In this document: positions 1-36,229 of the stretch, one piece after another
How the letters are laid out: the number at the start of each line of letters is the position of its first letter
Numbering within the stretch: position 1 is the first letter of the stretch
From: Myxococcaceae bacterium
Lineage (GTDB): Bacteria; Myxococcota; Myxococcia; Myxococcales; Myxococcaceae
DNA: 36,229 nucleotides
NCBI GenBank assembly: GCA_022842905.1
Contig: JALHOS010000025.1
Coordinates: 1-36,229, forward strand
Direction of reading: 5' to 3'
Notes under the pieces: model-generated
Told to the model about the DNA's origin: nothing
Seen by the model: the letters and a program-made list of their open reading frames with translations, nothing else
Database searches by the model: none
Made by a program: the position numbers and the translations under genes

Positions 1-1119
1 CACGGCGAGCACGATCCGTCGCGCCGAGCCCGCGGTTCGCGCCGCCGCCACCACTCCGTCGCTCGAGGCAGGCGTCGCAGTCTGGGGCCCGGCCTCGGCG
101 ACCGTCGGCGCACTCACCACGGGCACGTCAGTCAGCGACGGATCCGCCTCCCGCGCCAAGCGCAGCGCCTGGTGCACCTGATCCGTCGCGGGCGGGAACG
201 CCGATCGCAAGTAGCGCGTCAGCCCCCCGACGTCGGCCAGCTCAGCGCCAGATCGATCCATCGCGTCGGCGAAGTCCAGGAGCGTGTCGAAGCGCCGCGC
301 CGGATCGGCCAGGAGCGCGCGCAGGCAGACGGCCTCGAGCGCCCTCGGCACCGAAGGGTCGAACTGCGACGGCGGCGTCACCTGCCCCGCGGCGATGCGG
401 CGCATGACCTCTTCGGCGTCGTTGCCGGTGAACGGCCGTCGCCCGCACATTTGCTCGTACAGCATGACCCCGGCCGCGAAGATGTCGGCGCGGTGGTCCA
501 CGGCCTGCCCGCGGATCATCTCGGGGGACATGTAGAAGAACTTCCCCTTCAACGTGCCAGGCTCCGTGCCGCTGCTCCACGCGCCAGTCCGGGCGATGCC
601 GAAGTCGATCACCTTCACCGCGCCGTCGCTGCCGACGTGAATGTTGTCGGGGGTGAAGTCACGGTGCACCAGCGCCAGTGGGCGGCCGGTCTCGTCGACC
701 GCTCGGTGCGCCGCGTCGAGGCCGTGGCTCGCGTCGCGCAAAATTCGAAGCGCCACCGGCAACGGCACGCGCTTGCCCTGCTCCGCCGCTTCGGTGCGCA
801 GGTCCGCGAAGGTGTGGCCCTCCAGCAGCTCCATGGCGATGAACGGCTCGCCGTCGGCCTGGCCCAGCTCGAAGACGCGCACGACATTCGGGTGCTTGAG
901 CTGCGCCGTGATGCGGGCCTCGTTGAGGAACATGCGGACGATCGCGGCGTCCTTGACCAGGTGCGGCAACAGCCGCTTGACCGCCACCAGCCCGCCGAGC
1001 TGGCCGTCTTCGGTGACGTGCCGACCGGCGTAGATCTCCGCCATGCCGCCGGTGGCGACGCGGGACGTCAGCCGGTACGGCCCGACCATGACGGGCTGGA
1101 GGAGGGCCTGCGCGCTCAC
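1..1119 (-). CDS. Ser/Thr protein kinase, C-terminus beyond window
   Basis: Hanks-type Ser/Thr kinase of the myxobacterial kind, 373 codons visible and still open at the left edge. The GTG start at 1119 is chosen because AAGGTGG lies 9 bases upstream; an in-frame ATG at 1089 has no ribosome site. Visible landmarks are the glycine-rich loop ATGGMAEIY (about residues 22-30), the ATP-binding lysine in LVAVKRLL (about 47), HRDFTPDN with catalytic Asp at about 154, and DFG at about 172. The catalytic-loop lysine of the usual HRDLKPEN is threonine here, which is frequent in myxobacterial kinases but may lower activity. The last visible residues (RRIVLAV) look like the entry of a transmembrane segment after a Pro/Ala/Ser-rich linker, which would make it a membrane kinase. 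It lies 73 bases downstream of the phosphate transporter gene on the same strand and may be cotranscribed with it. Its substrate is unknown. Confidence 0.93.
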   Translation of the reverse strand, partial: MSAQALLQPVMVGPYRLTSRVATGGMAEIYAGRHVTEDGQLGGLVAVKRLLPHLVKDAAIVRMFLNEARITAQLKHPNVVRVFELGQADGEPFIAMELLEGHTFADLRTEAAEQGKRVPLPVALRILRDASHGLDAAHRAVDETGRPLALVHRDFTPDNIHVGSDGAVKVIDFGIARTGAWSSGTEPGTLKGKFFYMSPEMIRGQAVDHRADIFAAGVMLYEQMCGRRPFTGNDAEEVMRRIAAGQVTPPSQFDPSVPRALEAVCLRALLADPARRFDTLLDFADAMDRSGAELADVGGLTRYLRSAFPPATDQVHQALRLAREADPSLTDVPVVSAPTVAEAGPQTATPASSDGVVAAARTAGSARRIVLAV

Positions 1120-1192
1120 GAGCGACAGCCACCTTGCCACGCACGGTGGCCAAGATCGATCGCGGCGAGCCGGGCAGGCGCGGCGCAGTCCG

Positions 1193-2395
1193 TCAGAAGA
1201 AGATCGCCAACACCTTCATCGACACCCAGGCGATCGCCGCAGACAACGGCAGCGTCAGCACCCAGGCGATGAGAATGTTCGTCGCCACACCCCAGCGCAC
1301 CGCGGACAGCCGCTTCGACGCGCCGACGCCCATGATGCAGGCGTTGATGCAGTGGGTGGTGGACACCGGAATGCCGAGCTGGCTCGCGCCGAGGATCGTC
1401 AGCGAACCGGCCGTCTCCGCCGCGAAGCCCTGCAGCGGCGTGATGCGAATGATCTTCGTGCCCATGGTCTTGATGATGCGCGTGCCACCGGCGGCGGTGC
1501 CCGCGGCGATCGCCGCCGCGCAGGCGAGGATCACCCAGTACGGCACCGCGTCACCCTTGGGCATGAGCCAGCTGGGCGCCCAGTCCGGCAGCGCGTGCCC
1601 GCCGGCGCCGAAGGACAGGAGCGCCAGCGTGATGATGCCCATGGACTTCTGCGCGTCGTTCGAGCCGTGGGAGAACGCCATCATGCTCGCCGACAGCAGC
1701 TGCAGCCGTCGGCTCTGCTTGGCGACCTTCGGGGGCTTCGCGCCGTAGAGCTGGATCACGCCCAAGGTGACGACGACCATCAACCCAAGGGCGAGCTTCG
1801 TCTCGTGCTTCGCGCCGCTCAGCGCCGTCCACAGCCCCGTCAGGTGGAGTCCGCCGTAGACGAGCGCCGCGACGACGGCGATGCCCAAGAGGGCCAGCGC
1901 GACCCGCGCGAACTGCCCGCGGACCAGCCACACCAAGCTGATCATGATGAAGAACGCGAACACGAAGCCGATGCTGGGCGACGCCACCAGCGGGACGAGC
2001 ACCTTCTGCGTGAGCGCCGTCCACTTGAACGCGCCGACGCCAGCGTGGGCCACCACCGCGCCGGCCAGCCCGCCGATGAGGGCGTGCGACGAGGACGACG
2101 GAATGCCGTACCACCAGGTGATCAGGTTCCAGATCGACGCCCCCACGAGCGCCGCGAGCACCACCGACTGCGTGACGATCGCCGGGTCCGCGAAGCCCGA
2201 GGCGATCGTCTTCGCCACCGCCGTCCCGAGCATGGCGCCGCCGAAGTTCAGCACCGCCGCGAGCAGCACCGCCGCGCGAATGGGCAGCACACCGGTGGAC
2301 ACGACGGTCGCGATCGCGTTCGCCGCGTCGTGAAAGCCGTTGATGTAGTCGAACACGATGGCCATCACGACCACCGCGATGAGCAGGCTAACCAT
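1193..2395 (-). CDS. pit: PiT-family inorganic phosphate transporter
   Basis: Inner-membrane low-affinity phosphate permease of 400 aa, the normal size for bacterial Pit. The family's two inverted signature halves are visible: NGFHDAANAIAT near residues 19-30 and SHGSNDAQKSMGII near 240. About ten hydrophobic segments surround a modest hydrophilic loop. PiT proteins move neutral metal-phosphate complexes with protons or sodium. The ATG at 2395 overlaps the last codons of the upstream DUF47 gene by 8 bases, so translation is probably coupled, and the pair is a widespread phosphate uptake arrangement. The kinase gene follows after 73 bases. No Pho box was recognised upstream of the operon. Identification is firm; phosphate as main substrate follows from family knowledge. 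Confidence 0.96.
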   Translation of the reverse strand: MVSLLIAVVVMAIVFDYINGFHDAANAIATVVSTGVLPIRAAVLLAAVLNFGGAMLGTAVAKTIASGFADPAIVTQSVVLAALVGASIWNLITWWYGIPSSSSHALIGGLAGAVVAHAGVGAFKWTALTQKVLVPLVASPSIGFVFAFFIMISLVWLVRGQFARVALALLGIAVVAALVYGGLHLTGLWTALSGAKHETKLALGLMVVVTLGVIQLYGAKPPKVAKQSRRLQLLSASMMAFSHGSNDAQKSMGIITLALLSFGAGGHALPDWAPSWLMPKGDAVPYWVILACAAAIAAGTAAGGTRIIKTMGTKIIRITPLQGFAAETAGSLTILGASQLGIPVSTTHCINACIMGVGASKRLSAVRWGVATNILIAWVLTLPLSAAIAWVSMKVLAIFF

Positions 2396-3026
2396 GCTTC
2401 ACGGCCAGGTTGGACAAGGTGTCGGCGACCTTGTCGCAGTAGTCGACGGCGGCCTCGAGGTCGTCGAGGGCTTCCTTCTGCTTGACGAACTCGCGGTAGT
2501 CGGCGGCCGCCGGCGCGTCGAACATCTGCGCGATCGCCGCGCGGTAAATCGTGTCGGCTTCCTTCTCGACCTGGCGCACCTTCCGCACCCCTTCGACGAT
2601 GTCGCCGTACCGGTGCGCGCGGAGCAGCGGCACCAGATCGCGGATCAGCGCGGTCGTGAGCACCAGCTTGTCGCCCAGCTCCATCATGGGCGGCGTCAGC
2701 TTGCTGAGCCGATACAGGCTGAACGCGCGGGCCGACAGGTTCGTGCGGTCGACGATGTCGTCCAGCTCGCTGGTGAGCCGGTGGAGGTCTTCCCGATCGA
2801 TCGGCGTGACGAACGTACGCGCGAGCGCGTCTTCCGCTTGGCGCACGACGTTGTCGGCCTTGTGCTCGATCTCCTGCACGGCCTTCTGCACTTCTTCCGC
2901 GGGCGCGGACTTGAAACGCGCCAGAGCCACCGCGGCGTCATGACCCAGCCGGCCCAGCTCCTCCAGGTACCCGTAGAAGTGGTCGTCGTTCGGCAGGAGC
3001 TTGCGGATCAGGTCGTTGAGCGCCAT
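2388..3026 (-). CDS. DUF47 / PhoU-like phosphate transport accessory protein
   Basis: A 212-aa, largely helical soluble protein of the DUF47 (PF01865, PhoU-related) family, found next to PiT genes in many bacteria and thought to modulate the transporter. The sequence is rich in long amphipathic helices with regularly spaced acidic and basic residues (for example EVQKAVQEIEHKADNVVRQ near residues 63-81 and the C-terminal helix ending in LSNLAVKHG). It has no signal peptide or membrane segment, which fits a cytoplasmic partner. Its end overlaps the pit start by 8 bases. ATG at 3026 is taken because the protein then begins in the usual family way (short polar helix, LIRKLLPNDD) and no better upstream start is seen. 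It lies 85 bases after the TetR gene on the same strand. Confidence 0.93.
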   Translation of the reverse strand: MALNDLIRKLLPNDDHFYGYLEELGRLGHDAAVALARFKSAPAEEVQKAVQEIEHKADNVVRQAEDALARTFVTPIDREDLHRLTSELDDIVDRTNLSARAFSLYRLSKLTPPMMELGDKLVLTTALIRDLVPLLRAHRYGDIVEGVRKVRQVEKEADTIYRAAIAQMFDAPAAADYREFVKQKEALDDLEAAVDYCDKVADTLSNLAVKHG

Positions 3027-3111
3027 GGGAGGCGCCGCTTCTTTCCGAAATCCGTCTCCGCCGCGTTACAACTGCGAAAACTCGCGGCGAAGCGCGGGTG
3101 AAGCCGCACCG

Positions 3112-3699
3112 TCACGAACGCTTGGCGCCGGACAAGAACAGCTGCACCGCGCCTTCCATGAGCAGCTCGAGCGGCACCGTCGGCGTCGTCGCCCAGCGGG
3201 TGAGCGCGGCCAAGCACGTCATCTGAAAGAAGTCGGCCAGGGCCTCGGGCGCGAGCGTCGGCGCGAGCTGATCGGCCGCGTCCACGAAGCGACGAGCCAC
3301 GGCGGCGCGGAGCAGCCCTACCCGGTTCTCCCGCGCGCGGCTCGCCTCGGCGCGCAGCTGCACGGCCATGGTGTCGACGATCAGCTTGGGCTCGTCTTTC
3401 CAGAAGCGCGTCCACTGCCCCGCGACCTCGCGCAGCAGCACCGGCAGCGCGATCCCCTTGGGCAGCGCGTCGATCGCCTGCGCCATGGGGCCTTCGGAGC
3501 GGACCGCGAACTCGAGCAGCACGTCGTCCTTCGACGGGAAGTGAAAGTAGAAGGCCGCCCGGCTGACCTCCGCGCGCCGAGCGATGTCGTCGATGCGGCA
3601 GCCGTGAAAACCGTCCCTTCGAAACACCTCGAGCGCCGCCTCGAACAGCCGCCGCCGCGTCTCTTCCCGCTGCCTGTCTCGTAGAGTCTCAGTGACCAC
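3112..3699 (-). CDS. TetR/AcrR family transcriptional regulator
   Basis: A 195-aa one-component repressor-type regulator. The N-terminal helix-turn-helix is typical: a basic first helix (RQREETRRRLFEAALEVF), IDDIARRAEVSRAAFYFHF as helices 2-3, then the SKDDVLLEF entry into the ligand domain. The rest is helical and variable, so the inducer cannot be inferred. The GTG start at 3699 is selected because AAGGAG stands 9 bases before it; an ATG 23 codons upstream would add a tail not usual in the family. It precedes the DUF47-pit pair on the same strand with an 85-base gap and faces the subtilase gene across 279 bases. An 18-bp perfect palindrome in that spacer is a candidate operator. It may control itself, the phosphate genes, the protease, or a mix. 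Confidence 0.92.
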   Translation of the reverse strand: MVTETLRDRQREETRRRLFEAALEVFRRDGFHGCRIDDIARRAEVSRAAFYFHFPSKDDVLLEFAVRSEGPMAQAIDALPKGIALPVLLREVAGQWTRFWKDEPKLIVDTMAVQLRAEASRARENRVGLLRAAVARRFVDAADQLAPTLAPEALADFFQMTCLAALTRWATTPTVPLELLMEGAVQLFLSGAKRS

Positions 3700-3819
3700 G
3701 GTCGTCCGCTCCTTGCAGCAACTTCCACCTACGGTGACCGCGCGGCCCAGCGCCGCAGCCACCGCCACCAGTCCCCCGAAACTCCTTCAACGGCACGGTT
3801 CTTCTGCTCGACCGCTGGG

Positions 3820-3837
3820 CGCTCCGTGCACGGAGCG
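3820..3837. promoter_or_regulatory. 18-bp perfect palindrome, candidate operator
   Basis: CGCTCCGTGCACGGAGCG is a perfect inverted repeat without a spacer. It lies in the 279-base spacer between the divergent TetR gene (start 3699) and the subtilase gene (start 3979), 120 and 141 bases from the two starts. Symmetric sites of this size are typical of TetR-family operators. No T-run follows, so it does not look like an intrinsic terminator. No convincing -35/-10 pair was recognised in the spacer. Confidence 0.4.
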
Positions 3838-3978
3838 AAGTAGGGCCAAACGACGGCGCAATCTCAAGGAATGTGTCCCGACGGATGCCAGTGAACGCCG
3901 TCCGCGGCCAACTGGCGGATCGCGCTCGCCCGCGAGAGTTTGGTTGCGCGGCTGCCGGTGGAGCGACAAAAGCCGCGC

Positions 3979-6621
3979 ATGCGCGCTGCCTCGAGCCTGC
4001 TGATCTTCCTGGTGACATTGGGGTGTGACCCGGCGACCTCCGACTGCTCGCCGACCACCTGCGGGGGCTGCTGTGACACGACGGGCACGTGTGTGAACGG
4101 CGCGGCGGCCACGGCCTGCGGTTCCGGCGGCAACGTGTGCAACGTGTGCGTGGGCGCGCAGACCTGCCAGGCCGGCGTCTGCAACGCCTCGACGGCGCCA
4201 GCCACCGTCCGAGGTTCGCTCACCGTCTTCCAGGGGGCGCAAGGCACCGCGCGGAGCACGGCACAGCGGGTGCCCGTGGGGTTGACGCAACGCTTCGCGC
4301 AGCGCGACGCGCCGGTGTGCCGCGCCCAGCCACCCGCCGCCGCGGTGCGGGCCGGCGTCCAGGCCGCCACGAAGGTCCTCGAGCAGCGGAAGATCCCCGT
4401 CGGCCACGGCCCGCTGGGCACGGGCCCAGGCCCGGACGCCCGCGCCGGCGAGGTGCTCGTCCGCTTCGAGGCCAAGCTGACCGCGGAGCAAGCGCTGCGC
4501 GCGCTGCGCACCAAGGACTTCACGTTCGAACACGGCGGCTTCGGCAGCGAGTGGCTCCACCTGATCGTGGCCCGGCGGGCTGGCGGTCAGCGGCTGACCT
4601 TGGGCCAGACGCGGGAGCTCGCCGCGCGGCTCCAGCAGGTGCCCGGCGTGCGCTACACCGGCCTCAACCACGTGCACAGCGCGCTGCGGGTACCGAACGA
4701 TCCGCTCTACACCGCGCAGTGGCATTACGCGGCCATGAACCTGCCGTCGGCGTGGGATCTGACGACGGGCGCGGCGAACGTCGTCGTGGCGGTGCTGGAC
4801 ACGGGCGTGGTGAACCACCCGGACCTCCAGCCCAAGCTCGTCGCCGGCGCAGACCTGGTCTCGGACCCCGCCAACGGCGCCGACGGCGACGGCCGCGACG
4901 ACAACCCCAACGACGAAGGCGGCGACCAGCCGCAGGGCGGCTCGAGCTGGCACGGCACCCACGTCGCCGGCACGGTGGCCGCTTCGACCGACGACTCTCA
5001 AGGCGTCAGCGGTGTGGCCTGGCTCGCCAAAGTCCAGCCGGTGCGCGTGCTGGGCCGCCAAGGCGGCAGCGATCTCGACATTGCCGCCGGCATCACCTGG
5101 GCGTCGGGCGGAACCGTGCCCGGCATGCGCGCCAACGCGACCCCGGCGCAGGTGCTCAACCTGTCCCTCGGCCGCCAAGGAGATCCCGTCGAGGCCACGC
5201 GCGACGTCATCGCGCAGGCGATCGCGCGCGGCTCGATCCTCGTCGTGGCCGCGGGGAACGACAACATCGAAGCGGCGCGCTTCACGCCCTGCAACCAGGA
5301 CGGCGTCATCTGCGTGGGGGCCACGCGCTTCAACGGCCGGCGCGCGAGCTACAGCAACTACGGCGCGCGGGTGGACGTCATGGCCCCCGGCGGCGAGGTG
5401 TCCGAAGACGCGAACGGCGACCGCTACCCGGACGGCGTGCTGTCGACCGGCCGCGACGGCACGAGCCCCGCGTACGTCTTCGAACAGGGCACCAGCATGG
5501 CCTCGCCTCACGTCGCCGGCGTCATCGCGCTCATGAAGGCCCGCAACCCGAACCTCACCGCGGCGCAGGCGAAGATGCTCCTCACCAGCACGGCCAACCA
5601 GGCGTCGCGGTGCAGCGAAGGGTGTGGCGCGGGGTTGGTCAACGCGCAAGCCGCGGTGCAGGCCGCCTCGGGCATGGCGCCGGCGGGGCCTGGGCGGCTG
5701 GCCACCACCACCACCGAGCTGTACTTCACGCCGCAGTCGCTCACGCAGAACGTGACGGTGTCGAACGTGGGCGGCTCGCCGCTCTCGGTCAGCGTCGGCA
5801 CGGGTGGGCCCCAGGCGGCGCGGCTGTCGGTCGCGGGCGCGACGAACCGCACCCTCATGCCCAACCAGTCGGACACCATCGCCATCACCGCCAACGTCAG
5901 CGGACTGGCCGACGGCGTGCACACCGCGAGCCTGGTGCTGTCCGCCGGCGCCGCGGGCGCGTTCACCGTCAACGTGCGCATCAAGGCCGGCAGCACCGCG
6001 CTCACCAAGGCCCCCGTCGTCGCGCTGGTCTACGAGAAGAGCGACGGGAGCTGGGAAGCGGCGGGCGCGGCGGAGGCCAACCCCGGCACGCTGCGCTTCG
6101 AGGTGACCGGCGCGCCGGGCACCTACTACGTGTTCGGCTTCGTGGACTTGAACGGCAACGACGCGCTCGAGAGCAACGAGCCGGTCGGCATCTGGCCCAC
6201 GTCCGACTCGCCGCGGGAGCTGACGCTCGCCAACGCCCAGGTGCGCGAAGGGGTCGACTTCGTGCTGGCGCCCGACGTGTCCGTCAGTGACATGGAAGCG
6301 CGCGTCATCGGCACGCCCTGCGGCAACGACGCGGCGTGCGGGACGGGCAACTTCTGCGTCACGGCCTGGCCCAGCGGCTACTGCACCAAGTCCTGCCTGA
6401 CGGCGTCCTGCCCGACCGGCGCGATCTGCCTCGAGGCGTCGGCCGACGTTCGGCTGTGTCTGGACAGCTGCTCGGGGCCCAGCCAAGGCCAGTCCACCTG
6501 CCGCGCGGGCTACGTCTGCTACGCCGACGGCGCCGGCCGAGGGCTCTGCGCGCCGCGCTGCACGAGCGCCGCGGACTGCGACGGCTCCCCCTGCGACACC
6601 GCCACCGGGTACTGCCAGTGA
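3979..6621 (+). CDS. secreted subtilisin-like (S8) protease with Cys-rich ends
   Basis: Predicted exported serine protease of 880 aa. The N-terminus MRAASSLLIFLVTLGC looks like a lipoprotein signal with a slightly unusual lipobox (TLGC). A short Cys-rich segment follows (residues about 17-70), then a propeptide-like region, then the S8 catalytic domain with Asp274 (VAVLDTGV), His325 (HGTHVAG), oxyanion Asn427 (AAGND) and Ser506 (GTSMASPHVAG). After the catalytic domain come a beta-rich Ig-like stretch (about 570-670), a second beta domain, and a C-terminal block of about 100 residues with many cysteines (from CGNDAACG onward) ending at CDTATGYCQ. ATG 3979 is preferred to upstream TTG 3940 or GTG 3958 because it gives a clean signal peptide, although no strong ribosome site is seen. 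Mfd follows after 39 bases. In a predatory bacterium such enzymes digest external protein; the real substrate is unknown. Confidence 0.9.
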   Translation: MRAASSLLIFLVTLGCDPATSDCSPTTCGGCCDTTGTCVNGAAATACGSGGNVCNVCVGAQTCQAGVCNASTAPATVRGSLTVFQGAQGTARSTAQRVPVGLTQRFAQRDAPVCRAQPPAAAVRAGVQAATKVLEQRKIPVGHGPLGTGPGPDARAGEVLVRFEAKLTAEQALRALRTKDFTFEHGGFGSEWLHLIVARRAGGQRLTLGQTRELAARLQQVPGVRYTGLNHVHSALRVPNDPLYTAQWHYAAMNLPSAWDLTTGAANVVVAVLDTGVVNHPDLQPKLVAGADLVSDPANGADGDGRDDNPNDEGGDQPQGGSSWHGTHVAGTVAASTDDSQGVSGVAWLAKVQPVRVLGRQGGSDLDIAAGITWASGGTVPGMRANATPAQVLNLSLGRQGDPVEATRDVIAQAIARGSILVVAAGNDNIEAARFTPCNQDGVICVGATRFNGRRASYSNYGARVDVMAPGGEVSEDANGDRYPDGVLSTGRDGTSPAYVFEQGTSMASPHVAGVIALMKARNPNLTAAQAKMLLTSTANQASRCSEGCGAGLVNAQAAVQAASGMAPAGPGRLATTTTELYFTPQSLTQNVTVSNVGGSPLSVSVGTGGPQAARLSVAGATNRTLMPNQSDTIAITANVSGLADGVHTASLVLSAGAAGAFTVNVRIKAGSTALTKAPVVALVYEKSDGSWEAAGAAEANPGTLRFEVTGAPGTYYVFGFVDLNGNDALESNEPVGIWPTSDSPRELTLANAQVREGVDFVLAPDVSVSDMEARVIGTPCGNDAACGTGNFCVTAWPSGYCTKSCLTASCPTGAICLEASADVRLCLDSCSGPSQGQSTCRAGYVCYADGAGRGLCAPRCTSAADCDGSPCDTATGYCQ

Positions 6622-6660
6622 GCCCCGCGGCGGCCCGCTCGTCCTCGTGAGGTTGTCTTG

Positions 6661-9600
6661 GTGAGCGCGGCGCCCGTTCCGGCCGATCCTCGCGCGCGCC
6701 TGCTCGAAGCGCTGGCGGCTGGGCGACGTGTGTCCTGCCTGAGCCTCTCCGGCTCGGCGCGCGCGTACGTGCTGGCGGACGTACTTCGCCGGCGCGGGGG
6801 CGCGCTGGTGTGCGTGACGCCGGACGACGAGGGCGCGGAGCTGCTCACGGGCGAGCTGAGCTTCTTCCTCGGCGAAGAGAGCGGCGGCGTGCTCCACCTG
6901 CCGGCGGACGAAGTGCTGCCCTGGGACGAGCTGGTGGTGGACGCGCAGACGGCCTCGGAGCGCATGGGCGTACTCCACCAACTGGCCAGCGGCGGCAGCG
7001 CGCGCGCGCTGGTCCTGTCCGCCAAGGCGCTCGCCCGCCGCGTGCTGCCCAAGCGTGTGCTGTTGGAGCTGTCCTTCGTGGTGAAGCCGGGCGACGAGCT
7101 GGGCCGCGACGGGCTGGGCAAGCGGCTGGTGGACATGGGCTACCGCGCGTCGCCGCTGGTGGAAGACCCCGGCAGCTTCTCGATGCGCGGCGACATTCTC
7201 GACGTGTTCCCTGCGCTGTCCGAAGCGCCGGTGCGGCTCGAGTTCTTCGGCGACACGCTGGAGACGCTGCGGCGCTTCGACCCTCAGACGCAGCGCACCG
7301 AGGCGCCGGTGACGCAGCTGCTCTTGCTGCCGGCCCGCGAGCTCTTCTTCAACGAGCAGACGCGCAGCCAAGCCAGCGCGTCGATCCGCGACGCCGCCGA
7401 AGCGCAGCACGTGCCCAGCAGCAAGGTCCGCGAGCGGCTCGAGCAGGTCCGCGAGGGCGTCGCCGCGCCCGGCATGGAAGGGCTGCTGCCCGGCTTCTTC
7501 CCCACCGGGCTGGACTCGGTCTTCGACTACCTGGCCGACCGCCACGAGGACACGCTCTTCTGGCTGGACGATCCGGTCTCCCTGGAGCGCACCTGGGAAG
7601 ACCTCGCCGACGACGCGCGGCGCAGCCACCACGACGCCGTTCGCCGCCAAGACCTCACGCTCGGGCCCCAAGCGCACTTCCTGACCCAGGCCGAACTGAA
7701 CGAGCGCCTCGGCCGGCACCCCGTCGCGCAAGGAGGCGGCCTGACGCTCGAGGCCTTCGAAGCGTCGGTGCGCTTCGACTACGAGTCGACGCAGCCCTTG
7801 GCTGACGCGCTCAAGAGCCACCACGGCGAAGACGGCGCGCTGGCGCCGCTGCTCGACGCGCTCCACGCCTGGCGGGGTGAGGCGCTGGTGACGATCGTGA
7901 GCTGCGGCAGCCTCTCGCAGGTCGACCGGCTCAGGCGCCTGCTGGCGGAGCGAGACGTGCCCTTCGCGGTCCACACGCGCAAGGCCGACGCCGACGAACG
8001 GCCCCCATCGATGCCGCCGCTCGACGTGCTGCGCCAGTCCGCTGCCCTCGCGCACCTGCTCATCGGCGAGCTGAGCCACGGCTTCGTCGACCGCCGCGCA
8101 GGGCTCGCGCTGCTGTCGGACGAAGACGTGCTCGGCCCCCGTGCCCGCCGCCGGGTGCGCCGCCGCAAGAGCACCGCGGAGTCCTTCGCCGCGTCCTTCC
8201 AGGACCTCAAGGAAGGCGATCTCTGCGTGCACGCCGACTTCGGGGTGTGCCGCTACGGCGGGCTGGTGACGCTGCCGGTGGGCGGGCTGCACGCCGACTT
8301 CTTGCTCCTGGAGTTCCACGGCCGCGACAAGGTGTACCTGCCCGTCGGCCGCATGCGGCTGGTGTCCAAGTTCACCGGCGGCGACCCGTCGAAGATCGCC
8401 CTCGATCGGCTGGGCACGCCGGGCTGGGAGAAGAAGAAGCAGCAGGTCAAGGAGCAGCTGCTCAAGCTGGCCGCCGAGCTGCTCACGCTCTACGCGCAGC
8501 GCAAGGCGCACCCAGGCCACGCGTTCAGCGCGCCGGACCGCTACTTCCACCAGTTCGAAGCCGACTTCGAATTCGACGAGACGCCGGACCAGCAGAAGGC
8601 GATCGACGACGTCCTGGCCGACATGCAGAAGAAGCAACCCATGGATCGCCTGGTCTGCGGCGACGTGGGCTACGGCAAGACCGAAGTGGCGATGCGGGCC
8701 GCCTTCAAGGCCGTGCTCGACCGCAAGCAGGTGGCGCTGCTGGTGCCGACGACGCTCTTGGCCCACCAGCACTTCGCGTCGTTCCAGAAGCGCTTCGCGG
8801 GCTACCCCGTGACGGTCGACGTCGTGTCCAGCCTGCGCAAGCCCGGCGACGTGAAGGAAGCGTTCGCCAAGGCGCGTGAAGGCCGGGTCGACGTGTTGAT
8901 CGGCACGCACAAGCTGCTCAACGCCGACGTGAGCTTCAAGGACCTGGGCCTGCTGATCGTCGACGAAGAGCAGAAGTTCGGCGTGAAGCAGAAGGAGAGC
9001 CTCAAGCGCCTCAAGACGCACGTCGACACGCTGACGCTCTCGGCCACGCCGATCCCCCGCACGCTGAACCTGGCCATGAGCGGCATGTGGGACCTGTCGC
9101 TGATCACCACGCCGCCGCTCGACCGCCGGGCGATCCGCACGTTCGTCAACAAGTTCGACCCCGGGCAGATCAAAGAAGCGATCCTGCGTGAGGTGCAGCG
9201 CGGCGGGCAGGTCTTCTTCATTCACAACCGGGTGCAGAGCCTGGCGTCCATGGAGAAGTTCCTCCGCGGCCTGCTTCCGCAGGTGTCCATGGTCGTCGGC
9301 CACGGGCAAATGCCGGAGGGCCAGCTCGAGAAGGTCATGCTCGACTTCGTGGAGCGCCGCGCGCAGCTGCTGTTGTGCACGAGCATCGTCGAGAGCGGCA
9401 TCGACATCGCCAGCGCGAACACCATGATCGTCAACCGCGCCGATCAGTTCGGCCTGGCCCAGCTGTACCAGCTGCGCGGGCGTGTCGGCCGGTCCAAGGA
9501 GCGCGCGTACGCGTACCTGCTGGTGCCGCAGGGCCGCGCCGTCACGAAGGACGCCCAGCGAAGGCTCGAGGTGCTGCAGACGTTCACCGAGCTGGGGGCG

Positions 9601-10212
9601 GGCTTCAACATTGCCTCGCACGACCTCGAGATCCGCGGCGCCGGCAGCCTGCTGGGCAAGGAGCAGTCGGGCTCGATCGAAGCGGTGGGGTTCGATCTGT
9701 ACGCGCAGCTGCTCGAGGAGGCGATCGCCGAGGCGCGCGGCGAGCCGAAGAAGCAGGCCGTCGAGCCGGAGCTCAACCTGCCGGTGCCGGCGTACCTGCC
9801 GGAGCACTACGTGCCGGACGTGCACCAGCGCCTCGTGCTGTACAAGCGGCTGGCCCAGTGCGCGACCCCGGACGAGCTGTACGACGTGCGCGGCGAGCTG
9901 ATCGACCGGTTCGGCGAGCTCCCCGACGAGGTGGAGCACCTGCTCGACGTCATGCTGCTCCGGCAGGACCTGCGCGCCTTGAGCCTGCGCGCGCTGGAGG
10001 GGGGCCCGAGCCGGCTGGTGGTGACCTTGGGGCCCGACGCGGCGCTCGACGGCGGGCGGCTCATGAGCCTGGTGCAGCGCTCGAAGGGGCTCTACCGGCT
10101 GACACCGGAGCTCAAGCTGGTGATGCGCGTCGAAGGACAGCTCAAGGTGCCGGAGCTGCTGGCCACCGCGCGCAAGGCGCTGCGGGATCTGGCAACCTGT
10201 GCCCGCAGCTGA
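6661..10212 (+). CDS. mfd: transcription-repair coupling factor Mfd
   Basis: Full-length Mfd, 1183 aa, the normal size. It removes RNA polymerase stalled at DNA lesions and recruits UvrA. Regions in order: the UvrB-like N-terminal module (1 to about 350), the CarD-like RNA polymerase interaction domain (about 514-580, from EGDLCVHADFGVCRY), the RecG-like translocase with Walker A GDVGYGKTE (about 667-675), the DEEQ box at about 768, SATPIPRT motif III, and QLRGRVGRS motif VI, then the C-terminal TRCF domain from about 1000. A TTG at 6658 directly precedes the GTG at 6661; GTG is taken because GTGAGG then lies 8 bases upstream. It sits between the subtilase and a lipoprotein gene with gaps of 39 and 32 bases, so it may be transcribed with them, although the functions do not appear related. 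Confidence 0.97.
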   Translation: MSAAPVPADPRARLLEALAAGRRVSCLSLSGSARAYVLADVLRRRGGALVCVTPDDEGAELLTGELSFFLGEESGGVLHLPADEVLPWDELVVDAQTASERMGVLHQLASGGSARALVLSAKALARRVLPKRVLLELSFVVKPGDELGRDGLGKRLVDMGYRASPLVEDPGSFSMRGDILDVFPALSEAPVRLEFFGDTLETLRRFDPQTQRTEAPVTQLLLLPARELFFNEQTRSQASASIRDAAEAQHVPSSKVRERLEQVREGVAAPGMEGLLPGFFPTGLDSVFDYLADRHEDTLFWLDDPVSLERTWEDLADDARRSHHDAVRRQDLTLGPQAHFLTQAELNERLGRHPVAQGGGLTLEAFEASVRFDYESTQPLADALKSHHGEDGALAPLLDALHAWRGEALVTIVSCGSLSQVDRLRRLLAERDVPFAVHTRKADADERPPSMPPLDVLRQSAALAHLLIGELSHGFVDRRAGLALLSDEDVLGPRARRRVRRRKSTAESFAASFQDLKEGDLCVHADFGVCRYGGLVTLPVGGLHADFLLLEFHGRDKVYLPVGRMRLVSKFTGGDPSKIALDRLGTPGWEKKKQQVKEQLLKLAAELLTLYAQRKAHPGHAFSAPDRYFHQFEADFEFDETPDQQKAIDDVLADMQKKQPMDRLVCGDVGYGKTEVAMRAAFKAVLDRKQVALLVPTTLLAHQHFASFQKRFAGYPVTVDVVSSLRKPGDVKEAFAKAREGRVDVLIGTHKLLNADVSFKDLGLLIVDEEQKFGVKQKESLKRLKTHVDTLTLSATPIPRTLNLAMSGMWDLSLITTPPLDRRAIRTFVNKFDPGQIKEAILREVQRGGQVFFIHNRVQSLASMEKFLRGLLPQVSMVVGHGQMPEGQLEKVMLDFVERRAQLLLCTSIVESGIDIASANTMIVNRADQFGLAQLYQLRGRVGRSKERAYAYLLVPQGRAVTKDAQRRLEVLQTFTELGAGFNIASHDLEIRGAGSLLGKEQSGSIEAVGFDLYAQLLEEAIAEARGEPKKQAVEPELNLPVPAYLPEHYVPDVHQRLVLYKRLAQCATPDELYDVRGELIDRFGELPDEVEHLLDVMLLRQDLRALSLRALEGGPSRLVVTLGPDAALDGGRLMSLVQRSKGLYRLTPELKLVMRVEGQLKVPELLATARKALRDLATCARS

Positions 10213-10244
10213 CCCGATCTCCGGGCTTCCCTTCGACCGACGCC

Positions 10245-12242
10245 ATGGGCTCACACCGCGCGCTGTGCCTGCTGCTGGTGACCGCCTCGTCGGTCGTCAC
10301 CGCCCCGGGGTGTGCGCGTGAGGTCGGCTACGTCGAGCTCGTCGGCGACCCGCAGCTGCGCAGCGAGTGTGTCGTGCTCTTCGCGCAGCCCGCGGGCGAG
10401 GAGGCCAAGCAGACGGACGGCGCGCGCTGGAAGGACCGCCGCGCGCGGTTCGCCGTGGCCATGACGAAGCCCACCGACGTCGTCATTTGGGCGCGGGGCT
10501 TCGGACCCGACTGCGCGGCGGCCACCGAGCCTGCAGAAGAGAGCGTCCAGACCCTGCTGGTGCGAGGGAAGGTCGTCCAGCTTTCGCTCGAGGTCGTGGG
10601 CAAGTCCGCGCCCGACGGGGGTGGCGGCGGTGATGCGGGCGTCGACGCCGACGGCGACGGCGCGCCTGCGGGGCTGGACTGCGCCGACGACGACCCCCGC
10701 CGCGCGCCGGGCCGACCGGAGCTGTGCGGGAACGCGCTGGACGACGACTGCGACACGCTCGTGGACTGCGCCGACGCCCAGTGCGCTGGGCAGCCCTGTG
10801 ACGACCGCCTCACCTGCACCCCAGCGTCGGCCTGCACCGCCGGACGCTGTGAAGCGACGCAGGCGTGCGCGCCGACGACGGACGGCGGTTGCTTCGAACA
10901 CTGTGCCATCGACGGTGGGTGCGCCTGGCGTGCTCGCACGGGCGGCGCCTGTGACGACGGACAGCGCTGCACGTACGGGGACACCTGCACGAGCCTTGGC
11001 ACCTGTGCGCCGTCGATGATCTGCATGGACTCGAACGACTGCACCGCCGAGGTGTGCGCGGCGACCATGTGCGCGCAGTCCGTCATTCGCTACGCGCCGT
11101 GCGGAGACGGGGGCGCCTGCAACGCGGCTGGGCAGTGTGTGGACGGCGGCTTTCGGCTGCCGGTCAGCAACCTGGACGTGGACACCCTGGTGGGTTGGCG
11201 GACGCGCTCGGTCACCTCGAGCTGCTCAGGCACGGCGACGCTCGACACGGGCACCGGCAGCGTAACCGTCGACTCGTCGTGCCTCGCCGGCCTCGCGCTG
11301 AACCAACACCAACTCGTCCCACAAGCCAGCGGGCGAGCGCCGCTCTACGTGGTCGCCACCGAAGGCGGCCTGACGCTCCCCTCAGGCGTACTCCTCCGCG
11401 CGGTGGGCCCCAACCCGCTCGTCTTCGTCGTGCGCGGCGCGGTGTCGATCGCCGGGCGCATTTCGGTGAGCGCGAGTGGTGCGACGCCGGGCGCTGGCGC
11501 TCCGAGCTGTGGCGTGGGGCTCGGCGGCGCGGTCCCCGATGTCAACCTGCCACAGGGCGGCGGAGGAGGCGGCGGCTTCGGACTGCCGGGTGGTCGCGGG
11601 AGCTGGTGGGACGGCGGGTGGACCCCGGGCGGGCAGGTCGAGGGTGAGGACTCCCTCGTCCCGCTCCGTGGTGGCTGCGCTGGCGGGTCGGTGGCGCGAT
11701 CGTCACCGGTGGCCGGCGGCGCCGGGGGCGGTGCGCTGCAGATCTCCGCGTCGACGGAGCTGGTCCTCCAAGGCCCTGGGCGGTTGACGGCGGGGGGCGG
11801 CGGCGGCGGGACGTATTTAGCGATGCCCGGGCAGACGCCGAACTCTGGGGGTGGGGGCGGCGGCAGCGGCGGCGCGATTTTGCTCGAAGCGCCGAGCATT
11901 CGGCTCCAGTCAGGCAGTGTCGTCGCGGCCAACGGAGGCGGCGGCGGGCAGGGGCGGCAGCAGAGCCTGGGCGATGCCGGCGCCAATGCCTTGGACGACA
12001 CCCTACCGGCGCCCGGAGGCTGCGGTGGGAGCGCCTGCGGCAAGTGCGGCGGCAACGGCGGCGCGCGCTTCGATTCGGCGAGGGACGGTTCCGACGCGGG
12101 CACCTTCAGCAGCTGCACGCCCCCCATTGGCGGCGGAGGCGGGGGTGGCGGCGTTGGACGCATTCGCCTCAACGCCACGGCGTGCCAGCTGGGCGCCACG
12201 CTGAGCCCGTCGCCGTCGAGCGACACGGCGAGCTGCCGCTGA
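10245..12242 (+). CDS. MopE-motif lipoprotein with Gly-rich C-terminal half
   Basis: Predicted outer-surface lipoprotein of 665 aa with signal and lipobox TAPGC (Cys near residue 24). A small beta domain follows (about 25-115) with two cysteines about 48 residues apart. Then comes an Asp/Cys motif (about 134-178: DADGDG, DCADDD, CGNALDDDCD) of the putative metal-binding MopE type. After it stand a Cys-rich stretch (about 180-300) and a Gly-rich half in which short beta-like phrases (LQISAST, ILLEAPSIRLQSG, GRIRLNAT) alternate with runs of six to eight glycines, as in a repetitive solenoid. The ATG at 10245 gives a good signal peptide but no clear ribosome site; the gene follows mfd by 32 bases. 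The protein at 29044-31962 shares the N-terminal domain and the metal motif. Function unknown. Confidence 0.85.
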   Translation: MGSHRALCLLLVTASSVVTAPGCAREVGYVELVGDPQLRSECVVLFAQPAGEEAKQTDGARWKDRRARFAVAMTKPTDVVIWARGFGPDCAAATEPAEESVQTLLVRGKVVQLSLEVVGKSAPDGGGGGDAGVDADGDGAPAGLDCADDDPRRAPGRPELCGNALDDDCDTLVDCADAQCAGQPCDDRLTCTPASACTAGRCEATQACAPTTDGGCFEHCAIDGGCAWRARTGGACDDGQRCTYGDTCTSLGTCAPSMICMDSNDCTAEVCAATMCAQSVIRYAPCGDGGACNAAGQCVDGGFRLPVSNLDVDTLVGWRTRSVTSSCSGTATLDTGTGSVTVDSSCLAGLALNQHQLVPQASGRAPLYVVATEGGLTLPSGVLLRAVGPNPLVFVVRGAVSIAGRISVSASGATPGAGAPSCGVGLGGAVPDVNLPQGGGGGGGFGLPGGRGSWWDGGWTPGGQVEGEDSLVPLRGGCAGGSVARSSPVAGGAGGGALQISASTELVLQGPGRLTAGGGGGGTYLAMPGQTPNSGGGGGGSGGAILLEAPSIRLQSGSVVAANGGGGGQGRQQSLGDAGANALDDTLPAPGGCGGSACGKCGGNGGARFDSARDGSDAGTFSSCTPPIGGGGGGGGVGRIRLNATACQLGATLSPSPSSDTASCR

Positions 12243-12258
12243 CGGAGCGCGACCTCCG
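12243..12258. terminator. short hairpin between convergent genes
   Basis: CGGAG and CTCCG form a 5-bp stem around a 6-base loop immediately after the lipoprotein stop codon and 15 bases from the stop of the convergent transporter gene. There is no T-run on either side, so this is at best a weak terminator candidate, chosen on position. Confidence 0.22.
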
Positions 12259-12273
12259 AGCCGTCGACGAACC

Positions 12274-13134
12274 TCAGGCCGCCGCGCGCCGCGAGAGCAG
12301 GGCCGCCACTGTCGCCGTCGCGTACATCGCCAGCGCGTAGAGCGCCCCAGGCACCGACGCGCGTGGATCTCCGAGCAGCGTTGGGCTGACCGCGAGCGCG
12401 ATCGCGATGGTGCTGTTGCGAATGCTCAGCTGCGTTCCGACGGTCACTGCCTGGCCCCAGCTCAACCCGCCCAGCCGAGCCCCCAGCAGCCCCGCGCCCA
12501 AGAACACGACGTTGAGCAGCGCCACGGCCAGCCCACACGCGCTGACGGCTTCGGGCAGCCGTTCCCGCTCCGAGACCACCGCGACGACGACGATCGCGGC
12601 CAGAAAGACCAGCGAGAAGGTGCGCAGCGGAGGGGCCAACCGCTGAGCGACTCGCGGCGCCCGCGCCCGCACCGCCAGGCCCACCCCGGCCGGCACGAGG
12701 ATGACGAGCACGATCTGAAGAAAGCGCGGCAGGTCCACCGGCACGTCGCGCCCCTGCCCCAGCGCCCGCAGCGTCAGCTCGAGCGTCGCCGGCAAGGAGA
12801 ACGCCGACACGACACAGTTCACGGCGGTCAACGTCATCGCCATGGCCACGTCTCCACGGCCAAGCTGCGCGAAGACCGCCGCGGTGGCGCCCGTCGGACA
12901 GGCGGCGATCAACACCAGGCCCAGCGTCAGCGGCGGCGGCAGCGAAAAGAGCTGCGAGAGGCCCCACGCCACGGCGGGGAGCGCGACGAGCTGCGTGGCG
13001 AGCACGACGACGAGCGGGCGCCGGAGCGCCGTGACGCGCCGAAAGTCCTCGAACGACAAGGACAGCCCCAGCCCGAACATGATGATCGCCAGGGCCAGCG
13101 GCAGCAGCACGGTCGTCAGCACGTTGGCCTGCAT
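12274..13134 (-). CDS. bile acid:sodium symporter (BASS) family transporter
   Basis: Inner-membrane carrier of 286 aa with nine or ten hydrophobic segments. The family's conserved crossover regions are visible: ACPTGATAAVFAQLGRGD in the middle and TQLSIRNSTIAIALA in the second half, which correspond to the two unwound helices that hold substrate and sodium. Bacterial BASS members carry bile-acid-like compounds, pantoate, keto acids or other organic anions, so the substrate is open. The ATG at 13134 begins directly with the first membrane helix; the open frame extends 42 codons upstream but that part is Arg-rich and not membrane-like, and an in-frame GTG at 13146 is another possible start. Divergent from the next gene with 164 bases between. 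Confidence 0.88.
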   Translation of the reverse strand: MQANVLTTVLLPLALAIIMFGLGLSLSFEDFRRVTALRRPLVVVLATQLVALPAVAWGLSQLFSLPPPLTLGLVLIAACPTGATAAVFAQLGRGDVAMAMTLTAVNCVVSAFSLPATLELTLRALGQGRDVPVDLPRFLQIVLVILVPAGVGLAVRARAPRVAQRLAPPLRTFSLVFLAAIVVVAVVSERERLPEAVSACGLAVALLNVVFLGAGLLGARLGGLSWGQAVTVGTQLSIRNSTIAIALAVSPTLLGDPRASVPGALYALAMYATATVAALLSRRAAA

Positions 13135-13298
13135 GGGAGCGCACACTGTACTCGCCCCGGCGCCACGGGCTCGTCGCGTCGCGCTTCTGACAGTGCGATC
13201 CCAGGCGAGGGTCGGCTCCGTGCCAGCCCAGCCGCGGCGACTCGCCAGCGCCCTCGCCACCTGCGCGAGAGCACTGCCCCGCCAAGAAGGCCCGGCGG

Positions 13299-13883
13299 TT
13301 GCACCGCTCGAGGACCGTGCTGCCGACCGTGACCCTCCTCGTGTTGCTCGCCCCGCCGGCGGTGGAGTCGGCGGCCGACGCAGGCGCCCGAGAGGACCGC
13401 CCGCGCTTCGGCTTCGTCGTCGACGTAGGGCTGCCGGACGGCGCGGCCGTCGGGGTGCAGATCAAAGCGGCCCCCGACTTCAAGCTCGAGCTCGCCGGGC
13501 TGACCAACGGCGTGGGCTTCGGCGTGCGCGCAGGCGCCGGGGTGTTCGTGCTGCCCAAGCTCTTCCGGACCTTCCGGCCCGTCGTGTCCGCTGACGTGGG
13601 CTCGCTGTTCCAGGGCGACGCGTCGTGGCTCCCGGGCGTCGACCCCGCCGTCAAAGCGGCGCTGGCCCAAGTCTCGTACTTCTTCTGCAGCGCGGCGGCG
13701 GGCTTCGAGCTGGGCTCGCCGAACGTCGCCTTCGTCTTCAAGCTGGGCGTCGCCTACGTCGCCGGCAAGCTCCCTTCCCTCACGGTGCCGCTGCCGAACA
13801 GCGGAGCCCTGGTCGCGACGGGCATCGTCGTCAGCGGCCTCATCCCTTCGGCCAAGGTGGGCCTGTCCGTGGCCTTCGATTGA
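13299..13883 (+). CDS. putative outer-membrane beta-barrel-like protein
   Basis: Unrecognised 194-aa protein that is probably exported. The TTG start at 13299 is supported by AAGAAGG 8 bases upstream and yields a signal peptide (basic HRSR, hydrophobic VTLLVLLAPP, cleavage near VESAADA). The mature part has alternating short amphipathic strands with glycine turns (FGFVVDVGLPDG, VGFGVRAGAGVFV, VAFVFKLGVAYVAG, GIVVSGLIPSAKVGLSVAFD) and ends in an aromatic-acidic pair, all in keeping with a small outer-membrane barrel. A GTG at 13317 would give a shorter signal. No catalytic motif is visible. The downstream lipoprotein gene starts 105 bases later on the same strand, so both may be envelope proteins of one transcript. 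Confidence 0.68.
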   Translation: MHRSRTVLPTVTLLVLLAPPAVESAADAGAREDRPRFGFVVDVGLPDGAAVGVQIKAAPDFKLELAGLTNGVGFGVRAGAGVFVLPKLFRTFRPVVSADVGSLFQGDASWLPGVDPAVKAALAQVSYFFCSAAAGFELGSPNVAFVFKLGVAYVAGKLPSLTVPLPNSGALVATGIVVSGLIPSAKVGLSVAFD

Positions 13884-13988
13884 CTTCGCTCCTGACTTCT
13901 CGCCTGCCTGGGCGTGTCCCCCTCGCCCACCCCCAATCGCGCCCGGGCGGGCACTTTTCTTCTTCCGTTCGCTGAAGCGGGAGGCCTC

Positions 13989-14534
13989 ATGCGCCGTGCC
14001 CTCGTCCTCACAGGCCTCCTCACCAGCGCCGCCTGCGCCGGGCCGCCCTTCGTGCTGTCGGCGACGGCGGAGACGTTCTGTCACCAACTGCCAGAGCAGC
14101 GCTTCGTCGTGCCCCAGGGTGCCGTGCTGCCGCAGGCCGTGTCGATTGCGCGCACCTTCGAGTTCGACGTCAGCCAAGCCCCGGCGGCCCCCGGCCTCAC
14201 CGCGCGACTCGGCCTGGCCCACGTTCGGCTGACCCGCACCGACGGCACGTTGGACTTCCTCAAGTCCGCGCAGGTGACGCTGCTCTCGCCGTCGGCGTCG
14301 GCCCTCGAGTCACCGTCGCTGGCAACGGGCCGCATTCCCACCGGGGCGACCGCGATTCGCGTGGCGGGCCAGGACGTCGATCTGGCTCCGTACCTGGCCA
14401 ACGGCCTGCTCCGTTACGCCGTCGCGCTCGAGGGCACCATGCCCGCGCGCTCGTTCAGCTTGGATCTCGAGGCCTGCGCCACCGTGAGCGCCACGCTCGA
14501 CACCGTCGCGCTCATCAACGCCACGGTGCCGTGA
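13989..14534 (+). CDS. small lipoprotein of unknown function
   Basis: A 181-aa predicted lipoprotein. The signal MRRALVLTGLLTSAAC ends in a standard lipobox (SAAC, Cys16), and GGGAGG stands 5-6 bases before the ATG. The mature protein is a single beta-rich domain with one further cysteine pair (in TFCHQLPEQ and LEACATVS) that may form a disulphide. I do not recognise the family. It lies between the barrel-like protein gene and the 419-aa protein gene on the same strand. Confidence 0.72.
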   Translation: MRRALVLTGLLTSAACAGPPFVLSATAETFCHQLPEQRFVVPQGAVLPQAVSIARTFEFDVSQAPAAPGLTARLGLAHVRLTRTDGTLDFLKSAQVTLLSPSASALESPSLATGRIPTGATAIRVAGQDVDLAPYLANGLLRYAVALEGTMPARSFSLDLEACATVSATLDTVALINATVP

Positions 14535-14625
14535 AGGCTCGACGCCTCTCGTTCGCTCAGAACTCGAGTGCGGGGCGTAAAGCGCGTTGAGCGCAACCGG
14601 CCGGCGCGCTCGCCGAAGACGCAGC

Positions 14626-15885
14626 ATGCCCCCACCGGTCTCAGCCACCCGTACGTCCAACGTCACGCTGCCGCAGGTCGGAGGGGTCTCTGGCTCGATT
14701 CAGACCAGCCGCGACTTCCGCTCGACGAGCACGCGCCAGAGCGACGGCGGCGTGACGACCTTCACAGTCCAAACGACGGGCACGTTGGGGTTGAAGCTCG
14801 ACGCGAGCGGCCACGGCGCGGCGGTGCGGATCGGCGAGGCGTCGAAGACGTCGTCCACCTTCAGCGTGGCCGTGCCGGACGACAAAGCGCGCGCGTTCGA
14901 CGTGCAGCGTTTCAACCCGCTCGATCCGTCGGCGCTGCCGGTCGGAGGCAGCCTGGTGCTGCAGGGCAGCCGCAACGGCGAGAGCGCGTTCTCGGCGTCG
15001 TTCCGCAAGCTGTCCTTCGACACGAAGACGACGTCGGCGCAGCTGACGAGCGTGCGCGTCGACAAGCTGACCGCGAGCACGGTGCGCGTGACGGCGGCGC
15101 CCAGCGCGGTGTTCGACCGGCTGAGCAAGCTCGGGTTCACTCACGGCAAGCTGTCGGCCTTCGTGCTCGCCGCGGACCGGCTGGAAGGTGAAGCGCTCAA
15201 GAGCACGGTGATCGATCTGTCGACGCCCGCTGGCCGCCAGGCGTACCGCGCGCTGCTGACCACCGGCGCGTTCCCGAGCCGCACGGGCTCCGGCGTGACG
15301 GCGCTGGCGAGCATGGAGAAGGTCGCGTACCGGCACGAGAACGGGTTGTCGATCAACGGGCACGACTTCTGGTTCGGCAACCGGACGGCGGGCGAAGCGC
15401 TCCGCACCCGGCACGCGGACGGGACGGTCGACGTCACCGCGACGGTGCAGCACGCCGGCGGGGTGCCGCTCACCCTGACGCGCCGCTGGAACCCAAGCGG
15501 GGCCGAGGCGTTGGAGAAGCGGCAGTTCGACTACCGGCTGCCGCTGTCTACGCCCCAGGCGGCCCGGCTGACGGAGCTGTTGACCGGCACGCGGCCCAGC
15601 GAGCGGCTGCTCAAGGAAGGCACCTACACGCTGCGGCTGGGCGACGCGCAGCTCAAGGCCCTCCACGCCGCGACGAAGCGCGCGCACCAGGCCAACCCCG
15701 GCGTCACGCACCTCAAGCTCTTGGCGCAGGAGGCGGACCACGTGGCGTTCGGCCTGGCGCTGGTACGGCTGGCCCGCTCGGACGCGGAGAGCTTCCTCAA
15801 CCGGCTCGCCGACATCGACCGCGGACAGAACGGCGAGTGGCGGGACACGGAAGGGACGCTGCCGGGTTCGATCATCGCGCCGTAG
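14626..15885 (+). CDS. unrecognised 419-aa protein without signal peptide
   Basis: A long open frame with the codon bias of its neighbours, so it is a real gene, but the family is not recognised. The ATG at 14626 (MPPPVSATRTSNV) is chosen over an in-frame TTG at 14587, which would add an Arg-rich tail; neither has a strong ribosome site. The N-terminal 40 residues are Ser/Thr-rich and look disordered. About 40-290 is beta-rich with recurrent Thr/Ser/Val strands, including the phrase NGLSINGHDFWFGNRT. The last 130 residues are helical (KALHAATKRAHQ, VAFGLALVRLARSD). There is one stretch each of acidic and basic surface but no cysteine and no membrane segment. It could be a cytosolic or non-classically secreted protein. 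Confidence 0.7.
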   Translation: MPPPVSATRTSNVTLPQVGGVSGSIQTSRDFRSTSTRQSDGGVTTFTVQTTGTLGLKLDASGHGAAVRIGEASKTSSTFSVAVPDDKARAFDVQRFNPLDPSALPVGGSLVLQGSRNGESAFSASFRKLSFDTKTTSAQLTSVRVDKLTASTVRVTAAPSAVFDRLSKLGFTHGKLSAFVLAADRLEGEALKSTVIDLSTPAGRQAYRALLTTGAFPSRTGSGVTALASMEKVAYRHENGLSINGHDFWFGNRTAGEALRTRHADGTVDVTATVQHAGGVPLTLTRRWNPSGAEALEKRQFDYRLPLSTPQAARLTELLTGTRPSERLLKEGTYTLRLGDAQLKALHAATKRAHQANPGVTHLKLLAQEADHVAFGLALVRLARSDAESFLNRLADIDRGQNGEWRDTEGTLPGSIIAP

Positions 15886-16333
15886 GGAGCGCGGACCACG
15901 CACCTGCGCACCACCGCCGCTCGTTGCGTAGTGCGCGGCGACGCCAGCTCGACGCTTCGAATGGGCTCCGCCTCGCGGCGCGTTGGGTGCTCGCACGCGC
16001 CGCGCGCTCAGAGGCCGCGAACGAGCCATCCACCGGCGAGGACCACTCGTTCGACGACGAGCGAGCCCAGGCCGCGCTCAAGAAGGACGCGTCGTCGAGG
16101 GGCCAGGCGAGCGGCGAGATTCGGCAGGTGGTGCGCACACTGGACCAACGACCGGCGCGGGCGACGGACGCGCGTCGGCCGGAGGTGGAAGCTTCCGCGA
16201 GCGGGCCATCCACCCCTTCTGCTGAACCGTCGACCACCACGACGCGCAGCGGCCGAAGTCGAGCGTCGACCTGCCGCCGGAGCACACGCCAGCAACACGA
16301 CGCAGCCGCCGGCGCTGAGACTAAAGAGCGCCC
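15886..16333. other. 448-base stretch without a convincing gene
   Basis: Frames stay open here on both strands because stops are rare at this GC level, but none begins with a ribosome site or gives a protein with recognisable features. A motif CGCGARCGRGCCATCCACC occurs twice, near 16017 and 16197, about 180 bases apart, with only vague similarity beyond it. This is reminiscent of the clearly decayed repeats at 17946-18560. The last 60 bases hold the leader of the SDR gene, with AAGAG before its ATG. It may be decayed coding DNA. Confidence 0.4.
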
Positions 16334-17110
16334 ATGGACCTGAAGCTCGCAGGACGCGTGGCGCTGGTGACGGGCAGCAGCCGGGGCATTGGGCTCGGCT
16401 GCGCGCGGCGCCTGGCGGAAGAAGGGTGTGACGTGGCGATCTGCGGGCGAGGCCAAGCCGCCCTGGACGGCGCGGTGCAGAGCCTCGCGCCGCTCGGCCG
16501 GCGTGTTCACGCGCAGCAGGTCGATCTGCTCGAGCCCGGGCAGACCGAGCGCTTCGTCGAACAGACGGTCAGCGCGCTGGGCCGGCTGGACTGTGTCGTC
16601 GCCAACGTCGGCGGCACCGTGGGCGGCAACTTCATGGACACGCCGTCGGACGCCTTCGTGCGGACGTTCGAGCTCAACGCGGGCGTCGCCGTGCGCGTGC
16701 TCAAGGCCGCCGCGCCACACCTGGCCAAGAGCGGCAGTGGCAGCGCGGTGTTCATCGCCAGCATCTCGGGAGAGCGCCCCGGGCCCCGCTCGCAGTACGG
16801 CGCGGCGAAGGCGGCGGAGATCTACCTGGCCAGCGCCTTGGCGCGAGAGCTCGCCGGCCTGGGCATTCGCGTCAACGCCGTCAGCCCCGGCTCCATTCTG
16901 TTCCCCGGCGGCGGCTGGGCCGAACGCCAGAAGTCCATGCCCGACCGCATCGCCGACTTCATCGCCCGCGAGTTCCCCTTCGGCCGCATGGGCACCGTCG
17001 ACGAGGTGGCCGACGTGGTGGCGTTCCTCTCGTCCCCTCGCGCGTCCTGGGTCAGCGGCGCCAACGTCGTGGTCGACGGCGCACAAGGCTACCCGACCGT
17101 GCGGCTCTGA
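16334..17110 (+). CDS. short-chain dehydrogenase/reductase (SDR)
   Basis: Classical NAD(P)-dependent SDR of 258 aa. The cofactor loop TGSSRGIG is at residues 13-20, the structural Asn in ANVGG at 91, the catalytic tetrad Asn115, Ser143, Tyr155 and Lys159 (YGAAK), and the PG motif in VSPGSI follows. Length and C-terminus (SGANVVVDGAQ) match 3-oxoacyl-ACP-reductase-like SDRs, but these do not fix a substrate. The residue after the second beta strand (ICGRG) includes an arginine, which tends to favour NADPH. ATG 16334 is preceded by AAGAG at suitable spacing. The next gene begins 112 bases downstream and appears to have its own promoter. Confidence 0.93.
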   Translation: MDLKLAGRVALVTGSSRGIGLGCARRLAEEGCDVAICGRGQAALDGAVQSLAPLGRRVHAQQVDLLEPGQTERFVEQTVSALGRLDCVVANVGGTVGGNFMDTPSDAFVRTFELNAGVAVRVLKAAAPHLAKSGSGSAVFIASISGERPGPRSQYGAAKAAEIYLASALARELAGLGIRVNAVSPGSILFPGGGWAERQKSMPDRIADFIAREFPFGRMGTVDEVADVVAFLSSPRASWVSGANVVVDGAQGYPTVRL

Positions 17111-17185
17111 ACCTCCTCACGGCCCACGCCGGCCGAGCCCGGGCACGAAGCGCCCCACCCGCCGCGCCCATCAGCGCGCCGCTGC

Positions 17186-17214
17186 TGTAAGGATTGGCTG
17201 GGCAGCGAGTCTCC
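17186..17214 (+). promoter_or_regulatory. candidate ECF-type promoter before the Cys-rich gene
   Basis: GTAAGG (17187-17192) and GTCTCC (17209-17214) are separated by 16 bases, a layout used by many ECF sigma factors (a -35 with an AA core and a -10 containing GTC). The site lies directly upstream of the metallothionein-like gene. A start of transcription 6-8 bases after it would fall at the ATG at 17223 and give a nearly leaderless mRNA, which agrees with the lack of a ribosome site there. It would suit autoregulation by the sigma factor in the same operon. This is inferred by eye from one site only. Confidence 0.3.
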
Positions 17215-17222
17215 CAAGCACC

Positions 17223-17378
17223 ATGAGCGAACCCACCACCTGTCAGTGCCAACGTTGTGAAGCCACCTGCGGCTGCCAAGGCGTCGCCCCGTCGACGAGC
17301 GGCTGCTGCTGCGGCCCGAAGTGCACCTGCGGCCCGAGCTGCGCCTGCCCTCCAACGTGCCGGTGCCCCAAGAAGTGA
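17223..17378 (+). CDS. metallothionein-like Cys-rich small protein
   Basis: A 51-residue protein with 14 cysteines (positions 7, 9, 12, 16, 18, 28, 29, 30, 34, 36, 40, 42, 46 and 48), arranged mostly as CxC, CCC and CxxC, with Gly, Pro, Lys and Thr spacers and no aromatic residue. This is the composition of a metallothionein, and the likely role is binding soft metals such as Cu(I), Zn or Cd in the cytoplasm, since no signal peptide is present. It does not show the SmtA/BmtA family pattern that I know. Its TGA overlaps the GTG of the sigma factor gene (GTGA at 17375-17378), which implies translational coupling. No Shine-Dalgarno sequence precedes the ATG. The reading frame is supported by this overlap and by the improbability of so many well-spaced Cys codons. 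Metal binding is inferred. Confidence 0.75.
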   Translation: MSEPTTCQCQRCEATCGCQGVAPSTSGCCCGPKCTCGPSCACPPTCRCPKK

Positions 17379-17935
17379 GCGACGACGACGCCACGGCTTC
17401 GGTGCGCGCCGCGCTCGCCGAGGAGAGGGCCGCGCTGGTGGCCTTCGCCCGCCGGCGGGTCGGCCCGCGCGCCGAAGACGTGGTGCAGGACGCCGCGGTG
17501 CGGGCCCTACGCAAGGCGGATCACCTGGCGTCTCCGGCGGCCGCGCGCGCGTGGCTCTTCACCATCGTCCGCAACCTGGCCAGTCAGCCTGTCGAAGGCG
17601 CGCAACCAGCCTCCAGCACGGCGCCCGTCGACGAGCTGGGAACGCCGCAAGCCCCCGCCGACGACGGCTGCGACTGCGTGCTCAGCCACCTGCGCGCGCT
17701 GCCAGAGAATCAGCGGCAGCTGCTCGAGCGCGTGGTGGTGGACGGCGCCAGCGTCGGCGCCCTGGCCACGGAGCTGGGCATCACCCCGAACAACGCGTGG
17801 GTCCGCCTGCACCGCGCTCGGCGGGCGCTCAAGGAGCGGCTGGCCTCACACTGCGGCACCACGTCGCTGCGGCGCTGCCTGGACTGCGGCTGCGTGGAGC
17901 GCGGCTGCTGCGGCGCCCCAGCCCCCGCGCCCTGA
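17375..17935 (+). CDS. CorE-like (ECF44-type) sigma factor with Cys-rich tail
   Basis: ECF sigma factor of 186 aa. Sigma-2 is at about 15-75 (AEDVVQDAAVRAL, then ARAWLFTIVRNLA) and sigma-4 at about 104-155 (LPENQRQLLERV, then the helix-turn-helix GALATELGITPNNAWVRLHRAR). Between them lies a CDC motif (Cys99 and Cys101), and after sigma-4 a tail with six cysteines (160, 168, 171, 173, 178, 179). A linker CxC plus a C-terminal Cys domain is the mark of Myxococcus CorE and CorE2, which sense copper or cadmium/zinc directly without an anti-sigma factor. No anti-sigma gene is seen here either. The GTG start at 17375 is chosen for its 4-base overlap with the preceding stop; GTG at 17321 or 17357 are alternatives. 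The partner gene encodes a metallothionein-like protein, which supports metal sensing. The exact metal cannot be read from sequence. Confidence 0.88.
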   Translation: MSDDDATASVRAALAEERAALVAFARRRVGPRAEDVVQDAAVRALRKADHLASPAAARAWLFTIVRNLASQPVEGAQPASSTAPVDELGTPQAPADDGCDCVLSHLRALPENQRQLLERVVVDGASVGALATELGITPNNAWVRLHRARRALKERLASHCGTTSLRRCLDCGCVERGCCGAPAPAP

Positions 17936-17945
17936 CGTTCGGCGG

Positions 17946-18145
17946 CGAGGGAGGCGCTTGCAGCTCGTGGCCGACGGTTGCGCTTGCGCGCACGGCCAAG
18001 ATGCCCAGCAGCGCGATCGCCACGTTCAGTGGCACCGTGAGCGAGACCCCAGTCCAGTTGTCCTGGTCGAACTCGGGCAGCAGCGTCACCTCTACGCCGA
18101 ACGCGGCTGCGGCGAAACCAGTGTCCCGCCCGTCACGGCACGGCG
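17946..18145 (-). pseudogene. decayed copy (unit 3) of the DUF4105 gene 3' end
   Basis: Read on the minus strand, this unit encodes EFDQDNWTGVSLTVPLNVA followed by IALLGILAVRASA, which matches the last transmembrane segment of the intact gene at 18366-19610 (VFDQANWNLIALTLPVNAA, then LALLGVLAVRVQA). The original stop is lost, so the frame would continue into the sigma factor gene on the other strand. There is no start codon with a ribosome site and no upstream part of the gene. The unit begins 10 bases after the sigma factor stop. Confidence 0.7.
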
Positions 18146-18352
18146 TGAGAGACGCGCTTCTCAGCTCGGGGCCGACGGCTGCGCCTGCGCGCGCACGGCC
18201 AGCACGCCCAGCAGCGCGAGCGCCGCGTCCACCCGACGACGTGAGCGCGATCCGACTCCGGCTGTCCTGATTGAACTCGGACAGAACGCGTCACCTGTTC
18301 GCCGAGCGCGGCTGCGGCGGCACCAGGGTGCCTGCCCTGAACGCACGACCTG
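18146..18352 (-). pseudogene. decayed copy (unit 2) of the DUF4105 gene 3' end
   Basis: The minus strand encodes EFNQDSRSRIALTSS in one frame and, after a one-base shift, VDAALALLGVLAVRAQAQPSAPS and a stop at 18161. The second part is almost identical to the C-terminus of the intact neighbour. The frameshift and loss of the Asn-Trp pair show that it is not translated as such. Beyond the coding match, units 2 and 3 share a further 50 bases (CCGARCGCGGCTGCGGCG and following) that the intact gene keeps only in part. Confidence 0.72.
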
Positions 18353-18365
18353 AGGGACGCGCGCT

Positions 18366-19610
18366 TCAGCTGGCGGCTGGTGGCTGCGCCTGCACTCGCA
18401 CGGCCAGCACTCCCAGCAGCGCGAGCGCCGCGTTCACCGGCAACGTGAGGGCGATCAGATTCCAGTTGGCTTGATCGAACACCGGCAGCACCTTCACCAG
18501 CACGCCGAGCACGCTCAGCCCAGCCACCGCGAGCCCCACCGCGCGCAGCCGCGTCCAGGCCTGCGCCCGCCCCAGCATGAGCTGCACGCCCACCGGCACC
18601 AGCAGCCAATGGAGCGGGCCGATGCCGAAGAGGTTCTCGTTGCGGTGGGCCACCGTGTGGTTGGTGAACAGCCCGACGAGGAACAGGAACAGCCCGAACG
18701 CTCCCCACACCAGCCCCACCAGCGACACTTGCAGGCCGAGCGCCACCCGCGGCCAGCGCGCGCCACGCCGCCCCAGGTGCCCCAGCCCCAGCGCGACTCC
18801 ACCGAAGGCGCAGCCGAGCAGGAACAGGTGGGGGATCCAGTTCGGCGGGACTTCGGGTGGAGGTGAGCGGTTGGACTTGAACCAGTCGCGCTTCTCCTTC
18901 ACCAGCGGCCCCACCGTGCCGTCGTCGTGGGTCACGGTCAGCGTGTCGAGCTGCCGCTCGAGCTCGTCGGGGAGGAACGCTTCGTTCTGGAGGGTGATGG
19001 GGCGCTCGAGCTCGTCGTTCTGGAGGTAGTCCAAGATCACCGACATCACCGGGCTCGCGCTCGAGTAGCGCCGCGTGTGGAGCCGCAGCGACATGCGCGC
19101 GGGCTTGTCGGTGGCCTTCTTGATCTGCCCGTTCAGCGCCAGGTCGACGATGTCCCGAGGCCGGGTGGAGCAGTTGTCGTTGTAGTGGTGGTACAGGTAC
19201 ACGCGGTTCTGCGGCTTGACGTTCTCCGAGAGCGCCTTGGCGACGATCTGCGCCTCGCTCGGCGTCAGCGAGAGCACCTGCAGCCGCACGTCGCGATTGA
19301 GCAGCCGCTTGTAGAAGTCGTACGTGGCGAGGATCGGCGCGTCGTCCACCCAGAACTCCAGCCGCCCCTGGACGAAGCGGTGCACGAAGCCGTCGTCGAA
19401 GCCGAACATGCCGTAGTTGTAGAGCCGCCCATGGTTGAGCCGCGCGTCCTCCACCACCAGCGCCGTGTGCCCCCACAGCTCCGTCAGCGTGTCGCCTGGA
19501 GAGAACGTGACGAGGGTGATCGTCAGGTCCTCCGGCCGGCTCTGGCCCGTCGCCCACGGCGGGTCGCTCTGCGAGGCCACCACCATCAGGAGAGCTGTCA
19601 GGGCGGTCAT
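18366..19610 (-). CDS. DUF4105 (Lnb N-terminal type) membrane protein
   Basis: A 414-aa envelope protein. The N-terminus MTALTALLMVVASQ is a signal peptide, and the following periplasmic domain (about 25-260) has the DUF4105/PF13387 features: ELWGHTALVVED, YNYGMFGFDDGFVHRFVQGRLEFWV, and the NDNCSTRPRDIVD box with a conserved Cys that suggests a papain-like hydrolase fold. Similar domains occur at the start of bacterial lacto-N-biosidase-like proteins and in many uncharacterised envelope proteins. After about residue 262 come five or so hydrophobic segments. The last (ALALLGVLAVRVQA) is also encoded by the two decayed units downstream. ATG 19610 is chosen for the signal peptide. Function unproven; a peptidase or amidase role is a guess from the fold. 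Confidence 0.85.
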   Translation of the reverse strand: MTALTALLMVVASQSDPPWATGQSRPEDLTITLVTFSPGDTLTELWGHTALVVEDARLNHGRLYNYGMFGFDDGFVHRFVQGRLEFWVDDAPILATYDFYKRLLNRDVRLQVLSLTPSEAQIVAKALSENVKPQNRVYLYHHYNDNCSTRPRDIVDLALNGQIKKATDKPARMSLRLHTRRYSSASPVMSVILDYLQNDELERPITLQNEAFLPDELERQLDTLTVTHDDGTVGPLVKEKRDWFKSNRSPPPEVPPNWIPHLFLLGCAFGGVALGLGHLGRRGARWPRVALGLQVSLVGLVWGAFGLFLFLVGLFTNHTVAHRNENLFGIGPLHWLLVPVGVQLMLGRAQAWTRLRAVGLAVAGLSVLGVLVKVLPVFDQANWNLIALTLPVNAALALLGVLAVRVQAQPPAAS

Positions 19611-19730
19611 GGGCGCGGGGCCATAGCTGGAACCGGTCAGGCGTCAACAGCCTTTACGGCGCGGGTCCTGCGTCGATTGCCGCAGCTCGGCTTCTTGGGA
19701 ATCGAGAACCCACCGCCCGGAGCGCCGCCC

Positions 19731-20222
19731 ATGAACATCGACTTTCAGACGCGCCTGAATACGTCCTCCGAGCTGACCCCCGTCGGCGTCGAAGCGCTCG
19801 AAGAGAATGACTCCGGCCTGTTCCGGCTGGCCGTGGCCCAGTACGCGGTGCGGCTCGATCGTGAGTCGGGCGACGGCTTTCCGCAGCGGCTGGCCTTGGT
19901 CGTCTTTCGGGCGCCGGACGGAACCGTGTCGGTGCGCTTCGAGCGAGGCGCGACCCTGTTCGAACAGTTGGCCACGAGTCGGCCGCTGATCCTCAACGAC
20001 GCCGGGGAAGCGACCCGAGTCCTGCGCTGGAGCGAAGGGACCACACAGCACGAAGAGCGCCTCGCCGTCGCGGTTTGGGCGAGCCACGGCCGGCTCTCCG
20101 CCAGCGCCCAGCTCGACTCGAAGGCCCTCCAGCCCCGCGCCGGAAGGCCACAACCATCTATTTTTGTTGGACAAATCAAGACCACACACGGCCTCTACGT
20201 CGGCAGCGCTCCCCTGAGGTGA
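19731..20222 (+). CDS. unrecognised 163-aa protein, first of a pair
   Basis: A cytoplasmic-looking protein with no signal peptide. The sequence alternates hydrophobic strands with charged turns (LFRLAVAQYAVRLDRES, RLALVVFRAPDGTVSVRFE, ERLAVAVWASHGRL), which suggests one compact beta-sandwich or alpha/beta domain. I do not recognise the family. The ATG at 19731 has only a weak purine stretch before it (CCCGGAG, 9 bases upstream). The following gene begins 64 bases later with its own ribosome site, so the two may be a functional pair. The last 25 codons are noticeably lower in GC (ATCTATTTTTGTTGG at about 20157) than the rest of the window. Confidence 0.65.
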   Translation: MNIDFQTRLNTSSELTPVGVEALEENDSGLFRLAVAQYAVRLDRESGDGFPQRLALVVFRAPDGTVSVRFERGATLFEQLATSRPLILNDAGEATRVLRWSEGTTQHEERLAVAVWASHGRLSASAQLDSKALQPRAGRPQPSIFVGQIKTTHGLYVGSAPLR

Positions 20223-20286
20223 GCAGCCGGCAACAAATTCTCAGAAACGGAGATAACTGGGCTGTCTCTCCCACAGGAGCGCCCCA

Positions 20287-21084
20287 ATGTCGGTCCACGC
20301 CGCCGGTCAACGTCGCCCAATTCAGCACCAGCGGCCGGCCCAGCGAGCGCAGGCCCCCGTTCAGCGCCCGGCCCCAGAGCGGGCCACGCAGCCCAGGCCC
20401 CCGCAAGCAAGGCCGGCCTCGTCGTACGCGCCGCCGGCGGCCAAGAAGGGCCCAGAGCTCAACGGCGCCAAGCGGCCCCCAGCCGGCGGCCGTGCCGAGG
20501 TCGCCGCGCGCGCCAAGGCAGCGCGGGAAGCCCAGGCCGCCAAGGAGGCAGCCGAGAAGGCCGCCGCCAACGCGCGCTGGCAGCAGAACCCTCCGACTGA
20601 CGGGCCGACGGCGCCGCGGGACGAGACCACGATCGGTGGCGGCGTGCCCAAGGTGAACTACCACGGCACCCCCGACAGCAAGCGGCTCGAAGGCTCGGCC
20701 GGCAGCATGGACATCTCCGTCAAGGCGCACCAACCGCGGGACGGCAAGCACTTCGATCCGACCAAGCACAACGGCGTCGCGCTGACGTCGAAGCAGGCCG
20801 CCGAGCTCGGCGTGAAGTCGGGCGACAAGGTCTCGGTGTACGACCGAGACACCGGCAAGACCCATGAAGCCACGTATTACGACAACGCCGGCCCCGGGAA
20901 CTTCGACGGCCAGCGGCAACACTTCGAGATGACGCCGGCGCTCGCCGAGAATCTGGGCCTCAACGTCCGCGGAAAGCCGGATCCGAAGACCGGAAAGCCG
21001 GGGGCGTACAAGAACTCCATCGACGGGGCGGGCGGCATGGCCGGGCGCTTCGAGATCCGCAAGTACGACCCGCCGATGCCCTGA
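20287..21084 (+). CDS. protein with disordered N-terminus and barrel-like C-domain
   Basis: A 265-aa protein in two parts. Residues 1-65 are Pro/Gln/Arg-rich and unstructured, and 66-100 form an Ala/Lys/Glu helix. From about 120 there is a folded domain (VNYHGTPDSKRLEGSAG, GVALTSKQAAELGVKSGDKVSVYD, EATYYDNAGPG, FEMTPALAENLGLNV). The phrase order of small-residue strand, LGxKxGDxVxV, then D-x-x-GP resembles double-psi beta-barrel proteins such as RlpA or GH75-type chitosanases by eye, which would make it a polysaccharide-binding or -cleaving domain. This assignment is weak. ACAGGAG precedes the ATG by 7 bases. The lack of a signal peptide together with a disordered N-terminal part recalls effectors secreted by contractile or type III-like machines. 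No such machine is in the window. Confidence 0.68.
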   Translation: MSVHAAGQRRPIQHQRPAQRAQAPVQRPAPERATQPRPPQARPASSYAPPAAKKGPELNGAKRPPAGGRAEVAARAKAAREAQAAKEAAEKAAANARWQQNPPTDGPTAPRDETTIGGGVPKVNYHGTPDSKRLEGSAGSMDISVKAHQPRDGKHFDPTKHNGVALTSKQAAELGVKSGDKVSVYDRDTGKTHEATYYDNAGPGNFDGQRQHFEMTPALAENLGLNVRGKPDPKTGKPGAYKNSIDGAGGMAGRFEIRKYDPPMP

Positions 21085-21107
21085 GGTGCGCAGCCAGCGC
21101 GCCCCCG

Positions 21108-22382
21108 TCAGTGCGCGCCCTTCTTGGGCCGCAGCTTCGCGCCCTGGCTCAGGTGCTCATTCCACGACGCGGGGGGAAAGCCGTTCTCCACCTTCGCCAT
21201 GGTGATGCAGCCGTCCACCGGGCAGACGATCTGGCAGAGGTTGCACCCGACGCACTCCGCTTCGTCCACCACCGGCACGCGCACCGCCGAGTCCTTCGAC
21301 GGGTGAATGCACTGGTGTGCGCCGTCGTGGCAGGCGACCAGGCACAGCTGGCAGCCAATGCACTTGGCCGCGTCGATCTTCGCGACCGTCTCGTAGTTCA
21401 TGTCCAGGTTGCCCCACTCCGAGAAGCGCGGGACCGCCTTGCCGACCATGTCCTGAACCGACTTGAAGCCCTTCTCTTCCATGTACTGTGAAAGGCCTTC
21501 GATCATGTCCTCGACGATGCGGTAGCCGCGGAGCATGACCTCGGTGCAGACCTGCACGTTGGACGCGCCGAGCAGCAGGAACTCCACCGCGTCGCGCCAG
21601 TTCGTCACGCCGCCGATGCCGCTGATCGGCAGGCCGAACTCCCGGTGCCGCGCCAGCGCGCCGACCATGTGCAGGGCGATCGGCCGCACCGCCGAGCCAC
21701 AGTAGCCGCCGTTCGTCGACTGCCCGGCCACCACGGGCATGGGCGTGAAGGTGTCGAGGTCCACGCCGATGATGCTCTTGATGGTGTTGATGAGGCTGAC
21801 CCCGTTCGCGCCGCCGCGCTTGGCCGCCATGCCGTGGGGAAGAATGTCGGAGACGTTCGGCGTCAGCTTCACGAGCACCGGCTTCTTCGCGTACTTCATC
21901 ACCCAGCCGGTGATCCGCTCGTTGACCTTCGGCTCCTGGCCCACCGCCGAGCCCATGCCGCGCTCACACATGCCGTGCGGGCAGCCGAAGTTCAGCTCGA
22001 GCCCGTCGGCCCCGGCGTCCTCGGCGCGGGCGATGATCTCCTTCCACTCGGCTTCGGTCTCCACCATGAGCGAGACGACGACCGCGTGCTTGGGGAACTT
22101 CTTCTTCGTCTCGTAGATCTCCCGGAAGTTCACCTCGAGCGGTCGGTCGGTGATGAGCTCGATGTTGTTGAAGCCCACCGCCGCCGTGCCGCGGTAGCCG
22201 ACCGCGCCGAAGCGGCTAGACACGTTCTGAATCGGCTGGCCGAGCGTCTTCCACACCGCCCCGCCCCACCCCGCTTCGAACGCCCGCTGGATCTGCGCCC
22301 CCGAGTTCGCCGGCGGCGCCGACGCGAGCCAGAACGGGTTGGGCGAGACAATGCCTGCACAATTCGTCGTCAAATCAACCAC
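21108..22382 (-). CDS. preA: NAD-dependent dihydropyrimidine dehydrogenase subunit PreA
   Basis: Catalytic subunit of bacterial dihydropyrimidine dehydrogenase, 424 aa. With PreT it reduces uracil or thymine to the 5,6-dihydro form using NADH, the first step of reductive pyrimidine breakdown. Residues 1 to about 310 form the FMN TIM barrel (NPFWLASAPPANSG, ELNFGCPHGMCERGMG with the active-site Cys loop, LVKLTPNV, ISGIGGVTNWRDA). The C-terminal 2x[4Fe-4S] domain has CIGCQLC at about 341 and CVGCNLCQIVCPVDGC at about 377. GTG 22382 is chosen because GGAGGT lies just upstream and the protein then starts VVDLTTNCAG as in relatives. It overlaps the end of preT by 8 bases and is the last gene of the six-gene operon. 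Confidence 0.95.
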   Translation of the reverse strand: MVDLTTNCAGIVSPNPFWLASAPPANSGAQIQRAFEAGWGGAVWKTLGQPIQNVSSRFGAVGYRGTAAVGFNNIELITDRPLEVNFREIYETKKKFPKHAVVVSLMVETEAEWKEIIARAEDAGADGLELNFGCPHGMCERGMGSAVGQEPKVNERITGWVMKYAKKPVLVKLTPNVSDILPHGMAAKRGGANGVSLINTIKSIIGVDLDTFTPMPVVAGQSTNGGYCGSAVRPIALHMVGALARHREFGLPISGIGGVTNWRDAVEFLLLGASNVQVCTEVMLRGYRIVEDMIEGLSQYMEEKGFKSVQDMVGKAVPRFSEWGNLDMNYETVAKIDAAKCIGCQLCLVACHDGAHQCIHPSKDSAVRVPVVDEAECVGCNLCQIVCPVDGCITMAKVENGFPPASWNEHLSQGAKLRPKKGAH

Positions 22383-23718
22383 GGCGACCTCCCGCCTTGA
22401 AGAACGCGTCGATCGCCTCGGCCGCGTCGCGGCCTTCTCCAGCGGCGTTGACCACTTCTTTCCCACCGTTGCGACAGTCCCCGCCGGCGTACACACCCGG
22501 CCGCCCCGTCGCGCCGGCTTCGTCCGTCACGATCACGCCCTTGTCCACCTTCACGCCCGCAAGGCCCGCCACCAGCGCGCCCAGCTTCGCCTGCCCGACC
22601 GCGAGCAGCACCAGGTCCGCGGGCACGGTGAAGTCCGTTCCGGCGATCGGCTTCTTGGCGGCGTCGAGCCGCGTGCACCGCAGGCCGGTGACCCGGTCCT
22701 TCCCCTCGAACGCGATCGGCTGCGCCTGCCACGACACCTGCGCGCCCTCTTCCTTCGCGTACGCCCACTCGTGCACATAGCCGCTCATGCCGGCTTCCGT
22801 GCCGCGGTACACCATGGTGACGGACTCGAGCGCGCCGACCTTCTTGGCCTTGAGCACCAACAGCTCACGCACCGCGTCGATCGCCGTGTTCCCGCCGCCG
22901 ACCACCACCGCGTGCTTCACGGCCGACAGATCCACCGGCTTCGCCTTGAGCTCGGCGATGAAGTCCACCGCGCCGCGCACGCCGGCCAGCTGCTTGCCCG
23001 GCACGTCGAGCCAGCTGTCGGCGCCCAGGCCCAAGCCCAGGAAGAGCGCGTCGTGCTTCTTCTCGAGCTCGGCCCAGGACAGCTGCGTGGGCACCTCGAC
23101 GTTGCTGACGATCTCGATCCCCCCGATGGAGAGGATCCACTCCACCTCGGCGAGCGACGCGTCGGCCTTGAGCTTGTACGGCGCGACCCCGGTGGTGTTG
23201 AGCCCGCCCAGCGTGTTGCCCTTCTCGTAGATCGTCACCTTGTGACCGAAGCGCCGCAGCCGGTGCGCCGCCGCCAAGCTCGCCGGCCCCGCGCCGACCA
23301 GGCCCACGCTCTTGCCGGTGTCCTTCCCGGCTTCGAAGAACTGCCAGCCCGCATCCATCGCCGCGTCGGTGGCGAAGCGCTGCAGCTTGCCGATCTGAAT
23401 CGGCGGCACCCCCTGCAGGTTGTGCACGCAGTCGCCGACGCAGAGCACCTCGACCGGGCAGACGCGCGCGCAGCTGGTGCCCAGCACGTTGCTCTCGAGG
23501 ATCGTCCGCGCCGCGCCCTGCACGTTCCCCGTGCCGATCTTCCGAATGAACTCGGGAATGTTGATGTCCGTCGGGCACGCCTTGATGCAGGGCGCGTCAT
23601 GGCAATACAGACACCGGTTGGCCTCGACCTTGGCCTGCTGCACCGTGTACCGCGGCTTGGCGTCTTCGAAGACCGCCTCGGCGCGCTTGGGGTCGACTGC
23701 GGGGACCTGGGGCTTCAT
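22375..23718 (-). CDS. preT: NAD-dependent dihydropyrimidine dehydrogenase subunit PreT
   Basis: Electron-entry subunit of the PreT-PreA enzyme, 447 aa, of the GltD-like flavoprotein group. An N-terminal iron-sulphur domain (CLYCHDAPCIKACPTDINIP at about 35-54 and CARVCPVEVLCVGDC at about 82-96) is followed by an FAD fold (GLVGAGPASLAAAHRLRRFG) and an NAD(P) fold (VVVGGGNTAIDAVREL), and it ends with the FAD-closing GVYAGGDCRNG. It takes hydride from NADH and passes electrons through FAD and clusters to PreA. The start ATG at 23718 overlaps the aminotransferase stop (ATGA), so translation is coupled. An extended open frame upstream of it is the aminotransferase region in another phase. Confidence 0.95.
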   Translation of the reverse strand: MKPQVPAVDPKRAEAVFEDAKPRYTVQQAKVEANRCLYCHDAPCIKACPTDINIPEFIRKIGTGNVQGAARTILESNVLGTSCARVCPVEVLCVGDCVHNLQGVPPIQIGKLQRFATDAAMDAGWQFFEAGKDTGKSVGLVGAGPASLAAAHRLRRFGHKVTIYEKGNTLGGLNTTGVAPYKLKADASLAEVEWILSIGGIEIVSNVEVPTQLSWAELEKKHDALFLGLGLGADSWLDVPGKQLAGVRGAVDFIAELKAKPVDLSAVKHAVVVGGGNTAIDAVRELLVLKAKKVGALESVTMVYRGTEAGMSGYVHEWAYAKEEGAQVSWQAQPIAFEGKDRVTGLRCTRLDAAKKPIAGTDFTVPADLVLLAVGQAKLGALVAGLAGVKVDKGVIVTDEAGATGRPGVYAGGDCRNGGKEVVNAAGEGRDAAEAIDAFFKAGGRRG

Positions 23719-25043
23719 CCTTCGAACACCTCGTCGGCGAGTGACAGCGCGCGGTCGACGATCTCGAAGCCCGTCGCGAGCTCCGCCTCGGTGATGCACA
23801 GCGGAGGGTTGGAGAAGATCGTCCCGCCTTGAATCATGGTGAACAGGCCGTTGTTGCGGAAGAAGTCGCCGATCTTCCCCATGACCGGGTGCGCCCCGTT
23901 GTACGGCACCAGCCGCTCACCCTTGGCGTTCTTCTGCAGCTCGATCAGCCCGAACAGGCCAATGTTGCGGTACGTGCGCACGGACCGGTGTTTGGCTTTG
24001 AGCCGCTCGTGGTGCGCGCGCATGACCGGCTCGAGCTTCGCGGCGTGCTCCACCATCTTCTCTTCGAGGAGCGTGTCGACGACCGCTTCGGCGACCTCCA
24101 AGCAGAACGGGTGCGCGTTGTAGGTCAGCCCGCCCCAGAACACGTTGTTCTGGAAGTGCGCGGCGATGCGGTCGGACACCGCGACGAGGCCCAGCGGCAC
24201 GTAGCTCGACGTCAGCCCCTTCGCCGTCGTCACCATGTCCGGGACGATGTCGCCGTGCTCGAAGCCGAACAGCTTGCCCGTGCGCCCCCAGCCCGCCATC
24301 ACCTCGTCGCAGACGAGCAGAATGCCGTAGGAGTCGAGCAGCGCCTTGAGCTTCTTCAGGTAGCCCTTGGGCGGAATGAGAATGCCGTTCGTCCCGGTCA
24401 CCGACTCGATGAACATGGCGGCGATGGTGTTCGGCCCTTCGAAACGAATGACCTCGTCCAGGTAGCGCAGGTTGTTCTCGACGATCTGCTCGTCGTTCGC
24501 GCCGAACGAGTAGTCCCAGGGCGTCGGGTCCATCACCTTGACGAAGCCCGGGCCGCCCGGCTCGTTGGGCCAGCGCCGCGGATCACCGGTGAGCTGAATC
24601 GCGTTGCCGGTGGCGCCGTGGTAGCTCCGGTAGCGGCTCAAGATCTTCTGCCGGCCGGTGAACAGCCGCGCCGCGCGCACCGCGTTCTCGTTCGCCTCCG
24701 CGCCGCCGAGCGTGAAGAAGAAGGTGTTGAGATCGCCCGGGAACAGCGTGGCCAGCTTCTGTGAGAAGCGCGCGCGCACCTCGGTGGCCGCGCCGGGGTA
24801 AACGAAGAGCAGCTTGTCGCAGGCCGCCTTCATCTTCGCGACGACCTTCGGGTGGCTGTGGCCGATGTTCACGCTCATCAGCTGGCTGTTGAAGTCCAGC
24901 CACTTCTGGCCGTTGGGGCCGTGCAGCCACACCCCGCGCGCGTCGGTCACCGGCAGCGGGTTCACCTTCCCCGTGGCGGACCACGAGAAGAGCGTGTGCT
25001 TCTTCGACAGCTCGACGATCTCTTGTTCAGTCATGGCGCTCAT
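23715..25043 (-). CDS. class III PLP aminotransferase (beta-alanine / beta-aminoisobutyrate type)
   Basis: A 442-aa omega-amino acid aminotransferase. The PLP fold is clear: GGAEANENAVRAAR near 110, RYRSYHGATGNA near 135, CDEVMAGWGRTG near 245, and the PLP lysine K275 in TTAKGLTSSY. In this operon the natural substrate is beta-alanine from uracil or beta-aminoisobutyrate from thymine, giving malonate semialdehyde or methylmalonate semialdehyde, with pyruvate or 2-oxoglutarate as acceptor. Taurine or 4-aminobutyrate aminotransferases are relatives, so specificity is taken from context. ATG 25043 is listed; an ATG three codons later (25034) is also possible. The gene starts 22 bases after the dehydrogenase stop. 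Confidence 0.92.
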   Translation of the reverse strand: MSAMTEQEIVELSKKHTLFSWSATGKVNPLPVTDARGVWLHGPNGQKWLDFNSQLMSVNIGHSHPKVVAKMKAACDKLLFVYPGAATEVRARFSQKLATLFPGDLNTFFFTLGGAEANENAVRAARLFTGRQKILSRYRSYHGATGNAIQLTGDPRRWPNEPGGPGFVKVMDPTPWDYSFGANDEQIVENNLRYLDEVIRFEGPNTIAAMFIESVTGTNGILIPPKGYLKKLKALLDSYGILLVCDEVMAGWGRTGKLFGFEHGDIVPDMVTTAKGLTSSYVPLGLVAVSDRIAAHFQNNVFWGGLTYNAHPFCLEVAEAVVDTLLEEKMVEHAAKLEPVMRAHHERLKAKHRSVRTYRNIGLFGLIELQKNAKGERLVPYNGAHPVMGKIGDFFRNNGLFTMIQGGTIFSNPPLCITEAELATGFEIVDRALSLADEVFEG

Positions 25044-25065
25044 GGTCGCAGATCCCGTCGACGGT

Positions 25066-26556
25066 TCAGCCCATCCACGTGGTGTCTTTTTGCAGCGCCC
25101 ACTTCGTCGTCACCTTGCGGGTGCGCGTCCAGAAGCGGAAGCCGTCCCAGCCGGTGATGTCACCCTGGCCAAAGCGTGAGTCATTCCAGCCTCCGAAGCT
25201 GAACGGCTCGCGGGGCACCGGAACGCCCACGTTGACGCCGCACATGCCGGCCTCCGCCCGCCGCATGACCTCGCGCGCCACGTGGCCGCTCGTCGTGTAC
25301 ACGCTGCAGGCATTGCCGAACGGGTTGCCGTTCTCGACCTTCATCGCCGCGTCCACGCTGGGCACGCGAATGATCGACAGCACCGGCCCGAAGATCTCCT
25401 CACACGCCGCCGCCATGGTCGGCTTCATGTGGTCGAGCACCGTCACGCCCACCCAGTTGCCGCCCGCCGTCGCCTTCTGCCCGCGGCCGTCGAGCAGGAT
25501 CTTCCCGCCGTCCTTCTCGACTCCGCCGATGTACTTGGTGATCCGCTCCACCGACGCGGGGGTGATGATCGGCCCCAGGTCCTTGCCGACTTCCATCTTC
25601 TTCGCGCGTTCGACCACCGCGGCGATGATGTGGTCGACGTTGCCCACCGCCATCAGCACGCTGGCCGCCATGCAGCGCTGCCCCGCGCAGCCGGTGAACG
25701 ACGCGACGATGTTCTCCGCCGTCAGGCCCACGTCGGCGTCCGGCACGACGATGAGGTGGTTCTTCGCCCCGCCCAGGCACAGCGCCCGCTTCCCGGTGGC
25801 CGACGCGCGGCCGTACACGGCCTTGGCGACCGGCGTCGAGCCCACGAAGCCCAGCGCCTTGATGCCCGGGTGATCCGCCAGCGCTTCCACCACCGCGCGG
25901 CCGCCCTGCACCAGCGAGAACACGCCCTTGGGCAGCCCAGCCTGCGTGAGGATCTCCGCCAGCCGCAGCGTGGTCAGCGGCACCCGCTCCGAAGGCTTGA
26001 GCACGAACGCGTTCCCCGCCACCAGCGCCTGCGGAATCATCCACAGGGGCACCATGAGCGGGAAGTTGAACGGGACGATGCCGGCCACCACGCCCAGCGC
26101 CTCGTGGGTCGTCTCACAGGTGACGCCCCGGCTGACCTCCAGCGTCTCCCCCGCGGCCAGGTTGGGCAGCGAGCAGCCGTACTCCAGGCACTCGATCGCC
26201 TTGGCCACCTCGGCCTTCGCTTCGTCGAAGAGCTTCCCGTTCTCGTGCGAGACGAGCCAGGACAGCTCGTCCATGTCCTTCATCATCAGCTCGCGCGCCC
26301 GGTACAGCACGTGCGCCCGGTCGCGCATGGGCAGCAGCTTCCACTCGGCCTGCGCCGCTTCCGCCGCCTTCACCGCCGCGTCCACGTCCGCCGCCGTCGA
26401 GAAGCGCACCGTCGCCATGGTCTTCCCGTGCCGCGGGTTGACCACGTTCATGGTCTCGGTGCCGCTCGGGTCGACCCACGCCCCGCCGATGTAGTTGCGG
26501 GCGTTGGTGAACTCGGTGAAGTCGTACGTCGTCGCGGTGAACTTGGGGATCGTCAT
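25066..26556 (-). CDS. mmsA: CoA-acylating methylmalonate-semialdehyde dehydrogenase
   Basis: A 496-aa aldehyde dehydrogenase of the MmsA/IolA group. It converts methylmalonate semialdehyde, or malonate semialdehyde, to propionyl-CoA or acetyl-CoA with release of CO2. The group is shown by FTGCAGQRCMAAS with the catalytic Cys at about 295, PFNFPLMVPLWMIPQAL near 165, ALGFVGSTPVAK near 225 and the C-terminal NVGVPVPREPFSFGGW. It lies between dihydropyrimidinase and aminotransferase genes with 45- and 22-base gaps, so it closes the route from pyrimidines to central metabolism. Relatives serve valine and inositol breakdown, but the position in the operon makes pyrimidine carbon the likely substrate. 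Confidence 0.94.
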   Translation of the reverse strand: MTIPKFTATTYDFTEFTNARNYIGGAWVDPSGTETMNVVNPRHGKTMATVRFSTAADVDAAVKAAEAAQAEWKLLPMRDRAHVLYRARELMMKDMDELSWLVSHENGKLFDEAKAEVAKAIECLEYGCSLPNLAAGETLEVSRGVTCETTHEALGVVAGIVPFNFPLMVPLWMIPQALVAGNAFVLKPSERVPLTTLRLAEILTQAGLPKGVFSLVQGGRAVVEALADHPGIKALGFVGSTPVAKAVYGRASATGKRALCLGGAKNHLIVVPDADVGLTAENIVASFTGCAGQRCMAASVLMAVGNVDHIIAAVVERAKKMEVGKDLGPIITPASVERITKYIGGVEKDGGKILLDGRGQKATAGGNWVGVTVLDHMKPTMAAACEEIFGPVLSIIRVPSVDAAMKVENGNPFGNACSVYTTSGHVAREVMRRAEAGMCGVNVGVPVPREPFSFGGWNDSRFGQGDITGWDGFRFWTRTRKVTTKWALQKDTTWMG

Positions 26557-26601
26557 GGTGCGCTTCTTTCGGTGTGCAGGACTGCGGAGAGTGTGAGGGA
26601 T

Positions 26602-28077
<1,476 letters not shown>

Positions 28078-28947
28078 CTACGCCTTGCGGTGCAGCTCCG
28101 CGTACGCGTCGGGCCGACGGTCACGGAAGAACTGCCACTTGTTGCGGATCTCGTCGATCTGGCTCAGGTCCAGGTCCGCCACGAGCAGCTCGTCCTTGTC
28201 TTCGCTCGCCGTCGCCACGAACTCACCGCGCGGGTTGACGAAGTAGCTCGTGCCGTAGAACTTGCCGATGTTCCAGGGCCCCTCGGTCCCGACGCGGTTG
28301 CTCGCCGCGACGAAGTAGCCGTTGGCCACCGCGTGCGCGGGCTGCTCCAGCTTCCACAGGTACTGCGAGACGCCGGCGACGGTGGCCGACGGGTTGAAGA
28401 CGATCTCCGCGCCGTTGAGGCCCAGGCAGCGCGCGCCCTCGGGGAAGTGGCGGTCGTAACAAATGTAGACGCCCACCGTGGCGTAGCGCGTCTTGAAGAC
28501 CGGGTAGCCGCCGTCGCCCGGGGTGAAGAAGAACTTCTCCCAGAAACCCGCGACCTGCGGAATGTGTTGCTTGCGGTACTTGCCCAGGTACTTGCCGTCG
28601 GCGTCGATGACCGCCGCGGTGTTGAAGTACACGCCGCGCATGGCCTTCTCGTAGACGGGCACCACCATGGCCATGTCGTACTTGCGAGCGATCGGCGCCA
28701 GGCGTTCGACCGTGGGTCCGGGCACGCTCTCGGCGGCCTCGTACCAGCGCGCGTCTTGGCTCGGGCAGAAGTAGGGGCCGTTGAAGATCTCCTGCAGCCC
28801 CAAGATCTGCACCTTCTTCTTCCCCGCCTCTTCGATGAAGGGCAGGTGCTTCTGGAACATCGCCTCCTGGATCTCCGCGACCGGCCGCTTCTCGTCGTTG
28901 AGTGGGTTGCTGCACTGAATCAGCCCGCAGCGGACGACGTTCGACAT
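28078..28947 (-). CDS. beta-ureidopropionase (nitrilase family)
   Basis: A 289-aa carbon-nitrogen hydrolase with the family triad Glu53 (LQEIFNG), Lys126 (KYRKQHIPQ) and Cys163 (YICYDRHFPE). It would hydrolyse N-carbamoyl-beta-alanine or N-carbamoyl-beta-aminoisobutyrate to the beta-amino acid, CO2 and ammonia. N-carbamoylputrescine amidase is the nearest alternative in the family, but the operon with dihydropyrimidinase and PreTA strongly favours the pyrimidine route. It is the first gene of the six-gene operon; a 96-base spacer separates it from the lipoprotein gene upstream on the same strand. GGGGG stands about 5 bases before the ATG. Confidence 0.93.
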   Translation of the reverse strand: MSNVVRCGLIQCSNPLNDEKRPVAEIQEAMFQKHLPFIEEAGKKKVQILGLQEIFNGPYFCPSQDARWYEAAESVPGPTVERLAPIARKYDMAMVVPVYEKAMRGVYFNTAAVIDADGKYLGKYRKQHIPQVAGFWEKFFFTPGDGGYPVFKTRYATVGVYICYDRHFPEGARCLGLNGAEIVFNPSATVAGVSQYLWKLEQPAHAVANGYFVAASNRVGTEGPWNIGKFYGTSYFVNPRGEFVATASEDKDELLVADLDLSQIDEIRNKWQFFRDRRPDAYAELHRKA

Positions 28948-28991
28948 GGTGCCCCCGAGGAGGAAAGACGGCGTGTTGAAAAGGCGCCGCT

Positions 28992-29020
28992 ACTTACGGG
29001 GTCGGTCTGGAATTGTGCAA
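28992..29020 (-). promoter_or_regulatory. possible promoter of the pyrimidine operon
   Basis: On the minus strand TTGCAC (29020-29015) is followed after 17 bases by GTAAGT (28997-28992), about 45 bases before the beta-ureidopropionase ATG. The -35 box is close to the sigma-70 consensus but the -10 box is poor. The only reason to propose a promoter here is the long spacer before the operon's first gene. No operator-like inverted repeat was recognised. Confidence 0.22.
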
Positions 29021-29043
29021 GAGGCCCGCACGAGGGCGTCGCC

Positions 29044-31962
29044 TCAGGGCGCGAACTCGATGAACGTGGGTAGGAACGCCGCCGTGCCGCGCGAGCTGCC
29101 GCGCACCAGGCTGAACGCCAGTCCCGGCGAGGTGAGGTCGGGGACCAGCACCCCAGTCGCCGCGCCGGTCGCGTCGTCTTCGCCTGCGTCGGGCGCGAAG
29201 TACGAGACCTGCCCCCACGACTGGCCGCCCATGCCCTGGCCACCCAACCACGTCAGCGATCGATCGAGCGCCACGACGCGCGTGGCCGCCACGGGGAGCA
29301 CCCCGGTACCAGGGCCGAGCAGCACCGCGCCCGTCGCCGCAACCACCTGCGCCGCCCACGGCCAACGAATGCGCTGCACGCTGACGCGCCGAAGCACCGT
29401 TCCGTTCAGGCACGTTGCGTCAGCGAGGCCTCGGTTCACTTGGACGTCCGTCATGGACGGCGTCGCGGTGAAGCTGCGCCCGCAGACGTGGTTGCCCGTC
29501 ACGTTCGCCTGCACGGACGTGAGCACCGAGGTCGCAGTCAGCGACGCAGCGGGCCCCGGCACCGGCGTGTTCCACGCCACCGCGTTCGTGGCGAGCCACT
29601 GGTCGACGTGATCGACACCGCCGGGCTCGGCCAGTTCCACCACTTGGACGGACACCGCATTGCTCGCAGAGTCGTTCGGTGCGATCGCCGTGACCGTGAA
29701 GCCGCCGCCGTCCAGGACCGCCGCGTAGTGATCGTGATCCTCCGCCGTCCCACCGGTCTGGGAGTAACTCAAGAGGACGAAGCTGCGGCCCGTGACCAGC
29801 CCAGGGACGGCCGTGACCGAAGCGTCCGGCGCCAGCCCCCACCAGTGCCGCACTGACAGCCCACCCGCATCCGCTGGCCGGCCGAAGGACACCGTCTGCC
29901 ACTGGACGCGCACGGCGCCCGTCGCAGCTGCTCGCGAGCACACGACGAACACGCCGGCGTCGGCCTCCAGGTGGCACTCCGTGGCCATGGTGTTCGGCTC
30001 GACGCCGTCACTCGTGCTCTGCATCACCAGGAACGTGCGCGACACGTCGTCACCCGGAACGGGCGGAGCCACCACACAACGCCGCGACGTCGCCCCGACC
30101 AAGGAACAGTCTCCCCGGCGCACCAGCGGCAGCGGCACCACCGAGAAGACGCTCGCAGGCCCACCGTCTTCGAGCGCTCGTACCGGCACCGACGCGTCGC
30201 CGGGGCCCGAGAGCCCCTTCAGGTGGCCGACCACCGAGCTCTCTCCGTCCGCGAAGGTCAAGGTGAGCGCTCCGGTTTCCGGGCCGCAGCGCGCGTCTTG
30301 TGCGAACGCGACGCGCGCGCCCCGTGGCGTCTCGACACCGGCCACCAGCACCCCGCGGAGGTGCAGCCCGCCGTCCGGCATGCGCCGCGAGAACGTGACG
30401 GGCACACAGCCGCCCGCTTCGATCACGGTCGGCGGCAGAGCGGCTTCGATCGTCACGCCCCCCGACAACGACACGCCGACGCTCGCCGTCGGCAACCCGG
30501 CGGCCGTGGCCTCGAAGGCGCCGAACCCCGATCCTCCAAAGCGAACGCTCCCCCCGCCACCGCCGTCGAGGAGCGGGAGTGGACCGGCCAGCGTGGCGCC
30601 GCAGCTCGGGTCCGTGAAGAACTCCGCCGCCAGCGTTCCCGGGGCAGCGCTGAGCGCGGCGTCGACCGGGGCCGTGGCCACGTTCCCAAACCGGTCGAAG
30701 GCGCGCAGCGCGAACGGCAGACACTCGAAGCGGCGCACGGCGGGATCCCACCGCCCAAAGGAAAGCTGCTGCGGCGGACCAGGTGAGACCTGAACCAACC
30801 GCTGGCCCGCGTCGGTCCCCGCGAACTGCGCCGCCACCACGGCGGTGCCTGCAACGGTGCTGCGAAAGAACACCGGCAGGCTGCGAGTTCCGCTGAACGC
30901 CTGGAGCGTCGCCACGGGCGTCGCGCACCCGCCGTCGGCGAACAGCGCACCGCCGCCTGCAAAGAACGTGACCGAGATCGAGCCGCCGTCGACCGCCGTG
31001 GGGTTCCCAAACCGGTCGAACACGCTGAGGCTCCCTGGCGCGCAGTCGCCGGCCACGACGGCGGGCGGGAGCGCGAGCTCCGCGGCGACGGCGGGGCCCG
31101 GCACGATCCGAAGGGAGCGCGCCGCTGGGGCGAAGTCCCACTCGGCGGACAGCGTGAGGGCACCGGCGTCCTTTGCGCGGAGCCAGGCACGAGCGACCGC
31201 CGAGTTCGGCAGAATCGCCGTCACGCCACCGTCGAGACGGCTGTCACACAGCGCGCTCGAGAACAGCACGTCTGCTGGCCCCGCCGACGTCGCGGCGGCG
31301 AAGCGAACCTGGTCGCGCCCGTCGAACAGCAGCCCGCCGTCTGCCCGCGCGCGCGCGACCTCGACCAACGCGCAGACCCCGGCGGTGACTTCGGGGCCCG
31401 GCTCGGTGAAGTGCAGCCGCTGCGCGCACAGTGCCGAGGCGCCACACTGCGGGTCGTCGCACCCTCGCCGCCCGTCGCAGTTGGCGTCGACGAGCAGCTG
31501 GCACTGCTCCGTGGCCAGCGGGCTGACGGCCGGATCGCCGTCGTTACAGTCCCCGCCACCGGCATCTGCGGCGCGAACGCCGTCGCCGTCCTCGTCGACC
31601 ACGCGCACGACGAGCGTCACCGACGCCGCGCCGCCGTCCCCGAAGATCGCCTCCCGCCGCTCGGACTCGCCCCGGACGATCTTGGGCGCGTCCTCACAAC
31701 GGCTGAGCACCTGCGCCTGGAACCACAGCGCCGAGCGCCGCTTCGGGTCCGAGAACCCCAGCACGTACCGACTGCCGCCGTCGCGCACCAGCCGCGTCGC
31801 CCGAATCGGCGTCGCTTCCCCGTCCTGGGCCGCGACCTCGATGCATTCACCGGGCAAGGTCGGGCGATCGAGCACCTCCACCCCGACGAACGGCGCCCCG
31901 CCGCAGGCAGCGCAGGTCAGGGCGACGAAACAGAGGCCAGAGGCGCGCACGGGAGCGGGCAC
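29044..31962 (-). CDS. MopE-motif lipoprotein with Ig-like repeats
   Basis: A large predicted surface lipoprotein, 972 aa from the GTG at 31962. The signal (VPAPVRASGLCFVALTCAAC) ends in a CAAC lipobox-like site. The first domain (to about residue 125) resembles that of the lipoprotein at 10245-12242, with two cysteines 49 residues apart and a Trp 9 residues before the second. Then comes the MopE-type motif (DEDGDG, DCNDGDP, DANCDG). From about 190 to 640 there are repeated Ig-like domains containing FDRFGNP or FDRFGNV, each with a cysteine near its start. The C-terminal 300 residues contain a different beta domain. The open frame extends 67 codons upstream into the permease leader, but that part has no signal character; GTG 31950 is an alternative. 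It stands between the pyrimidine operon and the permease, with no obvious functional link. Confidence 0.82.
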   Translation of the reverse strand: MPAPVRASGLCFVALTCAACGGAPFVGVEVLDRPTLPGECIEVAAQDGEATPIRATRLVRDGGSRYVLGFSDPKRRSALWFQAQVLSRCEDAPKIVRGESERREAIFGDGGAASVTLVVRVVDEDGDGVRAADAGGGDCNDGDPAVSPLATEQCQLLVDANCDGRRGCDDPQCGASALCAQRLHFTEPGPEVTAGVCALVEVARARADGGLLFDGRDQVRFAAATSAGPADVLFSSALCDSRLDGGVTAILPNSAVARAWLRAKDAGALTLSAEWDFAPAARSLRIVPGPAVAAELALPPAVVAGDCAPGSLSVFDRFGNPTAVDGGSISVTFFAGGGALFADGGCATPVATLQAFSGTRSLPVFFRSTVAGTAVVAAQFAGTDAGQRLVQVSPGPPQQLSFGRWDPAVRRFECLPFALRAFDRFGNVATAPVDAALSAAPGTLAAEFFTDPSCGATLAGPLPLLDGGGGGSVRFGGSGFGAFEATAAGLPTASVGVSLSGGVTIEAALPPTVIEAGGCVPVTFSRRMPDGGLHLRGVLVAGVETPRGARVAFAQDARCGPETGALTLTFADGESSVVGHLKGLSGPGDASVPVRALEDGGPASVFSVVPLPLVRRGDCSLVGATSRRCVVAPPVPGDDVSRTFLVMQSTSDGVEPNTMATECHLEADAGVFVVCSRAAATGAVRVQWQTVSFGRPADAGGLSVRHWWGLAPDASVTAVPGLVTGRSFVLLSYSQTGGTAEDHDHYAAVLDGGGFTVTAIAPNDSASNAVSVQVVELAEPGGVDHVDQWLATNAVAWNTPVPGPAASLTATSVLTSVQANVTGNHVCGRSFTATPSMTDVQVNRGLADATCLNGTVLRRVSVQRIRWPWAAQVVAATGAVLLGPGTGVLPVAATRVVALDRSLTWLGGQGMGGQSWGQVSYFAPDAGEDDATGAATGVLVPDLTSPGLAFSLVRGSSRGTAAFLPTFIEFAP
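30682..31020. repeat. identical 18-mers in Ig-like domains
   Basis: GTTCCCAAACCGGTCGAA occurs at 30682-30699 and again at 31003-31020, 321 bases apart, encoding FDRFGN on the minus strand in two Ig-like domains. Flanks differ strongly, so either recent short conversion or codon-level conservation preserved it. Confidence 0.6.
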
Positions 31963-32029
31963 GCTACCAAAGCCCAGCGGCCATGCCGATTGCGTCCACC
32001 GGCCGGTGTCAGGCAAGAGGGCAGCGCAC

Positions 32030-33496
32030 ATGGGGCCTCGCCAGACCGAACATGCCGACGGACGGGTGGAGCTGACGGCCGACGTCCGGCTGGACGATCC
32101 CGCGCTCTTCAACGAGGACTTGAAGCCGACCCGCGTCGAAGAGCGGACCTGGTCGACGTACACCTACGCCGCGCTGTGGGTGTCCATGGCGCACTGCATT
32201 CCCACGTACATGCTGGCGTCCGGCCTCATCGGCAGCGGCATGAACTGGTGGCAGGCGCTGGTCACGATCCTCGTGGGCAACGTGATCGTGCTGGCGCCGA
32301 TCCTCCTCAACAGCCACCCGGGGACGAAGTACGGCATTCCGTTCCCGGTCTTCGCGCGGGCGGCGTACGGCGTGTTCGGCGCGAACGTGCCGGCGCTCAT
32401 GCGCGCGGTGGTGGCCTGCGGGTGGTTCGGCATCAACGCGTGGATCGGCGGGCAGGCGCTGCAGACGTTCCTCAAGGCGGTGTGGAGCGGGTGGCCCGAG
32501 CTGCTCGGCGCGGGCAAGGTCGGCGGGCACCTGCCGACCGAATGGCTCACGTTCCTGCTCTTCTGGGCCCTCAACATCCTCATCATCTACCGGGGCATGG
32601 AGCTGCTGCGGAAAGTCGAGAACTGGGCCGCGCCGTACGTGCTGGTGATGACCGGCGTGCTCGTCGCCTGGGCGGTGTGGAAGGCCGGCGGGCTGGGGCG
32701 GATCATGACGGACAGCGGGAAGTTCCCGACGCTGGCGAGCTTCTGGCCCATCTTCGTGCCCAGCGTGACGGCGATGATCGGCTTCTGGGCGACGCTGTCG
32801 CTCAACATGCCGGACTTCACCCGCTTCGGCCGTTCTCAGCGGGAACAGGCGCTGGGGCAGACCGTGGCGCTGCCGACGACCATGACGGTCTTCGCGGCCA
32901 TGGGCGTCGTCATCACCAGCGCGTCAGAGGTCATTTACGGGAAGGCGCTGTGGGACCCGATCGAGCTGGTCGGCAAGTTCGACTCGGCGTGGGTGGTCGC
33001 GGTGTCCATGTTCACGGTCGTCGTGGCGACGCTGGCGGTGAACATCGCCGCGAACGTGGTGTCACCCGCCAACGACTTCGCGAACGTGATGCCGGGGAAG
33101 ATCAGCTTCCGGACCGGCGGCCTCATCACCGGCGTGCTCGGCATCGCCATGATGCCGTGGAAGCTCATCGCCGACCCCAGCGGGTACATCTTCAACTGGC
33201 TGCTCGGGTACTCCGGCGGGCTGGGCGCGATCGCCGGGGTGCTGGTCGTCGACTACTGGGTGATTCGCAAGACGAAGCTCGAGCTGGCCGACCTGTACGC
33301 CCGACACGGTGTGTACACGTTCACCAAAGGCTTCAACGTGCCGGCGATCGTCGCGACGGCGGTCGGCTGCGCGCTGGCGTGGGGGGGCTTGGTGGTGGAC
33401 GCCCTCAAGCCGCTCTTCGACTACGCGTGGTTCGTCGGGGCGTTCGCGGCGGCCGGTTGTTACTGGGTGCTCATGCGCAGGGCGAAGCCCGCATGA
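32030..33496 (+). CDS. NCS1-family nucleobase (uracil/cytosine/allantoin-type) permease
   Basis: Inner-membrane symporter of 488 aa with 12 hydrophobic segments. NCS1 features include NEDLKPTRVEERTWSTYTYAALW at the start, PVFARAAYGVFGAN with helix-3 contacts, CGWFGINAWIGGQAL, the SLNMPDFTRFGRS loop and NVVSPANDFANV. These resemble bacterial uracil, allantoin or hydantoin carriers rather than codB, and the nearby uracil/thymine degradation operon favours a pyrimidine or hydantoin substrate. ATG 32030 has AAGAGG about 10 bases upstream. The gene is divergent from the lipoprotein gene (67-base spacer), and its stop overlaps the kinase ATG (ATGA), so the two proteins are translated together. Confidence 0.92.
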   Translation: MGPRQTEHADGRVELTADVRLDDPALFNEDLKPTRVEERTWSTYTYAALWVSMAHCIPTYMLASGLIGSGMNWWQALVTILVGNVIVLAPILLNSHPGTKYGIPFPVFARAAYGVFGANVPALMRAVVACGWFGINAWIGGQALQTFLKAVWSGWPELLGAGKVGGHLPTEWLTFLLFWALNILIIYRGMELLRKVENWAAPYVLVMTGVLVAWAVWKAGGLGRIMTDSGKFPTLASFWPIFVPSVTAMIGFWATLSLNMPDFTRFGRSQREQALGQTVALPTTMTVFAAMGVVITSASEVIYGKALWDPIELVGKFDSAWVVAVSMFTVVVATLAVNIAANVVSPANDFANVMPGKISFRTGGLITGVLGIAMMPWKLIADPSGYIFNWLLGYSGGLGAIAGVLVVDYWVIRKTKLELADLYARHGVYTFTKGFNVPAIVATAVGCALAWGGLVVDALKPLFDYAWFVGAFAAAGCYWVLMRRAKPA

Positions 33497-35169
33497 CCAC
33501 CGACGTGCTCGACACCGCGCCCGACCCGTTGGTCGGCGTGACGATCGATCACCGGTTCAAGATCACCGGGCTCATCGGCAAGGGCGCCATGGGCCGCGTG
33601 TACCGCGCGGTGCAAATGCCGCTCAACCGGCCGGTGGCGCTCAAGGTCCTGGACTCGAGCCGCGGCCCGGGGCGTGAGCAGGCCTTCGTGCAGCGGTTTC
33701 TGGTCGAAGCGGCGCTGACGGCCAAGCTGTCACACCCCAACACGATCCGCGTGCTGGACTACGGCGTGACCCCCGAAGGCCTGTTCTACCTGGCCATGGA
33801 GCACCTGGACGGGGAGACGCTGGAGAGCCTGCTCAAGAAAGGCCCCCTGCCCTGGCGGCGCGTGCTCAGCATTGGCCAGCAGACGGCGCGGGCGCTGCGC
33901 GAAGCGCACGGGCTGGGCGTGGTGCACCGGGACCTCAAGCCCGGGAACATCATGCTGCTGAGCGCCGACGACGAGACGGATCACGTCAAGGTGCTCGACT
34001 TTGGGCTGGTGAAGTCCTTCGTCGAGGGGCACGAGCTCGAAGGCCGAGCGATCACCCAGCAAGGCATGCTCATGGGCTCGCCGCCGTACATGGCGCCGGA
34101 GCAAGGGGAGCAGAACGTCGCCGACCCGCGCAGCGACGTGTACAGCTTGGGTGTCGTGCTGTTCGAAGCGCTGCAGGGCAGGCCGCCCTTCGTCGGCAAG
34201 CAGCCGCTGGAGATCATCCTCAAGCACGTGCACGACCCCGTCCCGCAAATGTTCCAGCCCATGGGGCTCGAGCCCATTCCAGCGAGGCTCGAGGCGCTGG
34301 TGCGGCGCTGTCTGGCCAAGTCGCCGATGGATCGCTTTCAGTCCATGGACGAGCTGCTGCAGGCGTTCAGCGAGCTGCTCCAGCTGCCGGTGCCGACGCC
34401 GGTGGCCATGCCGGCGCAGGTGCGCGCGCTGACGCCGAAGGGGCCGCCGGAGATCAGCCCTCCGCTGACGTCGGGGTCCGCCATTCCGTACGTGCCGTTG
34501 CCGCCGCCCGCGCCGGGGCAGCCCCAGCCGGCGCCCTACGTGACCGGGGCCGTGGAGTTCCCCGAGCGGCCGAAGTCGAACGTCGGAGTGCTGGTGGCGG
34601 CGGCGGCGGTGCTCGGCGCGCTGGTGGGTGGGCTGCTGCTGTGGGTGCTGCCCCTCTCGAAGCGCGACGCCGCCGCGCCTGCGCCGGGCGTGGACACGTC
34701 GGTGCAAGACGACATGGCGCCGCTGCCGCTGCCGAGCGCTCCAGGGCTCGATCAGCCGCCGAGCGGTCGGGTGCTCTTCCACGTCGAAACGGAGCCGTCT
34801 GGCGTCGCGGTGAGCGTCGACGGGGAGCTGCTCGGGACGACGCCACTCGACGCCGAGCTGCCGGCGAAGCCCGACGGGAGCGCCGTCGCCGAATTCGTGC
34901 TGAGCAAGGCCGGCTTCGTGACGGTCACCGTGCGCGCGCAGGGGAAGGGGCGCGTGGCGCTCCGCCAGTCGCTGGCCGTGGCGCCGGAGGAGGACTTGCC
35001 GACAGTGGAGCGACTGCCTCCGGAGAAGCGCCGCGCCAAGCGGGTCGAGCAGAGGCCCGAGGGCAGCTCGCCCAAGCCCTCCAAGCTCAATGAGCTGGAC
35101 GACCCGATGGCGCCGCACGAGCCACCGAGCCAAGGTGAGCTCAAGCGGCCGCGCGCCGACGGTCCTTGA
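33493..35169 (+). CDS. membrane Ser/Thr protein kinase with PEGA domain
   Basis: Hanks-type kinase of 558 aa. The kinase domain (about 20-290) has IGKGAMGRVY, VALKVL, HRDLKPGN with catalytic Asp147, LDFGLVKSF and GSPPYMAPEQ, so it appears catalytically intact. A Pro-rich linker leads to one transmembrane helix (about 364-386, VGVLVAAAAVLGALVGGLLL). Outside the membrane stands a PEGA domain (about 424-500, VLFHVETEPSGVAVSVDGELLG), followed by a charged Lys/Arg/Pro tail. PEGA domains often bind surface layers or the periplasmic side of signalling proteins. The start overlaps the permease stop, which suggests the kinase is tied to nucleobase uptake or pyrimidine sensing; that link is inferred. 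Confidence 0.94.
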   Translation: MTTDVLDTAPDPLVGVTIDHRFKITGLIGKGAMGRVYRAVQMPLNRPVALKVLDSSRGPGREQAFVQRFLVEAALTAKLSHPNTIRVLDYGVTPEGLFYLAMEHLDGETLESLLKKGPLPWRRVLSIGQQTARALREAHGLGVVHRDLKPGNIMLLSADDETDHVKVLDFGLVKSFVEGHELEGRAITQQGMLMGSPPYMAPEQGEQNVADPRSDVYSLGVVLFEALQGRPPFVGKQPLEIILKHVHDPVPQMFQPMGLEPIPARLEALVRRCLAKSPMDRFQSMDELLQAFSELLQLPVPTPVAMPAQVRALTPKGPPEISPPLTSGSAIPYVPLPPPAPGQPQPAPYVTGAVEFPERPKSNVGVLVAAAAVLGALVGGLLLWVLPLSKRDAAAPAPGVDTSVQDDMAPLPLPSAPGLDQPPSGRVLFHVETEPSGVAVSVDGELLGTTPLDAELPAKPDGSAVAEFVLSKAGFVTVTVRAQGKGRVALRQSLAVAPEEDLPTVERLPPEKRRAKRVEQRPEGSSPKPSKLNELDDPMAPHEPPSQGELKRPRADGP

Positions 35170-35334
35170 GGTCCCCGCCCGCGACGGCGCGAAGCCGATT
35201 GCCGTGAAGCACCGCGCCGCTCGTCACGATGCTTGGACTAAGCCGCAGATGGACGACCCGGCTCCCGTTCGGCGACCGCCGCGCAGAGCCCGACCGGCTC
35301 CGGCAGCGCCACCGTCGCTCGGCACTCCTTCCAC

Positions 35335-35351
35335 GACGCGCGCGGCGCGTC
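35335..35351. terminator. GC-rich hairpin at convergent gene ends
   Basis: GACGCGC and GCGCGTC form a perfect 7-bp stem with a 3-base loop at the end of the minus-strand basic protein gene (its stop is at 35350-35352), facing the kinase gene end at 35169. No T-run follows, so it may act only as a weak or Rho-dependent signal. The remaining 180-base spacer shows nothing else. Confidence 0.28.
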
Positions 35352-35760
35352 AGCGGAGGAACAGCAGCCCGCGCGCCGTCTTGCGCAGGGCCCGTGCCGG
35401 CAGCGCCTTGCTCAGCGCCCGGGGCACCTTGGTCACCTTGCGCAGCGTCTTGCCCGCGCCACGCGTCGAGTTCTTCACCAGGTCCTTCAGCGCGCCGTCC
35501 TTGCGCTTGCGCGCCGAGCGGTTCGACCGCCGAACGTACGTGTCGAGGCCGTCGGACACCGCGTTGGCCAGGCGCTTGGCCGCCTTGGACACGCCAAACT
35601 CTGCGCGCCCGGGCACCTTGAAGCGGGACGAATAGCGGCGCTTCTTGCGCTTCTTCTTGCCGAGCACCAACGGGCCGGCGAGGGGGAGCGGCTCAGCGGC
35701 GCCGGCGGACTGGGGAGCGGCGGGCGCGGCAGGGGTCGTGGTCACGGCGTTCGTGGTCAT
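35350..35760 (-). CDS. small basic protein, DUF6312-like
   Basis: A 136-aa, strongly basic protein. The first 40 residues are Ala/Pro/Thr-rich, then LGKKKRKKRRYSSRFKVPGR opens a folded part with a tract YVRRSNRSARKRKDGALKDLVKN and further Lys/Arg helices. The spacing of SNRSxRKRKDG resembles my memory of DUF6312, a small family often next to DUF6200, so the label is tentative. Predicted role might involve nucleic acid or an acidic surface, because of the charge. ATG 35760 is chosen for GGAG six bases upstream; GTG 35787 would overlap the preceding stop codon by GTGA. It lies downstream of the DUF6200-like gene in one operon. Confidence 0.65.
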   Translation of the reverse strand: MTTNAVTTTPAAPAAPQSAGAAEPLPLAGPLVLGKKKRKKRRYSSRFKVPGRAEFGVSKAAKRLANAVSDGLDTYVRRSNRSARKRKDGALKDLVKNSTRGAGKTLRKVTKVPRALSKALPARALRKTARGLLFLR

Positions 35761-35783
35761 GGCTTTCTCCGAAGTGGGGCTGC

Positions 35784-36023
35784 TCACAAGCCGAGGATGC
35801 CGCCGCCCCGCTTGCTCTTCTGCTTGTAGATGAGGACCACGGGGACCAGCTCCTTCTTGGCCGCGTCCGCCCCGAGCCGCGCGCGGATCTGATCCACCGC
35901 GTCGTACACCTCGTCCATGAGCCGGCCTTGGCCTCGCTTGAGGTCCTTGATGGCCTTCCGGCGCTTCTTGCCCAGGTCGATGATGATCGGATCGAGCTGC
36001 GAGTCGTTCGTCGGCGCGTTCAC
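35784..36023 (-). CDS. small protein, DUF6200-like
   Basis: A 79-aa protein from GTG 36023, which has AGGAG 5 bases upstream. The core DPIIIDLGKKRRKAIKDLK, GRLMDEVYDAVDQIR and KELVPVVLIYKQK recalls the DUF6200 family (short motif pair: DLGKKKRKxIKxLKxGxG and VPVVLIYxxK). This memory is not checked against a database. There is no signal peptide or membrane segment; a helical middle and a short C-terminal strand are likely. Upstream ATG 36152 is in frame but would overlap the divergent gene and has no ribosome site. It is the first gene of a two-gene minus-strand unit. Confidence 0.66.
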   Translation of the reverse strand: MNAPTNDSQLDPIIIDLGKKRRKAIKDLKRGQGRLMDEVYDAVDQIRARLGADAAKKELVPVVLIYKQKSKRGGGILGL

Positions 36024-36136
36024 TGTCACTCCTGTGTGGGTGGGACCTGCGTTTGCGTTCGCTGCGTCCGCCTGGGGTTCAAAGGCGCCCCCGACGCGTG
36101 GTAGGCGCAATAGCAGGTCCACAATCGGGGAGTCCA

Positions 36137-36229
36137 ATGCACATCGAAGCAACCTTGGCGACCATGATTCGTCAGCGCCCGGCCGCGAAGCTGGACCGGG
36201 CCAAGCTCGTCGCGCAGCTCGCGCTGCGC
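36137..36229 (+). CDS. start of a divergent gene, unknown
   Basis: The ATG at 36137 has GGGGAG 4-5 bases upstream, and 31 codons stay open to the window edge (MHIEATLATMIRQRP, then AAKLDRAKLVAQLALR). The Arg/Lys-rich amphipathic start looks like a real protein, but too little is visible to name it. The 113-base spacer to the DUF6200-like gene would hold both promoters. Confidence 0.5.
   Translation, partial: MHIEATLATMIRQRPAAKLDRAKLVAQLALR

Follow-up and report, generated by a model that had tools for sequence, protein, structure and literature searches.

The 36,229-base window analyzed here, which is one whole contig (G000:C25), carries a gene for a small cysteine-rich protein that runs into a gene for an ECF sigma factor with a cysteine-rich tail, and small genes and sigma genes of these types are found together as a unit, here as in over 20 distantly related bacteria. 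Sequence comparison shows the pair to be conserved as a unit across several lineages of Myxococcota and in one Actinomycetota genome. Taking the evidence as a whole, we read it as an autoregulated metal-sense-and-sequester operon with a sister subfamily of the CorE sigma factors in charge, and give this reading a probability of about 0.72.

The first gene of the proposed operon (17223..17378, forward strand) encodes a 51-residue metallothionein-like protein with 14 cysteines and neither histidine nor aromatic residues; its translation is MSEPTTCQCQRCEATCGCQGVAPSTSGCCCGPKCTCGPSCACPPTCRCPKK, ending at the stop codon. Cysteine makes up 27% of this frame, and the runner-up among the 40-120-residue frames of the window has 15%. 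The protein agrees with the general description of metallothioneins (small, more than 20% cysteine, repeated CxC and CC, few aromatics) and is predicted to be of a metal-binding type, the binding and the identity of the metal being likewise predictions. The second gene (17375..17935, forward strand) begins with GTG and encodes a 186-residue ECF sigma factor with sigma2 and sigma4 domains (Sigma70_r2, 2.4e-10; Sigma70_r4_2, 4.8e-10; PF04542 and PF08281 above the Pfam cut-off). The two genes share a GTGA stop/start (17375..17378, forward strand), which suggests translational coupling of the sigma factor to the small gene. Between its domains the sigma factor has a linker CxC (C99-D-C101; 17669..17677, forward strand) that was invariant in a 15-sequence alignment, and its C-terminal cysteine-rich domain (17852..17911, forward strand) reads C160-GTTSLRR-C168-LD-C171-G-C173-VERG-C178-C179, placing six cysteines within residues 160-179. 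C160, C168, C171 and C173 were invariant across the same alignment, and position 163, the equivalent of CorE Cys184, is threonine. Translation bore out the coordinates and counts of the original prediction for the 51-residue, 14-cysteine frame and its GTGA overlap with a 186-residue sigma factor, and the linker CxC and six-cysteine tail that it had described were both there.

AlphaFold gave confident helices for both sigma domains and low confidence in the linker and tail; since the tail is low-confidence, the model is uninformative on the metal site. The neighbors of the pair are a short-chain dehydrogenase upstream and an Lnb_N protein downstream, and with both neighbors identified there is no anti-sigma gene beside the sigma factor. 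We saw no metal genes among these neighbors either, which we counted against a metal-operon reading. Between the sigma gene and the Lnb_N gene (18366-19610, minus strand) lie degenerate tandem copies of the 3' end of the Lnb_N gene (17961-18438), spaced by about 205 nt and numbering three for a 31-37-nt core.

The small protein (P0001) matched no curated family in Pfam or NCBIfam. For eight relatives the best Pfam match was to Metallothio_5 with an E-value of 0.38, NCBIfam again gave no match, and a PDB search with the small-protein profile gave none. The relatives nevertheless retain the cysteine pattern around a common core, GCCCGxxCxCGxxCxCxxxCGC, while their length (31-59 residues) and non-cysteine residues vary widely. 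In two sets of closely related small genes dN/dS is 0.11-0.22, which shows purifying selection: G1011 gave 0.20 when compared with G1021 and 0.22 with G1031, and G1228/G1319 gave 0.11. G1021 and G1031 are so similar to each other that their ratio of 0.64 reflects too few changes to tell. We rate these proteins, on their sequences, as an uncatalogued metallothionein family.

The linkage of the two genes could be approached from either side. Starting with the small protein, we built a profile from eight small proteins (A4) and searched with it 379 genomes from the phylum of G195; it found 17 carriers, 15 of which had not supplied the profile. In 14 of these 15 profile-independent carriers a sigma gene with a cysteine-rich tail followed on the same strand, no more than 1.5 kb downstream, and by chance we would expect such adjacency on the order of 1 in 1000 per genome (an estimate, taking a target of a few kb in ~7 Mb). 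The window's own phylum set had the small gene in 6 of 195 genomes, adjoining a cysteine-rich-tail sigma factor in five; the sixth carrier, G058, has two copies, one standing alone and one of 31 residues beside its sigma factor. The module is rare in two other phylum samples of 396 genomes each, which yielded one and two carriers. The two matches from the Acidobacteriota set, related cysteine-rich small proteins at L167 (1495-1662) and L168 (1356-1670) in two genomes, have neither an adjacent sigma gene nor the promoter motif described below, and would represent a side branch under other control.

Starting with the sigma factor, we scanned genome contigs once and obtained 80 loci, among them ten sigma factors, the window's included, in which the second tail cysteine is absent (HCG[TV]x... 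in place of CGTC...). A small cysteine-rich gene lay directly upstream on the same strand in seven of the ten (the window, L034, L040, L044, L049, L051 in the 31-residue form, and L072), and at L041 it was located on another contig. We found no small gene for L032, the closest relative of the window's sigma factor (~63% identical), or for L033, and counted both against our best reading. Matches listed from plasmids were only distant ECF relatives, with identities below 40%. The original prediction had set its own test, by which the pairing might have proved accidental; when run, the test found the small gene ahead of the sigma gene in relatives and the frame conserved.

Most pairs have a spacing of between -4 and about +30 nt, and the 4-nt overlap is seen in four cases: the window, G197 and G201 (all GTGA) and G1179 (ATGA). 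At L174 a MerC gene stands between the small gene and the sigma gene and has an ATGA overlap with the former, and in G200 the two are on different contigs. At canonical cysteine-rich-tail sigma loci the small gene is often separate, convergent or divergent, behind a motif copy of its own. L183 (1426-1922) has two consecutive cysteine-rich small frames ahead of a canonical sigma factor of this kind, with one motif copy ahead of the first frame and another ahead of the sigma gene.

In a maximum-likelihood tree of 54 sigma factors, those without Cys184, including the window's, fell on one side of a single branch (100/99, one change). The small gene was upstream in 16 of 19 of these versus 3 of the 35 others, part of the 16 having been found via the small gene and the unbiased figure being the 7 of 10 given above. 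CorE itself (M. xanthus MXAN_3426) has four invariant cysteines, 181, 184, 192 and 194, and an activating Cys189 that is found in 11 of 21 described CorE-like members (PMC3107203). The window's sigma factor has Cys189 as C168 and keeps three of the invariant four, Cys184 being replaced by Thr163, unlike the second M. xanthus member, which keeps all four (PMC3107203). With only three of the four, it was filed not as a member of CorE but as a sister subfamily, and its sequence places it in the Cys184-less sister subfamily. The description "CorE-like" in the original prediction needs narrowing: the linker CxC and the cysteine-rich tail are there, but the protein belongs to a separate sister clade lacking Cys184. 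Elsewhere in the tree, the sigma factor of L100, from a record labelled Comamonas sp. KCTC 72670, nested among Myxococcus sequences, and this record is probably mislabelled or contaminated.

Upstream of the small gene we identified a candidate CorE-type ECF promoter (17186..17212, forward strand; TGTAAGGATTGGCTGGGCAGCGAGTCT) with -35 TGTAAGG and -10 AGTCT, the sole match to the motif in the window where 0.05 were expected. Between the end of its -10 element and the start codon (ATG) of the small gene there are 10 nt, so that the operon mRNA may be nearly leaderless. The general form of the motif is TGTAA, 16-18 bases, then CGTC[T/A]; the AGTC of the window, where most loci have CGTC, we counted against our best reading. 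The strict motif occurred within 600 nt upstream at 9 of the 10 Cys184-less sigma loci versus 0.015 of 10 in shuffles, and was absent from 96.8 kb of flanking sequence. A relaxed form occurred within 110 nt upstream of 24 of 30 small genes versus 5 of 1730 control stretches; the 30 took in small genes that are convergent, divergent or free-standing. Three more small genes beyond these 24 (G1011, G1021 and G1031) have it at about -117. In G200, where the genes are unlinked, the motif precedes the small gene and the sigma gene, each on its own contig, and in G040, a single-contig genome from the window's order, the sigma gene has a copy to itself while a variant, CGTAA-N-CGTC, precedes the small gene. 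We call the motif CorE-type because in M. xanthus it occurs, as TGTAAGTCCCCGCGACGGTCTGCGTCT, ahead of the counterpart of a CorE-controlled gene, a 74-residue HMA gene at L036 that adjoins corE. The L036 sigma factor has the cysteine layout of CorE including Cys206, and cysteine spacing, size, the HMA domain and the neighborhood led us to assign it as CorE and the HMA gene as MXAN_3427, for which experiments have shown induction by copper and control by CorE (PMC3107203). The small gene and sigma gene are probably co-transcribed, and a common CorE-type promoter fits the sense-and-sequester idea that the original prediction had put forward.

We propose no regulon for the sigma factor beyond the operon. 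The 7.85-Mb genome of the window had 8 motif matches versus 13 in a reversed control, none apart from the window's own having a credible target position or neighbor, and a G/T variant of the motif had no match in that genome. With no other credible site in the genome, the likely regulon is the operon itself. The sigma factor (P0002) had ten matches in the same genome, the second-best listed (E-value 4.3e-6) covering residues 32-157 without the tail, and no second sigma factor with a cysteine-rich tail was seen among the matches listed. In ten related genomes, the motif was matched about as often as chance predicts once the small-gene/sigma sites and one CopA/CopZ pair were set aside. This pair, at L143 (1500-1620; G201:C26:19714-19834), has two divergent CorE-type promoters ahead of its genes for a CopA-like ATPase and a CopZ-like 75-residue protein, and comes from the same genome as the L044 pair. 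Some loci have metal genes as neighbors, which we counted in favor of our best reading: at L174 there is the MerC gene, and at L044 a MerR protein, a CxxxC-rich protein, an efflux OEP and a CusB-type protein. The MerR-family regulator and the CxxxC-rich protein, of 97 residues, immediately precede the small gene and sigma gene of L044 (1334-2070). The 97-residue protein resembles copper storage proteins and has no Pfam match.

In the circuit we propose, a rise in a cytosolic thiophilic metal would load the cysteine-rich tail and linker CxC of the sigma factor and switch it on, and the active sigma factor would recruit RNA polymerase to the TGTAA-N17-AGTCT promoter, which lies 37 nt upstream of the small gene. 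Transcription would then raise both the metallothionein and the sigma factor, a self-activation, while the GTGA overlap would couple translation of the sigma factor to that of the metallothionein, giving abundant buffer and little sensor. The metallothionein would bind and detoxify the metal and withdraw the activating ligand of the sigma factor, closing a negative loop. The gene pair, its overlap, its conservation, the common promoter and the subfamily are the computationally supported steps; the metal binding, the metal, the activation, the coupling and the feedback are inferred. By analogy, copper is the most likely metal, favored because of the M. xanthus precedent, the surroundings of L044 and the CopA/CopZ-like pair behind the motif; zinc or cadmium is possible, and the MerC gene at L174 is a caution that the metal may be another one. 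The metal response of CorE is not transferable outright, because a cysteine important in CorE is missing here: Cys184 of CorE is needed for inactivation, and a C184A mutant expresses its target without copper and shows no transient peak (PMC3107203). We tentatively raise the idea, doubtful as it is, that the off-switch has moved out of the sigma factor, with Cys184 lost and the co-translated metallothionein ending the response by metal withdrawal. If true, this would make the operon an adaptive circuit of one promoter and two genes, in which the output protein terminates its own signal.

The same observations would also suit a metallothionein that is a plain target of the sigma factor, serving detoxification only, with the operon saving a promoter and any effect on the sensor incidental and small. 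This explanation has every step of the sense-and-sequester reading except the feedback, and we give it even odds; the two assessments overlap and do not sum to one. Canonical loci, where the small gene often stands separately behind its own motif, speak for it in that co-transcription is not required, but same-strand adjacency is usual in the Cys184-less clade (16 of 19) and the recurrent 4-nt overlaps point to selection for joint expression. At the other extreme, the small gene might be a spurious GC-rich cysteine frame beside an ordinary sigma gene, as a short frame with no curated family match could be; conservation, linkage and promoter results all contradict this, and we dropped it, with next to no probability left, as refuted at the family level by the 14 of 15 linkage and 24 of 30 promoter counts.

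Two further explanations give the small protein a different part in signaling. It could be a metallochaperone that delivers metal to the sigma factor and does not remove it, an idea in line with the speculation of the CorE authors on a Cu(II)-specific upstream metallochaperone (PMC3107203) and with the adjacency and matched expression of the genes. We consider this unlikely, as 14 cysteines with repeated CxC suit cluster buffering over the handover of a single ion, and the related CorE works, and the sister sigma factor L032 occurs, without such a protein. Less probable still is an anti-sigma-like partner that binds the cysteine tail through a shared metal: strict adjacency and overlap are as in sigma/anti-sigma pairs and there is no other anti-sigma gene alongside, but the genes are unlinked in G200 and convergent in others, and the variable length (31-59 residues) and non-cysteine residues are unlike an interaction surface.

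What appears new in the sense-and-sequester operon is the way in which a CorE-like switch is arranged, together with a metallothionein family that is uncatalogued. The original prediction knew of no described case of the pairing, and our search of full-text literature agreed in finding no metallothionein/ECF sigma pairing, with the primary CorE2 paper and the 2021 ECF re-classification outside its reach and a mention in either possible. The arrangement suggests a compact, self-limiting metal-stress switch. A sigma factor that is probably metal-switched, a new metallothionein family and a readable promoter would together make a minimal feedback circuit that can be tested, a natural counterpart without Cys184 in which to dissect how CorE proteins are turned off, and a compact part for a metal biosensor.

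Metallothioneins are few in bacteria, and to our knowledge the ones that have been described are under the control of repressors. The operon resembles SmtA/BmtA with the SmtB repressor in pairing a metallothionein gene with its own metal sensor. SmtB is an ArsR-type repressor that acts by de-repression, and SmtA has a zinc-finger-like fold with histidine and aromatic residues; here, in contrast, the sensor would be an activating sigma factor, and none of the prokaryotic metallothionein models fitted the small protein. It also resembles MymT/RicR of Mycobacterium, where a small copper-protective metallothionein belongs to a copper regulon (PMC10141476), although the regulator there is a CsoR-type repressor and not a sigma factor. 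CorE2 of M. xanthus has the same sigma architecture and responds to cadmium and zinc, with the layout of the tail cysteines setting metal specificity (PMC8999054). The nearest counterpart is CorE, classed as ECF44 and partly merged into ECF238: like CorE, the window's protein is an ECF sigma factor with a linker CxC, a C-terminal cysteine-rich domain and no anti-sigma gene, the positions of Cys 181, 189, 192 and 194 are kept, and the promoter is of the form TGTAA-N-CGTC. Unlike CorE, it has threonine at Cys184, an extra terminal CC, a putative metallothionein gene ahead of it, and a clade of its own.
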